From positions 1-64,000 of the forward strand of contig NZ_JAMZMI010000005.1 of the NCBI RefSeq assembly GCF_024714475.1: DNA of 64,000 bases. Direction: 5' to 3'. Source of the DNA: Marinoscillum sp. MHG1-6. GTDB lineage: Bacteria > Bacteroidota > Bacteroidia > Cytophagales > Cyclobacteriaceae. Under the pieces are notes generated by a model. That model had not been told where the DNA came from and searched no databases. It saw only the letters and a program-made list of their open reading frames with translations. Each line of letters begins with the position of its first letter. Positions within the stretch are counted from its first letter, which is position 1. The position numbers and the translations under genes were made by a program. This document shows positions 1 through 64,000 of the stretch, in pieces.

Positions 1-61
1 CTGATTCATGTTCCTTGAGCGCTTTGACTATCTGCGCTTCTGATATTCTTCGCTTTTTCAT
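1..61 (-). CDS. IS3-family transposase OrfA, N-terminal fragment
   Basis: Twenty codons are visible from the ATG at 61. The peptide MKKRRISEAQIVKALKEHES matches the start of IS3-family OrfA proteins, whose N-terminal helix-turn-helix typically begins with basic residues followed by EEQIV or EAQIV and a leucine/lysine helix. OrfA supplies the DNA-binding part of the OrfAB transposase made by frameshifting; OrfB lies beyond the left edge. The call rests only on this short, recognisable N-terminus. Confidence 0.7.
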   Translation of the reverse strand, partial: MKKRRISEAQIVKALKEHES

Positions 62-102
62 CGTAACTGTTTAAATGTACAATTTTTGTCGCCTTTCAAA
101 CA
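1..102 (-). mobile_element. Edge of an IS3-family insertion sequence (partial)
   Basis: The first 61 bases, read on the minus strand, encode the start of an IS3-type OrfA, so the window opens inside an insertion sequence. The outer boundary is uncertain. IS3 elements usually end in TG...CA, and a CA at 101-102 (TG on the minus strand) about 40 bases upstream of orfA is a plausible terminus. The rest of the element, its other end and any target duplication lie outside the window. Confidence 0.55.
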
Positions 103-578
103 GTCCTATTTTTAGGGAAGCTTACAACTGGATTATTAAAAACAAAAGAATTCCTGATCACATCTTCAACAGAAACAGTCCTAAGAGTAAGAATATTAAT
201 GATTATATTGAAATTTTTGAAGATGCTGTCATTAACGATTATGGAACAGGAACATGGAATAATCGAAATCAGTTTATTGATAGTCTAATTTCTTTATCAA
301 CAAAAGATGAGAAGTCATTTAAGCAGGTTAAGGGAACGTTTGAAAACTGGATCAAGAAGTTTGACTTAAAGTTTCTATACTATCAAATACAAAGATTGGA
401 ATTGGAATATTACTCAAAAGTTTCAGAAAATCTTACCATTGAAGAAGTAATTGATAAGCTAAATAAGGAAGAAGAAGATACTGTTTCAATCTTAAATAAC
501 TTATTTGAATTGAAGCCTAACATTGCTGGAGTAGGGCTTAATCTCAATAGATTCATAGAATACTTTAAAAGAAAATGA
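75..578 (+). pseudogene. Unknown protein, probably 5'-truncated by the IS insertion
   Basis: An open frame of 167 codons runs from an ATG at 75, which probably lies inside the IS end, so the native N-terminus appears to be lost. I do not recognise the family. The visible part is hydrophilic and mostly helical, with aromatic-rich stretches (WIIKNKRIPD, NWIKKFDLKFLYYQIQ) and a C-terminus reading GVGLNLNRFIEYFKRK. That ending is loosely like the short C-terminal or effector-associated modules of NTP-dependent conflict systems, but this is a weak impression. The stop overlaps the next start (ATGA at 575-578), so it is translationally coupled to the two following genes and was the upstream or middle gene of one operon. 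Confidence 0.5.
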
Positions 579-1030
579 ACCAATGGTCAGAACTCCGTCC
601 TTTATCCAAGCTAGATCAGCTTGCAGAGACCATCATGAAAACTGCTTTCTTACTCTCTGAAAATCATCATGTTATTCAGAGTTATCTAAACCACAAAGGA
701 GCTCATTTTAAGATAATCAATCGAGTAGGGGAGTCAGAGCTTGATATTCTATGTCGTCACGTGAACATCGAGAAAACAAACTATGCTTTCGTATCTAAAT
801 CTGATCTTGAACGAGGTTTAAGAGATGATCTATGGATTGGCTTAGTCTTGTTTGTGGATGGTCAGAAACCAAAAAAATATCTATTTCCAAGCACTGTTTG
901 GAATGAACCAAATCAGCTATTCACAGATTCGGCTGTTAAGAACCCTGAGTATGGAGTCAACCTGAATCAGCACACAATGAAAGAGTTTGTGCAGAAATAT
1001 GCTTTTGAAAGAATGATAAGCCAATTATGA
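575..1030 (+). CDS. Hypothetical protein of HNH cassette (DUF4365-like flavour)
   Basis: A 151-residue soluble protein sandwiched between the truncated first gene and an HNH nuclease, overlapping both by ATGA. No signal peptide or membrane segment is visible. The C-terminal half (dLWIGLVLFVDG, KKYLFPSTVW, NPEYGVNLN) resembles the end of DUF4365/restriction-endonuclease-like proteins, where a strand, a YLIPS-type turn and a W recur. I see no convincing PD-(D/E)xK catalytic set, so the nuclease reading is uncertain. Operonic coupling with an HNH enzyme argues for a role in the same complex or conflict system. The name is inference from local sequence flavour only. Confidence 0.5.
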   Translation: MNQWSELRPLSKLDQLAETIMKTAFLLSENHHVIQSYLNHKGAHFKIINRVGESELDILCRHVNIEKTNYAFVSKSDLERGLRDDLWIGLVLFVDGQKPKKYLFPSTVWNEPNQLFTDSAVKNPEYGVNLNQHTMKEFVQKYAFERMISQL

Positions 1031-1764
1031 AAAGATTTCCCAGGAAGATAAAGTTGAATACGATTAAAAATCTGCTAGCTAGGTCGGGAAATCAATGTGC
1101 ATTTCCAGAGTGTGATCATCCGCTATTTAATGACAGTAACCTTTTTGTCGCGCAGCTATGTCATATTGAGGCACTTTCTCCAAATGCGCCCAGATATAAC
1201 CCAGACGCAAATGATGAAGAAGTTAATTCCTTTGAGAACCTTTTATTTATGTGCTATCGTCATCATAAAGAAACAGATGATGTTGAGAAATACACTGTTA
1301 GCAAGCTAAAACAGATTAAAGAAGATCATGAAAATCGGTTTAAGGAACATGAATTCTCAATAAATGGCGAAGCAATACAAGTTATAATTCAGGACATGAA
1401 TGAGTTTTGGGCGAATGTGGAGCATATAAATAACTATGAACACGTAGCTAAAGATTTCAAGATTGACATATCGTCAAGCAAGGATGAGACTATGTTGATT
1501 AAGGAAATACGTCAGCAATTGAGTAATTTCTATGATATAGTAGGTCTACTATCAAAGGATCTGAAACATGATAATTTTGAGCTGCTATGTCTAGCTATCC
1601 CTAATACAATGACTAGACTTAGTGTTTTAATTGATCAAATTGAGATAAAAATTCTTGAATTGAAGCTAATAAATGAACCTGGTCGAGAGGATATAAAAAC
1701 TGATTTGTCTAAGCTTCGAGAAGAACTGAAACATACAGCTAAACATGTAGGTCTAGCTGACTAA
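1027..1764 (+). CDS. HNH endonuclease with C-terminal helical domain
   Basis: A 245-residue protein. The N-terminal ~105 residues carry an HNH zinc-finger nuclease: Cys24 and Cys29 (CAFPEC), His46 in the LCHIEA motif, Asn71 in SFENLLFMC, and Cys76 with His79/His80 (CYRHH). The spacing and the surrounding PRYNP and KEDHE blocks are typical of HNH enzymes found in restriction and anti-phage loci. Residues ~115-245 are helical and charged and unassigned; they may bind the partner proteins. It overlaps the upstream gene by ATGA (1027-1030) and closes the cassette. It is most likely the DNA-cutting effector. HNH identity is strong; the defence role is inference. Confidence 0.75.
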   Translation: MKRFPRKIKLNTIKNLLARSGNQCAFPECDHPLFNDSNLFVAQLCHIEALSPNAPRYNPDANDEEVNSFENLLFMCYRHHKETDDVEKYTVSKLKQIKEDHENRFKEHEFSINGEAIQVIIQDMNEFWANVEHINNYEHVAKDFKIDISSSKDETMLIKEIRQQLSNFYDIVGLLSKDLKHDNFELLCLAIPNTMTRLSVLIDQIEIKILELKLINEPGREDIKTDLSKLREELKHTAKHVGLAD

Positions 1765-1886
1765 TATTATGTTAAGTAGAATCTAATCCACGACTAGGCG
1801 GGCTGGCAAGGCAAAATACCGGGGGTGCGGTGGTCTGTGTGTTGGGAGTGATTATTTTGTCCCGGCGGGGAACCGCTAGATTTTTG

Positions 1887-1913
1887 CATACTTTTCATCA
1901 ATGGAAAAGTATG
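1887..1913. repeat. Perfect 10-bp inverted repeat, 7-base loop
   Basis: CATACTTTTC (1887-1896) and GAAAAGTATG (1904-1913) are perfect inverse complements around the loop ATCAATG. There is no T-run on either side, so it does not look like an ordinary intrinsic terminator. It lies about 120 bases past the stop of the HNH gene. It could be an end-of-operon structure, a protein-binding palindrome, or one end of a degenerate element. Confidence 0.5.
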
Positions 1914-1981
1914 AGCCCAGCGGCTTGAGCGTCACAGCGAACACAGATAAAAGACAGATGATCTGTGAGCTGTACTGCCAG

Positions 1982-2040
1982 TAGCATGGAGATTGCCACG
2001 TCAACAATGCTTCGCAAAGTTTCCTCGCAATGACGTGCTA
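1982..2040. repeat. REP-like palindromic element (GTCATTGCGAGG type)
   Basis: Read on the minus strand, this contains GTCATTGCGAGG ... GCGAAGCA ... TTGACGTGGCAATCTC. It is the widespread dispersed intergenic repeat that pairs GTCATTGCGAG with GCAATCTC in many Bacteroidota and other phyla. CACGTCA (1997-2003) pairs with TGACGTG (2031-2037), and TAGCA (1982-1986) with TGCTA (2036-2040). A diverged relative is at 63156-63223. I see no transposase gene beside it. Confidence 0.55.
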
Positions 2041-2224
2041 CTTGAGGGCTTGTGCTGTGAGCCAAACAAAGCGTTGGCAAGCAAGGCTACGCGCCCCGGT
2101 GTTCACAGGCAAAGTCCCGAGCCGCGTAGGCTAGTCGCTGAGAATGGCGTATTTGAAAACGAACTGAACAATCGTACGGATAACGAAAAATAAGACAATA
2201 CAACTTTGCCTGGGATTCTCTTGC

Positions 2225-2400
2225 ATTTGGGGCGGACGGCTAGTCCTGGTGATCAGGCCATAGCCTGAAAGCGGGTGGGAAACTATCGGCACGCGTAGTG
2301 TAATAGCCGTTTGGTCTACGCGACCCGGTCAGGGCACGGCAGAGCGCAGGGTTTGTGCGCTGGCCGACGGTCCACCGAAGCGGCTACCGAAACGTCGGCC
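2225..2400. other. GC-rich chain of stem-loops; candidate structured RNA or recombination module
   Basis: Three perfect stems follow one another: CAGGC/GCCTG with a 4-base loop (2254-2267), CGCGTAG (2292-2298) with CTACGCG (2316-2322), and GGCCGACG (2362-2369) with CGTCGGCC (2393-2400). The stretch is markedly GC-rich against an AT-rich surrounding and has no credible coding frame. It stops directly against an AT-rich palindrome. No known riboswitch or ncRNA family was recognised. Function is unknown. Confidence 0.4.
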
Positions 2401-2401
2401 C

Positions 2402-2430
2402 GGTTAATATAACGTCTAATTATATAACAT
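2402..2430. repeat. AT-rich palindrome, dif-site relative A
   Basis: Arms GGTTAATATAA (2402-2412) and TTATATAACAT (2420-2430) flank a 7-base centre. The right arm is the exact inverse complement of the left arm of the dif-like site at 2638-2665. It abuts the GC-rich stem array. A 7-base rather than 6-base centre makes it a poorer Xer substrate candidate than the third copy. Confidence 0.45.
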
Positions 2431-2493
2431 GGACCGGAATCCAAAAATCAAACCAAGGAGCACTACACGAACAAACTCGCTGGCCACTGCCAG

Positions 2494-2519
2494 CTTAATA
2501 TAATATAGAATTATATAAG
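2494..2519. repeat. AT-rich palindrome, dif-site relative B
   Basis: CTTAATATAA (2494-2503) and TTATATAAG (2511-2519) flank the centre TATAGAA. It has the same layout as the palindrome at 2402-2430 and closely similar arms. Its right arm also pairs with the left arm of the site at 2638-2665, so the two bracket the hairpin at 2537-2633. Confidence 0.45.
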
Positions 2520-2536
2520 CAGGATTCGTGTGAGGG

Positions 2537-2633
2537 ATATGGATTTGTTTTAACATAAAATCATTGTCGTTATTCGACTGTCATCAAATAACTGATTTTA
2601 TATTAATCAGCAAAGCTGACCACAAATCCATAT
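2537..2633. repeat. Nested inverted repeat between two dif-like palindromes
   Basis: An outer 12-bp perfect arm, ATATGGATTTGT (2537-2548) with ACAAATCCATAT (2622-2633), encloses an inner 9-bp perfect arm, ATAAAATCA (2555-2563) with TGATTTTAT (2593-2601). The whole can fold into one interrupted hairpin. There is no coding frame inside. It could be a miniature mobile element, a folded single-strand recombination site, or an RNA hairpin. Confidence 0.5.
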
Positions 2634-2637
2634 AGCA

Positions 2638-2665
2638 ATGTTATATAATTTATATTATGTTAAAT
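2638..2665 (+). other. dif-like XerC/XerD recombination site
   Basis: This is a 28-base site of 11 + 6 + 11. The left arm is ATGTTATATAA (2638-2648), the centre TTTATA (2649-2654) and the right arm TTATGTTAAAT (2655-2665). The right arm is identical to the XerD-binding half of Escherichia coli dif, and the left arm ends in ATAA as XerC halves do. The architecture fits a chromosome-dimer resolution site or an attachment site used by Xer-exploiting elements. Gene direction changes here, consistent with a replichore junction. No xer gene is in the window. Confidence 0.5.
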
Positions 2666-2733
2666 AACCTTTTTCGACGTCTATCCTGTCTGGTATTATT
2701 TCCATTAGTTCACCTTTGGTTGAGATGCTAAAC

Positions 2734-2760
2734 GCTGGTAGCCATCACCCGACTACCAGC
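2734..2760 (-). terminator. Possible terminator of the metal-efflux operon
   Basis: GCTGGTAG (2734-2741) and CTACCAGC (2753-2760) form an 8-bp perfect stem with an 11-base loop, 38 bases beyond the stop of the adaptor gene. On the minus strand only a short GTTTAG follows rather than a clear U-run, so termination is plausible but not strong. Confidence 0.4.
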
Positions 2761-2797
2761 TCCTTGCCTGATTCTCTGAAAATAATTTTGCGAGAGT

Positions 2798-3991
2798 TTA
2801 ATGATGATGACCGCCGCCTTCTTCTTCAGTGTTCTTGGCTTTGGCCAGTAACGTAAAAGCTCCGCCAGTCACGACCTGGAGTTCATCGATCACCAGCTCT
2901 TTGTCCACCAGCGCAATACCCGTGTAGCCGTCTTCAGAAATTCCTTTGATTACTTCAGTCATTTCAAACGCATGTGTGTTGCCTTCGTGCAGTCCATCAT
3001 AAGTAAACACATAATGTTTGCCTCCAAACCTTACGACCGTTTCATCTGGCACGGCCCAGACTTCATTCAGGTCAGTATCAATTCGCGCCATCACGTACAT
3101 TCCCGGTAACAAATCCACATAATGCTCTTTCAAATGTCCGTGTACCGTCACCGAACGATCTTCTCTCACGCCACTCCCGATGAGAAAAACCTCTGCTTCG
3201 CGCCACTGGTCCGGAGCGTTGGCCAACGAAAACCGAATGCGTTGCCCATTTTTGATCTTGGGAATGTCATTTTCATACACGGACAGCTCCACGTGCAGGT
3301 CCTCACGATTGGTAATATCCATGATCACATCCTGCGGATTAATGTATTTACCAGTATTGGTATAAATCTCTCTTACATTTCCTGTCACCGGAGAATAAAT
3401 GTTGACTGTTGCAGAAACAGCCCCATTTTTAATGCGCGTGGTATTAAACCCGATGAGTTTCAATCGTGCTTCCATCGTCTTGATGCGGGCCTCATTGGCC
3501 AGGTAGCTGCTTTTTGCCTGTTGGTAATTCTTTTCGGAGGCCACATTTTCCTTATAAAGCCTTTCCTGGCGTTCATATTCAGCTTTTAGGTACTCCTGGT
3601 TTGCTATACTCTCCAGGTAATCCTGCTGAAACTGGATAAACTCCGGGTTTTCGATCCTCACCAGCACCTGTCCCCTTTTGACAGGACTACCGGGCAGCAT
3701 CTCAGTATATTCCACAAATCCCCCGTATGGCATATTGATGGATATATTGCTCTTAGGTGGCACATCTATGATGCCATTGACCCGAAGCTCCGACCCGATC
3801 ATCTTCTTTTCAATTTTTCCCAGCTGGATGTCGGCCTGCTCATATTGTGCCTGGCTGAGCGCTACAGTGTTTTCTGCCTCATGGTGATGCAGTTCAGTTT
3901 CCGGTGATTTGCCGGCGCCACACGAACTCATAATCGTCACCATCGCAACGACCTTAGCTATTTGTTTGATATATGTCACTATACTTTGCAT
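2798..3991 (-). CDS. RND efflux periplasmic adaptor (CusB/HlyD-like lipoprotein)
   Basis: A 397-residue membrane-fusion protein that would bridge the inner-membrane RND pump and the outer-membrane channel to export metal ions. A lipobox (TIMSSC, Cys24) marks it as a lipoprotein anchored in the inner membrane. A His-rich patch follows (ELHHHE, ~34-39). The core has the usual order: lipoyl-like half (~75-110, MPYGGFVEY and GSPVKRGQVL), helical hairpin (~115-180), second lipoyl half (~195-215, SPVTGNVREIY), then beta-barrel and membrane-proximal domains. The C-terminus ends GGGHHH, so both ends may bind metal. It is the last gene of a minus-strand operon, 13 bases after the pump gene. Metal specificity (copper/silver or zinc/cobalt) cannot be settled from sequence. 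Confidence 0.85.
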   Translation of the reverse strand: MQSIVTYIKQIAKVVAMVTIMSSCGAGKSPETELHHHEAENTVALSQAQYEQADIQLGKIEKKMIGSELRVNGIIDVPPKSNISINMPYGGFVEYTEMLPGSPVKRGQVLVRIENPEFIQFQQDYLESIANQEYLKAEYERQERLYKENVASEKNYQQAKSSYLANEARIKTMEARLKLIGFNTTRIKNGAVSATVNIYSPVTGNVREIYTNTGKYINPQDVIMDITNREDLHVELSVYENDIPKIKNGQRIRFSLANAPDQWREAEVFLIGSGVREDRSVTVHGHLKEHYVDLLPGMYVMARIDTDLNEVWAVPDETVVRFGGKHYVFTYDGLHEGNTHAFEMTEVIKGISEDGYTGIALVDKELVIDELQVVTGGAFTLLAKAKNTEEEGGGHHH

Positions 3992-4004
3992 GTCTTCTCT
4001 TGTT

Positions 4005-7000
4005 TTATTGAGCTCCTGAGATAAACTCGATTTGAATGATGGTTTGATTGTACTGGTCCAGCATGTTCAGGTATGCCGACCGCACTTTCAGCGCCTGGCT
4101 GATCCCCTCGATATATTTTTCATAGCCCACTTCCCCGCTTTCAAACCATTGCTCTGATTGTTTGATAATTTGATCTGCCTGTGGAAGGGCGTTTTCCTGG
4201 TAATAATCCAGGCTGGCCCGATACTTTTGATATTGCTGAATCAATGTCTGCAGCCTCCCCTCCAGTTGATTGGTTGTTGCTTGTAGCTGAGCTTCAGTCT
4301 CTTGCCGCTTCAGTTCTGCGGCTTTTATAGAGGAAGTATACGCCCCGGCACCAAAGATGGGAATCTGAACGCCCACGGTAAAACCGGTAAACCGATCACC
4401 ACCATCGAATACCACCGGGTTTCCATTGATATCCTGATTGGGACCTCTGAAAGTCTGATTGAAGTACCCTACCTTCAAATCCGGCAGCATTTTGGACTGT
4501 TCTACAGATTTTTCCCTTTCAGCCACCGCTATTTGTTGCCTAAACCAGGCCAACGTTGGGTTTTCTGCAACATCCGGGCTACTCAGCAGCACTTCACTGC
4601 TTCTTTCCTGAAGCATTTCCTGTTCCATTTCAATGGGTTGATCACTGTTGAGAAGCACTTGCAATTGCGTGCGGTACATCTCTATTTCAGTCTGATTTTG
4701 GTCCAGAGCCACGACAATCTCCGCTACCTGGGATGCTGCGGTAAACTTTTCCAGCAGGTTGGTCTCCCCTGTTTCATACCGCAGTGTGGCCGCCTGAAGA
4801 AACCGTTCATAGATACTGTCCTGCGTCAATAGTAGCTGTCTTTGACTATACTCCATCCACAGGTGATACCAGGTGGCTTTTACCTGTTGCACCAATTCAT
4901 TTTGTGTCGCCGACTTCCGCCATTCACTCGCTTCAATTTTGGCCCTTGCCAGCTGACTTTGCCCACTGTAAACAGTCGGAAAGGCGAAGGACTGACTGAT
5001 ATTCCATTGGCTATCGTTATCATAGATGCTGTTGGTTTGTCCGCGCGTCAGGCTGATTCCGGTTTTAGGGATATTCCAGCTCGTACCCCGTAAGGCCCTC
5101 TCCTGCTGCAACTGCAAATCCGCCACTTTCAGGTCCGGATTATTGGCAATGGCCACGTCAATGGCCTCATCGAGTGTATGGATAGTGGTATTAGTCAAAT
5201 CCTGCGCATTGACTTCCTGAAAGGCCAAAAACATCAGAGGAAAAGCCCATACGGCTATTTTAAGCCTGACCTTTAGCCCCTTTTCGAAATAGTAGTACAA
5301 AATCGGCAGCACGACCAGGGTTAGAAAAGTTGCTGTGACCAGCCCGCCGATCACGACGGTAGCCAGCGGTTTCTGTACCTCCGCACCTGATGAGGTGGAC
5401 AGCGCCATGGGTAAGAATCCCATAGAGGCAACTGCCGCGGTCATAATCACCGGCCGTAACCGTATGCGCGTACCTATATAGATCCGCTCGAAAACATCAG
5501 CAACTCCCTCCTGCTTCAAGTGGTTAAATTCTGCAATCAACACGATTCCATTGAGCACCGACACTCCGAATAAAGCGATGAACCCCACTCCTGCTGAGAT
5601 ACTAAATGGCATGTCCCGGACCCAGAGGGCGAGAATCCCTCCGATGGCAGAAAGTGGAATCGCTGAAAAGATCAGCACGCCCTGTTTGAGCGACCCGAAG
5701 GTGAAATAGAGTAAGGTAAAAATGAGCAATAGCGCTATCGGCACTGCAAAAGATAGTCGCTGACGTGCTTCAATAAGGTTTTCAAACTGTCCTCCATAGG
5801 CGACCGAGTATCCCGGTGCAAACACGATGGACGAAGCTATTTTCTGCTGGAGTTCCTCTACCACGCTCTCGACGTCACGGTTTCTCACATTGAACGCTAC
5901 CAATATTCGCCTGCGTGTATCGTCCCGCTGAATCTGGTAAGGTCCCTCCTTGATTGCCACGTTGGCCACCTGGTATAACGGGATCTGGTGACCGTCTTTC
6001 CGTGCGATGTACAGATTTCGCACCGTTTCAATTTCCTCCCGGTTGCTTTTGGTGAGCCTCACCACCAGGTCAAATCGTCTTTCGTTCTCGAAAACCAACC
6101 CGGCAGAGGCTCCGGCAAATGCTGCCTGAACAGAGCGGTTGACATCTTTGATACTCAGTCCATATTTCGCCAGCTGATCACGCTTGTAGGTGATTACCAC
6201 CTGAGGAACACCAGTGACTTCTTCAATGTACACATCCACGGCCCCGTCAACTTGCGAGGCTACTCTTCCGATTTGCGCAGCGTATTCGGAGAGTTGGTTC
6301 AGGTCTTCTCCATAGATTTTCACGGCTACATCCTGCCGCACACCCGTCATCAATTCATTGAAACGCATCTGGATGGGTTGCTGAAAACCGAAAGTCACCC
6401 CGGGAATCACCTCGAGGGCTTCGGACATGGCATTGGCCAGGTCTTCCCGGTTATCCGCAGTCACCCACTCCTCCTTGTCTTTCAGGATGATCATCAGATC
6501 GGCCGCCTCTATCGGCATAGGGTCTGTGGGAATTTCACCTGCCCCAATTTTGGCAACCACCTGCGTTACCTCAGGGAATTGCTCCAGCAGGATTTTTTCA
6601 GCCTGCGTGGTGGCTTTGATGGTATTTTCCAGCGAGCTACCCGTAATAACACGTGTTTCTACAGCAAAATCGCCTTCCTCCAGGGTCGGGATAAACTCTC
6701 CTCCCATGGTGGTGAAAACCCAGAGCGACGCACCAAAAAGACCCAGTGCCAGCGTCAGCACGAACGGCCTGTGATGCATGGCCCACCTGATCGCCGGCAC
6801 ATACAGCCTGTGAAAAAAGGCCATGATTTTATCAGATATGTTTGCCTTAAACTCTGTTTTCTTACTCAAAAACAAGGCTGACATCATCGGCACATAGGTG
6901 ATCGAAAGAATGAAAGCACCTAGAATAGCAAAACTTACAGTCTGAGCCATAGGGCGAAACATCTTTCCTTCAGTACCTACCAATGCCAGGATCGGCAGGT

Positions 7001-8378
7001 AAACGATCAGGATAATGATCTCGCCAAAGGCCGCTGAGTTTCGGATCTTACTGGCCGACTGATAAACCTCATGGTCCATTTCGTCCTGCGTAAGCCGTCG
7101 ACCGATCTTCTTCAACCCCAGGTGGTGCATGGTAGCCTCGACGATAATCACGGCTCCATCCACAATCAACCCAAAATCTATGGCTCCAAGGCTCATCAGG
7201 TTACCTGATACACCGAATTGGTTCATCATACCAAAGGCGAAAATGAGTGCCAGCGGAATCACTGAGGCCACAATCAGGCCTGCCCTAAGGTTGCCTAAAA
7301 GTAGCAGCAATACGAAAATGACAATAAGCGCCCCTTCCGTCAGGTTTCGCGTGACCGTCCCGATGGCGTTATTGACCAGCTTGGTTCGGTCGAGAAAAGG
7401 CTCAATCGTAACCCCCTCAGGCAATGTCTTTCTGATCTGCTCGATACGGGCCTTCACTTCTTCGATCACCTCTGCTGAATTCTCTCCCTTGAGCATCATC
7501 ACGATTGCACTCACCACCTCTCCTTCTCCATTTCTGGTGGTTGCACCATAGCGCACGGCACTTCCGAGCTGAACGGTGGCCACATCCCTGATAAGCACTG
7601 GGATACCCTTATCATTGCTTTTTATGGCGATCTTTCGGATGTCATCGAGGCTGCCAACAAGTCCTTCACTTCGGATAAAATACGCCCTTAGGCTTTTCTC
7701 GATGTAGGCGCCCCCCGTATTCTCATTGTTCTCTTCTAAGGCCTGAAAGATGTCCGCAATGGAAATGTTCATGGCCTTCAACTTATCCGGGTCAATAGCG
7801 ATTTCATACTGCTTCAGGTATCCTCCGAAGCTACTGACATCGGCCACTCCGGGTGTGCCCAGCAATTGCCGTTTGACAATCCAGTCCTGTATGGTACGAA
7901 GCTTTCGTGCATCATATTGGTCTTCATAGCCGGGCGTGGTACCCACTACATACTGGTAGATTTCCCCCAGTCCGGTGGTTACCGGAGCCATTCCGGGGTT
8001 TCCCACGCCAGGTGGTATTTGAGCAATTACCTCCGGAAGCCTTTCGCTCACCTGCTGACGTGCCCAGTACACATCCACGTCTTCTTTAAAAACAATGGTC
8101 ACCACTGAGAGCCCAAATCGGGAAAATGAGCGTATTTCCTCAATTTCCGGGATCGTAGCCATGGTTATTTCGACCGGGAAGGTAATTAGACGTTCCACCT
8201 CTTCTGCCGCTAATGATGGCGACGAAGTGATCACCTGCACCTGGTTATTGGTGATGTCGGGAACAGCATCAATGGGCAGCCTGGTCAGGGAGTAAATCCC
8301 CCAGATGATCAGACCCAGCGTAAACAGCCCGATCATCAGCTTATTCTTAACTGAAAAAAGAATGATTTTATCCAGCAT
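4005..8378 (-). CDS. CusA/CzcA heavy-metal RND pump fused to TolC-like channel
   Basis: A 1457-residue fusion. Residues 1 to ~1040 are a complete heavy-metal RND transporter using the proton gradient: N-terminal helix, two large periplasmic porter blocks, and the HME signature with D, D and E in AIDFGLIVDGAVIIVEA near residue 400. It ends with the last membrane helix (VVLPILYYYFEKGLK). A hydrophobic stretch ending in a signal-peptidase-like VNA-QD site at ~1055 follows, then ~400 residues of TolC/CusC outer-membrane factor (DEAIDVAIANNPDLKVADLQ and long helical hairpins). Such fusions are known in Bacteroidota. The internal signal-like segment suggests the two halves are separated by cleavage or that TolC is exported from within. 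The operon is DUF6660, pump, adaptor. Confidence 0.9.
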   Translation of the reverse strand: MLDKIILFSVKNKLMIGLFTLGLIIWGIYSLTRLPIDAVPDITNNQVQVITSSPSLAAEEVERLITFPVEITMATIPEIEEIRSFSRFGLSVVTIVFKEDVDVYWARQQVSERLPEVIAQIPPGVGNPGMAPVTTGLGEIYQYVVGTTPGYEDQYDARKLRTIQDWIVKRQLLGTPGVADVSSFGGYLKQYEIAIDPDKLKAMNISIADIFQALEENNENTGGAYIEKSLRAYFIRSEGLVGSLDDIRKIAIKSNDKGIPVLIRDVATVQLGSAVRYGATTRNGEGEVVSAIVMMLKGENSAEVIEEVKARIEQIRKTLPEGVTIEPFLDRTKLVNNAIGTVTRNLTEGALIVIFVLLLLLGNLRAGLIVASVIPLALIFAFGMMNQFGVSGNLMSLGAIDFGLIVDGAVIIVEATMHHLGLKKIGRRLTQDEMDHEVYQSASKIRNSAAFGEIIILIVYLPILALVGTEGKMFRPMAQTVSFAILGAFILSITYVPMMSALFLSKKTEFKANISDKIMAFFHRLYVPAIRWAMHHRPFVLTLALGLFGASLWVFTTMGGEFIPTLEEGDFAVETRVITGSSLENTIKATTQAEKILLEQFPEVTQVVAKIGAGEIPTDPMPIEAADLMIILKDKEEWVTADNREDLANAMSEALEVIPGVTFGFQQPIQMRFNELMTGVRQDVAVKIYGEDLNQLSEYAAQIGRVASQVDGAVDVYIEEVTGVPQVVITYKRDQLAKYGLSIKDVNRSVQAAFAGASAGLVFENERRFDLVVRLTKSNREEIETVRNLYIARKDGHQIPLYQVANVAIKEGPYQIQRDDTRRRILVAFNVRNRDVESVVEELQQKIASSIVFAPGYSVAYGGQFENLIEARQRLSFAVPIALLLIFTLLYFTFGSLKQGVLIFSAIPLSAIGGILALWVRDMPFSISAGVGFIALFGVSVLNGIVLIAEFNHLKQEGVADVFERIYIGTRIRLRPVIMTAAVASMGFLPMALSTSSGAEVQKPLATVVIGGLVTATFLTLVVLPILYYYFEKGLKVRLKIAVWAFPLMFLAFQEVNAQDLTNTTIHTLDEAIDVAIANNPDLKVADLQLQQERALRGTSWNIPKTGISLTRGQTNSIYDNDSQWNISQSFAFPTVYSGQSQLARAKIEASEWRKSATQNELVQQVKATWYHLWMEYSQRQLLLTQDSIYERFLQAATLRYETGETNLLEKFTAASQVAEIVVALDQNQTEIEMYRTQLQVLLNSDQPIEMEQEMLQERSSEVLLSSPDVAENPTLAWFRQQIAVAEREKSVEQSKMLPDLKVGYFNQTFRGPNQDINGNPVVFDGGDRFTGFTVGVQIPIFGAGAYTSSIKAAELKRQETEAQLQATTNQLEGRLQTLIQQYQKYRASLDYYQENALPQADQIIKQSEQWFESGEVGYEKYIEGISQALKVRSAYLNMLDQYNQTIIQIEFISGAQ

Positions 8379-8505
8379 ATCAATTTATTGGATTTTGAAT
8401 TTCATAACATTTTTAATGACCATCAGGCCATTAAAGGATTGCATAGCGTATCAGCCCTCAATGAAGCATCTCATTAAGCGCTCGCTACATCGCTGCTATT
8501 AAAAT

Positions 8506-8814
8506 TCATACCTGGGGTGGCTGGAGAATGCCGGAAGAAATTCCATCGATAAGTACAGGTGAAAAGGTGGAGCGATTCTCTACTATCGTTCGTTGTGAAG
8601 TAATACTGAGGTACAGGTTGCAAACCACTAAGTTGGTATGACAACATTGGCAAACACACAATGGAGAACATAGATCAGAAGTGTGATGATCGTGATGCTG
8701 GTGCGCCTCCAGAAGCGAAATTTCATCCTGACGACAGTCTGTATCCTCATCCCCGCAAGGAGTTAAAGACAGCGTAAGTATCAGAATCGTCATTATGATA
8801 GCAAAAAACTTCAC
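8506..8814 (-). CDS. DUF6660-type small exported His/Cys-rich protein
   Basis: About 102 residues, starting at a GTG (8814); an ATG at 8793 is an alternative that removes seven residues. The start is a hydrophobic signal (ILILTLSLTPC), followed by DEDTDC and a His/Cys-rich segment (HQHHDHH, CSPLCVCQCC). This is the pattern of DUF6660 proteins, which in Bacteroidota sit directly upstream of CusA/CzcA pumps. The function is not established; the His and Cys clusters suggest periplasmic metal binding. It heads the efflux operon, with 127 bases before the pump start. Confidence 0.7.
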   Translation of the reverse strand: MKFFAIIMTILILTLSLTPCGDEDTDCRQDEISLLEAHQHHDHHTSDLCSPLCVCQCCHTNLVVCNLYLSITSQRTIVENRSTFSPVLIDGISSGILQPPQV

Positions 8815-8909
8815 CTTGCAATATTAATAAAATAGCTGAAGGATGCACACACTAACGGTTAAACCTGATTGATGCATGTAGTTAGCGAGCTAACAATCTG
8901 GCAATTCAA

Positions 8910-9410
8910 TTAATACTCCCAGGGATATTTTGGTTGGTAATATTCCTCTCTAATCAATGAGTCAGTCAACAGACATTCGTAATCATCACCCTTAGGGGTG
9001 ACTAAAACCAGCAAACTGTCTCTTACCGTGTATTGCTGTTTGATTCTAAGTCTTCCACCTAATATAAAAATCAGTGTAGTCCCTTTCGTTTCGTAGCTGC
9101 CGGAAAATACGGCACGCTCTTCACCCTGATAGGTATATAGTAGCTCATATTTCCCATTTTCCTTGAAAAGGTACCTTTCACAATTATCGGTGTTACATTC
9201 CTTTTCTCTGAAGTACTCAGAGAATCCGGGCTCACAATCCTCTGACGACTCGCTAATATAAATCCATGATCCAATAATGGACGGATCAATTTTATCACCA
9301 TTACATCCGGTAAGCCAGACCAACGCCAGACTACTGAAACTGATTAAATAAGTTAACCAAAGCCTCCATTTCTGTATGATATAGAATATCTGTAACATGG
9401 TTTCTTCCAT
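8910..9410 (-). CDS. Hypothetical lipoprotein, lipocalin-like
   Basis: 166 residues from the ATG at 9410 (ATG at 9398 is also possible). A hydrophobic segment ends in a lipobox (VWLTGC). The mature part alternates short strands (GSWIYISES, YLFKENGKYELLY, FSGSYETKGTTLIFIL), which is the layout of lipocalin-like lipoproteins in Bacteroidota that open with a G-x-W strand. Four cysteines (ECNTDNC region plus CEPG and ECLL) could form disulfides. It lies 10 bases after a beta-barrel-like gene and seems to be the last gene of a three-gene run. The fold assignment is a guess from strand pattern. Confidence 0.5.
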   Translation of the reverse strand: MEETMLQIFYIIQKWRLWLTYLISFSSLALVWLTGCNGDKIDPSIIGSWIYISESSEDCEPGFSEYFREKECNTDNCERYLFKENGKYELLYTYQGEERAVFSGSYETKGTTLIFILGGRLRIKQQYTVRDSLLVLVTPKGDDYECLLTDSLIREEYYQPKYPWEY

Positions 9411-9420
9411 TTAAAGGCTT

Positions 9421-10122
9421 TCAATAGCCAGGTGAGAACAGCTGTATTCCCAATCCAAAGCTTAGGAAGTCATTACCGTCAGGACTACCATCCAGGGCAT
9501 TACCTAAACCTATACTAAAACTTAGTTTTTTAATCCATTTATCCTCCTTGGGTGCAAACAAGGTGTATTGGCCACCCAGCATGAAATGATGTCTTGGGTT
9601 TGTCCATTCTTCACCCTCAGGCAACACCTTGTTGGAAATAAAGTCATGGCGATAAATAAACGTAGGTGAAAACCGCTCACTAACCGGCAATGAGAAATAG
9701 AAGGGTATGGAAGTAACACTTAAATCAACATCCGAATCATAGATGTAGCCCTTCATCAGCCCGGGAGAGAAAGTTAACCTGTTGTACTTGTTTTCTCTAT
9801 TGGATAGCTGCAATTTGCAATCGACCCAAAATGCATTAAAGGCATTATCATTGTTCTTTGTTACATCCAGGGTGTGATTCAGTCCAATGTCAAAATTATC
9901 TCCGGCCCCCACTCTTAAACCAAGACCAACCAAATTAATGGGGTCATCAGAGAGGTCTTCGGCATTATGCACACGCATATAAGTTCCGGATATTGACCCT
10001 TGACCCTTATCTAATGTCCGGGCTTCGTAAAAAGAAGTCATCACACAGCTAAAGAAAAAAGATACGACGCCAATAAGAAAAAGAAGGTCTACTTTCCAGG
10101 TGTTAATTCTTAGAAGTTTCAT
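9421..10122 (-). CDS. Hypothetical outer-membrane beta-barrel-like protein
   Basis: 233 residues. The N-terminal hydrophobic segment ends in FFFSC, a plausible lipobox, although lipidated barrels are uncommon. The rest alternates polar and aromatic residues in beta-strand fashion (LVGLGLRVGAGDNFDIGLNHTLDV, FNAFWVDCKLQL, IPFYFSLPVS), and the C-terminus (SFGLGIQLFSPGY) ends on an aromatic residue like outer-membrane barrels. No family recognised. The start overlaps the upstream DUF2085 gene by 20 bases. Confidence 0.55.
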   Translation of the reverse strand: MKLLRINTWKVDLLFLIGVVSFFFSCVMTSFYEARTLDKGQGSISGTYMRVHNAEDLSDDPINLVGLGLRVGAGDNFDIGLNHTLDVTKNNDNAFNAFWVDCKLQLSNRENKYNRLTFSPGLMKGYIYDSDVDLSVTSIPFYFSLPVSERFSPTFIYRHDFISNKVLPEGEEWTNPRHHFMLGGQYTLFAPKEDKWIKKLSFSIGLGNALDGSPDGNDFLSFGLGIQLFSPGY

Positions 10123-10702
10123 GGTAAAAAATTTTGGGTGAATTGAAATTTTGTCTGATTCGCAGCACGATCAGACCAAGCGTATAACCAATGTTCGCTA
10201 TCATGATCAGGGCCATAATCAACATCATAAGACTACTGATTAATGGATCGTAAACGACCACATAAACCAATAATAAACTGCCATAGAGTAGTAATAAGGC
10301 CTGTTTTAATTTTCTAAACCTATCAATGTTAAAATGAATGGAGTATTTTTGATAGTTGTTGACCAGGAGTCCGATGCCAATTCCTCCCAGTAATCCAGCA
10401 GTAAGTCGACTTAAGTCAGTGGCAGCATATCCTGTGATTTGAGCTAATAGCCATTCCAAAGCCGCCAAAGCCAGGAATACCATACCCACACCGCCAAACC
10501 AATTGGATACCCGGTTCGATTGATACTCAATAAAAAAGGATAAACTCAACCATACGCTAAAGAAACCTGTTTGCAGTCCTATACATCTTATGCACAGAGG
10601 GAAGGGAGTACCCTCTATATGCATCAAGATGGATTCATTTTGGTGACAAAACAGCCCAAAAAAGACTGTAACAAAGTGAGTTAGCTCATGGTGCGGTTCC
10701 AT
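10103..10702 (-). CDS. DUF2085 integral membrane protein
   Basis: 199 residues if translation starts at the ATG at 10702; the open frame extends to a TTG at 10732, a less likely start. The N-terminal motif FFGLFCHQNES...PFPLCIRCIGLQTGFF matches DUF2085, whose proteins carry CHQ and LCxRC near the start, before four to five membrane helices. Helices are visible at SVWLSLSFF, VGMVFLALAALEWLLA, LTAGLLGGIGIGLLV, ALLLLYGSLLLVYVVV and MMLIMALIMIANI. The conserved Cys/His set may bind metal, but no function is known. It is the first gene of a run with the two downstream envelope proteins. Confidence 0.75.
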   Translation of the reverse strand: MEPHHELTHFVTVFFGLFCHQNESILMHIEGTPFPLCIRCIGLQTGFFSVWLSLSFFIEYQSNRVSNWFGGVGMVFLALAALEWLLAQITGYAATDLSRLTAGLLGGIGIGLLVNNYQKYSIHFNIDRFRKLKQALLLLYGSLLLVYVVVYDPLISSLMMLIMALIMIANIGYTLGLIVLRIRQNFNSPKIFYHETSKN

Positions 10703-10897
10703 TGGCCCAAGGGTGAATTTGAATAAAACCAACCAATATCCTCACCGGATGCTAATGATTAGTTTACAAAATTGAAGTTAGTAAACACCTCATTGAAGAA
10801 TTAACACAGAATTATCAAAGGCTAACAGATTTCATTCATTAGTTATTATTCTCCTCATTTTGGCTAATTGCATAATGGAATTGGAAACTGTAGGCAT

Positions 10898-10925
10898 AAA
10901 AAAAGCCACATGGTCATCATGTGGC
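10898..10925 (-). terminator. Rho-independent terminator of the gyrA-TPR operon
   Basis: GCCACATG (10905-10912) and CATGTGGC (10918-10925) form an 8-bp perfect stem with a GTCAT loop. On the minus strand seven T follow (A-run at 10898-10904). It lies 24 bases after the stop of the TPR gene. Confidence 0.85.
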
Positions 10926-10949
10926 TTTCTAAGTCATTTATGTTTCGGA

Positions 10950-12134
10950 TCATTCCTCAGGCATGCCATCCAACACCTTTTCCATGTCGTCAGCCTTGTC
11001 CCACATTTTCAAACGTCCGTAGATATATCCTAAAGTCTCAACAACCTGTCTGTCATCCGGAGCAATTTCATAGATCCTTTCCCACTGTGGTAAAGCAGCC
11101 TGGTACTTTTCTTTGATTTTTGGCTCCAGCGCTCTTGCCTTCTTCTTATCGGCAGCCGAAATACCGAGGTCACTATACTCTTTGTAAACCTCGTTCGCAG
11201 CATTCAAGAGCAATACTCCTTTGTTAAAGTTGGCCTCAAACATATCAGGATCAACCGCGATTGCCCGATCGTAAGTAGCTGCTGCTGCTTCCAAATCGCC
11301 TGTTTCCTCGTACATCGCTGCCAGATTGAAAAGCAAGTTGGTATTTTCCGGCTCAGCCTCAATTGCTTTTTTAAGGTCTTCAATAGCTTCCTCCACTTTA
11401 TCCATTTGGATCAAAAGATTGATCTTGTTCTTGGTAAAAGTCGGGTCGCCAGGGAAAGCTTCCAAAGCATTATTTACAGCTACCAATGCAGCCTCATTGT
11501 CCTTCTTCTCAACAGACAACAAATAGATCAGATTGGAGTGCATGTCCTGTGAGGTAGCCCCTGCCTCGATCGCTGCTTTATAATTATTGATGGCATCATC
11601 ATAAAGCTCACCACTATGCGCTGCATATGCAGCATTTTTCAAGGAATTAGTATCTGCTTTTAATACCATCGCAGATTTCTGAAACTTCTCAACGGCAGTT
11701 TCATAATCCTCATCCTGAAAAGCAACTACCGCATCATTGAAATAATAGCTGTAGTAGCCATCTATTTGCTGGCTTTTAGTTTGAGGGAAACCACTTGCAC
11801 TAATAATGAAGTATTCTTTATCCTTATCTCCTAACTCGTCTGCTTTATCAAAGGCAGCCATTGCTGTTTCCAGCGCGTTGGCCTTCAAAGAATTGTATTG
11901 AGGATTAGAGGTGGTATCGATCGTAGCGTAGATCAAACCCCTGTAGTACCAGGTTTTACCATCATCTTTTGTTTTTTCATAGTCAATAGCCAAATCGATG
12001 ATTTCCTTCGCTTCAGCTAGCTCGCCTCTTTCTCTTGCAGCATTTGCCTTATTGATTTTAGGTTTAGGCTGCTTTTGTGAATATGCTACGACAACTAATG
12101 CCGCCAATGTTATCGTTAAAAACGCTCGTCTCAT
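10950..12134 (-). CDS. Exported tetratricopeptide repeat protein
   Basis: 394 residues with a Sec signal peptide (AFLTITLAALVVVAYSQ) and at least six TPR units, for example ~140-170 (AVVAFQDEDYETAVEKFQKS), ~175-205, ~245-275 (KVEEAIEDLKKAIEAEPEN) and ~280-310 (DLEAAAATYDRAIAVDPDM). It would act as a periplasmic protein-interaction scaffold; no enzymatic motif is visible. It begins 21 bases after gyrA and shares its transcript and terminator. A gyrA-TPR pair is a common arrangement in Bacteroidota, but a functional link to gyrase is not implied because this protein is exported. Confidence 0.8.
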   Translation of the reverse strand: MRRAFLTITLAALVVVAYSQKQPKPKINKANAARERGELAEAKEIIDLAIDYEKTKDDGKTWYYRGLIYATIDTTSNPQYNSLKANALETAMAAFDKADELGDKDKEYFIISASGFPQTKSQQIDGYYSYYFNDAVVAFQDEDYETAVEKFQKSAMVLKADTNSLKNAAYAAHSGELYDDAINNYKAAIEAGATSQDMHSNLIYLLSVEKKDNEAALVAVNNALEAFPGDPTFTKNKINLLIQMDKVEEAIEDLKKAIEAEPENTNLLFNLAAMYEETGDLEAAAATYDRAIAVDPDMFEANFNKGVLLLNAANEVYKEYSDLGISAADKKKARALEPKIKEKYQAALPQWERIYEIAPDDRQVVETLGYIYGRLKMWDKADDMEKVLDGMPEE

Positions 12135-12155
12135 AATTGTTACGTCTTAAATTGT

Positions 12156-14714
12156 TTATTCTTGATCTTCTGAATTAGGTTCATTGGTGCCCTCACCTTC
12201 GGTGGTTTCACCTTCTTCGCCCTCTTCCATTATTTTAGTAATACTGGCTACTGCCGAAATTTCATCTTTTTCATTCAATCTGATCAGCTTCACCCCTTGC
12301 GTGGCTCTACCCATCACTCTAAGAGAGGAAACCTCCATTCTGATCGCAATGCCTGACTTATTGATAATCATCAAATCATCATTGTCCGTCACCGCCTTAA
12401 TGGTCACCAATTCACCGGTCTTTTCGGTAATGTTCATGGTTTTCACACCTTTACCACCACGCTTAGTGATTCGGTAATCATCCAGTTCAGAACGCTTGCC
12501 ATAGCCCTTCTCAGATACCACCAACAATTGCGGAGGCTCCTTATGACTTACACAAACCATACCAACAACCATTTCACCATCTCCCATGTTCACACCTCTT
12601 ACACCAGCGGCAGTTCTACCCATTGGTCTTACATCTGACTCATGGAAGTGGATCGCACGGCCTCCATTGGTGGCCATTACTATATGACTATCACCATCAG
12701 TTAGCTGTACGCTCAGTAGCTTATCGCCCTCATTGATGGTAATGGCGTTGATTCCATTCTGTCTTGGTCTGCTGTAGGCCTCCAGTGCGGTTTTCTTGAT
12801 CGTACCATTGGCCGTACCCATGATCAGGAAGTTGTTATTGATATAATCCGGGTCATCAAGGGTTTTCACATTGATTACCGAACGAACTTTGTCACCACTA
12901 TCAATATTGATCAGGTTTTGGATCGGTCTTCCCTTGGCTGTCTTACTACCTTCCGGAATGGCCCACACCTTATGCCAGAATACCTTACCGGATTCAGTAA
13001 AGATCAACAGGTAATTGTGTGCGGTGGCAATAAATAAATGCTCTGTAAAATCATTATCCTTAGACTTCACCGCTCTCGAACCTACGCCCCCTCTGCCCTG
13101 TGTCCTGTATTCTACCAAAGGAGTTCTTTTGATATATCCTTCATGAGAAATGGTGATCACCATCTCATCATCCGGAATCATGTCCTCTGCTGTGAATTCG
13201 TCTGCCGCATGCTCGATATCAGTTCTTCGCTCATCGCCATAGCGATCTTTCATTTCACCAAGTTCGTCCTTGATGATCTGCATTCTGCGACTTTCATCAG
13301 CAAGGATGTCCTTCAAGTCTTCGATCAACAACTTGATCTCCTCATATTCCTTGATGATCTTCTCTCTCTCAAGACCTGTCAGACGTTGCAGACGCATGTC
13401 CAGAATGGCTCTTGCCTGAATTTCAGAAAGCGAGAAACGCTCCATCAAACCAGATCTGGCAATCTCAGGATCTCTTGAGTTTCGAATCAAAGCGATCACT
13501 TCATCGAGGTTATCCAACGCAATCAGGTAACCTTCAAGAATATGTGCACGCTTCTCAGCTTCTTCCAACTCGTATTGGGTCCTTCTGACAATCACCTCAT
13601 GTCTATGCTCTACATAATGATGAATTAAGTCCTTGAGGTTAAGCGTCTTAGGCCTTCCCTTTACAAGTGCCACGTTGTTGACACTGAAAGAAGATTGAAG
13701 CTGTGTTTGCTTATATAAGTTATTAAGAACAATGTTCGGAATGGCATCCTTCTTCAATTCATAGACGATACGCATTCCACTTCTGTCCGACTCGTCCCTG
13801 ATATCAGAAATCCCTTCGATTTTCTTCTCGTTGATAAGCTGGGCCGTCTTCTCGATCATGCTCGCCTTATTCACGAGGTATGGTATTTCAGATACTATTA
13901 TCTGCTCACGTCCTGACTTCAACACCTCTACCTCAGCTTTGGCACGAATAACGATACGTCCTCTACCCGTCTCAAAGGCAGATCTTACACCCTGATAACC
14001 ATAGATGGTACCCCCAGTTGGGAAATCCGGCGCAGAAATATGCTGCATCAACCCTTCAACACTGATCTCGCGATCATCGATATAGGCATTGATACCGTCA
14101 ACTACTTCTGTCAGGTTATGGGGCGCCATATTCGTGGCCATACCTACCGCAATACCCGAAGCACCATTCAGTAAGAGATTGGGAACTTTGGAAGGTAGTA
14201 CAGTTGGCTCCTGCACCGTATCATCATAGTTAGGAGCAAAATCAACGGTATTTTTGTTGATGTCTCCCAGCATCTCTTCAGCGATTCGCTTCAGACGTGC
14301 TTCAGTATAACGCATGGCTGCCGCAGAGTCACCATCGATAGAACCGAAGTTACCCTGACCATCCACCATCGGATAGCGCAAAGACCACTCCTGTGCCATA
14401 CGCACCATGGTATCATAAACAGCAGTATCTCCATGAGGGTGATACTTACCAAGGACATCCCCGACAATCCTCGCACATTTCTTATACGACTTGTTGTAAT
14501 TGACCCCGAGCTCGTCCATTCCATACAGGATACGACGATGCACCGGCTTCAAACCGTCTCGTACATCAGGCAAGGCACGCGAAATGATTACCGACATTGA
14601 ATAATCAATGTAGGCTCCTCTCATTTCGTCTTCAATATTTATCGGGATGATGTGTTGACCAGAATAGTCTCCTGAATCATTTTCAGGTAGGTTTTCAATA
14701 TCTCCGTCTGACAT
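12156..14714 (-). CDS. gyrA: DNA gyrase subunit A
   Basis: 852 residues, the usual length. GyrA cuts and rejoins DNA, working with GyrB to introduce negative supercoils. The winged-helix domain holds the catalytic tyrosine Tyr136 in [10 protein letters not shown]. The quinolone region reads [11 protein letters not shown], with Thr97 where E. coli has Ser83 and Asp101 at the E. coli Asp87 position; threonine there is natural in several bacteria. The C-terminal pinwheel (~from 530) carries the GyrA box (KRGGKGVKT), which distinguishes gyrase from ParC. The tail is acidic. It is followed after 21 bases by the TPR gene. Confidence 0.97.
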
Positions 14715-14783
14715 GAAAAGTCTTTAAATTGTTGCTTTAAAATCCGGGGGCAATTTAAACAAATTTTCATGTATTGTGAAGGC

Positions 14784-15878
14784 TTAATACGGGTCTATTT
14801 TACGCCTGTTTCGCCACTTATATCGCCATAATCTTCGATGGTTTTCACCAACCTTCGGGTTCTGCTTTTTCCAGATGGTTTGTCCCCTTACTTCCATCAA
14901 TCGACCGCTTTTCGGATCCGTCACGACATGTTTTAACTGAACATGATCACTTTTCATCGGACTACGCGGTATTTCGGGGATATTCATACTCAGCCCCAGC
15001 TGCACATACATTGCATTATTGTTATGCCGCATGTCCGTTCCATCCGGAAGATTGACGGTGTATTGTTTGAAATCATAGCTAGGCCGAACCACAATTCTCA
15101 CATACTCAGAGATGTTTTTTTCAATATTAACCCCAAGGTTAAAAAATAGCTTTTGACCAATACCAATGGCCGAATTATCAATCTCCGGACCAAGCAAAGC
15201 AGCTCCCACCTGCAGTTCTCCTGCAAAAGTGTAATCCCACCACTCGTAAAACTGATAACCCAACATTCCAAACCACTTAATGTATCGGGTAGATTCGAAC
15301 TCAGGTTTATAATTTCGAATGTATGAGGCCCCTGTAGAAGGCTCCAGGTCCTTCATAATGATCTTTTCGTACTGAAAACCAAACCCTATCCTGAATTTCC
15401 TGATGTTGTAATGAATAGACAGCATGAACGGGATCGTCGAGGACAACGATGCGAAAGACAAATTGGAGGTGTCCGCATCAACCAGCACCTGGTTATTGTT
15501 TAGGTTCGGGTTATTAACAGGGTTGGACAGATAAGCATATGGGACCGTGAAACGATCTGAAATCGGTGTTTCTATCCCTGGCGCAGGTTTGCTAATCCAG
15601 TTCACATACCCCGGAAAAGTAGTACCCAGCTCCTGATCATTTCGAAGGATCATTTGAGTAGTGGCATCCTGGAAGAAATAATACCCGGCCAGATTGTGCT
15701 TAAAGTTGGTCAGTCCGTAACCAACAGTACCTGTAAAGGAGATTTTATTGATAAAGACACGAAACGGGTTCCGGTAGATATTGTACTTTTCGTAAATATC
15801 CTGATTCTGAGCGGAGAGCCACTGCAATTGTACAAGTAATAATGATAGAATTAGCAGGACTTTTCTCAAAATATTCAA
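14784..15878 (-). CDS. Hypothetical outer-membrane protein
   Basis: 364 residues. The start is a TTG at 15878: a stop lies two codons upstream and no ATG precedes the signal peptide (VLLILSLLLVQLQWLSAQ). The mature part has repeated amphipathic strands with aromatic girdle residues (ISFTGTVGYGLTNF, FRIGFGFQYEKIIM, YIKWFGMLGYQFYEWW, AMYVQLGLSMNI), so it is probably a beta-barrel of eight or more strands. The last ~60 residues are basic and hydrophilic (RRLWRYKWRNRRK), unusual for a barrel, and may sit in the periplasm. It follows the FKBP gene by 13 bases. No family recognised. Confidence 0.55.
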   Translation of the reverse strand: MNILRKVLLILSLLLVQLQWLSAQNQDIYEKYNIYRNPFRVFINKISFTGTVGYGLTNFKHNLAGYYFFQDATTQMILRNDQELGTTFPGYVNWISKPAPGIETPISDRFTVPYAYLSNPVNNPNLNNNQVLVDADTSNLSFASLSSTIPFMLSIHYNIRKFRIGFGFQYEKIIMKDLEPSTGASYIRNYKPEFESTRYIKWFGMLGYQFYEWWDYTFAGELQVGAALLGPEIDNSAIGIGQKLFFNLGVNIEKNISEYVRIVVRPSYDFKQYTVNLPDGTDMRHNNNAMYVQLGLSMNIPEIPRSPMKSDHVQLKHVVTDPKSGRLMEVRGQTIWKKQNPKVGENHRRLWRYKWRNRRKIDPY

Positions 15879-15891
15879 GAATTAGGAGGCT

Positions 15892-16875
15892 TTAATTGAT
15901 TTGCAGCAAAGTTACTTCAAATATAAGCACTTCATAAGGACCGACTTTACTTGCATAGCTCGGTACAATAGACAATTCAGCCAGATCCGGGGTCAAATAA
16001 TCAGGAAAGACAATCGCACTCTCTCTGTAGGCCTGAGCTGATGGCAGGATGACCAATGCTTTGTCTCCCAGCTCCATCTTTCCTACCCCTGCATCCAAAC
16101 CGGCAATCACTTCTCCTGTACCATAGATATATGTAAATGGATTTGCGCTTCCGGCATATTGTACGTCTATGGGTTCACTTTTCCCGTAAGGGTAATAAGT
16201 GGTATAGGTAATGGCTACAGTATCCCCCGAAAGAGGCTTTAATCCTGTATTACCGGCCTGCAGTCTCTTATAAAGTATGCCATTGGTCAGGTTTTCAGGT
16301 TGATTCAATGGATTGGCCACTGTATCCGCCAGGTTCACCGAATCCGCATATTCCTGGATGAGCACATTTTCTTCAAATTGCACATCGCTTTCAGATTGGA
16401 TTTTTACTAAAGTGGCCTCGAAAAGAATCGTTGAATTGACAGGAATCAAGGATGAGGAGTAATCCTCACCAAAAGCCTGAGCCGAAGGGATCACAAACCC
16501 CCAGGTCTCGCCTTCTTTCATGGAAGTCACTGCCAGGTCAACCCCAACGGGGTAAACCGCCCCTGCTCCCTGCTTGAAGCGAATAGGATCACCATCGGTG
16601 CTGTCATAAGAAATAAGATTACCCCCATTTAGAACGGACATCTCATAATAAATGGAGAGTACATTTCCTTCAGCCTGGGTCTTTCCGGATGCATTAGCAG
16701 TAATGACGTAGGAATAAATCCCATTTGCATCCACAGAATAAGTGACGTTTTGGGAATCCAGATAGGCAACAATGGTTGAGTCTTCAGAGGTATTGATATC
16801 CGGGCCAGCACTGTCTCCGCAGGCAACAGAGAGCACCAGAATTAACACAAACACATAAAACACAGCTCCCTTCAT
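15892..16875 (-). CDS. Lipoprotein with two FKBP-type prolyl isomerase domains
   Basis: 327 residues from the ATG at 16875; the open frame extends four codons further to a TTG. The signal ends in a lipobox (VLSVACGD). Two FKBP-like domains follow: ~70-160 (GNVLSIYYEMSVLNGG, SMKEGETWGFVIPSAQAFGE) and ~195-327 (SGDTVAITYTTYYPYGK, GVGKMELGDKALVILPSAQAYRES). Each ends in the FKBP strand ILFEATLVKI or LIFEVTLLQI. It would catalyse or chaperone proline isomerisation of envelope proteins. Several active-site aromatics are replaced, so catalysis may be weak. It is probably co-transcribed with the barrel gene that follows. Confidence 0.85.
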   Translation of the reverse strand: MKGAVFYVFVLILVLSVACGDSAGPDINTSEDSTIVAYLDSQNVTYSVDANGIYSYVITANASGKTQAEGNVLSIYYEMSVLNGGNLISYDSTDGDPIRFKQGAGAVYPVGVDLAVTSMKEGETWGFVIPSAQAFGEDYSSSLIPVNSTILFEATLVKIQSESDVQFEENVLIQEYADSVNLADTVANPLNQPENLTNGILYKRLQAGNTGLKPLSGDTVAITYTTYYPYGKSEPIDVQYAGSANPFTYIYGTGEVIAGLDAGVGKMELGDKALVILPSAQAYRESAIVFPDYLTPDLAELSIVPSYASKVGPYEVLIFEVTLLQIN

Positions 16876-16916
16876 ATCCTTACTCAAACGACAGTGACCC
16901 GCAAAGATTATTAATC

Positions 16917-17537
16917 TTATGCCTTTTGGTCAAAAGTGTTGCAAAACATTTGAAACACCGGCAACTTATTAAGCCCTATTTTCTCTCCGATGGTTAGCAT
17001 TTTCAGGTATTCACTCCTTGCAATTTTCCTCTTGTGGTTAATAATGTCTTCATCATTTTCCAGAAAAAAGCTGGTTATGAACCTAATCAGGATGTAAGGA
17101 GAATTGAGAACCTCCTTTTTATAATCTTCATAGGACACCTCCATATTAGGATCGAAGTCTTGCTTCTCCAGGCTCGCCATATCAAAAGATTTATGCATGG
17201 CTATACTCAGAACATGAAAAAACTTGTCAGAGTAGTCGTCAAATTTTTTAATCAGATACTTCATGGCATGGACCACGGGATCCTTTTTCATGAAATACCC
17301 TCCTTTAGAAAGCTTTCTTGCTTTTTTATTTAAGGCCAGCTCCTCAAACAAGCTGATGTTTCCATCCGCCATTGCGATCCCGACCGTAGGAGCCATCATG
17401 ATCAGGCTGAAAAAATCATTATCCTCAATTTCCAGGAAGGGAACTTCATTTTTAATAAACTCTTTTTTCAACGCGAATGTGGCTTCCTTAATCTCGGGAA
17501 CTTCCATCATCGTGTCTATTTCATATTCGGTAAACAT
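16917..17537 (-). CDS. Hypothetical cytoplasmic protein, possibly TerB-like
   Basis: 206 residues, helical, without signal or membrane segment. The stretch MMAPTVGIAMADGNISLFEELALNKKARKL has the A-x-ADG-x-I-x-x-xE pattern of TerB-like helical domains that bind metal in tellurite-resistance and stress proteins. The match is short and the rest is not recognisable, so the assignment is tentative. The gene stands alone, 30 bases upstream of the FKBP gene (start 16887/16875). Confidence 0.45.
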   Translation of the reverse strand: MFTEYEIDTMMEVPEIKEATFALKKEFIKNEVPFLEIEDNDFFSLIMMAPTVGIAMADGNISLFEELALNKKARKLSKGGYFMKKDPVVHAMKYLIKKFDDYSDKFFHVLSIAMHKSFDMASLEKQDFDPNMEVSYEDYKKEVLNSPYILIRFITSFFLENDEDIINHKRKIARSEYLKMLTIGEKIGLNKLPVFQMFCNTFDQKA

Positions 17538-17584
17538 GTGGGTTTTGGTTTTATCTTGGTTGAAAATAGGAACCTAAGTTCAAA

Positions 17585-17614
17585 TAAAAAAGGGTTGACC
17601 GAAATCAACCCTTT
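17585..17614 (-). terminator. Rho-independent terminator
   Basis: AAAGGGTTGA (17589-17598) pairs with TCAACCCTTT (17605-17614) around the loop CCGAAA. The A-run at 17585-17590 gives a U-tail on the minus strand. It ends the transcript of the small exported protein at 17644-18117. Confidence 0.85.
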
Positions 17615-17643
17615 AAAATAATGCTTTCCTGCGAATGAATAGC

Positions 17644-18117
17644 TTAAGATTCTGCTAACTGAATTTTTGTTGCGATGGCTTCGTATCTCGCCTTCAAATC
17701 TTCATCTGCTTTCAAAGCCTGTTTAAGGGACTTATAAACCTTGCCTCCGTCTCCGAGCATCTTAGTGGCCAATTCCTGGTTCACGGTTTTAATACTCGTA
17801 ATTCTTTCAGCCTTTTCTTCCTCTACAAGCTGCATGAATTGTTTTTCAAGGTCATTGGCTCCCAATTCATCCAATTTTGCTTCGTCTCCCTTAGCTTTTG
17901 ACAGTTCGACATATCGTTTCCCATCAATGCCCTCCTGATTTTTGATCATGTCATTGACCACATCACTAATCTCTCCTTTCATTTGGTCAATAACTACATT
18001 GAGTAGTGCATATTTATACAACTGCTCATCCGTATAATCCGCCTGATCCTGTGCCTGCACTCCGGATATTAAACTTAGCGAAAAGAATGCTCCAACTATT
18101 AACTGCTTCATCTTCAT
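17644..18117 (-). CDS. Small exported helical protein of unknown function
   Basis: 157 residues with a clear signal peptide (LIVGAFFSLSLISGVQAQ). The mature part is acidic and helical (DYTDEQLYKYALLNVVIDQMKGEISDVV), without cysteines or membrane segments. It loosely recalls DUF4168-like exported helical proteins that open with D-x-x-L-x-K(Y/F), but I cannot claim membership. It is monocistronic, with its own terminator. An inverted repeat AAGTTC/GAACTT (18131-18151) lies 14 bases upstream of the start and could be an operator. Confidence 0.55.
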   Translation of the reverse strand: MKMKQLIVGAFFSLSLISGVQAQDQADYTDEQLYKYALLNVVIDQMKGEISDVVNDMIKNQEGIDGKRYVELSKAKGDEAKLDELGANDLEKQFMQLVEEEKAERITSIKTVNQELATKMLGDGGKVYKSLKQALKADEDLKARYEAIATKIQLAES

Positions 18118-18130
18118 ATGTTCTTTTTAT

Positions 18131-18151
18131 AAGTTCTGAAATTTCGAACTT
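18131..18151. promoter_or_regulatory. Candidate operator palindrome
   Basis: AAGTTC (18131-18136) and GAACTT (18146-18151) flank TGAAATTTC, giving a nearly continuous palindrome just upstream of the small exported protein gene. No regulator is encoded nearby, so this is only a symmetric site in a suitable place. Confidence 0.3.
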
Positions 18152-18239
18152 GCAAACTAATAAAGCAGGTCACCAACTGAAAGGAAATCGTTACCTAATC
18201 CCCCTCATAGATCCAGTAAAACATGAGATTTAACAAAAA

Positions 18240-19598
18240 TTAAAAGGATTGATATACCTGAAAGAGTGTGACGCCCTTTTGATCCACGTCATAGGTAAAT
18301 ACTTCCTCTACCGGTTGATTTGCTTTCACATTGAAGGTTTTCAGCACGAGTTCATTCTTGCCGATGTCCAGAGGAATTCTTGAATAATAAATACTATGAG
18401 GTATGGTTTGCCAGTTTCGTGTGTCTGCTTTTTCAGTTACAGCATTTACGATCCCCATAACAGCACCCCAGCCATCACTTTCCTTTCTGAGCTGCTTTTC
18501 TGCTGCCTTCTTCAGCGCCACTCTCAGAATCCCCTTACCTAACTCCTTCAACATGCGCTCCTGAAGGGTCTTGAAGGCGATGTCGTTGACATCTTCCGCC
18601 AACTCAAGATCGAAGGTTGAACCTTCCTTTTCTAAATAAGCGCCGGCAAATGAAACTGGTCGTTCTATGTATTTTGGAAAGGCCACCCGAAATACTTTTA
18701 AATCCGCCAAAGCATTAGATTGCTCATCACTGAGGCTATTAATAGGAATGGGAAAGCTCATGCCCTCATCTGTGCTGGCAAACGCCATCGCACCGTCTCC
18801 ACCCTGAACCGCAAAATTGAGCGACCACTCCCCCTTCACCGGACCAAGTCCATTGTGCCAAAAGAAAATCAAATTAGCATCGGTTTGAACCGGCTGATAG
18901 CTCATACCGAATTCATCTTCGTACTGGTATAATTCGGTCATGAATCCATTGAGGTAGGCTGTTCTGAGCAAATCCTGCTTGAGCTGAGTCGGAGGCCCCA
19001 GCCCAAATAGCTTTTCATAATCCGATTCGTAAATCTCATAGGCATTGCGATAGGCAATAAATGCATTATTGACATCACCGGAAGCCTCATAAATGATCCC
19101 CATCAGGTTATGAATAAAAGCATCCCGCCTGTACTTATTGTCAGACTTGTACTTATCGCTCAGTTGGTTAAGTCTGACATTCAACCTTCGACACTCCACC
19201 AAGGCTGCCTCATAATCATTCAGTTTCAGATAGTTAAGGGCCTTGTAATAAAGGATTAATAGTTGTTCATGATCTTCCGCCTGGTAAGGAACTACTTGCG
19301 GATTGACAAGAAAGGAGGCTGCCACAGCAGCCGGGTCCTTTGCGTAGTCTTCACTGTAGATGTATGCTTTCTCGAACCACTTGTTACTTTCCTCATATTG
19401 TCCCTCCAGCGCATTCACTACCCCCCTGTTGGCATAGTATAAGAATCTGGTTCTCTTAGTCTTATTCTTTTTCAGGAATGATTCGGCTGATGCCAGGTTT
19501 CCCTGCTCAAACCGGGAATTGAACTCCTGGTTCACCTGATAGTAGGTCGAACAGGAGGCAATTAAAATCACTAATAGAATTAAGCTAAGACGCTTCAT
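18240..19598 (-). CDS. COG3014-like TPR lipoprotein, LpoB partner
   Basis: 452 residues with a lipobox (LVILIASC, Cys16). TPR-like helices fill ~20-230 (FNSRFEQGNLASAESFLKK, ALEGQYEESNKWFEKAY, YLKLNDYEAALVECRRLN, EASGDVNNAFIAYRNAYEIY), followed by a beta-rich C-terminal part. The sequence fits the COG3014 family of envelope lipoproteins, often encoded beside lpoB. It directly follows the lpoB-like gene (42 bases) and is probably co-transcribed. The pairing suggests a role in regulating peptidoglycan synthesis from the outer membrane; this is inference from context. Confidence 0.7.
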   Translation of the reverse strand: MKRLSLILLVILIASCSTYYQVNQEFNSRFEQGNLASAESFLKKNKTKRTRFLYYANRGVVNALEGQYEESNKWFEKAYIYSEDYAKDPAAVAASFLVNPQVVPYQAEDHEQLLILYYKALNYLKLNDYEAALVECRRLNVRLNQLSDKYKSDNKYRRDAFIHNLMGIIYEASGDVNNAFIAYRNAYEIYESDYEKLFGLGPPTQLKQDLLRTAYLNGFMTELYQYEDEFGMSYQPVQTDANLIFFWHNGLGPVKGEWSLNFAVQGGDGAMAFASTDEGMSFPIPINSLSDEQSNALADLKVFRVAFPKYIERPVSFAGAYLEKEGSTFDLELAEDVNDIAFKTLQERMLKELGKGILRVALKKAAEKQLRKESDGWGAVMGIVNAVTEKADTRNWQTIPHSIYYSRIPLDIGKNELVLKTFNVKANQPVEEVFTYDVDQKGVTLFQVYQSF

Positions 19599-19640
19599 TC
19601 AGGAGGCTAATGAAAATGAAAGAAAGACTATGACTAAAGC

Positions 19641-20228
19641 TTAGTTCTTGATGTATTTCTTGATCTCCTTATCGCCGATCCAGACTTTTTCGTTGGTTTC
19701 GATGTTGACCAACTCAAGGTTTACCTTGTAATTAACAACCTTCTCTTTTTTGTAAGAATCTGTTGTTGAGGTCATCACCCCAAACATCATAAAGTCTGCA
19801 CCGAGCTCTCTACCCCATCGTGCCTGCGTCTCTGGAGAAGCAAACTCACCCTGCTCCGCACGCTCTTCCCTTAGTTTTTCTCTGAAAACACTGTTTTCTA
19901 CCACTCTAACCATGCCGGAGTTAATGAATTCTCTTTCCATATCCTTGATAAAGGTCTCTGATTCAATATGTTCTGACGTCTTATTTTGGACCATGCCTAC
20001 AATTACTACGGGCTTGCGATCCATGGCATTTGCGAAATCATCTCTCCACGGTCTTCTTAGGACGTCGCTGGTCATTTCTTCGGCTACCAATTTCGAATCG
20101 GTATCATTCCAACGTCCACTAAGGTCAATTTGCTGATCCGGACTCACACGGGTAACGGAGCGTGTACAACCAGTAAGTGAAAATAATGTGACAAGGACGC
20201 CAAGGGATAAGGTGAATAGTTTGTTCAT
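19641..20228 (-). CDS. lpoB: LpoB-like penicillin-binding-protein activator
   Basis: 195 residues with a lipobox (LFSLTGC, Cys21). The folded part, from ~70 (KPVVIVGMVQNKTSEHIES) through FIKDMEREFINSGMVRVVE to the C-terminus (VNLELVNIETNEKVWIGDKEIKK), matches the LpoB family, whose N-terminal-half TolB-like fold starts with a strand reading VVxVGxxxN. In Enterobacteria LpoB stimulates the synthase PBP1B from the outer membrane. It is shorter in its linker than E. coli LpoB. In the Bacteroidota the partner enzyme is unproven. Confidence 0.8.
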   Translation of the reverse strand: MNKLFTLSLGVLVTLFSLTGCTRSVTRVSPDQQIDLSGRWNDTDSKLVAEEMTSDVLRRPWRDDFANAMDRKPVVIVGMVQNKTSEHIESETFIKDMEREFINSGMVRVVENSVFREKLREERAEQGEFASPETQARWGRELGADFMMFGVMTSTTDSYKKEKVVNYKVNLELVNIETNEKVWIGDKEIKKYIKN

Positions 20229-20293
20229 GATGAAGTTTACGATTTAATTGGATAGTTAAATGTAATTAGAGAAAATAGGTTGCGATTTACAAC

Positions 20294-22747
20294 CTAAAAT
20301 TCTGTCGAAACCTTGAGATTCAAAAACCTTGCCGATAGTGAATTGGGAATGGCAAAATTATTTCCATAAACATCTTCTATCCAGGTATATGACAAGGTAT
20401 TGTCCGCTCCAAGGGCATTGAGCATTTCAGCCCTCACAATGATGCTGTGAAAAGTTTTATCCTTTCTTATAAAATGCTTGGAAAGGCCTATATCTACCCG
20501 ATAGTATTCATCGCCACTAAATACGTTTCGATACCTGACACTACGCGGTGGCCCAAATGGGTAACCTGAGCCAAATACCAGGCTTAGATTGATTCTTAAT
20601 GTCGGATCATTGGGCATGTGATCTTCAAAGTTTACCGCCAGATGGATCCGCTGGTCTGTTGGTCGCCTCAGGTGGCCTATATAAGTTCTGCTGGTATCTG
20701 CCACATCCGTAAAAGGAAGTTCCGAGGTCGGTATCTCCTCTCCGTCTACATCAAAATATTGATCATAGTAGTCGTCGCGAAGATTTTCTTTGGTACTCAT
20801 CAGCCCCAGACTAAACCAGGACTCTACTCCCTTGATAAACTCCCCATTAATCCTGAAATCAAAACCCGTGGCATAGCCGCTGGCCTGTTTATCGGGATTA
20901 TACCTAAGCCGAACATTATCCAGATCATAAGGAATCAGGTCAAACAACTGCTTATAATAGACATCTGAATTAAATAGGAACGGACGTCCCCACATGTAAA
21001 ACACCCGGCTAAAACTGCCGATATAATGGATGGACTTTTGAGCATAAACATCGCGCTGGACTTTGCCATCGTAGTTTCGCAGCTCCCGATAAAAAGGTGG
21101 CTGCTGGTACATCCCAATAGATAATTTGAACGTGGTAGGCAGCTTCCATTTAGGAGCAAAAAGATATGCCAAACGTGGACTGATCAACAATTCATCATTG
21201 TAGCTCCAGTAGTTCATACGAACACCTACTGTCATAGCATGCATGGAGTCGGCCCAGGTAAAGGTATTTTGAATGTAAGCGAAATATTGAACGGAATTGA
21301 TATCCAGATCATTAAATGCAGTACGCGTTAGTTGAACGTAGTCCGCAGAATCAACAAAGCTATATTCATTGATCTCATCCTGGATGTTAGAAAAGGTAGC
21401 TCCTCCCCCTATTTCCAGCACGCTGTTGGAGGAAAGCAGGTACTCGTTCCGGTTTTCAATGGTATAAACGTTGGCCCACAAGCCATTTCTTCCATAATCA
21501 TAATTACTACCTATAGCCCTCACCACTACACATTCATCAAAACGGTCGCTTGAGTTGGTATTGACATCGCAAAGTCTGTAGGCACCTTCCACATCATACT
21601 GTTCACGCTCATAGGTAAATAGCCCTGAAGCGATGATATGTGATCGAAACTTGTCGGTAAATCGATGGGTTAATCTAAACCCTGCCTGGTAGGTATCATA
21701 ATCCAGTATTTCACGACCCTCAAAAGCTGTGTATAACCTGAAATTGGCCTGTACTGAACCAAATTGTGTTTGCTGAGAAACCGGCAAGGTCATGTACCTG
21801 TTCCTGCCATAGGCCAAAAGCACATTCAGCTTGGTTTTATTGATATAAGTGGAATTCTTGTTTGTCAGGTCAAAGCTCAATAGCGATTGAATGTCAGAGT
21901 AAGTTGGAAAATACTGACCCTGAGTCTTTAATGTCCCAAGCAGATACCTGGAGTCCTTGTGTCTGACCCCTGTAATATGTGAAAAGCGCCCTTTTGAACC
22001 TCCGTAATAAGCCGATCCGCCGAGAAAACCGAGGGTGGCACCTCCACCAGAAGAGGTTGGTTCCTGATACTCGATATTCAAACTGGAGGATAACTTATCA
22101 CCGTATTTGGCTTCCCAACCCCCTGCATAAAACTCAATATTTTCTACCATGTCGGGATTCACGAAGCTCAATCCTTCCTGCTGTCCGGCATTTGATAGAA
22201 AAGGACGATAGACCGGTATGTCATTGACATAAACCAGATTTTCATCAAAGTTCCCACCTCGCACAGAATACGCTGAGCTCAGTTCATTATTACTTGCCAC
22301 TCCGGGGAGTGTCACAAGAATCTTATTGAAATCTCCAAAAGCAGATGGAAGCCTTTTCGCTGTTTGGGCCTCTATTTTGACGACCGACTGGACCTCATTG
22401 ACCACTGGATTCTGAGTGACAACTTCCACTCCTTCCAGCTCTGTTGTACGTTCTGTAAGCGTAATGCGTAAGGTGTCGTTTATTTGCATGGGGTTAAGGG
22501 GCAGAATTTTCGTTTCAAACTGCACATGAGAAAATACCAGTAGAAATTCCTTTTCCCCACTTACCCTTAAGCGAAAGATCCCTTGAGAGTTGGTGGTCGT
22601 ACCCTTCAGGTCCTTAATGACCACATTAACATTTTCAATTGGTTCTCCCTTGACATCGTTTACCAAACCCGTAACAAACAACGTTTGGGCAGATACCCTG
22701 AAGCAAAAGATTAGAATAAGGCAAAGGAGAGATAGGGCTCTAAACAT
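20294..22747 (-). CDS. TonB-dependent outer-membrane receptor
   Basis: 817 residues. A signal peptide (SLLCLILIFCFRVSAQ) is followed by a carboxypeptidase-regulatory-like beta-sandwich (~22-105, VTGLVNDVKGEPIENVNVVIKD), a plug domain (~120-225, including LVTLPGVASNNE, YSVRGGNFDENLVYVNDIPVY), and a 22-strand barrel ending LNLKVSTEF. It would import a bulky ligand with energy from TonB-ExbB-ExbD, genes for which lie at 30.6-32.5 kb. No SusD partner is present, so this is not a polysaccharide locus of the Sus type. The substrate is unknown. It is the last gene of the mnmA operon, 7 bases after rpe. Confidence 0.9.
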   Translation of the reverse strand: MFRALSLLCLILIFCFRVSAQTLFVTGLVNDVKGEPIENVNVVIKDLKGTTTNSQGIFRLRVSGEKEFLLVFSHVQFETKILPLNPMQINDTLRITLTERTTELEGVEVVTQNPVVNEVQSVVKIEAQTAKRLPSAFGDFNKILVTLPGVASNNELSSAYSVRGGNFDENLVYVNDIPVYRPFLSNAGQQEGLSFVNPDMVENIEFYAGGWEAKYGDKLSSSLNIEYQEPTSSGGGATLGFLGGSAYYGGSKGRFSHITGVRHKDSRYLLGTLKTQGQYFPTYSDIQSLLSFDLTNKNSTYINKTKLNVLLAYGRNRYMTLPVSQQTQFGSVQANFRLYTAFEGREILDYDTYQAGFRLTHRFTDKFRSHIIASGLFTYEREQYDVEGAYRLCDVNTNSSDRFDECVVVRAIGSNYDYGRNGLWANVYTIENRNEYLLSSNSVLEIGGGATFSNIQDEINEYSFVDSADYVQLTRTAFNDLDINSVQYFAYIQNTFTWADSMHAMTVGVRMNYWSYNDELLISPRLAYLFAPKWKLPTTFKLSIGMYQQPPFYRELRNYDGKVQRDVYAQKSIHYIGSFSRVFYMWGRPFLFNSDVYYKQLFDLIPYDLDNVRLRYNPDKQASGYATGFDFRINGEFIKGVESWFSLGLMSTKENLRDDYYDQYFDVDGEEIPTSELPFTDVADTSRTYIGHLRRPTDQRIHLAVNFEDHMPNDPTLRINLSLVFGSGYPFGPPRSVRYRNVFSGDEYYRVDIGLSKHFIRKDKTFHSIIVRAEMLNALGADNTLSYTWIEDVYGNNFAIPNSLSARFLNLKVSTEF

Positions 22748-22754
22748 TCCGTAT

Positions 22755-23408
22755 TTAAACGTTTTTCAAAGCCTTAATCGTATCTACAGGTGAAGTAGAA
22801 TTAAAAACAAAGCTTCCGGCTACCAGTATATTTGCTCCTGTATCCTTTAGTGTTTTGGCGTTTTCTAAAGAAACTCCTCCATCTATTTCAATGAGTACCT
22901 CAGTACCCAATTCCTTACAAATGGTTTTGATTTGTTTGATTTTACTGTAGGTCCTTTCAATAAACTGCTGACCACCGAAACCCGGATTCACGGACATAAG
23001 CAACACCACATCAATATCAGACAACATATCTCTCAGCACTTCTACATTGGTATGCGGATTAATAGCCACACCAGCTTTCATACCCAGCGCCTTGATAGAT
23101 TGAATGGTACGATGCAAATGTTGGCATGCCTCATAGTGAACGGATACCGTCGCTGCTCCATGATCTTTACATACTTGCAGATATGGGTTTGGATCCTGCA
23201 CCATCAGATGAAAATCAAGAGGCTTAGAGGTGTATTTACTTAATATCGCCGTCACTGAAAACCCAAAAGAGATATTTGGGACAAAAACTCCATCCATGAT
23301 ATCTACATGAATGCAGTCTGCCTGGCTCTTGTCAAGCATTTCCAACTCAGATTGAAGATTGGCAAAATCTGCTGCCAGTATAGACGGGGCGATTAGGTAT
23401 TGATCCAT
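22755..23408 (-). CDS. rpe: Ribulose-phosphate 3-epimerase
   Basis: 217 residues, full length. It interconverts ribulose 5-phosphate and xylulose 5-phosphate in the pentose phosphate pathway. Family motifs are in order: IAPSILAADFANL at the start, HVDIMDGVFVPN with the metal-binding His and Asp, DFHLMV, LLMSVNPGFGGQQF, then EIDGGVSLENA with the second catalytic Asp, and the phosphate site NILVAGSFVF. The gene abuts the subtilase gene with no gap (start 23408, upstream stop at 23409), showing tight operonic packing. Confidence 0.97.
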   Translation of the reverse strand: MDQYLIAPSILAADFANLQSELEMLDKSQADCIHVDIMDGVFVPNISFGFSVTAILSKYTSKPLDFHLMVQDPNPYLQVCKDHGAATVSVHYEACQHLHRTIQSIKALGMKAGVAINPHTNVEVLRDMLSDIDVVLLMSVNPGFGGQQFIERTYSKIKQIKTICKELGTEVLIEIDGGVSLENAKTLKDTGANILVAGSFVFNSTSPVDTIKALKNV

Positions 23409-25037
23409 TTATATTTTGATGAGTTTGATAAGTTTATTGAGCCTGCGACCCTGCAAAGAAAGCAGATACACGCCAGATTCATTGGCTTCAAATTCAATAT
23501 CGATTTTATCAGGCAAATTTCGATCAGTTAAGCGCTGCTTGAATATCGTCTTGCCTTCCAGGTTCTGAACCTCAATTTGCAACGGCTGATTCAATTGGGC
23601 ACCCATGAAGTCAATGGTTACCTGGTTCCCTTTGAAAGGATTAGGATACACCTTCACCTCACTTTTTACAAGCTGTGCGTATGAAAGCGTCCCATTAACC
23701 ACTGCAATTCGATAGTTAGGTACCCCATACCCTAATTCAATATCAGGACTAAGCGCATTGCTCGCAGAGTTTTTTATCGCCGAAATCACCGTTTTGTAGC
23801 TCCAATCCGGATTGGCTTGCCAGATACACGCCGCAAAACCCGCAACCTGAGGAGATGCAAAACTTGTTCCACCCCCCCCGTTGATTTTACCATCTGCATA
23901 CACAACAGTGGCCGGATCCCCCAGAGCACATACATCAGGTTTAATTCTTCCATCCACTGTCGGTCCTACTGAACTAAATGCTGTATGGCTGCCAATACTA
24001 TTTACACTTCCTACGGTTAATACGTCAAATGCATCTCCGGGAGCTGTAATCTTCTTCCAACTGGAAGTGCCCTCATTTCCTGCACTTGTCACTACGATGA
24101 TACCCCTGGAAGCCGCAAAATTGGCCGCTTGGGTGACGACAGTCGTCGAACCATCAAGGTCATTAGTGGTATAATCCATAGTGGGGTCGTCAAATGTGCT
24201 GTAGCCCAGCGAACTATTGATCACATCCACACCGATACTATCCGCAAACTCGGCAGCTATCAGCCAGTTATATTCCTCCACGCGATATTCACCCGATGCT
24301 TCAGTTATACAAAGCACATAGGAGGCCTTCGGAGCCGTACCGATCATAATAGAGTCACCAAAATCTGCACCAATACATGATAGGACCTGCGTACCATGAC
24401 CGCCAAGCTGGAAAACATTCCCTGAATTAGTCACAAAATCTTTGGTAGCTAATAACCTGTCTTCCGTGTAAATATGCCCAAATGGCTCAAATTGGTTAGC
24501 TCCGATAAATCCATTATCCAGTACCGCAATAAGCATTCCTTCCCCTCGATAGCCATCTTCATGCATAACATGGGCATTCAACTTAGCGAGTTGTAGTTCA
24601 CTGGTCTTTCCCGTCAGGGTTGGCGCCTCAAAGGTTCCGGGTATCGTTGCTTCTTCCTGGGTATGGGAAAGAATGGCTCCGGGAGCTATATATTCAACCT
24701 TCGTAACGAACCCTTTGCCTAAGATGGTACTGACAAGTGACTGATCCATCTGGACCAAGGCACCATTCATCCACTTTGTAGTGAAGTAGACATCTGCACC
24801 CAGAGACATCAAACTATCCGTATAAACACCATTGACAGGAAAGTCTTCGGCACTGATGTCGATTTGCTGCTTTGTGCGTCTTTCAATGGCTCTCGCTGAT
24901 AGGAATACTTGAGGTTCATTCACAGAATAGCTGGCAGTGTCTTTATCCGCAAAGAAGACCATGTAACGATTGGTTTGTGCCTGTGCAGCGAACCCAATAA
25001 TTGTAATTACTATTAAAGACAATAGCCTACTCCTCAT
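23409..25037 (-). CDS. Secreted S8 subtilisin-like protease with T9SS sorting domain
   Basis: 542 residues: signal peptide (IVITIIGFAAQAQ), propeptide-like region (~20-130), peptidase S8 domain with the triad Asp174 (IAVLDNGF), His214 (LGGHGTQV) and Ser392 (GTSFASPQ), then a C-terminal type IX secretion sorting domain (~455-542: VKVYPNPFKGNQVTIDF, ending LNKLIKLIKI). It would be exported by Sec and moved across the outer membrane by the T9SS. A run of eight G (minus strand, 23872-23879) encodes part of the glycine stretch next to the catalytic Ser and could be slippage-prone. It lies between a lipoprotein and rpe in one operon. Confidence 0.93.
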   Translation of the reverse strand: MRSRLLSLIVITIIGFAAQAQTNRYMVFFADKDTASYSVNEPQVFLSARAIERRTKQQIDISAEDFPVNGVYTDSLMSLGADVYFTTKWMNGALVQMDQSLVSTILGKGFVTKVEYIAPGAILSHTQEEATIPGTFEAPTLTGKTSELQLAKLNAHVMHEDGYRGEGMLIAVLDNGFIGANQFEPFGHIYTEDRLLATKDFVTNSGNVFQLGGHGTQVLSCIGADFGDSIMIGTAPKASYVLCITEASGEYRVEEYNWLIAAEFADSIGVDVINSSLGYSTFDDPTMDYTTNDLDGSTTVVTQAANFAASRGIIVVTSAGNEGTSSWKKITAPGDAFDVLTVGSVNSIGSHTAFSSVGPTVDGRIKPDVCALGDPATVVYADGKINGGGGTSFASPQVAGFAACIWQANPDWSYKTVISAIKNSASNALSPDIELGYGVPNYRIAVVNGTLSYAQLVKSEVKVYPNPFKGNQVTIDFMGAQLNQPLQIEVQNLEGKTIFKQRLTDRNLPDKIDIEFEANESGVYLLSLQGRRLNKLIKLIKI

Positions 25038-25695
25038 ATCCTATCATATACTGGTTAAGAATACTGCCACTTTGAATCTGTTTAACACTATCACAACCCA
25101 CCGTGCAGTAAGTGACTCGAATATAATTTTTTTCAATGAGACCCAGCCCCTCCGCATAAACTTCAAATCGCTCATCTCGAAAACTAAGGTTATCAGGCAC
25201 GGCAGCAATTTGTACCGTGACCATCGAACTATCAATAAACGTCGTGAGCAGCTGTGAAGTATCTGTTTCTATGTAGGTATAGAGCCGATCAGATTCTGTG
25301 TTATAAGCATTTCCATCCCATTGACGATCTATCACCACTGGAAATGATAACTTCACATAAGTCTGATTGTTTTCTGTAACCGAGACCATGAAATCATTTT
25401 TCCTTACCACCCAAAGCGAGTCTTTTTCCCACTGAGCATTTTCATCTGCTCGTTTCTCTCTTTTGAGTACATAGGAAATGTCCTCTTCATGTTGAATGGT
25501 ATCTGAGATGGATTCCCGCAACTGATAGCTGGCAGTATCGGGGCCCAATAAATTAAAATTGATCTCAGAAACCTGATAAACCCGCTTATTTGTATTCAAT
25601 GGATAGTAATCATATCCCAGGTTCACCGGTTCGGGCTGATCGTTGGTACAAGACCAGATTAATATGACAAATAGAATATTAAGATACCTTCTCAC
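25027..25695 (-). CDS. Hypothetical lipoprotein
   Basis: 222 residues starting at a GTG (25695) inside the mnmA 3' end, with which it overlaps by 17 bases. A short signal ends in a lipobox (FVILIWSC, Cys16). The mature part is strand-rich, without recognisable motifs; two cysteines near the C-terminus (TYCTVGCDS) may form a disulfide. It overlaps the start of the subtilase gene by 11 bases, so it is translationally coupled on both sides. Similar lipoproteins often sit beside mnmA in Cytophagales, but no function is known. Confidence 0.6.
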   Translation of the reverse strand: MRRYLNILFVILIWSCTNDQPEPVNLGYDYYPLNTNKRVYQVSEINFNLLGPDTASYQLRESISDTIQHEEDISYVLKREKRADENAQWEKDSLWVVRKNDFMVSVTENNQTYVKLSFPVVIDRQWDGNAYNTESDRLYTYIETDTSQLLTTFIDSSMVTVQIAAVPDNLSFRDERFEVYAEGLGLIEKNYIRVTYCTVGCDSVKQIQSGSILNQYMIGYEE

Positions 25696-26803
25696 CCTGA
25701 TGTTGCCTGAAACTTGATTGAATCCAACCCCCTCCGATCACATCATTTCCTTCATAAAATACTGCCGCCTGTCCCGGGGCGATGGCACTTACTCCTTTAC
25801 CAAAGAAAACCTTCATGGTGTCCCCAACTTGCTCGATAACAGCCGGTGTCCCGTTATCGTTATATCGAACCTTGGTAACTGTATCTTTTCTTTCTCCCTC
25901 AATACTTTTATATTTCTGCATGGTCAGCTGATTGACATACATTCCATCACGCGCCAACTCATCGAAAGTACCAAGAACTACTCTATTCTTATCTTTCTGT
26001 ATTTCAGTCACATATACGGGATAACCTAAGGCAATTCCCAATCCCTTGCGCTGACCAACGGTATAAAACGGATAACCTTCATGCGTACCTACCACTTCTC
26101 CGGACTCAAGCACAAATTCTCCGCCTCTTACTTCATCTTCCAGTCCGTCAACCCTTCGCTTCAAAAAGCCACGGTAATCATTGTCAGGCACGAAGCAAAT
26201 CTCATACGATTCTGATTTTTTTACCAGCTCGTGAAATCCCCTGTCCGTTGCCATCTCACGAATCTCTGATTTATGAAGATGCCCTAATGGGTACTTTGTT
26301 CTGCTAAGGCTTTCCTGGGAGATTCCCCAAAGTGCATATGACTGGTCTTTGTTTTCATCCTTTCCCTTAGAAATCACATAACGCCCAGCCTCTTCCCTGA
26401 CATTAGCATAATGCCCTGTCGCAATGAAGTCACAGCCTAACTTGTCTGCCCTGCGTAGTAAAGAATCCCATTTAATGTGCGTGTTGCAAAGTACACATGG
26501 GTTGGGAGTCCTCCCGTTCAAATATTCATTGGTGAAGTGGTTGATGACGTAATCACCAAACTCTTCTCTTATATCTACAATGTAATGTGGGAAACCAAGG
26601 CTTACTGCCATGTTTCGGGCATCATTAATAGAATCCAGACTGCAACAGCCTGTTTCTTTTTTACTTCCCCCTGATGATTGATAATCCCAGGTTTTCATGG
26701 TCATTCCAATGACCTCATAACCTTGCTCGTGTAGCATCAAAGCAGCCAGCGAACTGTCAATACCGCCGCTCATAGCCACTAGTACTCTTCCGTGTTTACT
26801 CAT
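25679..26803 (-). CDS. mnmA: tRNA-specific 2-thiouridylase MnmA
   Basis: 374 residues. MnmA adds sulfur to uridine 34 of tRNA-Lys, -Glu and -Gln using ATP and a sulfur relay. The PP-loop ATP site SGGIDSS is at 12-18. The first catalytic cysteine is Cys103 in TPNPCVLCN; the second is in SYEICFVPD at ~203. The central tRNA-binding domain and C-terminal beta-barrel (GQRKGLGIALGYPVYV, YEGNDVIGGG) are present. Its ATG at 26803 heads the five-gene operon mnmA, lipoprotein, subtilase, rpe, TonB receptor. Confidence 0.97.
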   Translation of the reverse strand: MSKHGRVLVAMSGGIDSSLAALMLHEQGYEVIGMTMKTWDYQSSGGSKKETGCCSLDSINDARNMAVSLGFPHYIVDIREEFGDYVINHFTNEYLNGRTPNPCVLCNTHIKWDSLLRRADKLGCDFIATGHYANVREEAGRYVISKGKDENKDQSYALWGISQESLSRTKYPLGHLHKSEIREMATDRGFHELVKKSESYEICFVPDNDYRGFLKRRVDGLEDEVRGGEFVLESGEVVGTHEGYPFYTVGQRKGLGIALGYPVYVTEIQKDKNRVVLGTFDELARDGMYVNQLTMQKYKSIEGERKDTVTKVRYNDNGTPAVIEQVGDTMKVFFGKGVSAIAPGQAAVFYEGNDVIGGGWIQSSFRQHQGEKVS

Positions 26804-26847
26804 GTCGTCTCGCGAGGTTGAAAGCCTCGTTTACGTTAAAAAATGAA

Positions 26848-26876
26848 ACAAAAAAAGAACGGTTGATCCCGTTCTT
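26848..26876 (-). terminator. Rho-independent terminator after the EF-hand gene
   Basis: AAGAACGG (26855-26862) pairs with CCGTTCTT (26869-26876) around TTGATC, with an A-rich run upstream (26850-26856) giving a U-tail on the minus strand. It separates the EF-hand gene from the mnmA operon. Confidence 0.8.
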
Positions 26877-26902
26877 GAATTGCAAAGGTAAGGTATTTTA
26901 AC

Positions 26903-27469
26903 TCAAACTTTCATGTCCTCAAGGGAACCAAAAAGCCAGTTTCCTTTATCTGAGGGATCGTTACTCCTAAAAAACTGTTCTACACCCGTATACAATTCCT
27001 CCCGACTGATCAGACTATCCTTGTTCAGGTCAAGTTTGGTGAATGCTTTTGCTGAATAGCGAATTTCCAGCCTAAAGCTCATAAAAAGATTGATGTATTC
27101 ATTAACAGAAATAAAGTCATCCTTATTTTGATCAAAAAGCTCAAAAATATGCTGAACAACTTTATCGAGGTAAAGCTGGTATTGTGACTTGTCGCAATTG
27201 ACAATTTTCTCATCCGCGTACTTAAACCATTCACCGCTAGATGCTCTGCCATCTTCATCCTCATCCACATAAGCATATAGGTCCTCCCATGCTTTTTCAC
27301 AAGCAGCATAAATCAATGGATAATAGAAATTTTCCTCATCCAGTTGTAGCATGGCGCAAATATTTTCGCCAATACTGATAAAATCATCTTTTTCAACAAA
27401 TCCGTTTTTGTCGTAATCGATGATATCAAAAAAGAGTTGCAATTTTGTTTTTTGAAAGGCGGTAAGCAT
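26903..27469 (-). CDS. Four-EF-hand calcium-binding protein
   Basis: 188 residues with four canonical 12-residue EF-hand loops: 18-29 (DYDKNGFVEKDD), 69-80 (DEDEDGRASSGE), 113-124 (DQNKDDFISVNE) and 147-158 (DLNKDSLISREE). The length and paired spacing match calerythrin or sarcoplasmic-type calcium-binding proteins, which are known in a few bacteria. No signal peptide is visible, so it should be a cytoplasmic calcium sensor or buffer. Loop 1 ends in Asp rather than Glu, which usually lowers affinity. It is divergent from the TrpF-like gene, with ~90 bases between, and has its own terminator. Confidence 0.88.
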   Translation of the reverse strand: MLTAFQKTKLQLFFDIIDYDKNGFVEKDDFISIGENICAMLQLDEENFYYPLIYAACEKAWEDLYAYVDEDEDGRASSGEWFKYADEKIVNCDKSQYQLYLDKVVQHIFELFDQNKDDFISVNEYINLFMSFRLEIRYSAKAFTKLDLNKDSLISREELYTGVEQFFRSNDPSDKGNWLFGSLEDMKV

Positions 27470-27558
27470 GGTTCTGTCTAAGTAGTGGTTTGGAATTCGT
27501 CTTCAATATTAGAAATTCCAATAAAAGTTGGAAGATTAATTTTAAAAAATACGGAAAA

Positions 27559-28179
27559 ATGGCTCTAAAAACATTTGTTAAGGTTACCAACATCAGCAAC
27601 TTAAGTGACGCAAGGTATTGCGCGGGTATGGGCGTTGATTTGCTTGGATTCAATATTGATCCGGCGGACGATCAATGTGTTAGCCCTGAGTTGTTTAATG
27701 AAATAATCGGATGGGTAGCGGGACCACAAACTGTTGGGGAGCTTGGTAAAGTTTCACCTGAAATACTATCTCATGTTGACCAGTACCATCTGGACTATCT
27801 TCAGTTAAACGACCTTTCACTTATTGATAGCCTGACTGAAGTGGAAGTACCACTAATTGGAAAACTGAATATTGGCAGTGAAGATGACTGGGTGCAGCTA
27901 CCTGAAGTCTTTAAATCATTACAGGGAAAACTCGAATTGATCATCATCACTTGTGATAACAGCGAATTACACAAGGACCTGGATGAGCAGCTAAAACGCA
28001 TCGCCCCACAAACTGATCTCAAATTGGTTAAGGCATATGACCTGTCAGAATCCTCTGCCAGTGACCTTGACGTTGAAGTTTTTTACGGCATTGAGCTTTC
28101 CGGCTCCCAGGAAGAAAGACCCGGCTTTAACGATTACGGGGATTTGATGGATATACTGGAAGTTCTGGAAGAAGATTAA
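27559..28179 (+). CDS. TrpF-like TIM-barrel protein lacking the catalytic Cys
   Basis: 206 residues from the ATG at 27559; the open frame extends to 27490 but the family starts at MALKTFVKV. Three blocks align with phosphoribosylanthranilate isomerase (TrpF): the N-terminus FVKVTNISNLSDARYCAGMGVDLLGF, the middle DYLQLND, and the phosphate loop region ELSGSQEERPGFNDY, where TrpF has SSGVE-x-x-PG-x-KD. The catalytic Cys of TrpF (KICG) is absent, being KVTN here, so isomerase activity is unlikely. No trp genes are nearby. It may be a moonlighting or regulatory relative. It converges on the FKBP lipoprotein gene with three bases between the stops. Confidence 0.7.
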   Translation: MALKTFVKVTNISNLSDARYCAGMGVDLLGFNIDPADDQCVSPELFNEIIGWVAGPQTVGELGKVSPEILSHVDQYHLDYLQLNDLSLIDSLTEVEVPLIGKLNIGSEDDWVQLPEVFKSLQGKLELIIITCDNSELHKDLDEQLKRIAPQTDLKLVKAYDLSESSASDLDVEVFYGIELSGSQEERPGFNDYGDLMDILEVLEED

Positions 28180-28182
28180 TTC

Positions 28183-28623
28183 TTACAAAACATCATTCAA
28201 AGTAACATCAAACTCAAGGATGTAATTGCCATATGCTACACCTCTGGGCAAATACATGGTCATAGACCCTGATTCTTTCATTTTTGGAATCAGGATTTGC
28301 CAACCTATAATAAGCGTGTTTAACCTAAACAGGACGCTATCACCTTTATCAAAAACGTCCTTGGTATCAAAATACCGACCTTCATAGGTCACATTGATCT
28401 TGTCTGAAAGTTGGGGTTGATCTCCCGCACCGGCATCGTGCAGAATATAGTACAATCCAGAAATGGAATCCTGCAATGCATCTATATTGTTTTCTGTGAG
28501 ATATGCTTCTATCTCAGCCAGATCCAGTTCATATTGCTCTTCAGGTGTGATGATATCTTCTTCCTTACATGAGGCCAATCCAATGAGGATCATTAAAAGG
28601 CCTAATATCAATTTATTTTGCAT
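28183..28623 (-). CDS. FKBP-type prolyl isomerase lipoprotein
   Basis: 146 residues with a lipobox (MILIGLASC, Cys19), an acidic helical linker (~25-50) and a short FKBP domain (~52-146): DSISGLYYILHDAGAG, KINVTYEGRYFDTKDVFDKGD, IGWQILIPKMKESGSMTMYLP, ILEFDVTLNDV. The pattern VTYEGR...F and the final strand are standard for the family. It is the last gene of the exbB operon, five bases after trmB. It would help fold or stabilise envelope proteins. Confidence 0.85.
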   Translation of the reverse strand: MQNKLILGLLMILIGLASCKEEDIITPEEQYELDLAEIEAYLTENNIDALQDSISGLYYILHDAGAGDQPQLSDKINVTYEGRYFDTKDVFDKGDSVLFRLNTLIIGWQILIPKMKESGSMTMYLPRGVAYGNYILEFDVTLNDVL

Positions 28624-28628
28624 AGCTA

Positions 28629-29282
28629 CTAGAATTGAAATTTCAAATATTTGATCTTCTCTCCCTTCTCAGACCAGATCCTCTCATATTTGGTTTTGAT
28701 ACCATAATGATCCGAAACCAGTTCCGTTTGATAAAGATCGTGAGTATACTCCAGGTTTTTTACTGGAAAATCATTTTGCAAAACCTCAAGTGTGTAATCA
28801 AAAAGAGCTGTATTATCAGTTTTAAACTTAAACCAGCCGTCTTTCCTAACCAGTTTTTTATACATGTTTAAAAAGCGAGTATGGGTAAGTCTCCTTTTTT
28901 CATCCCGATCTCTTGGTCTTGGATCAGGAAAAGTTAACCAGATTTCGCTGATCTCATTTTCATCAAAAAAGTTCTCCAGTAAATGGATCTGTGTACGTAG
29001 AAATCCGACATTGGTCAGGTCATATTCCATGGCCAGAGTACTTCCCTGGTAAAGCCGATCTCCTTTAATGTCTATACCAATGTAATTACAACTCGGCTCA
29101 GCCTGAGCTAATCCTACTGTATATTCACCATCACCACAAGCCAGCTCCACTACAATTGGATTTTCTTCCTTGAAATAATCACTGTTCCAGCTACCCCTGA
29201 CATTCTCATACAAAGGTTTTCCCGGCTGGATGATGTTATCGCGACTATGGTTCTCAGCGAACCGCTTTAGTTTCTTTCTCAC
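28629..29282 (-). CDS. trmB: tRNA (guanine-N7)-methyltransferase
   Basis: 217 residues from a GTG at 29282, overlapping the folC stop (GTGA). TrmB transfers a methyl group from S-adenosylmethionine to guanine 46 of tRNA. Motifs: ELACGDGEYTVGLAQ (SAM-binding loop), NYIGIDIKGDRL, WLTFPDPRPRDRDEKRRL (signature FPDPW-like with Asp and Pro), and the tRNA-binding KFKTDN and HYGIKTKYE. Its length is typical for Bacteroidota. It is part of the exbB operon and so shares a transcript with folC and the FKBP gene. Confidence 0.96.
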   Translation of the reverse strand: MRKKLKRFAENHSRDNIIQPGKPLYENVRGSWNSDYFKEENPIVVELACGDGEYTVGLAQAEPSCNYIGIDIKGDRLYQGSTLAMEYDLTNVGFLRTQIHLLENFFDENEISEIWLTFPDPRPRDRDEKRRLTHTRFLNMYKKLVRKDGWFKFKTDNTALFDYTLEVLQNDFPVKNLEYTHDLYQTELVSDHYGIKTKYERIWSEKGEKIKYLKFQF

Positions 29283-30568
29283 AAATTTTCGATTTCCGCA
29301 ACCACAAAGGTACTACCACAAACCAAAATAAGATCATTCTTGTCTGCCACCTCAGCGGCATGATCAATGGCATCATTCACATCGTCAAATGCTTCTCCCT
29401 GAAGACCAAAATCTATGGCTTTTTGTTTTAGTTCCTCAACAGGTAACGCTCTGGGAGTATGAGAATGTGTAAAATACAGACTTGCTTTTTGTTCAGCTAC
29501 AAGCTCCAAAATTTGTTCAATACTTTTGTCCTTCACCATTCCAATAATCAAATGGAATTCACCAGAACGTTGCTGGTTTACCTGATCAAATAACTCCTGT
29601 AGCCCCGCCAGATTATGACTGATATCAGCCACCACAAGCGGACGTTCAGCTAGTACCTGCCACCTTCCTTTCAGCCCTGTATTTCTTTTAACCGTTTCCA
29701 AACCTATTTTCACAGCATCTCCGGAAATGTCAAATCCCTTGTTTCGCAGCACCTCTACGACTTTAATGATGCCTGGCAGGTTTTTCACGAAATAGCTGGC
29801 AGAGATATCAGGGAATATCTTACTGATAGTTAATTGATTATCTATATATATATCCAAGCATTTCTCATCCTTTTCAAGCTTTTCCTCAACCAAAACATCT
29901 TGAACATTGAAGATGGGAGCTGCAACTGAACCAGCCATATCATCAAATACATGATATAATTCTGGTTGATCTGCACCAATAATTACCGGGACATTTTGCT
30001 TGATGATACCTGCCTTCTCTGCTGCAATTTTCTCAAGGCTATCACCCAACAAGTCGGTATGATCCCAACCAATCATCGTAATGAGACAGACTTCCGGAGA
30101 AATGACATTGGTACTATCCAACCTTCCCCCTAACCCGGTTTCAACAATAGCCCAATCCACTTGCTGACGTTGAAAGTGCAACATTGACATCGCAAAGGTC
30201 AATTCAAAAAAGGATGGTTTGATCTGCTCAACCAATGAGCGATATTGCTCGACAAAAGAGCCTACGAAGTGCTCCTCCATTTCGATCCCATTGACTCTTG
30301 CCCGTTCAGTAAAAGACTTCAAATGTGGCGAGGTAAATAAACCCACCTTATATCCTGCTTCCTGTAGAATCGATGCCAGTGCATGTGAGCTGCTCCCTTT
30401 TCCATTGGTACCAGCGACATGAATACACCTCAATTGCTGATGAGGATTGCCAATGGCTTCTAATATTTTTAGCGTGTTATTGAGGTCATATTTTAATGCA
30501 GGTGCTCCAACCCGTTGGAACATAGGTAACCTGGAATACAGATAATCTAAAGCCTCTCCGTAAGTCAT
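29279..30568 (-). CDS. folC: Folylpolyglutamate synthase / dihydrofolate synthase
   Basis: 429 residues. FolC adds glutamate to dihydropteroate and to folates, keeping them inside the cell. The Mur-ligase-type P-loop is GTNGKGS at 53-59; FTSPHLKSFTERARVNG is the FolC-specific folate loop; the central domain includes VETGLGGRLDSTNVI and IGWDHTDLLGDSLEKIAAEKAGI; the C-terminal domain begins around 300 with RWQVLAERPLVVADISHN. It lies five bases after the tonB-like gene and overlaps trmB by four bases. Confidence 0.96.
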   Translation of the reverse strand: MTYGEALDYLYSRLPMFQRVGAPALKYDLNNTLKILEAIGNPHQQLRCIHVAGTNGKGSSSHALASILQEAGYKVGLFTSPHLKSFTERARVNGIEMEEHFVGSFVEQYRSLVEQIKPSFFELTFAMSMLHFQRQQVDWAIVETGLGGRLDSTNVISPEVCLITMIGWDHTDLLGDSLEKIAAEKAGIIKQNVPVIIGADQPELYHVFDDMAGSVAAPIFNVQDVLVEEKLEKDEKCLDIYIDNQLTISKIFPDISASYFVKNLPGIIKVVEVLRNKGFDISGDAVKIGLETVKRNTGLKGRWQVLAERPLVVADISHNLAGLQELFDQVNQQRSGEFHLIIGMVKDKSIEQILELVAEQKASLYFTHSHTPRALPVEELKQKAIDFGLQGEAFDDVNDAIDHAAEVADKNDLILVCGSTFVVAEIENL

Positions 30569-30573
30569 GATGA

Positions 30574-31413
30574 TTAGCGAGTGCGAATGATGAAGGTAAC
30601 GTAGCCTGTTGATGTAGGTGCAGGCTTATAATCGTTGGTCTTACTAAACGATAGCCGTTCTACTGATTGTCGGTATACCCTCTCTACTTCCGGAGAAACG
30701 GTACTTGAAACCACATCGATTCTGGATAGGTAACCTTCATCGTCAATGACAATTTTGTAAACAATCTTTCCTGACTCGTCGGATTTATCATCCGGTTTGG
30801 GTTTATAATCCCAAACCCATCCAGCCATGTTTAAAGAGGCTCCATCAGCACTTCCCTGACTGCCATAAAGTGACCTTCCATCAATCGTGCCTTCTTCTTT
30901 CCCCTGATCACCCTTCGAATTGGTATTGGTTCCCTGAGAGGCATTAGGATGGCCATCTTTTGCCCCCGACATCAAGGCCTGAGGGTTAATTTTTGGTTCT
31001 TCTTTGACCGGTTCCGTTTTATCTTCCTTCGGTTTCTCTTCAACTTTAGGAACAGGATTAGGTTCCACCTTCGTCTCTTCTACTACATCGGGACTTATAT
31101 TGTCTTCAAAGACCTGTTCCGCTTCGACAGACTCGGTGGGTACTGCATCGGATGACTCTTCAACAGGTTCGGGCTCCACTTCATCAGGCTGTTCTTCTGA
31201 TATTTCTTCAACCTGCTCGGCTTCCTGACCGGATACCGGCTCAGCACCACTCCCCACCTCCTGAAATCCGAAATTCAGTTCAATACCATAGGTAGGTATG
31301 GGTGGGTCTGGTTCTCTCCAGGCAATCAGGAAATAAAACAGCACAAGCATGACTATCTGTACCAGAATTGATACCAGCCACCCTGTTCGTTTATATTTCT
31401 GTTCCTGATCCAC
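30574..31413 (-). CDS. TonB-like energy transducer
   Basis: 279 residues from a GTG at 31413, directly after exbD. One N-terminal membrane helix (GWLVSILVQIVMLVLFYFLIAW), then a Glu/Pro/Val-rich spacer (~60-150) spanning the periplasm, a Gly/Ser-rich linker, and a TonB C-terminal domain (~195-279: YKIVIDDEGYLSRIDVVSS, SVERLSFSK, STGYVTFIIRTR). It would pass proton-motive energy from ExbB/ExbD to outer-membrane receptors such as the one at 20.3-22.7 kb. The spacer is unusually acidic compared with the Pro-Lys spacers of Proteobacteria. Confidence 0.85.
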   Translation of the reverse strand: MDQEQKYKRTGWLVSILVQIVMLVLFYFLIAWREPDPPIPTYGIELNFGFQEVGSGAEPVSGQEAEQVEEISEEQPDEVEPEPVEESSDAVPTESVEAEQVFEDNISPDVVEETKVEPNPVPKVEEKPKEDKTEPVKEEPKINPQALMSGAKDGHPNASQGTNTNSKGDQGKEEGTIDGRSLYGSQGSADGASLNMAGWVWDYKPKPDDKSDESGKIVYKIVIDDEGYLSRIDVVSSTVSPEVERVYRQSVERLSFSKTNDYKPAPTSTGYVTFIIRTR

Positions 31414-31806
31414 TTATTTATCAGGTTTAGTTGCGATTGAAACTTTTGCTTCCAAAGCCGTAGCAATCCCCGCTACTTTCACGACATTTTCTACAGGCAC
31501 CTTGCTATCGCAGTGTAGAACTACCACGCCCTCTTTACCGGCAAACTCATTCCTCAAAACTCCTTCCAGTTCATTGACGCCCACCTTTTTGTCATTAACA
31601 AAGTATTTAAGGTCTTTGGTAATCGTGACGCTTACCTTTTGCATGACAATCTCTGAACTCTTGCTGCTTGGGAGGTTTACGGAAAGTCCACTAGGCGTAA
31701 TGAATGACGACGTAAGCATGAAAAAGATCAGCAATAGAAAGATCACATCCGTCATTGACGACATGCTGAAAGCGGCTTCAACTTTATGCTTGGGCTTCAG
31801 ATTCAT
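31414..31806 (-). CDS. exbD: ExbD/TolR proton-channel subunit
   Basis: 130 residues. A single membrane helix (MTDVIFLLLIFFMLTSSFI) carries the conserved channel Asp20, followed by a periplasmic domain (~45-130: KSSEIVMQKVSVTITKDLKYFVN, GVVVLHCDSKVPVENVVKV). With ExbB it forms the proton-driven motor of TonB. It overlaps exbB by four bases (31803-31806) and is followed without gap by the TonB-like gene. Confidence 0.92.
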   Translation of the reverse strand: MNLKPKHKVEAAFSMSSMTDVIFLLLIFFMLTSSFITPSGLSVNLPSSKSSEIVMQKVSVTITKDLKYFVNDKKVGVNELEGVLRNEFAGKEGVVVLHCDSKVPVENVVKVAGIATALEAKVSIATKPDK

Positions 31807-32459
31807 TTTTGTGGTTCTTGAAGTAGATCTACGAATTCAATGGCATTATATTCCATCGTATGGATCAATTTGGATACCCTTGAAACAAGGTAGTTGTAAC
31901 CCAGGTAAGCGAGAATACCCACAAAAAGACCCGCTGCGGTAGTGACCATAGCCTCATAAATTCCGCTTGAAAGCAATTTTGGACTTACAGCCCCTTCTTC
32001 CTGCGCTATGGCAATGAAAGCCTGTATCATCCCCGTTACTGTACCAAGGAAACCTATCATCGGTGCTGCACCGGATATAGTGGCCAACGAGCTTAGGTTT
32101 TTCTCCAATCGGTAAATCTCTATTTTCCCGATGTTCTCAATGCTTACCTCAATATTTTTTAATGACGAGCCGATACGGCTGATCCCCTTTTCGATCATAC
32201 GTGCCACTGGTGTATCTGTTTCAACACATAACAGCCGTGCGCCCTGTACATCACCCCCAATTACCTTACTTCTAATCTGACTTTTAAAATCCGATGGTGT
32301 CTGAGATGCCGACTTAATGACCAAAAGACGCTCAACGAATATATAAATCGCTATAATCCATAAAATGAGAATAGGCACCATCATATAGCCCCCATTCATG
32401 AGCAACTCAAGAACCGAAACGGTTTCCAGGTTTTCCTCAACAGCAATTTGTAATAGCAT
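31803..32459 (-). CDS. exbB: ExbB/TolQ-type proton channel protein
   Basis: 218 residues with three membrane helices: ~19-38 (MMVPILILWIIAIYIFV), ~108-132 (SLATISGAAPMIGFLGTVTGMIQAF) and ~150-185 (MVTTAAGLFVGILAYLGYNYLV). The segment AAPMIGFLGTVTGMI is the MotA/TolQ/ExbB signature, with the polar residues of the ion path. It is the first gene of the operon exbB, exbD, tonB, folC, trmB, FKBP. A strong terminator-like hairpin (32489-32531) upstream separates it from the SPOR gene. Confidence 0.93.
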   Translation of the reverse strand: MLLQIAVEENLETVSVLELLMNGGYMMVPILILWIIAIYIFVERLLVIKSASQTPSDFKSQIRSKVIGGDVQGARLLCVETDTPVARMIEKGISRIGSSLKNIEVSIENIGKIEIYRLEKNLSSLATISGAAPMIGFLGTVTGMIQAFIAIAQEEGAVSPKLLSSGIYEAMVTTAAGLFVGILAYLGYNYLVSRVSKLIHTMEYNAIEFVDLLQEPQK

Positions 32460-32479
32460 ATAGTTTATTGAAATGGCTT

Positions 32480-32531
32480 TAAAAAAAATATCGTTTAACC
32501 CCGCGCAAAATTAACGCCAGATTAAACGATA
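32480..32531 (-). terminator. Rho-independent terminator after the SPOR gene
   Basis: TATCGTTTAA (32489-32498) and TTAAACGATA (32522-32531) form a perfect 10-bp stem with a 23-base loop. The A-run just below (32481-32488) gives a U-tail on the minus strand. The loop is longer than usual. Confidence 0.65.
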
Positions 32532-32551
32532 CATTACTAAGATGGTTCAGA

Positions 32552-33706
32552 TTAATATCTTAAAGCCCAAACATCCGGGCCAAACTCGGCTTGATAGGTT
32601 CCGAGGTTATCTCTTGCGTCACCAAAAGTATCAAACTCAGCAATTGCCACACGATAAAATCGATGCTCTTTGAAAGGTGGGATCACATAAGGGCTTTTAC
32701 CTTGTCCGGACAGTTCATTTGCAAAGTCATCAGCCATATCACCATCAAAGAAACTTCCAACCACAACATAAGATTTTCCTGTTTGGCTTGAAAGCTTAGT
32801 GATTTCTCCGGCAGCTACAGCATTGGCAGTTGCCGCTGGTTTACTTACAGGCTTGCTTTCCGGTTTAACCTCTTTTTTAGGTTCCTCCTTTGCAGGAGGC
32901 ACTTCAGAAGTAGTCTCTTCCCCTCCTTCAGCTCCAGCCACAACTTCAGTTTCAGCCTTGGCCGCTTCCTCTTCTTTCTTTACTGGCTCCTCTTTTGGCT
33001 CTTCTTTCTTAGCAACTGGCTTAGAAGAAAGATTTCCAGAGTCATATAATATGTAGAATACAGCACCAACAATTAAAAAAAGTAACGTTCCAATGACAAC
33101 TGTCCTTGTGAAATTACCTTTTTTAGGAGCTTCCTCTGCTCCATAAGAAGAGGTTGCTGTAAAATCATCTGTTTCCTGCTCAACAAACTCATCCTTCGGT
33201 TCATCGATACCGGCATAAAAATCATCCTCCTCACCTGATACAGTAGTCTCTTCGTCGTCGGCTCCGAAAACAGAACCTCCTACCTCATCAGCTTGTGGCT
33301 CCTCTGCTGGTTCACTTTCACCCAGGTCTGCCCCGAAATCCTCAAATGACTCCTCTTCATAAAAGGATTCATCAAAGTTCCCGGATTTCATTTCATCTTC
33401 TAACTCTGACTCCAACTCCTTCTCCCAATCCTCATCGAGCCCAATATCATCAGAGGCTTCAAAAGATTCGCCCTCATCCACAGCTTCGATTTCCTCATCT
33501 GCTGTAGGCTCGGGCGCTTCTTCTTCCGTTGATTCTTCTTCTTCGATATCAGAAAATGCTTCCTCTGGATCTATATCCAGCTCCTCATCTGCTTCTTCTT
33601 CTAATTCGTCGTAGTCAAGATCTGGTAAACCGAAATCATCATCATCATCAAATTGATTCTTCTTTTCTTCTTCCGGATCCTCGTTTTTATCTTTCTTGTT
33701 GGCCAT
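32552..33706 (-). CDS. Acidic membrane protein with C-terminal SPOR domain
   Basis: 384 residues from the ATG at 33706 (MANKKDKNE); the frame extends 16 codons further but that part is not family-like. The first ~200 residues are cytoplasmic and strikingly acidic (many Glu/Asp runs). One membrane helix (TVVIGTLLFLIVGAVFYILY) is followed by a Lys/Glu/Pro linker and a SPOR domain (~305-384: KSYVVVGSFFDGDMADDFANEL, RFYRVAIAEFDTFGDARDNL). SPOR domains bind denuded septal peptidoglycan, so the protein should localise to the division site. The long acidic N-terminus is the odd feature and may bind a basic division partner. Confidence 0.82.
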   Translation of the reverse strand: MANKKDKNEDPEEEKKNQFDDDDDFGLPDLDYDELEEEADEELDIDPEEAFSDIEEEESTEEEAPEPTADEEIEAVDEGESFEASDDIGLDEDWEKELESELEDEMKSGNFDESFYEEESFEDFGADLGESEPAEEPQADEVGGSVFGADDEETTVSGEEDDFYAGIDEPKDEFVEQETDDFTATSSYGAEEAPKKGNFTRTVVIGTLLFLIVGAVFYILYDSGNLSSKPVAKKEEPKEEPVKKEEEAAKAETEVVAGAEGGEETTSEVPPAKEEPKKEVKPESKPVSKPAATANAVAAGEITKLSSQTGKSYVVVGSFFDGDMADDFANELSGQGKSPYVIPPFKEHRFYRVAIAEFDTFGDARDNLGTYQAEFGPDVWALRY

Positions 33707-33788
33707 TCGATTAGAGTTAGTATAAACCAATTTAACAAAATCTTCAAAAATCAAAAACTTGAAGACTTGCCTCCTGCGAATATGGGGA

Positions 33789-35486
33789 CTAAAAATGGAA
33801 AATAAAACCGATTTTAACAGTCATACCTCTCGATGGGTAATTTGCGTACCTCATATAACGCTGATTAAAGATGTTGTTTAAAGTAAAGAAAGCATCTACC
33901 TGATCTACAATATCATATTTCAAGTCCAATCCCATATCAACGATTGGATCCAATTTAACAAACGATGAAGCCAGTACCGGGTCGTTGTTCAAGTTGGTAT
34001 AAGGTGCCTTAATCCCGGCAAGAGATGTGATTCTCATTTTTGCTGTCAGCCCTTTTACAAAAGTATTTTCCACCCCAAACTCAATTTTTCTATGTGGCAT
34101 GAACCAGGCTATTGGCTCGGAATCTTTATCATATCCATAGAGCGCGATCGACAAGGATACCGAGGTATGACCATAGAGACTGTAAACCCCCTTTCCTCCC
34201 ATTTCAAATCTTCCAAAATTCGGATCGAAAACCGCGGTGAATCTGGAAGTATCATTTTTTGAATGTTTGAAAAGTAATTGGTGCTTTACAACCTCGTAGC
34301 CAATGAAACCCTGAACCCAAAACTGATCCAATACCTGAATATTTACTTTACCCGAAATATCCAGAGGTACATTCGTGTTGATCAGGGCCAACGAATCCTC
34401 AAGGTACCGATTTTGGTCATAAACGGAGCCTAAAGTATTGGTCATCAAGTCCCCTCTCACCTCTCCGATTACGGTAATTTGGTCATTAACATCAAATTGA
34501 GCCATTAAATCCGGATAGAAGTAAGAATTAGAAGCCGAATCCTTTGAGAAACCAAATCCTACACCCAATTCCGTTTTCAGGATTCCAAAGTCTTTAGTTA
34601 CGCCCGGTCGGATCAATATCGCTGACCGCCTGAAGCTCTCTCCACTTTTATAATTGGCAAAAGAGGAATTGGCCTTAACCCCAAAAGAAAGATCATTCTC
34701 AAATTCATAAGAGATCTTGCCATCAAGAGAAAATTCATTGTCGGCGTTAAAGGAATTACTACCCTTAATTCTCATTCCATATCGGCTAAGGGAGGGTGTG
34801 ACAGCAGCATTGAATCCCTTATCGCTTATAGTTTCAACCGTAGTCCCTATTCTGAATTCCTGAAAAAGCGCTATGTCCTGATAATACCGATCAACCAGTG
34901 CAGTCGGGGAAAGCTCATAAGCCTCATGGTCATATCCATAATAGTAGAAACCTTCTCGCTCATAATTTAAAATTGGAGACAGTTTCAAATACCTTGTAAT
35001 GTAGTCCCCATCCAGTTTGAATTGATTTTGAGCAAACGCACTTGACTTACCTCTGACAGGTCCTTTTGCAAAGCTTTCATGTCGAAACCAGAAACCGATA
35101 TTATTTCTGCGATCAGCTATTCCTGCATAAGCTTCCAGCAGGGGCGACAAGTAATTTCCAAAGCCTACCTTTACATAATTATTAAAGAAGTCTTCCTCAG
35201 ACCGAAAGACCACCGGTTTCGGCTCAAACTTTGGTTTGAAAGTCTCACTTTTATAAGAGGGCTCGTTGACATCAAAATCGACCTGCTCGGTACCGTTTTT
35301 TTCTAATGGTGTCACCTGGCTTCGTTCATATAGTCGGTTGGCCTTTGGTAATTCCAGTGGTTTATCTTTTTCAATAATCACCTGGACATCCTCGATTTCA
35401 CCCTGAGCATCGGTCTGGTCCTGTGCGATTACCTCTCCAACCAAAAAACCTGTCAATAAGAAAAAAGCTATTTGAATAATTCTCAT
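33789..35486 (-). CDS. Outer-membrane beta-barrel, TonB-receptor-like without plug
   Basis: 565 residues from the ATG at 35486, one base after the stop of the TPR gene; a longer frame to 35531 overlaps that gene and is less likely. Signal peptide IIQIAFFLLTGFLVGEVIAQ. A polar segment (~20-90) precedes a long series of barrel strands ending in GMTVKIGFIFHF. The last ~50 residues (DLKYDIVDQVDAFFTLNNIFNQRYMRYANYP) strongly resemble the ends of TonB-dependent receptors, yet no plug is visible. Its tight coupling to a giant TPR protein suggests an envelope complex. The substrate is unknown. Confidence 0.72.
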   Translation of the reverse strand: MRIIQIAFFLLTGFLVGEVIAQDQTDAQGEIEDVQVIIEKDKPLELPKANRLYERSQVTPLEKNGTEQVDFDVNEPSYKSETFKPKFEPKPVVFRSEEDFFNNYVKVGFGNYLSPLLEAYAGIADRRNNIGFWFRHESFAKGPVRGKSSAFAQNQFKLDGDYITRYLKLSPILNYEREGFYYYGYDHEAYELSPTALVDRYYQDIALFQEFRIGTTVETISDKGFNAAVTPSLSRYGMRIKGSNSFNADNEFSLDGKISYEFENDLSFGVKANSSFANYKSGESFRRSAILIRPGVTKDFGILKTELGVGFGFSKDSASNSYFYPDLMAQFDVNDQITVIGEVRGDLMTNTLGSVYDQNRYLEDSLALINTNVPLDISGKVNIQVLDQFWVQGFIGYEVVKHQLLFKHSKNDTSRFTAVFDPNFGRFEMGGKGVYSLYGHTSVSLSIALYGYDKDSEPIAWFMPHRKIEFGVENTFVKGLTAKMRITSLAGIKAPYTNLNNDPVLASSFVKLDPIVDMGLDLKYDIVDQVDAFFTLNNIFNQRYMRYANYPSRGMTVKIGFIFHF

Positions 35487-35487
35487 C

Positions 35488-38400
35488 TTACCTGGCATTT
35501 GGGTTAACAGTTTCAACAGAATCTTTCTCAATCACTTCATCTTCCGACATCTCAATTTGTCTAAGCTTCTTTTTCGCCTCCTGGACGATTCTTTCATCCT
35601 GAGCATTTTCAATAATGGAATTAAGGGTTGCTTTGGCCTGTAGCAACTCATCAGTGGCAATGTAATTATCAGCGATGAGTAAAAAGGATCTACCGATCCA
35701 CTCCGGGTAAGACCCATAATTCTTGTTCAGGTCAAACAAAGTCTCCAGGGAAGGCCCGTACTGTTTCTTTTGATAATAGGCTTTTGCCACATAATACTTC
35801 GCCTCAGCGCTAGTAGCATCTATTGGACCATTCAGTACCTTAATAAACTCATCCGTACTAAGAGAATATTCACCTTGAAAGAAAAGAGCTTTCCCTTTGG
35901 TCAAATAGACCCCTTCTGCTACTCCTGGAGGTAACCAGTCGGCATTTAGAATCAGATCAGCATAATACACCACACTATCAAGGTTGTTTTTTGCAAAATG
36001 CATTTTCATTAATCCTTCACGAGCCAGGAATACTTCCTTTCGATTAGAGGATATGGACAACAATTGTTGGTAGTTCTTTGCCGCTTCATCCAGATCACCC
36101 AATATCAGAAGTGACTTGCCGCGTTTATCCAGGCACCTGGATCTGTAGGAATTGTTTGTGGAAGTCAGCTTTGAAAATTCCTTCGCGGCATTGCTCCAAT
36201 CTTCAATTCGATAGTAACTATCTGCAAGGAAGTATTGGGCATCAACCTGAAAACTGCTCGTAGCGTACTTATTTAAAAAGGACTTAAAAGAGATGATTGC
36301 TCCGGGATAGTCCTGGGCATAATACTTGGTCTTGGAACCCTCAAAAGTCAGCACCTCCAGACTGCTATCATCCGGATTGGCCTGTTCGTATTCACTCATG
36401 TACTGATCGAGGCCAGGAGTGGATAAACCTCGTTTATTCAGTTCCTGAAAACCGAGCAAAGCATCATTCGCTACCTGGTGGCTGATATGATGATCCAAAA
36501 TCCACCGGTAATCACTCAGCGCTGCTTCATTTTGATTGAGATTGAGATAACATAATGCCCTTTTGTTATATGCAAAAGGAATCAAAGAGCTCTCAGGAAA
36601 TCCTCCGATCAGACGATCAAGTTCCCCAACTGCATTACTAAATTTCGCTTCTGTGATGTAGGTTTCGGCTGACTGGAAGATGGCGTTATCCTTGTATTCC
36701 GACTTCCCTGAAAAATTGATTACTGATCTGAAAGACTGTCTCGCTTTGTCGTAGTCAGCATTCAGCGCATAGGTCAATCCTAGTTGATAATTGATATAAT
36801 CTTTGGTGACTCTTGTATCATTCAGTAGTCCCTGATAATTTCTAATTGCCTGAGAATAATCCTTTTGAACGAAATAACAATCAGCCAGCCTTAGTTTAGC
36901 ATCAGCATAAAACTTATGATCTGAAGGAATCACCTGAACAAAGGACTTGAAATAGTTCGTGGCTTCAGCGTACTTCTTTTCATTATACGCCAAATAACCC
37001 AGTCCGTAGGTAGATAGTATGGACCATTTTGAACCTGACCCCAGCCCCCTACAATTTACGTATGCCTGTTTGGCTCCTGCGATATCTCCAACCATGGATT
37101 TTGCCTCTCCATTTAGGTAATATGCTTGAAGAGTGATCTCAGGATTGACTTTAAATGACAACGATTTATTAAAGAAAGATATGGCATTGGAAAAGTCCGA
37201 GTCATTGAAGAGTTGCTGCCCTTTTAGCAGGCAAATTCTTTGGTACGACTCCATGATGATCGGTGATCGCTTGCCCAGGCCTTCGATATAACTAAGGGCC
37301 CTGTCATAATCCGAAGTATGCAGATAAGCCTGTGTCAGAATTTCAGCACTTTCGATAGACCACGGACTATTCGGATAGGTGGCATTGAAATTCTGTAACG
37401 CCATTATTGCATCTGAATACTGCCCTGTGGTATAACCGATCTTTCCAACCAGGAATGTCGATTCTTCAACTAATTTGGGATCACCACCTTCTATTCCCTT
37501 CACGGTCTGAAAGGCGCTGAGTGCGTATTTATAATTACCACGCTTAACATAAAGCTGGCCCAGGTAATAGCTACTTGCCTGTCCTAAACCATCCTCGTTT
37601 AGCGCTGCCAACTTAAAGGCATCTATTGCCTGTTGATCCTTTTGTGTTTTATAATAACTGTAACCCAGTTTAAAATAACCGTCAACATCCATCTTATTGG
37701 ATGAGAGCTCCAGATGCTTTTGTAAATATTTAGCAGCACCAGAGTATTCCTTTTTTAGATAATAGGCCTCACCCATCAGACGGTAGAGTGTTTTGTTAAG
37801 GTCTGTGGGCTTATCCGACAACTTTGGAGCGGCATACCTGATCAATTCGTCATATTGTCCGGTCTGGAAATAGATATTGGCAATCAGCTCCTGAACCAGA
37901 GGCCAGTCACTTTTATCCGCCCCTTCCAGAACGTTCAGAGCAGCCTCGTAATCCCCTTCATTTGAATAGATCAGTCCGGAATAATAAACCGCTTCTTCGT
38001 AGTAATCTTTCTGATAATAAGTGACTTGTGTGAAATCCTTAACAGCTTGCTTGTTATTACCAAGTTGCATTTGAGCATACCCTCTCTTGAAGGTCATTTC
38101 TAATAACTCCGATGTGGATAGCAAGTCCGTTGATACACGTGCATAATGTAAGGCCGCCTGCTTGTACTCCTCTTTTGCGAATTCAATATTTCCTAGCTGC
38201 AGATTAGCCTCGGAACTTAAAGGATGATTCCTATTGCTTTCAGCAAAGTCCTTCAAAGCCTTGCCTCCCGCGGATTCACCTTCTTTCAGGTTGGCCATGG
38301 CCAGGTAGAAATTCGCCTCCGGTTTTATTTGATTTTCATTACCGAGAGTTACGTACTCTTTTAGCAAAAGAACAGCCGTCTTATAGGAGCCCTCTTCATA

Positions 38401-38544
38401 CGCAGCTAACCCATTTTGATATAGGTCATCACCCGCCTGCTCTCGAATAAGCGATTGAGATTGAACAGAAATCACCTGAAAGGCAAAAAGGATGCAGCAT
38501 CCTAAAACTCTTAACATACACTCTGTTACTTTGACTTGTTGCAT
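35488..38544 (-). CDS. Exported giant tetratricopeptide repeat protein
   Basis: 1018 residues. An ATG at 38517 is an alternative start; the signal is MLRVLGCCILFAFQVISVQSQ. Nearly the whole protein is TPR units, more than twenty, many ending A-x-x-Y-Y-L (for example YEAALNVLEGADK, YLKKEYSGAAKYLQKHLE, YAEATNYFKSFVQVIPSDH, YSQAIRNYQGLLNDT). It would be a large periplasmic scaffold. Long TPR proteins of this type, related to BamD/YbgF or SprE/PorW-like groups, are common in Bacteroidota, but I cannot assign a specific one. It is coupled to the barrel gene that follows by one base. Confidence 0.82.
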   Translation of the reverse strand: MQQVKVTECMLRVLGCCILFAFQVISVQSQSLIREQAGDDLYQNGLAAYEEGSYKTAVLLLKEYVTLGNENQIKPEANFYLAMANLKEGESAGGKALKDFAESNRNHPLSSEANLQLGNIEFAKEEYKQAALHYARVSTDLLSTSELLEMTFKRGYAQMQLGNNKQAVKDFTQVTYYQKDYYEEAVYYSGLIYSNEGDYEAALNVLEGADKSDWPLVQELIANIYFQTGQYDELIRYAAPKLSDKPTDLNKTLYRLMGEAYYLKKEYSGAAKYLQKHLELSSNKMDVDGYFKLGYSYYKTQKDQQAIDAFKLAALNEDGLGQASSYYLGQLYVKRGNYKYALSAFQTVKGIEGGDPKLVEESTFLVGKIGYTTGQYSDAIMALQNFNATYPNSPWSIESAEILTQAYLHTSDYDRALSYIEGLGKRSPIIMESYQRICLLKGQQLFNDSDFSNAISFFNKSLSFKVNPEITLQAYYLNGEAKSMVGDIAGAKQAYVNCRGLGSGSKWSILSTYGLGYLAYNEKKYAEATNYFKSFVQVIPSDHKFYADAKLRLADCYFVQKDYSQAIRNYQGLLNDTRVTKDYINYQLGLTYALNADYDKARQSFRSVINFSGKSEYKDNAIFQSAETYITEAKFSNAVGELDRLIGGFPESSLIPFAYNKRALCYLNLNQNEAALSDYRWILDHHISHQVANDALLGFQELNKRGLSTPGLDQYMSEYEQANPDDSSLEVLTFEGSKTKYYAQDYPGAIISFKSFLNKYATSSFQVDAQYFLADSYYRIEDWSNAAKEFSKLTSTNNSYRSRCLDKRGKSLLILGDLDEAAKNYQQLLSISSNRKEVFLAREGLMKMHFAKNNLDSVVYYADLILNADWLPPGVAEGVYLTKGKALFFQGEYSLSTDEFIKVLNGPIDATSAEAKYYVAKAYYQKKQYGPSLETLFDLNKNYGSYPEWIGRSFLLIADNYIATDELLQAKATLNSIIENAQDERIVQEAKKKLRQIEMSEDEVIEKDSVETVNPNAR

Positions 38545-38569
38545 GAACGATGAAACAGCAGAAAAGATT

Positions 38570-39589
38570 TTAATGAAGCAGGTTAAACATTAACTCAATC
38601 AAAATATCTCCCTCCTTCATGGAAGCTGAACCGATACCCTTAGATTGAAGATCCGCCTTATGAATAGCCTGGATATTTTTTACGACGGTTGGTAATGGAA
38701 AATTCCGTGCTGCCTGCAAATATTCCCCCGCAAAAAATGGATTCACCCCAATAAGCCTTGCCGCTTCATTTTTATCTCTGGCACCATTCTGATGCAGGAT
38801 TAACAGCTTAACAAAGTACTGATAAAGGTTTGAGATGATTAAAACCAGCGGATTAGCAGATGGGTTAGCAGCAAAGAATTTAACTATCTGATAGGCCTTC
38901 GTTTCATTTCTAAGTGATAAGGCTTTCTGCAGTTCGAAAACGTTGTAATCCTTACTGATACCTACAAACTTCTGCACTGCAGCATCGTCGATTGGTTCGC
39001 CATCCTTTACATTCAAACTGAGCTTATCTATTTCGTTAGCTAAACGCTGAAGGTTGTTACCAATATTTTCACACAAGATCATCACGGCCTTATCCGTCAC
39101 CTTAGCACTCTTCGCACCTGCATAGGCCTGCACCCATGCGGGCAATTGATTATCGTAAATTTTCTTGGAATCAATAAAGACCGCTTGCTTGGCCAACACC
39201 TTCGCCACTTTCGTTCTCTTGTCCAGCGACTTATATTTATGAGCAAGCACCAGGATGGTTGATGGTAGCGGATTCTCCAAATAGGCCATTAGCAGGTTTT
39301 GAGTATCCTCTTTTTTCCAATCTTTGATCTCCTGTGCTTCTTTGATGATCACAACCTGTCGCTCACCCATCATCGGGTACTTTCTTGCAACGTTGAGGAC
39401 ATCCGTGAAGCTCACTTCTTTACCATAAAGCACATATTGATTAAATCCTTTCTGGGACTCATCGAGGGCATTTTCCTCAATATTCTCTACAATGTTATCG
39501 ATGAAAAAAGGTTCATCTCCCTGAAGGAAATAGATAGGAGCATATACGCCTTTTTGAAGGTCTTTGATGACCTCATTGTACTCTGCCAT
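38570..39589 (-). CDS. holA: DNA polymerase III subunit delta
   Basis: 339 residues. HolA is the clamp-loader subunit that opens the beta clamp. The N-terminal part reads PIYFLQGDEPFFIDNIVENI, with the F-x-x-G-x-x-xF opening typical of HolA, then YPMMGERQVVIIKEAQE and SKKIYDNQLPAWVQ; the C-terminal collar (PLVLIISNLYQYFVKLLIL) is intact. It is divergent from tyrS, with a 150-base intergenic region carrying a promoter for tyrS. Confidence 0.93.
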   Translation of the reverse strand: MAEYNEVIKDLQKGVYAPIYFLQGDEPFFIDNIVENIEENALDESQKGFNQYVLYGKEVSFTDVLNVARKYPMMGERQVVIIKEAQEIKDWKKEDTQNLLMAYLENPLPSTILVLAHKYKSLDKRTKVAKVLAKQAVFIDSKKIYDNQLPAWVQAYAGAKSAKVTDKAVMILCENIGNNLQRLANEIDKLSLNVKDGEPIDDAAVQKFVGISKDYNVFELQKALSLRNETKAYQIVKFFAANPSANPLVLIISNLYQYFVKLLILHQNGARDKNEAARLIGVNPFFAGEYLQAARNFPLPTVVKNIQAIHKADLQSKGIGSASMKEGDILIELMFNLLH

Positions 39590-39707
39590 GCAACAAAAAT
39601 ATACGAAAGTTTGTATCCATTGCAGGATAAGAAATCAAACCGGTCAACTATCCACTTCTGCGACACACAAAATTTAAAATAAGGCCTTTCTTTTCTGTCA
39701 AGGCTTC

Positions 39708-39715
39708 TATTTTTG
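39708..39715 (+). promoter_or_regulatory. Bacteroidota-type -7 promoter element for tyrS
   Basis: TATTTTTG at 39708-39715 is an exact match to the TAnnTTTG consensus of primary sigma-factor promoters in Bacteroidota. It lies 24 bases before the tyrS ATG, giving a short leader. A TTTC at 39687-39690 is at about the right distance for a weak -33 element. Confidence 0.5.
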
Positions 39716-39739
39716 CGCATCAAATACAAACAGAGACTG

Positions 39740-41038
39740 ATGAAAGATTTTGTAGCGGAACTGAAATGGAGAGGCATGATTCACGATGTAATGCCTGGAA
39801 CAGATGAGCACCTGATGGAAAGCATGCGTGCTGCCTATGTGGGTATCGATCCTACTGCAGACTCTTTACATATCGGTCACCTGGTGAGCGTGATGATGTT
39901 AAAGCATTTTCAGGAATGCGGACATAAGCCTTATGCCCTCGTTGGGGGTGCTACGGGTATGATTGGAGACCCTTCAGGAAAATCCAATGAGCGTAACCTT
40001 CTTGACGAAGCTACTTTGAGACATAATCAGGATGCTCTTAAAGAGCAGCTTTCAAGGTTTCTTGATTTTGATTCTGATGCTCCCAATGCTGCCAAGCTGG
40101 TCAATAACTATGACTGGATGAAGGAGTTCTCATTCCTTTCCTTCATCAGAGATGTGGGTAAGCATATCACAGTCAACTACATGATGGCCAAAGACTCTGT
40201 AAAAAAGCGTCTCTCGTCTGAATCTGCTGAGGGAATGAGTTTTACAGAATTCACTTACCAGCTAGTACAAGGTTATGACTTCCTTCATTTATACCAGGAA
40301 GCTGATTGTACGCTACAGATGGGTGGAAGTGACCAGTGGGGAAATATTACCACCGGAACTGAACTGATCAGAAGAATTGGTGGTGGTAAAGCTTTCGCAC
40401 TGACTTGTCCGCTCATCACTAAGGCTGACGGAACCAAATTCGGAAAAACAGAAGGCGGCAATGTATGGCTGGATGCCGAAAGAACATCACCATACCAGTT
40501 TTATCAGTACTGGCTCAACACCTCTGATGAGGATGCAGAGAAATACATCAAAATCTTCACCTTTCTGAAACAGGATGAAATTGAAGGTCTAATTGCTGAA
40601 CACAGAGAGGCACCTCATGCCCGTGCGCTTCAAAGGAGATTAGCGGAAGAGATAACAATAATGGTCCACTCTAAAGAGGATCTTGACATGGCAATGAAAG
40701 CCTCTGATATCCTGTTTGGGAAATCTACTACAGAAGACCTTGCTGCAATTAATGAAAAGACCTTGCTGCAAGTATTTGAAGGTGTTCCTCAGGTGGAAAT
40801 CAGTAAATCTACTTTGAATGCGGTTACTAACGTCACAGATCTACTAAGTGAGGTGACTGAAGGCATCATTTTTCCTTCAAAAGGTGAGGCAAGGAAAATG
40901 ATAAAAGGTGGCGGAGTAAGCATTAATAAAGGAAAAATAACTGATCCTAATGCGGAGGTGGCGTTTGACCTGTTGCAGGACAAATATCTTCTGGCGCAAA
41001 AAGGAAAGAAGAACTACTACCTGATTAAAGTCAATTAA
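39740..41038 (+). CDS. tyrS: Tyrosyl-tRNA synthetase
   Basis: 432 residues from the ATG at 39740 ([13 protein letters not shown]); an in-frame ATG at 39713 overlaps the promoter. TyrS charges tRNA-Tyr. Class I signatures: HIGH in [10 protein letters not shown] (~46-49) and the KMSKS-equivalent KFGKT at 233-237. The tyrosine-binding segment [23 protein letters not shown] is present, and an S4 RNA-binding domain forms the C-terminus (~365-432: [21 protein letters not shown]). The stop is 7 bases from the convergent gene at 41046. Confidence 0.97.
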
Positions 41039-41045
41039 TCAGGGA

Positions 41046-42074
41046 TCACCTAACACTGATTCCGAAGGTGGCAGTGGTAACCTGGTAATCCTGCACCGTG
41101 TGGGCAACGCTCAGGGTGAATACAGCTAATTTTAATGTCAAACCGGCTGTGAAGTTCAGGCTGCTATTACCGTTTTTTAGATCTATTGGGTCTTCCGGAA
41201 TTGGATCGTACTGACTATCCACCGGATAGGATCCGAGTATCTGTATGCGTGAACCGGATCTGGAGTATCCAAAACCACCAAATACAGTCAGTACCTCCAC
41301 ATATTTTTTCGATGCGATCATCTGTAGATTAATCCCATTCATTTTGAATTCCCCACGATTATCTTCTGTTCCCTCCTGATTGTAACTCAGATCCGTACTC
41401 GCGGTCAACCCATTGAAAGCTCCCAGCACCGCAAAGCTGATATCATATACTCTCAACCTGCGAAACCATTGTCCAATATCGTGCTGAATGCCCAGGCCAA
41501 ACATCGAAACGGAGGTTTCATTAGAAAAATGGAGTTTTGGCAAATACCTAAACTTAAGATCCGTACCTCTAAAAACACCCAACCCTAGTTGTACCATTGG
41601 AAGGGGAACTGCATCCACCCCAATCTCTCTTTTAAGGTTGATCATTCCCGGTGGTGACGTGATCCTGGCAAGTACTTCATCATTTTGGTCCTTTATGGTT
41701 AACTCAGGTCTTTCATTTTTACTCTGGGGCCCGAAAATCGATGATAATTTCTCATTTTGTCCTGATGAGGTCGTAAGCTTACGGTACTCACTATTTTTAA
41801 ATAAAAAGGTCTTTTCTGCTCGAGGTATGAAAACTACATTCCCCATGATCGTGATGTCAAAGCCAAGGGGTTGATGAGCTTCTGCGGTATTATACCAACC
41901 GGAGGTAAATCCAAAGCCCACCGCCTCAAACAAAGGCCTGGTATAGTGTGAGATATATTTTTGCCCGTCTGTAGCGCCGATTTGCAAATAGGTATCTATT
42001 TCACTTTGGCCATGCACCAATTGAATAACTGACAATAAAAGGGATGCGATGATTAAAGATTTGATTGTTTTCAT
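41046..42074 (-). CDS. DUF6588-type outer-membrane protein
   Basis: 342 residues with a signal peptide (LIIASLLLSVIQLVHGQ). The opening SEIDTYLQIGATDGQKYISHYTRPLFEAVGFGFTSGWYNTA matches DUF6588 proteins of Bacteroidota, which begin with a short helix, a Y-x-x-P segment and a G-x-x-x-GWYNTA strand. The remainder is a predicted beta-barrel ending in TVQDYQVTTATFGISVR. Its function is unknown. It overlaps the upstream lipoprotein gene by four bases, so the pair is translationally coupled. Confidence 0.7.
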   Translation of the reverse strand: MKTIKSLIIASLLLSVIQLVHGQSEIDTYLQIGATDGQKYISHYTRPLFEAVGFGFTSGWYNTAEAHQPLGFDITIMGNVVFIPRAEKTFLFKNSEYRKLTTSSGQNEKLSSIFGPQSKNERPELTIKDQNDEVLARITSPPGMINLKREIGVDAVPLPMVQLGLGVFRGTDLKFRYLPKLHFSNETSVSMFGLGIQHDIGQWFRRLRVYDISFAVLGAFNGLTASTDLSYNQEGTEDNRGEFKMNGINLQMIASKKYVEVLTVFGGFGYSRSGSRIQILGSYPVDSQYDPIPEDPIDLKNGNSSLNFTAGLTLKLAVFTLSVAHTVQDYQVTTATFGISVR

Positions 42075-42586
42075 TCGGCATCCAGGTTTACTTCAATAGA
42101 AGTGTCGAGAAGAAGAGAAAAATCAAAATGTGAAGGCAGTGTATCGACTTCCCAAATGACACGTACTGTAAGACCTCCATACTCACTTACCTGTGCACTC
42201 AACGTATCTAAGGTCTCCTTACTTAGCTCAGCGAGTTCTTCTGATGGTGAAGAAAAGTCGAACGGAATTCTTTCAAATAATAACGTCTCAACCGTGTCAA
42301 GAAGCAGCAAACAGGTTACATTCCCCGTAGTTGATAAATTACCACTCCGCGGAGTGTAACGATAAGAAACACTATTGATTTTGTACGATTCAGCATATTT
42401 CGTGTATTCCTGCAACCCACCTTCAATGGCAAAATCAAGATCTCTGGGCTCATCTATGAAAGAGAGAAAATCCTGATCAACAGAGAAGTTGAACTCAGCT
42501 ACTTTGGAGACATCAAATTCTTTGGCTTCTTCTCCACAGGAAATACATAATAGGACGGTAGATAGAAGAGTGACCCATTTCTTCAT
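42071..42586 (-). CDS. Hypothetical lipoprotein coupled to DUF6588
   Basis: 171 residues from the ATG at 42586; the frame reaches a TTG three codons earlier. The lipobox is LLCISC (Cys16). The mature part is strand-rich (FNFSVDQDFLSF, KINSVSYRYTPRSGNL, LTVRVIWEVDTLPSHFDFSLLL) with no cysteines or known motif. It overlaps the DUF6588 gene by four bases, which suggests the two proteins work together in the outer envelope. No family recognised. Confidence 0.55.
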   Translation of the reverse strand: MKKWVTLLSTVLLCISCGEEAKEFDVSKVAEFNFSVDQDFLSFIDEPRDLDFAIEGGLQEYTKYAESYKINSVSYRYTPRSGNLSTTGNVTCLLLLDTVETLLFERIPFDFSSPSEELAELSKETLDTLSAQVSEYGGLTVRVIWEVDTLPSHFDFSLLLDTSIEVNLDAE

Positions 42587-42675
42587 ATCTTCCAATAATT
42601 TCTTTTTAAAGCTATACTAATAATATAGCACCTCAAAAGAAAGAGCTCAATGTTTTGACTATAAACTTCTAATTG

Positions 42676-43551
42676 CTACAATTCATAGAATATTCCTAGC
42701 GCCCAGTTTGGACTGGCGAGTATCCTTTTACCCGAAAACGCAAACCCGGCTGAAATTGAAATCCCCAGGCTGTTAGCGAAGGAATAATTAAGTTCAGGCG
42801 TATAGGAGAAATATTCTGTATTATTCGAAAAAACACCATTACCTGCGGATGGAGAGGCATCGCCATTATAAAATGACGAAATATTGTAAAGTTTCATGAT
42901 AGCCGTTAGCGATCCAATGGTATAACCAGCCTCCAGTCCGGCATGAAATTCTTCAGAAAAGTCTCGGGTTCGATTATTTATTCCTACCAGGGCAGACACA
43001 TAAAAAGGGACAGGATAAAACGAATGGCTGGCATCTAGTTTGAACAGCTGATTAAACTCCCCATCACCTGACATGAGCAAACCGGTATTTCCACCGCTTG
43101 TTTCGCCCAGTGGTAAACCAAAGGTGATAGAGCCACTTAGGACAATCGGTCCGCTTTTGATGATACCAAATTTCATTCCCAGGTTAATATCACCAATCGC
43201 ATTCATTTCGTCTCCTTCCAGTACTATCCCCGATTGTACGAATTGCGCTGACGCAAATGTTGAACGAACGAAAAACGGAGCATAGAGGATCACATTCAGC
43301 CGATCTGACACTCCATATTCCATGTAAAGACTGGAAGTGTATAAATTGATTGACCTTGTGAGGTCAACAACGTCCCCATTACTATTGAAATAGGCATTTC
43401 CAAAAATGGCATTTTGACCAATCTTAAAAAACCCTTTACCCTTATCATAAGTCCAGCCCCCGCCTGCCTGAGCAACAAAACAATGACTAAGCAAAAGTGT
43501 TGTCAGGACCAGAAGGCCTCCTAAATGATTTCCTTTAAAACATATCCGCAT
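42676..43551 (-). CDS. Hypothetical outer-membrane beta-barrel
   Basis: 291 residues with a signal peptide (GGLLVLTTLLLSHCFVAQA). The mature protein reads like a transporter-type barrel: GKGFFKIGQNAIFGNAYF, LYMEYGVSDRLNVILYAPFF, GDINLGMKFGIIKSGPIVLSGSI, FGLPLGETSGG and a C-terminal strand ANSLGISISAGFAFSGK...IFYEL. The YGVSDRLNV turn and FGLPLG segment are seen in MetA-pathway-like porins and related barrels of Bacteroidota. The start overlaps the DM13 gene by 17 bases, so it is co-transcribed with it. Confidence 0.6.
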   Translation of the reverse strand: MRICFKGNHLGGLLVLTTLLLSHCFVAQAGGGWTYDKGKGFFKIGQNAIFGNAYFNSNGDVVDLTRSINLYTSSLYMEYGVSDRLNVILYAPFFVRSTFASAQFVQSGIVLEGDEMNAIGDINLGMKFGIIKSGPIVLSGSITFGLPLGETSGGNTGLLMSGDGEFNQLFKLDASHSFYPVPFYVSALVGINNRTRDFSEEFHAGLEAGYTIGSLTAIMKLYNISSFYNGDASPSAGNGVFSNNTEYFSYTPELNYSFANSLGISISAGFAFSGKRILASPNWALGIFYEL

Positions 43552-44491
43552 GAGACATCGTAATTGCGAATGGTTTACAAAGAATGATCACATAGCGATA
43601 ACTCGTAAGGGTTATATCAGCCTGAATACTGGTGAGATTGTAGCTCTGTACTCCCGAAAGGTTGTTGGTCAAATCGGCCACAGCCACCCCCTGTGCGAGT
43701 GTAACATTGGCGTCCGTAGAATTGGATAAATAAATCCATGGTTCCGGAACACTACTCACCTGGAAATCTACACTAGTGGTTAAAGTTATATCTCCATCTT
43801 TTTCCTTGGCCAGCGTTACCATTCCTTCCGTTTGATAATGGTCCGTCGTAAAGCCTTTTGTAATGGACATGTTTCCACCTGCATCCCCAATCGCGAACAA
43901 CAGCATATTACTTTCTACTGAATCTATAGTTAAAAGCACCATTGCAGAACCTTCGGCTCTGGCTATGGCCTGCCCGCTTTGATCAATTGATAGCACCGAC
44001 GGATTATTACTTTCCCATCTTAGTGAATCACCGGTATAAGGGTCTCCAAACCCATTTTTAGCATCATAGGTTATCTGAACAGTGTCTCCTACCATTAACA
44101 TCGTTTTGGATGCCTCGATAACCACCAGGGCTAGATCTTCTGAGGGTTCCGTCACAACTATTGTTATCGCATTACTCATCAAAACATTTTCATTAATATC
44201 CAGCGTTTTAGCCATGATAAGTGCCTGACCATTGAAGATCCCGTTAACCAGCCCATCTGAAACCGTGGCTACCGTAGTATCCGAACTTATCCATTCTATA
44301 TCTGCCATCGACTCCACACCATATTCATCTTTATAGACCGCTTGTAGCTGAGTAGTTTCACCAATCAGAATATTAGTTTCAGAAGCTGAAATAACCAGCG
44401 TTTCACCAACAATCGGATCGTCAAACTTCTCTGTGCCCACGCATGAGATCAATACCAAAAAAGGTATTAGCAATGAGCGTTTTCGGGACAT
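43535..44491 (-). CDS. Lipoprotein with two Big2 domains and a C-terminal DM13 domain
   Basis: 318 residues from the ATG at 44491 (MSRKRSLLIPFLVLISC); the frame extends to an ATG at 44518. After the lipobox come two Big2-type Ig-like domains (~25-115: IEWISSDTTVATVSDGLVNG; ~120-200: LRWESNNPSVLSIDQSGQAIARAEG). The rest (~205-310) is a DM13 domain: FTTDHYQTEGMVTLAKEKDG, PWIYLSNSTDAN, and YRYVIILCKPFAITM with the conserved Cys. DM13 domains are proposed to bind haem or take part in redox chemistry at the cell surface. This links an adhesive-type stalk to a possible redox head. It is the first gene of a pair with the barrel at 42676. Confidence 0.8.
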   Translation of the reverse strand: MSRKRSLLIPFLVLISCVGTEKFDDPIVGETLVISASETNILIGETTQLQAVYKDEYGVESMADIEWISSDTTVATVSDGLVNGIFNGQALIMAKTLDINENVLMSNAITIVVTEPSEDLALVVIEASKTMLMVGDTVQITYDAKNGFGDPYTGDSLRWESNNPSVLSIDQSGQAIARAEGSAMVLLTIDSVESNMLLFAIGDAGGNMSITKGFTTDHYQTEGMVTLAKEKDGDITLTTSVDFQVSSVPEPWIYLSNSTDANVTLAQGVAVADLTNNLSGVQSYNLTSIQADITLTSYRYVIILCKPFAITMSHADMF

Positions 44492-44550
44492 GCACATTTT
44501 GCATAAGGTCAATATCATTGTATCTGGGGGTTTATTGTCTATGCTATTCT

Positions 44551-44576
44551 CATTAACAATGATAATGATATGATCA
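44551..44576. promoter_or_regulatory. Possible Fur-like GATAAT repeat upstream of the DM13 gene
   Basis: AACAAT-GATAAT-GATATG (44555-44572) is three hexamers in the style of Fur sites, one of them a perfect GATAAT. It lies ~65 bases upstream of the DM13 lipoprotein start. The match is partial and the sequence is AT-rich, so chance is possible. Confidence 0.22.
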
Positions 44577-44635
44577 GTTTATGCCTGAGATGGAATGTCA
44601 GTATGGTAACATTCCGTGTTAAAATTGTATTAAAC

Positions 44636-44667
44636 AAAAAGCCCTGACCGAGTGGTCAGGGCTTTTT
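44636..44667 (-). terminator. Rho-independent terminator of ppc
   Basis: GCCCTGACC (44641-44649) and GGTCAGGGC (44654-44662) form a 9-bp perfect stem with a GAGT loop, flanked by A5 on the left and T5 on the right, so it can work in both directions. It lies 26 bases past the ppc stop. The same stem recurs at 49831-49851. Confidence 0.88.
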
Positions 44668-44692
44668 GTTTCTGTGATTGATGATCAAGGGA

Positions 44693-47461
44693 TCATCCTG
44701 TATTTCTCATTGCAGACGCAATACCATTGATAGTCAGCATGAGCTGAACCTGGGTAGTTTCTGCTTTAGGATCATTGGCTTTTTTCTGCTTTCTCCATAC
44801 TTCAAGCAACGCTACTTGACGCTTGTGAAGGTAGTCCAGCAAAGAGGAACGAAGCATATTAGAAAAGTAATGGTTCTTACGTCTCTTTTCTATTCCCTCG
44901 CCCAATACATCCATAAGCATTTCACGTGTTAGCTTCAGTTCTGAAAGGAACATTTCACCAAACTTCTTCATGATATCCTCATTGGTAACCAGGGAAATGT
45001 ACATTTCCATGATCCCTTCATCAGTTGCAGCCAAACTCGTGTCCACGTTGGTCATGACATATCGAATGAATGCATCGTGCTTGATGGCCTTTTTAAATTC
45101 GCCATAACCTTCAGGATTCGTATCCTTCAAAGTTTTCAGTGCGGTACCTACTCCGTACCATGAGGTCATGTTAAATCTTGACTGGCTCCATGAGAACACC
45201 CATGGAATAGCTCTGAGATCCTCCAAAGTATTTGCACCGGTTCTTTTTGCAGGTCGAGAACCAATTTTACTGGTTTCGATCGCATCGATTGGAGTTGCCT
45301 CCCTGAAGAATGGAATAAAACCTTCTTCCCTCATCAAATTCTCATAGTGACGCTTGCTATCTGAAGCGAGTTTTTCGAAAATATCAGCGACCGGATGAGG
45401 CTTTCTTTCCGTGAAATTATTTCTTATTGTCTTCTCAGCAGTCGTAGCTACCAATAGCTCGATATTGTATTCAGCATTTACCTTATTGGCATACTTCTGT
45501 GCAATGGTCTCCCCTTGTTCGGTAAGTCTCAGCGTACCATCAAGACTGGAATGAGGCAATGAGTTAATAAAGTAGTGGGTCGGACCCGCTCCTCTACTAA
45601 TTGAACCACCTTTACCATGGAAGAACTGCACCTTAACATCGAACTGACGACCGATTTCATAAAGCTTGGTTTGGGCTTTGAATAAGTGCCACTGACTGGC
45701 CATAATCCCACCATCTTTATTACTATCACTATAGCCCACCATGATTTGCTGTAATGGCGACTTTGTTTCTTCTCTGGCCTGAATGTACTTAAGGCTTCGT
45801 TCCGTAAATGGATGACTCAAGAACCCTTTCATGATTTCAGGACCATTCTCAAGATCCTCAATGGTCTCTAACAAAGGAACAACCGGAATAACACATACAG
45901 GGCCTGCCTCAGTTTGTTTCACCAATCCACCTTCACGTGCCAGCAAGAACACTGCAAGCAGATCCGAAACAGATCTGGTCATACTCACGATGAGTGAACC
46001 GATACCATCCGTGCCATATTTAGCCACGTGACTGGCTACTACACGGTAGCATTCCAAAACCGCCGTTGCGTTTTCCCCCAAAGCGGTATTTTCATGCGCA
46101 AAAGGTCGGTTAGATTTCAATTCCTGGTTTAGGAATTCCAAACGCTCTTCTTCAGACCAATTGCCAAAGTCTGTCTTTTCTATACCGGCCGCCTCTAACA
46201 ACTGCTGGATGGCCTTATCATGAAAAGCACTGTTTTGTCTGATATCAACACAGGCAAGATGGAATCCAAATGACTCCACGACCCTGATCACCTCCTGCAC
46301 ATCATCATTGGCAATCGTGATAGAGCCATACTCTCTCAATGCAGACTGTAATAATTTTAAGTCTTCTACCAATCCTTTTGCAACGAGGTAAGATCCCTTA
46401 TACTCATGGATTTCTGTAGCATGACCTCTTCTGGTATCAACAGGTAATTTAGAATTCACTAATGCTAGAAACTGTCGAAAGGCCTCTCCACGATTTCTGG
46501 CATAGGCCTCTTCTCCCCTTGCACCAAGTTCGTTGATCATCTCGAGACAGCGATTTTTGAATTCTGCATTCACCTCGTCCATCTCAGCTGTAAAGCTTAA
46601 ATGCTTCAACAGGTTGGTAATCTTACGCCTTACCACCACAATCGCATTCAACCTTAAGGTATGGAGCGTTTCATCCGTCACACTGGCAGTTACCAATGGG
46701 TGACCATCTCTATCACCACCAACCCAATCACCGAAGCTCAGTTTCGGCCAGGAATTCAGTTCGTATAGCGTCTTTTTATCAAAACCCTGATCTTCCCAGG
46801 CCTGAACCATTCTTCTGTCCAGAACAGAGATAACCTCTGGAAATACATTCGTTAGGTAATGGAGAATATTTCTTAGCTCAGAAGCCACGTCCGGCTTTTC
46901 AAGGAAGATCTCTCCTGTTTTCCAAAGCCTATATAAGGTTTGCTTAATATTATGGCGAATATTGTCTAGCTCCTTTTTAGTGTACATCTGGTTTTCCATC
47001 TGCACGATATAAAGGTATAACTCACGGTGATGTTCAAGTACCGTGGCTCTTTTCGCCTCTGTAGGGTGTGCCGTCAATACCGGCTCCACGTTAATATCTT
47101 TTAGACGTACCGCAATATCCCGCTCATCAATCTTGATGTCCTTCAATTTCTTGAAGTTATTGGCCCAAAGACCACTAATTGAAGAAAGATCCTCATCTTC
47201 CAATGTACGTCTATGTTGTACCGCTCCATTTACCTCAACCATGTTGACTAGTTGAAATACCAGCGAATACAACTGGATATGTTTTTCTGTTAATTCCTTC
47301 TTATCGAGATCAGGGAGATCATTGATCCACGGAATCTCATCAGCCATTTCAGTCTCGCCGTTCTCGATCAATATTTCCCTAAGAGCCTCAAGCAAAAACT
47401 TAAGGTCTTTATAAGGTTTTCCAAGAGTATCAATAAGGAGGTTTAAAGTTTTCTGCATCAT
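44693..47461 (-). CDS. ppc: Phosphoenolpyruvate carboxylase
   Basis: 922 residues from the ATG at 47461 (or 47458); the open frame extends to a TTG at 47506. PEPC makes oxaloacetate from phosphoenolpyruvate and bicarbonate, topping up the TCA cycle. Catalytic motifs: VLTAHPTEAKR with the essential His, WVGGDRDGHP, GYSDSNKDGG with the active-site Lys region, FHGKGGSISRGAGPTH (the lid loop), and the C-terminal LMLTINGIASAMRNTG ending. Full length. It is monocistronic, with a terminator behind it, and divergent from the SPFH gene. Confidence 0.97.
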   Translation of the reverse strand: MMQKTLNLLIDTLGKPYKDLKFLLEALREILIENGETEMADEIPWINDLPDLDKKELTEKHIQLYSLVFQLVNMVEVNGAVQHRRTLEDEDLSSISGLWANNFKKLKDIKIDERDIAVRLKDINVEPVLTAHPTEAKRATVLEHHRELYLYIVQMENQMYTKKELDNIRHNIKQTLYRLWKTGEIFLEKPDVASELRNILHYLTNVFPEVISVLDRRMVQAWEDQGFDKKTLYELNSWPKLSFGDWVGGDRDGHPLVTASVTDETLHTLRLNAIVVVRRKITNLLKHLSFTAEMDEVNAEFKNRCLEMINELGARGEEAYARNRGEAFRQFLALVNSKLPVDTRRGHATEIHEYKGSYLVAKGLVEDLKLLQSALREYGSITIANDDVQEVIRVVESFGFHLACVDIRQNSAFHDKAIQQLLEAAGIEKTDFGNWSEEERLEFLNQELKSNRPFAHENTALGENATAVLECYRVVASHVAKYGTDGIGSLIVSMTRSVSDLLAVFLLAREGGLVKQTEAGPVCVIPVVPLLETIEDLENGPEIMKGFLSHPFTERSLKYIQAREETKSPLQQIMVGYSDSNKDGGIMASQWHLFKAQTKLYEIGRQFDVKVQFFHGKGGSISRGAGPTHYFINSLPHSSLDGTLRLTEQGETIAQKYANKVNAEYNIELLVATTAEKTIRNNFTERKPHPVADIFEKLASDSKRHYENLMREEGFIPFFREATPIDAIETSKIGSRPAKRTGANTLEDLRAIPWVFSWSQSRFNMTSWYGVGTALKTLKDTNPEGYGEFKKAIKHDAFIRYVMTNVDTSLAATDEGIMEMYISLVTNEDIMKKFGEMFLSELKLTREMLMDVLGEGIEKRRKNHYFSNMLRSSLLDYLHKRQVALLEVWRKQKKANDPKAETTQVQLMLTINGIASAMRNTG

Positions 47462-47616
47462 TCTTCGATATCTAATGAAAAAACAAAAATGTATTATAAT
47501 TCGCAAAATTTGCAGTCATTAGTTGAGTAATTAGTAAAAAAATATTGGTTTGCTTTTTTTCTACTATAAAGATTTTACTGTGTTAACTTTACCCACTTCA
47601 TTTAAAATTCCTGAAA

Positions 47617-48441
47617 ATGGATAACAGAAAGTATCTACCTGTTGTAATTACCATCGCGATTGCAATCATCATCATAATTTCAGTTTCAAACAGCTTATTT
47701 TTTACAGTTCAGGCGGGTGAACGCGCCGTTATGTTTAGAAAGTTTTCAGGAGGTCTGGATAAAGAAAACGTAATCGGACCTGGATTTAACTTTAAAGCTC
47801 CGTGGAACGATGTTTACATCTATGATGTCACTGAAAATCAGATCGAAGAAACCCTGGACGTACTTGATAAAAACGGTCTGAATATTAATGTGGATGTGAC
47901 AGTAAGATTTCATCCTATGTATGATAGCATTGGCGAGATCTATGAGACTTTTCAGCGGGATTATGTAAGACGATTGGTCGTGCCTGAAGTGAGGTCCACG
48001 GTAAGACAAGTGATGGGTAGATTCACCGCGGAAGAGATCTACTCCACCAAGCGTCCTGAAGTAGAAGCAGCTATCAGAACAGAAACCGAAAATATTCTCG
48101 GTGCTGCGGGTAACAATATAGAGATGAGAGCTCTTTTGATTCGTTCAATCAAACTTCCTGAGCAAATTCGACTGGCCATTGAAAATAAACTGAAGCAAGA
48201 GCAAGAAGCCCTGGCTTACCAGTTTAAACTTGAAAAAGAGAAGAGTGAAGCGGAAAGAAAGCGAATTGCCGCAGAAGGAGAATCAACAGCTAACAAAATC
48301 ATTAACAGCAGTTTAACTAAGGAACTGTTAAAGATGAGAGGAATTGAGGCTACTCAGGACCTTGCTAATTCTCAAAACACCAAAATCATCGTTATTGGAA
48401 ACGGTGAAAGCGGCTTACCATTGATTTTGGGAGGAGATTAA
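47617..48441 (+). CDS. SPFH/prohibitin-family membrane protein
   Basis: 274 residues: one N-terminal membrane helix (VVITIAIAIIIIISVSNSLFF), an SPFH domain (~30-200: VQAGERAVMFRKFSGGLDKENVIGPGFNFKAPW, LNINVDVTVRFHPM, VRSTVRQVMGRFTAEEIYSTKR) and a coiled coil (~195-235, KQEQEALAYQFKLEKEKSEAERKRIAAEG). The ends match bacterial prohibitins, which form ring assemblies that mark membrane microdomains and modulate membrane proteases. A TAACTTTA at 47584-47591 is a near match to the -7 promoter consensus. It is divergent from ppc and 78 bases before gltA. Confidence 0.9.
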   Translation: MDNRKYLPVVITIAIAIIIIISVSNSLFFTVQAGERAVMFRKFSGGLDKENVIGPGFNFKAPWNDVYIYDVTENQIEETLDVLDKNGLNINVDVTVRFHPMYDSIGEIYETFQRDYVRRLVVPEVRSTVRQVMGRFTAEEIYSTKRPEVEAAIRTETENILGAAGNNIEMRALLIRSIKLPEQIRLAIENKLKQEQEALAYQFKLEKEKSEAERKRIAAEGESTANKIINSSLTKELLKMRGIEATQDLANSQNTKIIVIGNGESGLPLILGGD

Positions 48442-48473
48442 AAAACAAATAGAAAAAATTAAGTAATAATACG

Positions 48474-48481
48474 TAGTTTTG
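48474..48481 (+). promoter_or_regulatory. Bacteroidota-type -7 promoter element for gltA
   Basis: TAGTTTTG at 48474-48481 matches TAnnTTTG exactly and lies 38 bases before the citrate synthase ATG. No clear TTG box is seen 19-21 bases upstream, so it may depend on an activator or be weak. Confidence 0.42.
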
Positions 48482-48519
48482 AACTTCATTTCTTAAATAC
48501 TAAACAACAGATTAAATAA

Positions 48520-49806
48520 ATGTCGGATAAAGCAGAAATCAAGGTCAATGGTTCGTCATACGAACTACCATTGGTCAAAGGCACGGAAGACGAGTTGGCA
48601 ATCGATATAAGTTCGCTAAGAGCTCAGTCTGGGGTGATCACTATCGACACTGGATTTAAAAACACAGGTTCTACAAAAAGTGCAATTACCTTTCTGGATG
48701 GAGAAAAAGGTATTCTTAGGTATAGAGGGTATCCAATTGAGCAGTTAGCGGATCAGTCTACGTTCATAGAGGTAGCCTATCTTTTGATTTATGGTTCTTT
48801 GCCTTCTGCTTCAGAACTTTCTGATTTTCAGCAAAAAATCACGACGCATACCCTTGTGCATGAGGATATCAAGAAACTATTGGATGGTTTCCCTTCTACC
48901 GCACACCCAATGGGCGTTCTTTCTTCTTTAGTAACATCATTGACGGCTTTCTATCCACAGAGTCTTGATCCTAACAGACCGGAAGAGGAAGTTGAAATGA
49001 GCATTATAAGAATTTTGGCTAAAATGCCAACGTTTGCCGCATGGGCATTCAAAAACCAAATGGGGCATCCGGTAAATTACCCGGACAATTCTCTCGACTA
49101 TTGCTCAAACTTCTTAAAAATGATGTTTGCGCTTCCTACCGAAAAGTTTGAAGCTGACCCGGTAGTCACTGCAGCCCTTGATAAATTATTGATCCTTCAT
49201 GCCGACCACGAGCAGAACTGCTCTGCGTCAACTGTAAGAATTGTTGGAAGCTCGCAGGCAAGTCTTTACGCTTCTATCTCGGCAGGTATCAATGCGTTGT
49301 GGGGCCCTCTTCATGGTGGTGCTAACCAGGCAGTTATTGAGATGCTTGAGAACATCAGAAAAGATGGTGGCGACACTAAAAAATGGATGGCAAAAGCTAA
49401 GGATAAAAATGATCCATTCAGATTGATGGGATTTGGTCACAGAGTTTACAAAAACTTTGATCCAAGAGCTAAGATCATCAAAAAAGCGGCTGACGATGTA
49501 CTAGAAAAGCTTGGTGTGAATGACCCTGTTTTGGATATCGCCAAAGGCCTTGAAAGAGAAGCATTGGAAGATCAGTACTTCGTAGATAGAAAACTATATC
49601 CAAACGTAGACTTCTACTCTGGCATCATTTACAAAGCATTGGGTATTCCACCTGAGATGTTTACCGTAATGTTTGCTCTTGGACGTTTACCGGGCTGGAT
49701 TGCTCAATGGAAAGAAATGAGCGAAAACAAAGAGCCTATCGGAAGACCAAGACAGGTTTACGTTGGAGCGAATTCAAGAGACTACGTTCCAGTCTCTAAG
49801 AGATAA
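48520..49806 (+). CDS. gltA: Citrate synthase
   Basis: 428 residues, the type II (hexameric, Gram-negative style) length. It condenses acetyl-CoA with oxaloacetate. The catalytic residues are His265 (GPLHGGAN), His307 (GFGHRVYK) and Asp364 (PNVDFYSG). The N-terminal small domain (ITIDTGFKNTGSTKSAITFLDGEKGILRYRGYPIEQLA) is that of GltA rather than of methylcitrate synthase, which distinguishes it from the shorter prpC product at 59068-60210. It has its own promoter and a strong terminator. Confidence 0.96.
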   Translation: MSDKAEIKVNGSSYELPLVKGTEDELAIDISSLRAQSGVITIDTGFKNTGSTKSAITFLDGEKGILRYRGYPIEQLADQSTFIEVAYLLIYGSLPSASELSDFQQKITTHTLVHEDIKKLLDGFPSTAHPMGVLSSLVTSLTAFYPQSLDPNRPEEEVEMSIIRILAKMPTFAAWAFKNQMGHPVNYPDNSLDYCSNFLKMMFALPTEKFEADPVVTAALDKLLILHADHEQNCSASTVRIVGSSQASLYASISAGINALWGPLHGGANQAVIEMLENIRKDGGDTKKWMAKAKDKNDPFRLMGFGHRVYKNFDPRAKIIKKAADDVLEKLGVNDPVLDIAKGLEREALEDQYFVDRKLYPNVDFYSGIIYKALGIPPEMFTVMFALGRLPGWIAQWKEMSENKEPIGRPRQVYVGANSRDYVPVSKR

Positions 49807-49825
49807 GAAAAAAAACATAGCAACG

Positions 49826-49856
49826 AAAAAGCCCTGACCGATGGTCAGGGCTTTTT
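49826..49856 (+). terminator. Rho-independent terminator of gltA
   Basis: GCCCTGACC (49831-49839) and GGTCAGGGC (49843-49851) form a 9-bp perfect stem with a GAT loop, followed by T5. It begins 25 bases after the gltA stop and has the same stem as the ppc terminator. Confidence 0.9.
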
Positions 49857-49880
49857 CTTTTGAAGGCTTTCGTTCTGGCG

Positions 49881-50408
49881 TCAATACTTTCGATTCAATA
49901 TTTCACTCAAAACCACCGCTTTCTTAGCTTCATTAGGGTTTTGCAAGGCAGCCAATATTTCCTTACCTATTGGGTTCTCCTCTTCTTCAGGATCCTCCCT
50001 CCTTTTGATTCCGGATGTAAAATGTGAATCTCTTTCGAACTGAATATCCGAACCCTCTGCCATTTTAATCGACTCTTCATAGACGCGTTTACTCTCGTCA
50101 TCAGCAAAAGTACGTTTAGATCGGTCTCTTTCACCAGGCTTATGGGTTTCAGGTTCGGTCACAGGGTCCGGCTCATTTCTTTGATCTTCAGCGAATTCGT
50201 CCAGCATGGTCTCCTTATGCTCCTCGGATTGTTCATCCGTAAATTCCCTCAAAAGCTCCTCAAAAGTCTTTGGTCTATTCCGTGTTTGTTGAGGTACATC
50301 CATGCCTTCCTCCTGGTATTCGTCCTGCACCTTTTTTTTGCGCATGGCCCTCATGATCAAATAAATCAAGCCAAATACCAAATACACCCAAAATTGAATA
50401 TCATCCAT
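49881..50408 (-). CDS. Hypothetical single-pass membrane protein
   Basis: 175 residues: an N-terminal membrane helix (FWVYLVFGLIYLIM) followed at once by basic residues (RAMRKKK), then a long, charged, probably disordered cytoplasmic tail (PKTFEELLREFTDEQSEEH) and the C-terminal block KAVVLSEILNRKY. The final EILNRKY is a recurrent ending in Bacteroidota proteins of this small family, which is usually beside housekeeping genes. Function unknown. It is divergent from smc. Confidence 0.6.
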   Translation of the reverse strand: MDDIQFWVYLVFGLIYLIMRAMRKKKVQDEYQEEGMDVPQQTRNRPKTFEELLREFTDEQSEEHKETMLDEFAEDQRNEPDPVTEPETHKPGERDRSKRTFADDESKRVYEESIKMAEGSDIQFERDSHFTSGIKRREDPEEEENPIGKEILAALQNPNEAKKAVVLSEILNRKY

Positions 50409-50475
50409 AGTGATCTTATCCCTATATTTATTTTAATTTGATGGTTTATAATAGTCTGAAAACCACCCATACTTT

Positions 50476-53400
50476 ATGCAGCTAACCCGTCTCGAGATAA
50501 AAGGATTTAAGAGCTTCGCGGATAAAGTTACAATAAATTTTGATGAGGGAATCACCGGAATTGTCGGGCCGAATGGCTGTGGTAAATCCAATGTGGTAGA
50601 CTCCATCCGGTGGGTGCTGGGAGAGCAAAAAACACGTGTTCTTCGCTCAGACAAAATGGAAAATGTGATCTTCAATGGAACGAAGTCCAGAAAGCCGACA
50701 CAGCTTGCGGAAGTATCACTGACCTTCAACAACACCAAAAACCTCATACCCACTGAATACTCACAAGTGACCATCACCCGGCGATATTTCCGTTCCGGTG
50801 AAAGCGAATACCTACTTAATGGTGTGCCCTGCCGACTAAAGGACATCACCAACCTATTCCTGGATACAGGTATCGCGTCCAATACCTACGCGATCATAGA
50901 ATTGAAGATGGTGGATGATCTGCTCAACGACAAAGACAACTCGAGAAGAAGTTTGTTTGAGGAAGCGGCAGGTATCTCCAAGTTCAAAATTCGAAAAAAG
51001 GAAACACTCAAGAAGCTTGGTGATACGGATGATGACCTTGACCGGGTGGAAGACCTGCTTTTTGAAATTGAGAAAAATCTCAAATCGCTTGAAAAGCAGG
51101 CAAGGCAAGCTCAAAAATACTATGAGATCAAGGAAGAGTATAAGCTCAAAAGCATTGCTTTAGCGAAGAAATCCATTGAATCACAGAACAGTATCAAGGA
51201 TACCATTCAAAAGGAATTAGAAGCCAGTGGTGATAAGAAAGGTGCGCTTACAGCCCAGATGAATGAAAAAGAAGCGGTTATTGAAAAGGCCAAAGCAGAC
51301 CTGGTAAGCAAAGAAAAGCTTCTATCCTCCAGACAAAAATCTCTTAACGAGCATGTAGGGAAAATCCGACAGTATGAGAGTGATAAGAAGATCAAAAATG
51401 AGCGTCAGCGATACCTGAACGCTCGCATCGACAACCTGAACGAACAGATCTCTCAGGACAAGCAAAGTAACGAACGAGCATTGTTCTCTCTGAGCAGTCT
51501 GGATAAAGAAAGAGAAACAGCGCAAAGCATCCTGTCTGAGATCAACAACAGACTCGAGCACCTCCAAACGGAGCTGGATGAACAGAAATCTCAAACGCAG
51601 GAGGCACAGGCCGTCCTTAATGAAAACAGCCAAAGATATACCTCCAAACGTGAAGAGGTCTTTCAGCTAAGTAAAGAAATAGAGATCAAGGAGATCCAGA
51701 TTGATAGCCTTCAGAATGAGTTAAAGAAATCCAGAGAGGACTCTTCTCAGCAATCTGAAAACCTGCGCGACTTCGAGTCAAAACTGACCGAAATTGGTAA
51801 TGAAAAAGATCTGAAGACTGAGATCTACCTAAAGCTCAAGAGTAAAGAAGAGGACCTCAAGAACAAGATTGAGTCTGTACAAAAGCGTGTTGACCTCATG
51901 CGTGAGGAATTGACCAAGACCAATCGAACCCTTGACTCCAAGCAGAACGAATATAACCTGACGAAGTCTCTGGTAGATAACCTGGAAGGTTTCCCGGAGG
52001 CCATCAAGTTCCTGAAGAAAAACAGTAGCTGGAAGGACGCTCCTCTCCTTTCGGACATCATCACCTGTCCGGAGGAATACCGCATTGCAATTGAAAACTA
52101 CCTGGAGCCCTACATGAATTATTATGTGGTGAACACCAGGGAAGATGCCCTTAAAGCGGTAAACCTGTTAAGTGATGCCTCCCGGGGGCGTGCTCATTTT
52201 TTTATACTTGAGTCACTCAAAGATCATATTGCTGAAGCCCCTCTAATAGAATATGCTACCGCTGCTACGGAGGTGGTAGAATACGACGAAAAATACATAA
52301 AGCTGATCAGCTATCTGCTGGAAAATGTCTACATCTACGAAAGTGAAATTCCTGATCGCCCTCAACCCGGTACTATTTTCGTTGAAAAAGGCGGTAAGGT
52401 CATTCACCGAAAATTCAATATTTCAGGTGGATCTGTAGGTTTATTTGAAGGAAAGCGAATTGGTCGAGCCAAGAACCTTGAAAAGCTTGCTGTCCAAATA
52501 AAAGACTTAACGAAGAAACAACAAACTACAGAATCTTCGATCAACGACGCTCAAAATGAGCTTCACAAATTAAAGGAATCCAGTCAGTCCGAAGAGCTTT
52601 CCAACCTGCAGGAAGAGATCGGCCATGTTAATGAGAAGTACATTAGCATCAAGACCAAGCAAGAGCAGTTCACTGAGTTGTTATCCTCCAATGAAACGAA
52701 AAGAGAGGACATCGAACAAAAAATCAGCGAGCTAAGTGAAGAACTGGAATCGCTGAAACCTCAATGTTCAGAAAGCAGAGAGCTACTGACTGAATTAGAA
52801 AGTCAGGTAGAAATCTACCGTGAAAATCTTGAAGACCTAAACGAAGCCCTCAGCCAGAAATCGACAGCCTTCAACGAAGAAAACGTCCTCTTCCATCGTC
52901 AGCAAAACAAGGTAAACAGCGTCAAGCAGGAAATTGGGTACAAAGAAGAAGCAGCAAGTAGCAGTGCCGCCAGAATCGAAAGAAATCAGGCTGACTTACA
53001 ACATGCGATCAATGACCTGAATGAATTGATGAAAAAAGCCGAGGAAAGCGACGACGATCTTATCGGCATGTATGAGGAAAAAGAATCGATCGAACAAGGT
53101 GTCAACGAAGCTGAAAGAGAATACTACAAAGCCAGAGGAGTTATTGACGAGGAAGAAAAGGCGGTAAGAGAACTTCAACGTATGCGCGAGTCCAACGACC
53201 AGATATTGATGGAATGGCAAAACAAGCTGAACGAAACCAAGCTTAAGCTGAACTCAGTCAAAGAACGCTTGTCTGTAGAGTTCAATGTAGACCTGAACCA
53301 GGTTGAAATTTTCGATAACGAAGAGGAACTTAAGAAATCCGAAGAGGAACTTAAGGAAAATGTAGAAAGACTTAAAAGCAGGATCGAAAACATGGGACCG

Positions 53401-53997
53401 ATCAACCCGATGGCAATGGAGGCCTTCGAAGAGATTAAAGAACGGCATGATTTCATCACGGGCCAAAAAGAAGATCTGCTGAAAGCCAAGGAATCTTTAA
53501 TGGCCACGATCAATGAAATTGATACGGTGGCTAAGGAAACATTCCTCGATGCCTTTGAAAATATCCGGGATAACTTCATAAAGGTCTTCCGTACATTATT
53601 TACAGAAGAGGATGATTGCGAACTCAAGCTTACTGATCCTGATAATCCGCTGGACTCCCCTATCGAAATCATGGCAAAACCAAAAGGGAAAAGGCCATTG
53701 ACAATTAATCAATTATCCGGAGGAGAAAAGACTTTAACGGCTACTTCTCTTCTGTTTGCGATCTACCTTTTGAAGCCTGCTCCGTTCTGTATTTTCGACG
53801 AGGTAGATGCGCCTTTGGATGATGCGAACATTGACAAGTTCAATGAAATCATTCGCAAGTTCTCCAAGGAGTCTCAGTTCATCATTGTAACACACAACAA
53901 ACGTACCATGGCCAGTACAGATGTCATCTACGGTATTACTATGATCGAACAAGGAGTATCAAGAGTCGTTCCTGTCGACCTGAGAGAACTAGCATAA
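50476..53997 (+). CDS. smc: Chromosome segregation protein SMC
   Basis: 1173 residues, full length. SMC forms the DNA-looping ring with ScpA and ScpB. Walker A is GPNGCGKS at 31-38; two long coiled coils (~170-500 and ~660-1000) flank the hinge (~515-640, SSWKDAPLLSDIITCPEEYRIAIENY); the C-terminal head has the signature LSGGEKT at ~1080 and Walker B with Asp1108 and Glu1109 in CIFDEVDAPLDD. The stop lies two bases from the convergent patatin gene. ScpA and ScpB are not in the window. Confidence 0.97.
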   Translation: MQLTRLEIKGFKSFADKVTINFDEGITGIVGPNGCGKSNVVDSIRWVLGEQKTRVLRSDKMENVIFNGTKSRKPTQLAEVSLTFNNTKNLIPTEYSQVTITRRYFRSGESEYLLNGVPCRLKDITNLFLDTGIASNTYAIIELKMVDDLLNDKDNSRRSLFEEAAGISKFKIRKKETLKKLGDTDDDLDRVEDLLFEIEKNLKSLEKQARQAQKYYEIKEEYKLKSIALAKKSIESQNSIKDTIQKELEASGDKKGALTAQMNEKEAVIEKAKADLVSKEKLLSSRQKSLNEHVGKIRQYESDKKIKNERQRYLNARIDNLNEQISQDKQSNERALFSLSSLDKERETAQSILSEINNRLEHLQTELDEQKSQTQEAQAVLNENSQRYTSKREEVFQLSKEIEIKEIQIDSLQNELKKSREDSSQQSENLRDFESKLTEIGNEKDLKTEIYLKLKSKEEDLKNKIESVQKRVDLMREELTKTNRTLDSKQNEYNLTKSLVDNLEGFPEAIKFLKKNSSWKDAPLLSDIITCPEEYRIAIENYLEPYMNYYVVNTREDALKAVNLLSDASRGRAHFFILESLKDHIAEAPLIEYATAATEVVEYDEKYIKLISYLLENVYIYESEIPDRPQPGTIFVEKGGKVIHRKFNISGGSVGLFEGKRIGRAKNLEKLAVQIKDLTKKQQTTESSINDAQNELHKLKESSQSEELSNLQEEIGHVNEKYISIKTKQEQFTELLSSNETKREDIEQKISELSEELESLKPQCSESRELLTELESQVEIYRENLEDLNEALSQKSTAFNEENVLFHRQQNKVNSVKQEIGYKEEAASSSAARIERNQADLQHAINDLNELMKKAEESDDDLIGMYEEKESIEQGVNEAEREYYKARGVIDEEEKAVRELQRMRESNDQILMEWQNKLNETKLKLNSVKERLSVEFNVDLNQVEIFDNEEELKKSEEELKENVERLKSRIENMGPINPMAMEAFEEIKERHDFITGQKEDLLKAKESLMATINEIDTVAKETFLDAFENIRDNFIKVFRTLFTEEDDCELKLTDPDNPLDSPIEIMAKPKGKRPLTINQLSGGEKTLTATSLLFAIYLLKPAPFCIFDEVDAPLDDANIDKFNEIIRKFSKESQFIIVTHNKRTMASTDVIYGITMIEQGVSRVVPVDLRELA

Positions 53998-53999
53998 GC

Positions 54000-55652
54000 T
54001 TAATCGTCTAAAAGCCAAAAGGGATTGGAAACAAACTCAGTCCAGTCAGCAACCAACGCTGCCTTAAGATTATCAATTTCGTCTTGTGTGCTGTTGGTAT
54101 CTGAGGCCTTTATTCCGGTTAGATACCTAATTAAGGAATAACAGATCGTAAACTGACCACAGGCAATCAGGTTTTCCAAACGTTTCACCTCTATGTCTTC
54201 CGGAGTAAACCAAAGCGTGGTCGCCATTTCTGATGCAGTCTGCGCACATTTGTATATCTCAGGGCTCGGAAGTGGGACGCCGGGAATCGGCTTCTCTCCT
54301 CTCGTTTCCGTGGATTTGTTACCTTCAAACTGATCCTTTGTTAATTGATAAATAAGGACAGTAGCTCTTCGTTTCTTTAATTCATTGTTTCTATAAAAGA
54401 GATCATAGTTCAGTCTTCTAATCTGTTTGAGGAATACCTCGCTCACCATTTTCACTCCGGAAGTCACCCGTTCTTCAATCATCCGTTTCATCAGCTCAAT
54501 TTTGAGGTCATCGAAGAATTTGACCTTCTGAAGGAAAAATTTCGGAATCAATTTCTCAACCCATTTTTTAAGAAACCAAACAGCCAATCTTAGACCAATG
54601 CCAAGGACCAATCTGGCCAAGATTGCCAACACACCGACAAAAGTGATAATTCCTCCTATATAATAACCCAACACATTAAAATCTGGATAAATATCAGCTG
54701 CCGCCACCCAGGTAAGCCCCAACCCGACCAACAACACGATCCAACCTATCCAATTACCCTTAATGGACGAAAGTATCTTTTGCGCTATTTGCTTGATCGT
54801 TTTTCCCTCATTGATCACATCATCTGATTGCTCCCAGGGTGACATATTGTAGCTGGCCACATCACAGACGACTACCAGATCATACTTTTGTCCGTTTTTG
54901 CGTCTATTATTGGCGAGCATGGTACTTCCAATACCCTGATTGTCCACAATACCTCCATCCATTAAGCCGATTCCATCTTTAAAATACTCCAATTTCTTGA
55001 TCTCCTGATATTCGGGATGATCATGATCCAGGTAATCATCCGGCATAATCATAGGTGCAAAACCTAAAGGAAAACAGGAAGAAGAGGCTACTGCATCTGC
55101 TATCTTGATGGAATCCCTGGCCGCTTCGAATCGATTCAGGTCGATACGGTAATTACCAAAATCCCCTCCCAATTGGAACCTGAATGCCAAACCAAATGAA
55201 AACTCGGTGGCATTAAAACATATATCCTGTAAATGGCTGGGGTTCTTCTTAAGAAAGCCAAAGGTTTCATCGGTCAGGGAATCCGCATAAGCTATGCTAA
55301 ATGCATTGACTAGTGTATGTTTCTTATCTGTATTTGCCCAAACATCTTCATTCTCCAATTTATCCAACGCCTCAATCAGTACCTCGTCACCGTTCAGAAA
55401 GGATTTCATGTCTTTAAAAAAAGCATCAAAAGGCTGTTGAGCCGCAGCTGATTTGGCGTATGCAGCACCTGCAATGGTCCCGCCACTAACAGTACTAAGC
55501 CCGGCTACGTGATGTAGCAGTGTTTTATCCTTCCACTTGAAATGATTGAGATAAGAGAGTACGCCAAGGCAAAAAGAAGCGGCACGAAAACCACCCCCAC
55601 TAAAGGCCAGGGCTATATTTTCGAAGAGATTGACTTTGGATGAGGTGCTCAT
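54000..55652 (-). CDS. Patatin-like phospholipase with internal membrane helices
   Basis: 550 residues. The N-terminal patatin domain has the oxyanion loop SGGGFRAASFCLG (18-30), the nucleophile Ser56 in a variant elbow STVSGGT (Thr rather than Gly two residues before it) and the catalytic Asp232 in LMDGGIVDNQG. Two hydrophobic stretches follow (~300-320 GWIVLLVGLGLTWVAAADIY; ~325-355 YYIGGIITFVGVLAILARLVL), then ~200 soluble residues. It probably hydrolyses acyl esters at the cytoplasmic membrane. The large insertion of membrane helices after the catalytic Asp is unusual for bacterial patatins. It converges on smc. Confidence 0.85.
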   Translation of the reverse strand: MSTSSKVNLFENIALAFSGGGFRAASFCLGVLSYLNHFKWKDKTLLHHVAGLSTVSGGTIAGAAYAKSAAAQQPFDAFFKDMKSFLNGDEVLIEALDKLENEDVWANTDKKHTLVNAFSIAYADSLTDETFGFLKKNPSHLQDICFNATEFSFGLAFRFQLGGDFGNYRIDLNRFEAARDSIKIADAVASSSCFPLGFAPMIMPDDYLDHDHPEYQEIKKLEYFKDGIGLMDGGIVDNQGIGSTMLANNRRKNGQKYDLVVVCDVASYNMSPWEQSDDVINEGKTIKQIAQKILSSIKGNWIGWIVLLVGLGLTWVAAADIYPDFNVLGYYIGGIITFVGVLAILARLVLGIGLRLAVWFLKKWVEKLIPKFFLQKVKFFDDLKIELMKRMIEERVTSGVKMVSEVFLKQIRRLNYDLFYRNNELKKRRATVLIYQLTKDQFEGNKSTETRGEKPIPGVPLPSPEIYKCAQTASEMATTLWFTPEDIEVKRLENLIACGQFTICYSLIRYLTGIKASDTNSTQDEIDNLKAALVADWTEFVSNPFWLLDD

Positions 55653-55730
55653 TTAGGAGAGTTTATTATAATCTCTCCCAATAACGCATTCAATTACGTC
55701 AATTGCAATAATTAATTAACAGAAAATGGG

Positions 55731-57515
55731 CTATGCCTTTTTGAGATCAATAAAAAAGGAAGTCCCCTGCCCTTCTTTGGTTTCATAACTAATGGTTCCC
55801 CCCATCATCTCTGTGTATTGCTTGACGATATGCAACCCAAGTCCCATTGAATGCTCACCACCTGTTGGTCGGGCACTTAACTTCTGATATTTTCTATAAA
55901 TTTTATCTGCATCATGACCTGAAAAGCCAGGCCCTTGGTCTTTCACAATCAACCTAACCCAATTTCCTCTTAAGACAGATGTGATCAGCACTCTCGTATT
56001 TCGCTCGCTATATTTGATCGCATTTGTAATCAGGTTTTCCAGCACCTGGTGGGTATAAAACTTATCTGCGCAGGCAACAACTCCTTCTCCTCGAACCATT
56101 TCCAGTTTTATATTCTTCTCCGACGCACTGGAACCATGTTCACGGCATGCTGATTCAATGACTTCGTTGGCATCAAAACTCTCCATATGGATGTTTCGCA
56201 TCCCGGAGTCAATGGCATCGGTATCCAATATTTTCGAAATCATATTGGTCATTTTTTTGGACGCCTGAACCGTAAACTGATTCAGTTCTTTTACATCATC
56301 CGGTAAATCCTCCCGGGACTCGAAAATCTCCGCTATACCGGCAATATGCGTCAAAGGAGACCTTAAATCATGAGCTAATACATGGATCAAATCATTTTTC
56401 TCCTGATTGATCGCCTGCAGCTGAGCATTTCGTTGCTCAATCACCTCCTGATGCTCCATCAACATCACATTCGCCTTATGTTTGATTCGGTATCTAACTA
56501 TTAGAAACAAAAGAACCAGAATCGTAATAATCGTCATCAGGGCCATAACAATGTTGGCGCGTATCTGATCCTTATCCTTTATTGTTGACTCCAGCAAAGC
56601 CCGGTGTTGCAATTCCCGTTCCCTTTGAGAAATAGCAATCTCCTCTAAAGGACCTATTTCAGCCGATTTAGAAATTCGATTGATGGTAGCCGAAACATCT
56701 TCTCCTAAATAATTATTAATAATTCGGGTTCGGTCCTTCTCAAATGTGTCACTTGTAAAGTAATCATTCACTGCACCCTCCCAGTCACTATTCTTAGGGT
56801 AAATAAATGCCAGTCCTTCTAACTTATATGGGTAAAAAAATTGTCTTCGAACCGATCTACTTGCATTCAATCCAATTAAAAAATTTGGTAAATCGATATA
56901 TCCAAAGGCATTCTCATGCTTTGATATTTCATCAATGATCTCGCCACTATTCTTTACATAAATCTTGTTGAAATTTATATTCTGTTCTCTTTCAAGCCTT
57001 CTTATGGATGCATCGAGGGTCGTTTTCCTGATGGTAATGGCTGTCCCTCCATCAAATACCTTACGAAACTCCGAATTCGTGAGAACAACAGGGAGCTTTG
57101 CATTGGAAACAAGTACCGCAATATCCGCCAGATAAGGCGGTGTAAAGTTCCAGTAGGCCTTCCTTTCTTCTGTGATAGAAAAAGATGACGCTCCAAACAT
57201 GCCACTCTGGCCATCCTTAATATTGTCCATGACCTCTTCAAAGCTTTTTGTTTCTTTCCATTCTAAAGTAATGGAGACATCATGTTTCTTCTCAAGGTAT
57301 TGAATGAAAGCCGTGGATAGATCAAATTCGATACCATCAAGAATGTCCTTTGACTTGGTGATTTCGATGTTATTTGGGTACCAGTAATATTGCACTGCCC
57401 CATGTCCTTTTTTGAGAATATCCGACCAACTGTCCTGAGCTTTCATCGGACATGCAGCCAGACAAACAGCCATAACGAGTAAATAACTCTTTATCAAAGG
57501 GTGAAAAGGTAGCAA
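55731..57515 (-). CDS. Orphan sensor histidine kinase with a periplasmic solute-binding domain
   Basis: 594 residues from a TTG at 57515; a TTG at 57497 (giving MIKSYLLVMAVCLAACPMKAQ) or an ATG at 57473 is also possible. The periplasmic part (~25-270) is an SBP_bac_3-type amino-acid-binding domain (LDGIEFDLSTAFIQYLEK, SGMFGASSFSITEERKAYWNFTPPYL). A membrane helix (IVMALMTIITILVLLFLIV) and a coiled linker follow, then a HisKA domain with phospho-acceptor His382 (LAHDLRSPLTH) and an HATPase_c domain with NLITNAIKYS, DQGPGF and GLGLHIVK. No receiver domain and no adjacent response regulator are present. It would sense a small polar solute. Confidence 0.88.
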   Translation of the reverse strand: MLPFHPLIKSYLLVMAVCLAACPMKAQDSWSDILKKGHGAVQYYWYPNNIEITKSKDILDGIEFDLSTAFIQYLEKKHDVSITLEWKETKSFEEVMDNIKDGQSGMFGASSFSITEERKAYWNFTPPYLADIAVLVSNAKLPVVLTNSEFRKVFDGGTAITIRKTTLDASIRRLEREQNINFNKIYVKNSGEIIDEISKHENAFGYIDLPNFLIGLNASRSVRRQFFYPYKLEGLAFIYPKNSDWEGAVNDYFTSDTFEKDRTRIINNYLGEDVSATINRISKSAEIGPLEEIAISQRERELQHRALLESTIKDKDQIRANIVMALMTIITILVLLFLIVRYRIKHKANVMLMEHQEVIEQRNAQLQAINQEKNDLIHVLAHDLRSPLTHIAGIAEIFESREDLPDDVKELNQFTVQASKKMTNMISKILDTDAIDSGMRNIHMESFDANEVIESACREHGSSASEKNIKLEMVRGEGVVACADKFYTHQVLENLITNAIKYSERNTRVLITSVLRGNWVRLIVKDQGPGFSGHDADKIYRKYQKLSARPTGGEHSMGLGLHIVKQYTEMMGGTISYETKEGQGTSFFIDLKKA

Positions 57516-57525
57516 GTTGGTATTA

Positions 57526-57539
57526 ATTGACTAGTCAAT
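57526..57539. promoter_or_regulatory. 14-bp perfect palindrome upstream of the histidine kinase
   Basis: ATTGACTAGTCAAT reads the same on both strands and lies 11 bases upstream of the likely start of the kinase gene. A symmetric site in this position fits a dimeric regulator binding near the promoter or start. No regulator is adjacent. Confidence 0.35.
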
Positions 57540-57634
57540 AATAGATAACCAATCAATAACAAGCTAACGAAGTGGAATCAGCGGGTATTTTAACCTACCA
57601 ATCAGGAAAATCGTGCTTTATTTGGGCATCCACC

Positions 57635-59071
57635 TTAAGTTTCAGGAATTGGCCTCACCCACATCTCCATAAAATCCAAAACATTCTTCTTATAAAGCCT
57701 TTCAGTATCCATACATAAGGAAAGAATACTATCCGCCTGTTTCTGATCAAATTGAGTTTCAAGATTACGTTTAAACTTCTCAACGAGTACAGGAATTCCC
57801 TCTGTCCTTCTTCTCCTGTGACCAATGGGATACTCTACCTCAATCACTTCTGAGGTGCTGCCATCTTCGAATTCCAATTGCAATGCATTGGCAATGGAAC
57901 GTTTATCCGGATCATGATATTCTTTACTAAAACGTTCATTTTCAGTTATGATCATCTTCTCGCGCAGTTGATCTATTTCAGGGTGAGACTCCGCATAGCT
58001 ATCCTCATAGTGTTCCGCGATTAATCTACCTTCCAATAAACCAATTGCAACCATGTATTGCAGACAATGATCTCTATCTGCCGGGTTATTTAATGGACCT
58101 TTCTTGTCAATGATCCGAATAGCTGATTCGTGAGTTTGAATATGAACATATTTCAACGAACCCAGCTTTTCCTTAAATTCACCATGCAGCCGGATAGCTG
58201 CTTCTACCGCAGTCTGTGCATGAAATTCCGCAGGGAAACTGATTTTGAAAAGTATATTCTCCATCACGTAATGGGTATAAGAGCGCTGAAACCTGAATGG
58301 CTCTCCTTTGAACTGCACATCGTAAAAGCCCCATTTCGGTGCAGATAACACCGTAGGATAGCCCATCTCCCCTTTCAAAGTAATCAAGGCCAACTTAACA
58401 GCTCTGCTCGTAGCATCTCCCGCCGCCCAGGATTTACGTGTACCTGTGTTCGGTTCATGTCGGTAAGTCCTGAGGCTATGCCCATCAACAAAGGCCTGAG
58501 AAAGTACCCGCAATATATCAAACTGCCCCCCACCCAATAAATGCGTACCTACAGCGGCCGAGGCTACCTTCACCAATATAACATGATCCAGGCCTACCTT
58601 GTTAAAACTGTTCTCCAGCGCCAGTACACCCTGAATTTCATGAGCTTTGACCATGGCCTTTAATACGTCCTCCATGGTCAGCATGGCTTCATTCTTCTGT
58701 TTGGCCTGTAAATTTTGGTATTCAGCACAGGCCAGGATTGCACCCAGATTATCAGATGGATGTCCCCATTCTGCTGCGAGCCAGGTGTCATTGTAATCCA
58801 GCCATCGGATCATGGTCCCTATATTAAAAGCCGCCTGTACGGGGTCCAGCCGATAATCTGTTCCGGGAACATGTACCCCACCTTTCAGTACAGCCCCCGG
58901 GACAATAGGACCTAATAGCTTGGTGCAGGCAGGAAAATTTAAAGCCAGAATCCCACACCCTAAGGTATCCATAAGACAATACCTGGCAATATCCATGGCT
59001 TCCTCACTGGGCATGGAATCATTTAACACATATTCAGCTATTTCCTCAAGTTCCTGATCAGGTTTATTCAC
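57635..59071 (-). CDS. prpD: 2-Methylcitrate dehydratase
   Basis: 478 residues, full length for the MmgE/PrpD family. The GTG start at 59071 overlaps the prpC stop (GTGA). PrpD dehydrates 2-methylcitrate to methylaconitate, the third step of propionyl-CoA breakdown (after PrpC). Family blocks: [84 protein letters not shown] and [12 protein letters not shown]. It is the last gene of the prpBCD operon. Confidence 0.95.
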
Positions 59072-60210
59072 TTTCTACTTTTTAGGGGGTTAACAGTTCT
59101 TTTCGCAGGACCGATATAATTAGCTTCAGGCCTTATGATGCGGTTGTCTTCGTGTTGTTCGATGATATGAGCGGTCCATCCGGTAATTCGTGCAACCACA
59201 AATATCGGTGTGTATAATTCGATTGGAATGTCAAGTAGATAATAAGCAGTGGCTGCAGGGAAATCCAGGTTTGGGAAGATGCCTTTTTCCTCCACCATAA
59301 TCTTTTCAAGGACCGCAGAGATATCATGCCATTTAGTTAAGCCTTTCTTTTCAGCCAATTCTTTACCCATTTCAGTCATGATCCCAACACGGGAATCTCC
59401 CTTTCTATAAATACGATGACCAAACCCCATCACTTTCGCTTTGTTGGCTATTTTATCCCTTAGAAAGGCTTCAGCCTTATCGACAGACCCAATTTCCAAC
59501 AACATGTGCATGACCTGCTCATTGGCTCCGCCATGCAAAGGACCCTTAAGGGCACCAATAGCCGCAGAGATCGCTGAATAATAGTCGGATAAGGTAGAAG
59601 CGACGACCCTTGAGGTAAACGTGGAAGCATTAAAACTGTGCTCCGCATAAAGAATCAATGAAGCCTCCAACAACTTAATTTCCAATTCATTTTCAGCTTC
59701 CTTCCCTCTCATCATATAAAGGAAATTCTCTGAAAAGGATTTTGAGTGGTCCGGCAATACCAAAGGCATATCGTGAGTGATACGATAACTGTTGGCTACA
59801 AGCGTGGGTAACTTGGGGATCAGCCACAATGCCTTTCTTAGATTAATGGCCAAACTGTTTTCTCCCACTTTGTTGTGATCGTCGGCAATACCCAGGTAAT
59901 CTACGCCCAGTTTAAGGTAATCCATCGGATGACCATATTTAGGCGTTCTTTGCAATATTTCTACAAGTTCTGTGGGTAAGTTTCGGTTATGAGCCTCAAC
60001 CTGCTGGTAATCTTTGAGTTGCATCCAGTTTGGTAGCTCTCCATGCAACATCAGATAGGTTACTTCCTCAAAAGAGCAATTAGCACACAGATCATTAATA
60101 TCATATCCGAAATAATGAAGGCGCTTCTCTTCCACCTCTACATGTGAAACATGGGTATCGTCGGCGATGATGCCGTCTAACCCTTTTTTGGCTTTAAATT
60201 TCTCACTCAT
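59068..60210 (-). CDS. prpC: 2-Methylcitrate synthase
   Basis: 380 residues, the shorter form of the citrate synthase fold. It joins propionyl-CoA and oxaloacetate. Catalytic residues: the His in [10 protein letters not shown], the His in [15 protein letters not shown] and the Asp in [14 protein letters not shown], the last two blocks being of the methylcitrate synthase type (GDSRV and AAxxYY). Its place between prpB and prpD confirms the assignment. It overlaps both neighbours by four bases. Confidence 0.95.
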
Positions 60211-61112
60211 GGGTCGTCATCTTTGGGTTCTGCTGTTTTGGGTCGAAAATGGGCGACTTTCTCATCCAGTCGGGCATAATCATCATAACGTAATAGCTCA
60301 TAGAGCTCATCCCGGGTTTGCATCCGGTCCAGAAGGGACTTCTGTGTACCTTCCGTTTTGAGGGCTTGATAAAGGCTTTCGGTGCCCTTCATAGCCACTC
60401 TCAGCGCGGTGACAGGGAAAATCACCATTTTATAGCCCATATCCATCAATTCGGTAGCGCTGAAATGGGGTGACTTTCCAAACTCAGTCATGTTTGCGAG
60501 CAATGGCACCTTCACCTCTCTGGAGAAGGTTTCAAATTCTTCTTTGGTCTTGAGTGCCTCAGGGAAAATCGCATCGGCTCCTGCCTCGATATAGGCATGC
60601 GCCCGTCCAATAGCTGCTGACAATCCTTCTACCCCCCGCGCATCCGTTCGGGCGATCAAAAGAAAATTCTCATCCTTGCGGGTCATAGTGGCGATTTTGA
60701 TTTTCTCATTCATCGCCTCGATAGTTATCAATTCCTTGCCTTCTAAATGTCCGCAGCGCTTTGGTAACACCTGGTCTTCGATATGCACTCCGGCCAAACC
60801 CAACTGTTCCATCTCCCGCATCATACGAGCCACATTGACCGGCTCACCAAAACCGGTATCCATATCTGCAATGCAAGGGATACTAACTGCTTCAACAATG
60901 TACTTGATGAAAAAAGAAAACTCATTCATAGTCAACAAGCCAATATCCGGAAGACCTGCCCCTGCACTTAGTGCCGCGCCCGAAATGTAGCAACCATCGA
61001 AGCCCTGCTTTTGTATCTGTAAGGCAGTGAGTGCGTTAAAGGCACCGGGAAGAACGATGCCATCGGTCTCTAGTTTCTGTCTAAATGTTTTTCTTAAGTT
61101 ATTGATGGACAT
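60207..61112 (-). CDS. prpB: 2-Methylisocitrate lyase
   Basis: 301 residues. PrpB splits methylisocitrate into pyruvate and succinate. The active-site motif PKRCGH is at 117-122 with catalytic Cys120; PGAFNALTALQIQKQGFDGCYISGAAL, IADMDTGFGEPVNV and IARTDARGVEGL are the other family blocks, holding the magnesium-binding Asp residues. It is the first gene of the prpB-prpC-prpD operon and is divergent from the acyl-CoA synthetase gene. A GntR-type or PrpR regulator is not seen nearby. Confidence 0.95.
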   Translation of the reverse strand: MSINNLRKTFRQKLETDGIVLPGAFNALTALQIQKQGFDGCYISGAALSAGAGLPDIGLLTMNEFSFFIKYIVEAVSIPCIADMDTGFGEPVNVARMMREMEQLGLAGVHIEDQVLPKRCGHLEGKELITIEAMNEKIKIATMTRKDENFLLIARTDARGVEGLSAAIGRAHAYIEAGADAIFPEALKTKEEFETFSREVKVPLLANMTEFGKSPHFSATELMDMGYKMVIFPVTALRVAMKGTESLYQALKTEGTQKSLLDRMQTRDELYELLRYDDYARLDEKVAHFRPKTAEPKDDDP

Positions 61113-61149
61113 AGGGTTGTTTATGTTTTCTTAATTTAAGGTATTTAAT

Positions 61150-61268
61150 TGATAGTTAATAGCTGATCTTGGTCAGCGGTTGTAGGTAATGAACAGTAGA
61201 CCGTTAACAGTTGACGGTAGGCTGTGGTCAGTTATCAGTGTTCAGTCAATAGTTTATAGTTTTCAGAC
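61150..61268. repeat. Degenerate CAGTT-type repeat tract
   Basis: Short, imperfect copies of a CAGTT(A/G) unit follow one another (TGATAGTTAATAG, AACAGTAGACCG, TTAACAGTTGACGG, GTCAGTTATCAGTG, TTCAGTCAATAG). Similar tracts lie on the other side of the acyl-CoA synthetase gene (63098-63142 and 63240-63295). Low-complexity tracts of this type are common between genes in Bacteroidota. It sits in the shared upstream region of prpB and the synthetase gene. Confidence 0.55.
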
Positions 61269-61406
61269 GGCTAGCACCAGGAGGCAATCCTGAGAGGATC
61301 TTTGGGGTTGGTTGGCATCTTATGTGAGATGATTTATCCGGCTCATGATCAGGGATTTGTGACAAATATTCTATATATTTTATATTATTTCCTATTCACC
61401 CAAGAC

Positions 61407-63077
61407 ATGTCCCAGGGAACGCTACTTGAACACTTTTTTCATTGGGAAAAGCATCACCCCGACCAGGTATTTTTGCGTCAACCCATACAAGGACAATGGC
61501 ATGAATATACCTGGCGACAGGTTGGTCAATTGGCGCGCGATACGCTTGCATCCTTTCAATCGTTAGGGCTAGAGCGAGGAGATCGTATTGCGATATTATC
61601 AGCCAACTGTGCTCAATGGTTTATTTGCGATCTGGCCATTTTAATGGGCGGGTTCATTTCCGTTCCTCTCTATGCCAACGTCAATGCATCGACAATGGTG
61701 AAAATTCTCGATCATTCTGAATCAAAAGCGATCTTAATTGGGAAGCTGCTGGATAAGGACTGGTCAGCAGTCAAGCAACATATTCCTAAGAATATCCACA
61801 CGCTCGAGATGGATGGGTACCCTCGCAATACAGTCAGGCCCTGGAACGAATGGGTTACCACTTCCGGTGAGCCTGAGATGACTGATGTTCATGCTGAGGA
61901 TGTATGTACAATTATTTACACTTCAGGAACCACAGGAGATCCCAAGGGGGTCGTTCATACTCATCAATCGATCCTCAATGCCATCAAAACTGCCGCGGTA
62001 GATGTGAAGCTTGATCGGCCAGGGAACCGGTTTGTCTCTTATTTGCCACTAAGTCATGCAGCGGAGCGTGGGTTGACCGAAGGCGGAAGTATTTATTCCG
62101 GTGGTGTGGTATCTTTTATTGAATCGCAGGTTTCCTTTATGAGTAACCTTCAGGACATTCAGCCGACTCATTTTTTTGGTGTTCCTCGCATCTGGGAAAA
62201 AATCCAGTCACAAATTCTGATAAAGATGCCGCAAAAGAAACTGGACCGACTGCTTCGTATACCTTTGGTTTCAACAATTGTAAAGTCTCGGATATTACGT
62301 GCCCTGGGGCTTAAAAAAGCAGAGGTGATTATATCAGGAGCTGCTCCCCTGTCTGCTGAATTGATCAGGTGGTACCGAAGTATAGGGTTGGTGATTCGAG
62401 AGGCGTATGGAATGAGTGAAAATTTCAACGTCTTATCGATGAATCCTTCCAATGATATTCGCCCGGGCACTGTTGGGAAGTTATTCCCTGGTCAGGACAT
62501 TGTCATTGATCCCGAAACGCATGAGATCCTTCAAAAGTGCAGCTGGTCGATGAAGGAGTATTACAAGGAACCTAAACTGACCGCCGAAGTATTCAAGGAT
62601 GGCTATTTGCATACTGGAGATATGGGTAGTCTCACTGACGATCAGTTTCTCACCATCACGGGGAGAGTCAAAGATATCTTCAAGACTTCCAAGGGTGAGT
62701 ACATCACTCCTTCTCCTATCGAATTAGCCTTTCAAAGTCTGGCTTTTGTAGATCAGACCTGTGTGGTGGGTTCTTTGTATTCACAGCCGTTTGTGCTGGT
62801 TGGATTGTCAGAAACCGGGAAAAGCATGGATAAAGAAATGGTAAAGAAAGAGCTTACCAATCAGCTGAAATCACTCAACCAACAGTATATGGGCTACCAG
62901 CGACTGAAGTTAGTTGTGGTGGTAGAAGATGAGTGGACTTCGGATAATGGACTGCTAACACCATCGCTGAAAATGAAGCGCAACGAAATTTCTAAAAAAT
63001 ACGAAGAAGCTTTGGCGCCTATCTACGATCAGAGCGTACCCGTAGCCTGGGAAAGTGAGATCGAGGTGCTGGTATGA
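61407..63077 (+). CDS. Long-chain acyl-CoA synthetase (AMP-forming)
   Basis: 556 residues from the ATG at 61407 (MSQGTLLEHFF); the frame extends to 61302 but that part is not family-like. It activates fatty acids to acyl-CoA. The ATP/AMP motif IIYTSGTTGDPKGVVHTH is complete; SGAAPLSAELIRWYRSIG and IREAYGMSEN are the long-chain family blocks, HTGDMGSL and GRVKDIFKTSKGEYITP the hinge and the catalytic Lys region. It is divergent from prpBCD, so activated odd-chain fatty acids could feed propionyl-CoA into that operon. A weak TTTG at 61356 and AT-rich boxes precede the start. Confidence 0.9.
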   Translation: MSQGTLLEHFFHWEKHHPDQVFLRQPIQGQWHEYTWRQVGQLARDTLASFQSLGLERGDRIAILSANCAQWFICDLAILMGGFISVPLYANVNASTMVKILDHSESKAILIGKLLDKDWSAVKQHIPKNIHTLEMDGYPRNTVRPWNEWVTTSGEPEMTDVHAEDVCTIIYTSGTTGDPKGVVHTHQSILNAIKTAAVDVKLDRPGNRFVSYLPLSHAAERGLTEGGSIYSGGVVSFIESQVSFMSNLQDIQPTHFFGVPRIWEKIQSQILIKMPQKKLDRLLRIPLVSTIVKSRILRALGLKKAEVIISGAAPLSAELIRWYRSIGLVIREAYGMSENFNVLSMNPSNDIRPGTVGKLFPGQDIVIDPETHEILQKCSWSMKEYYKEPKLTAEVFKDGYLHTGDMGSLTDDQFLTITGRVKDIFKTSKGEYITPSPIELAFQSLAFVDQTCVVGSLYSQPFVLVGLSETGKSMDKEMVKKELTNQLKSLNQQYMGYQRLKLVVVVEDEWTSDNGLLTPSLKMKRNEISKKYEEALAPIYDQSVPVAWESEIEVLV

Positions 63078-63097
63078 TCCGAATGTGGGGGAAAGCT

Positions 63098-63142
63098 TAC
63101 AGTTATCAGTTGACAGTGGATAGTGAACAGTTGACCGTGAAC
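63098..63142. repeat. Degenerate CAGTT-type repeat tract, second copy
   Basis: Units such as ACAGTTATCAGTTGACAG, TGGATAGTGAACAG and TTGACCGTGAAC repeat the pattern of 61150-61268. A third short tract is at 63240-63295. Together they bracket the acyl-CoA synthetase gene. Confidence 0.5.
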
Positions 63143-63155
63143 ATCATTCATGAAC

Positions 63156-63223
63156 GTCATTGTGAAGGCTGTCTGAAAGAAGCCTGAAGCATTCTATTCA
63201 AAGTGCAAGATGCTCGTAATGAC
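63156..63223. repeat. REP-like element, diverged copy
   Basis: GTCATT (63156-63161) and AATGAC (63218-63223) bound a segment with GTGAAGG, GAAGCATTCT and GATGCTCG. It is a degenerate relative of the element at 1982-2040 and lies between two CAGTT-type tracts, downstream of the acyl-CoA synthetase gene. Confidence 0.4.
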
Positions 63224-63329
63224 AGGAGGTGATCGGCTAGAAATCAGTCAGTCCTTAGTCCTCAGTTAGCATCGATTAGCAGTTCATAGTTTCCGATGAA
63301 ACACTATTCCAACATATGAATTGAAGATT

Positions 63330-64000
63330 CTAACTGCCAACCTGCAAAGTATCCCCCTGATAAATTTGCTCGTAAAGGTTCACAACAGATGAGCTGCTTA
63401 CTGAATTCGCCATGTCTATTTCAATTAATATTTTTTCCAACCGACTGAACTCAGGATTGCCATCATAGATAAGGCTATTTAATGTGTCACCATCTATGAT
63501 AATATTTTGCCATATTTTAATGTTGTAGAATGTATGATCACTAAAATTTAATGTAGGCGAGCCAGCCATATTTCGATGAGTAAACTGATGATAAAAAGTT
63601 GTATCATTTTTTATCCTTATGGGTTCATACCACCATTCTGCTTCTAAATCAATGAATACATTGGGATTCGAATTGATTAGGTTTATTTCTGCACCATTTT
63701 GCCAACGATAAAGCTCAATTTCGCTGGGGACATTGCTTTTTTGAAAAAAGACTTGCTCGAAGTAGACATCATAATCATAGTATCGCTCAGTGTTCATACT
63801 ATCCGGATTAACATACAGGTCAATACTGGAATTATAAGTTGCCCAAAAAGATTCTTCCCCATAGACTAATCTATTAGTTATGAATCCATGACCTGAAATC
63901 TGTTGCTCTCCATTATAAATCCAGGTACGTATTCCATAATTAGACTCACCTGTTCCAATCTGTTTTACCATTAGGTAGTAAGAATTGGTATCTGTCAGGG
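63330..64000 (-). CDS. Unknown protein, partial (5' end beyond the window)
   Basis: The frame is open from the right edge to a TAG at 63330. The first in-window ATG is at 63971, but the nine codons before it (reading LTDTNSYYL) are also open and continuous with a strand-like pattern, so the real start is outside. The visible ~223 residues are hydrophilic, rich in Asn, Tyr and Ser, with strands typical of an exported beta-sandwich (YYLMVKQIGTGESN, GIRTWIYNGEQQI, YDYDVYFEQVFFQ, HTFYNIKIWQNIIIDG). No cysteine, membrane segment or T9SS signature is seen. No family recognised; it could be a lipoprotein of the DUF4249 kind, but the match is not convincing. Confidence 0.55.
   Translation of the reverse strand, partial: LTDTNSYYLMVKQIGTGESNYGIRTWIYNGEQQISGHGFITNRLVYGEESFWATYNSSIDLYVNPDSMNTERYYDYDVYFEQVFFQKSNVPSEIELYRWQNGAEINLINSNPNVFIDLEAEWWYEPIRIKNDTTFYHQFTHRNMAGSPTLNFSDHTFYNIKIWQNIIIDGDTLNSLIYDGNPEFSRLEKILIEIDMANSVSSSSVVNLYEQIYQGDTLQVGS

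What the first reader, a model, noticed from the sequence alone, without database searches (positions are those of the whole stretch)
2638..2665. Candidate chromosomal dif site where gene direction flips
A 28-base site with a right arm identical to the E. coli XerD half-site, a left arm ending in ATAA and a 6-base centre. To its right 42 of 48 genes are on the minus strand, as expected if a fork travels leftward to a terminus here; to its left the three non-IS genes are on the plus strand.
Basis: partly seen in the sequence, partly recalled or inferred. Interest (0 to 1): 0.65.

Follow-up and report, generated by a model that had tools for sequence, protein, structure and literature searches.

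The report
Terminus dif site collecting gene cassettes
The 28-base site is where this bacterium separates its two finished chromosomes, and beside it sits an inserted package of defence-like genes that seems to have entered through that very site, in the way the cholera-toxin phage does but with no phage capsid or replication gene found.

Summary
The site is real and is the chromosomal dif of a Bacteroidota (probably Cytophagales) genome. It is unique in the genome, its core recurs in 83 of 98 genomes of the order, and GC skew flips there. The flip could be tested because the left neighbours were found: RC(C20) and RC(C5) join C21 through IS copies with matching 4-bp flanks.

The surprise is the XerC side. 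In two related genera the XerD side keeps its genes while the XerC side shares no gene order. It holds units of 1.0 to about 17 kb. Left end: XerC arm, 9-11-nt centre, XerD arm, then AGCTTNGG or similar. Right end: usually an inverted dif-like site, a covarying forked hairpin or both, then functional dif. Several internal boundaries of tandem arrays repeat this. This is the anatomy of CTXphi integrated from folded single-stranded DNA. Cargo tested: toxin-antitoxin, Argonaute, SIR2/HerA, nitrous-oxide-reductase genes. Pfam found no capsid, replication, integrase or relaxase family in 30 cargo proteins; one has a tail-collar-like match. The window holds the right part of such a unit, cut by an IS. 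XerCD dependence and ssDNA entry are inferred.

The parts
2638..2665 (+). Chromosomal dif: XerC arm 2638-2648, 6-bp centre 2649-2654, XerD arm 2655-2665; also the right boundary of the integrated unit
   Evidence: Unique in genome; core in 83 of 98 genomes of the order; skew flip
2534..2635 (+). Forked hairpin: outer stem, long hairpin with inverted XerD-type arms (2550-2562 and 2594-2606), small second hairpin
   Evidence: Model R1 match 2538-2633; covariation in 19 sequences
2402..2430 (-). Inverted dif-like site with 7-nt centre (attP2-like): XerD-type arm 2402-2412, centre 2413-2419, XerC-type arm 2420-2430
   Evidence: XerC-type arm is the exact reverse complement of 2638-2648
2493..2521 (-). 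Second, weaker inverted dif-like site with 7-nt centre
1760..2440 (+). Conserved 3' non-coding module of the unit, beginning with a XerD-type arm (1767-1777) next to the last cargo stop codon
   Evidence: nhmmer profile, of which this region is a seed, matches near the right ends of related units
1027..1764 (+). Cargo: HNH-type protein (PADLOC PDC-M68A and endonuclease effectors)
   Evidence: Pfam none
575..1030 (+). Cargo: 151-aa protein related to one in the SIR2/HerA unit of G036
   Evidence: BLAST cluster F38; no Pfam or PADLOC family
75..578 (+). Cargo gene piece cut by the IS; its other part is probably the HNH plus NACHT-type gene on contig C5
   Evidence: Start codon lies inside the IS end; matching ACTG flanks
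1..126 (-). End of an insertion sequence (IS3-type by my reading of the transposase start); the contig breaks here
   Evidence: Same end on C20 and C5, 93% copy on C23

Best explanation
2638-2665 is the working chromosomal dif at the replication terminus. It is also the right end of an integrated, integrase-less unit that entered at dif as CTXphi does: two inverted dif-like sites of a circular single strand fold into a hairpin, host XerC joins it to dif, replication completes the insertion, and a functional dif is rebuilt at the right end, so the next unit inserts there. In relatives this builds tandem arrays on the XerC side of dif. The units carry toxin-antitoxin, anti-phage or metabolic genes between conserved non-coding ends. 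Shown by sequence: dif identity and uniqueness, skew flip, end anatomy, array geometry, one-sidedness, cargo, covariation of the fork. Inferred: XerCD catalysis, the ssDNA form, what makes the ssDNA, how units leave.
For: dif. One-sided variability: in genus g79 three XerD-side gene families including gyrA occur in 7 of 7 genomes (6 of 7 directly beside dif), in g93 one in 9 of 9; on the XerC side no family is in more than 3 genomes of a genus and none at a common place. Inverted dif-like sites scoring at least 16 of 18: 18 of 73 loci on the XerC side, 0 of 73 on the XerD side, 1 of 73 loci in any of 20 shuffles. Left ends: 16 in 12 of 390 genomes, 0 with the reversed pattern; in the 28 stretches studied 18 on the XerC side, 0 on the XerD side, 0 on the opposite strand, 0 in 20 shuffles (stretches of five genomes were chosen because they had hits). 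Internal boundaries in G079, G284, G136, G347 repeat the right-end geometry. Fork covariation: 23 of 36 pairs change on both sides, 0 of 500 shuffles as high. CTXphi anatomy: attP1 12-nt centre, attP2 7-nt in three of four variants, one functional dif and two dead sites after integration (PMC3089051, part 1 of 3 read). Cargo.
Against: 17 of 18 left-end centres begin TG while dif's centre begins TT, so only the first exchanged base would pair; the CTXphi pairing rule is not clearly met. The patterns required T then G or T, so the first T is by design. Matching between the inverted XerC arm and the neighbouring arm is weak: 16 of 21 triplets identical, 301 of 10,000 permutations as high. The left end on C5, assigned to the window's unit, has no recognisable XerC arm, and own-genome search for the full left end found none. 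By the strict patterns some right ends and internal boundaries lack an inverted site or fork (G187 inner ends, G347 -7077), and 55 of 73 loci score below 16. Insertions also exist on the XerD side (window: CusBA region; G079). The left-end motif also occurs in palindromes not tied to dif. One cargo protein of G036 matches phage tail-collar profiles. No free circle, no strain pair with and without a unit.
Confidence: 0.72

Rival explanations
1. The units are satellites or decayed proviruses of dif-integrating ssDNA phages: cargo replaced the phage genes, and a helper phage supplies replication and packaging.
For: Microvirus proviruses of Bacteroidetes flank themselves with dif-like sites, and three have an additional dif-like site near one end (PMC3091885, passages). 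Vibrio filamentous prophages at dif carry defence cargo (PMC11630473, passages). Conserved non-coding ends could be a phage-type origin. One G036 cargo protein has a tail-collar match.
Against: No capsid, replication or integrase family in 30 Pfam-scanned cargo proteins; no similar sequence in phage or plasmid records; strict end patterns absent from viral contigs; units up to about 17 kb. Not all cargo genes were scanned.
Confidence: 0.2
2. Ordinary double-stranded Xer recombination between dif-type sites, as proposed for pdif modules, built the islands.
For: Modules of accessory genes between Xer sites are known in Acinetobacter (PMC6449649, PMC12907356; listing and abstract start only).
Against: Left ends have 9-11-nt centres and the inverted sites mostly 7 or 5, not dif's 6; this asymmetry is that of CTXphi.
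Confidence: 0.06
3. Fork and repeats belong to the host's dif locus (accessory DNA or an RNA at the terminus) and the variable genes are ordinary terminus plasticity.
For: The fork stands within about 10 nt of dif in nine genomes and recurs in Flavobacteriales and Bacteroidales contigs.
Against: Patchy (11 of 390 genomes; stricter filters); the same fork stands before internal left ends far from dif (G079 twice, G350).
Confidence: 0.05

Closest known systems
CTXphi and other ssDNA-integrating IMEX at dif1 of Vibrio cholerae
   Same: Two dif-like sites in opposite orientation, long centre (12 nt) and mostly 7-nt centre, forked hairpin, functional dif rebuilt after insertion (PMC3089051)
   Different: Host phylum; 9-11-nt left centres; toxin-antitoxin, defence or metabolic cargo without phage morphogenesis or replication genes found
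Microviridae-related proviruses (BMV) of Bacteroidetes
   Same: Same phylum, dif-like boundaries, additional dif-like site in BMV4-6 (PMC3091885, passages)
   Different: Those encode capsid and replication proteins; host order differs
Dif-located filamentous and tailless prophages of marine Vibrio
   Same: dif hotspot, defence and toxin-antitoxin cargo (PMC11630473, passages)
   Different: They are phages with a small variable locus
Integrons
   Same: One insertion point, cassettes as folded single strands, newest next to the platform (general knowledge)
   Different: No IntI seen; dif and presumably host XerCD take the roles of attI and integrase; units are larger
pdif/dif modules of Acinetobacter
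   Same: Accessory genes bounded by Xer sites (abstract starts)
   Different: Described mainly on plasmids; here asymmetric ends at the chromosomal dif

Membership tests
Chromosomal dif | 28-bp XerC arm, 6-bp centre, XerD arm, one per chromosome | tested here: met
Chromosomal dif | At the GC-skew switch | tested here: met
   (contig order inferred); G036
Chromosomal dif | XerCD/FtsK-dependent dimer resolution | not testable with these tools
   Xer genes found; FtsK not searched
CTXphi-type IMEX | Inverted second dif-like site and long-centre left boundary | tested here: met
   in relatives; the window has the inverted site, its left boundary (on C5) only partly
CTXphi-type IMEX | Centre bases that pair with dif for XerC exchange | tested here: inconclusive
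   First base fits, second usually not
CTXphi-type IMEX | XerC-dependent integration of ssDNA | not testable with these tools
   Needs bench work
Inovirus or microvirus provirus | Capsid/morphogenesis and replication genes | tested here: not met
   30 cargo proteins by Pfam, 10 by PHROGs with one tail-collar match; other cargo genes not scanned
Integron | IntI integrase beside attI and attC sites | tested here: inconclusive
   No integrase among scanned cargo; attC not searched; not every gene near dif scanned
pdif module | Ends are standard dif-type sites with 6-bp centre | tested here: not met

The most novel reading that the evidence does not exclude
Cytophagales have an integron without an integrase: the chromosomal dif is the platform and the host XerCD machinery captures non-viral, single-stranded gene cassettes, stacking defence, toxin-antitoxin and metabolic genes at the replication terminus.
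Probability: 0.38. Interest if true: 0.9.

Novelty: new variant of a known kind. Interest (0 to 1): 0.74.

Why it matters
If right, the dimer-resolution site of a large environmental group doubles as a gene-capture site that needs no integrase of its own, a second natural solution of the integron type. It gives a sequence rule (left end, inverted site, fork, dif) for finding defence and metabolic cargo, and it makes testable how units with no recognised mobility gene move. One unit holds a nitrous-oxide-reductase gene set, so cargo is not limited to defence.

Tried and rejected
Chance: contradicted by the counts against shuffles, the reversed pattern and the XerD side. Plasmid or phage origin by similarity: no match. 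Viral contigs: fork, inverted-site and one exact left-end pattern gave 0; two looser left-end patterns gave 9 and 1 contigs; of the nine, I printed proteins of four, which read like tailed-phage genes (my reading, no family search). First idea that C20's start carries another copy of the unit: rejected, it shares only a short hairpin repeat. First idea that the unit is only 1767-2665: rejected, left ends lie upstream of the cargo. Phylum-wide left-end pattern: 6 of the 10 matching genomes lie outside the order, while the reversed control matched 9 genomes, so no claim is made beyond the order for left ends. Rfam: no match at gathering threshold in the window. Papers: PMC3089051 part 1 of 3 read; PMC3025954, PMC3091885, PMC11630473 passages; the others only search listings and abstract starts.

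Full report
What was claimed and checked. The 28-mer at 2638-2665 is ATGTTATATAA TTTATA TTATGTTAAAT. It is the only copy in the genome with up to 3 mismatches. With the looser pattern ATAAN6TTATGTTAAAT and up to 2 mismatches there are 23 places, of which only this one is exact; the reversed control has 26. The core ATAATTTATATTATGTTAAAT is found with up to 2 mismatches in 83 of 98 genomes of the order, own genome included, mostly once each. In 20 genomes of three related genera all 20 have the site; one has a second hit with two mismatches. A XerD over the family cut-off and a second Xer-type protein are encoded. Dif sites were predicted in 19 of 19 Bacteroidetes genomes in 2011 (PMC3025954, passages). 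As a site, this is an ordinary Bacteroidota dif. That the genome is of the Cytophagales is inferred from the arms of named relatives.

Terminus. The window is the first 64 kb of contig C21 and begins inside an IS. Among the contig ends fetched, IS end A occurs at four places (C21, C20 end, C5, inside C23) and end B at two (C20 start, C5). Flanks pair by four bases: RC(C5) ends in ACTG before end B and C21 begins ACTG after end A; RC(C20) ends in GATC and RC(C5) begins GATC. The other two end A copies have other flanks, and no partner was found for them. This gives the order RC(C20), RC(C5), C21. Sampled GC skew is positive in five of five RC(C20) stretches (+0.030 to +0.150) and in RC(C5), negative in all six C21 steps right of dif, though some 4-kb windows there are slightly positive. 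Genes follow near dif: 13 of 13 ORFs in the 20 kb of RC(C20) nearest C5 are plus, 41 of 47 right of dif are minus; deeper RC(C20) samples have 11 of 17, 12 of 13 and 8 of 18 plus. In G036 (one contig, 6.52 Mb) skew is positive in samples from 1.3 Mb up to dif at 3.81 Mb and negative from 4.0 Mb round to 0.7 Mb; G028 is too noisy to tell.

The XerC side. Gene families were clustered around dif in 23 genomes. In genus g79 three XerD-side families, including gyrA, are in 7 of 7 genomes (in G079 with about 6.8 kb more between dif and them); in g93 one XerD-side family is in 9 of 9. On the XerC side within 12 kb only seven families are shared by two or three genomes of a genus, at different distances. 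In the window gyrA lies 9.5 kb from dif with the CusBA region between, so the XerD side also takes insertions. XerC- and XerD-type arms are enriched within 300 bp on the XerC side. A composite inverted site scoring at least 16 of 18 lies within 450 bp in 18 of 73 loci on the XerC side and 0 of 73 on the XerD side; 1 of 73 loci reached this in any of 20 shuffles; the centre is 7 nt in 12 of 18. Between it and dif there is often a forked hairpin; the nine used for the model come from the window, relatives, and named Flavobacteriaceae and Bacteroidales contigs. In 19 sequences 92.6% of pair cells are paired, 23 of 36 pairs change on both sides, and no shuffle of 500 reaches this; sliding the partners gives 32-43% (the alignment was fitted to the model and leans to the structure). 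The model matches 11 of 390 genomes of the order (stricter filters). Of the 15 matches nine end within about 10 nt of dif and three within about 10 nt of a left end; the other three overlap or adjoin these places.

Left ends and arrays. On the same strand, kilobases from dif, an unrestricted-centre search found sites with a XerC arm, a 9-11-nt centre and a XerD arm. A strict pattern finds 16 in 12 of 390 genomes and none in the reversed control. In the 28 stretches studied (five chosen because), 18 lie on the XerC side (494 kb), none on the XerD side (316 kb), none on the opposite strand, none in 20 shuffles. Three of the 18 are in G347, whose dif is not in the fetched stretch, so side follows from orientation. 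17 of 18 centres begin TG, one TT. AGCTTNGG follows in 14 of 18, three differ by one base, and one (G347 -33625) has a similar sequence further on. At several internal boundaries the right-end features of the older unit stand before the next left end as they do before dif: inverted site 51-52 nt before (G284, G136, G347) against 51 nt before dif in G017, G136, G098; fork 83-84 nt before (G079, twice) against about 82-102 nt before dif. By the strict patterns the inner left ends of G187 and one of G347 lack such a mark. This is the footprint of repeated insertion at a dif that is rebuilt on the right each time. Distances between neighbouring marks run from 980 bp (G347) and 1,035 bp (G284) to 16.6 kb (G017); G033 (72 kb) and a 25.6-kb stretch of G347 may hide further boundaries.

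Cargo. Units of about 1 kb hold a PIN-type gene (G284), a MazF-type gene (G347) or an HTH gene that reads like HigA with a HigB-like neighbour (G024, L220); a 1.4-kb unit holds a RhuM/Fic gene. Larger units hold SIR2 and HerA (G036), a short Argonaute with a dGTPase (G350), an Argonaute-like gene with PD-(D/E)XK, kinase and PP2C genes (G136), NACHT (G347), a regulator, hydrolase and protease (G098), and a nitrous-oxide-reductase set (G109; nosZ and nosD by Pfam, further nos names by my reading). G028 carries a CBASS set (cyclase, NucC, E1-E2, JAB) left of dif, but no left end was found there. None of the 30 cargo proteins scanned with Pfam matched a capsid, replication, integrase or relaxase family. 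Of 10 proteins scanned with PHROGs, one (first gene of the G036 unit) matches tail-collar profiles, E 7e-9, and the window's HNH protein matches three PHROGs of unknown function. Many cargo proteins, for example of G238 and G017, were not scanned.

The window's unit. Its right part is here: a gene piece cut by the IS (75-578), a 151-aa protein related to one in the G036 unit, an HNH protein (1027-1764), the 3' non-coding module (1760-2440), the inverted site (2402-2430), the fork (2534-2635) and dif. A left-end motif TTATGTTAATATAGCTTAGG lies on RC(C5) at 1018, next to a GreA/GreB gene; behind it an HNH plus NACHT-type gene runs to the IS (PADLOC endonuclease effectors; the NACHT match, 24.5 bits, is below Pfam's 26.7). 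The unit would be 4,086 bp on C5 plus 2,522 bp on C21, about 6.6 kb, plus the IS. Its left XerC arm is not recognisable, and a search of the own genome for a full left end found none.

Mechanism. In CTXphi attP1 (12-nt centre) and attP2 (7-nt in three of four listed variants) lie in opposite orientation; [quoted passage not shown] The layout here is the same with 9-11 and mostly 7 nt, and I infer the same path. Two points fit badly: the second exchanged base (usually G against dif's T) and a weak arm-matching test (16 of 21 identical triplets, 301 of 10,000 permutations as high). What makes the single strand is unknown; the conserved non-coding ends could be an origin used by a helper, which is the phage-satellite rival.

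Literature. Searches of the open-access library showed dif-linked microvirus proviruses in Bacteroidetes (PMC3091885), defence cargo in Vibrio phages at dif (PMC11630473) and Acinetobacter dif modules (listings). In these listings I saw no report of phage-free, folded-site cassettes at a Bacteroidota dif. Preprints and most subscription papers are not in that library.

Noticed in passing
window 4005-8378: A CusA/CzcA-type RND pump fused to an outer-membrane efflux (OEP) domain in one 1457-aa protein, beside a CusB-like adaptor.
   Followed up: no
window 2798-12134: In this genome the CusBA region and other genes separate dif from a TPR gene and gyrA; in most g79 relatives the gyrA block is directly beside dif.
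   Followed up: partly
window 1883-1929; G000 C20 1144-1194 and 1464-1514: A hairpin repeat inside the 3' non-coding module recurs twice near the start of contig C20, 84% alike, outside any dif context.
   Followed up: partly
window 1767-1777: A XerD-type arm stands directly behind the cargo stop codon at the start of the 3' module, also in several relatives; its role is unexplained.
   Followed up: partly
L391, L393, L406, L404, L405: The left-end motif occurs in palindromes with inverted XerD-type arms that were not tied to dif.
   Followed up: no
L351-L359, L390: Viral contigs carry sites like the left end, e.g. TTGTTCTATAA.TGTAGTTGCG.TTATGTTAAAT in L357; printed proteins of four contigs read like tailed-phage genes.
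   Followed up: partly
L225 about 4900-5373: Several tandem copies of fork-like hairpins stand left of dif in G074.
   Followed up: no
L281 (G109): A nitrous-oxide-reductase gene set (nosZ, nosD by Pfam) lies between a left end and dif.
   Followed up: partly
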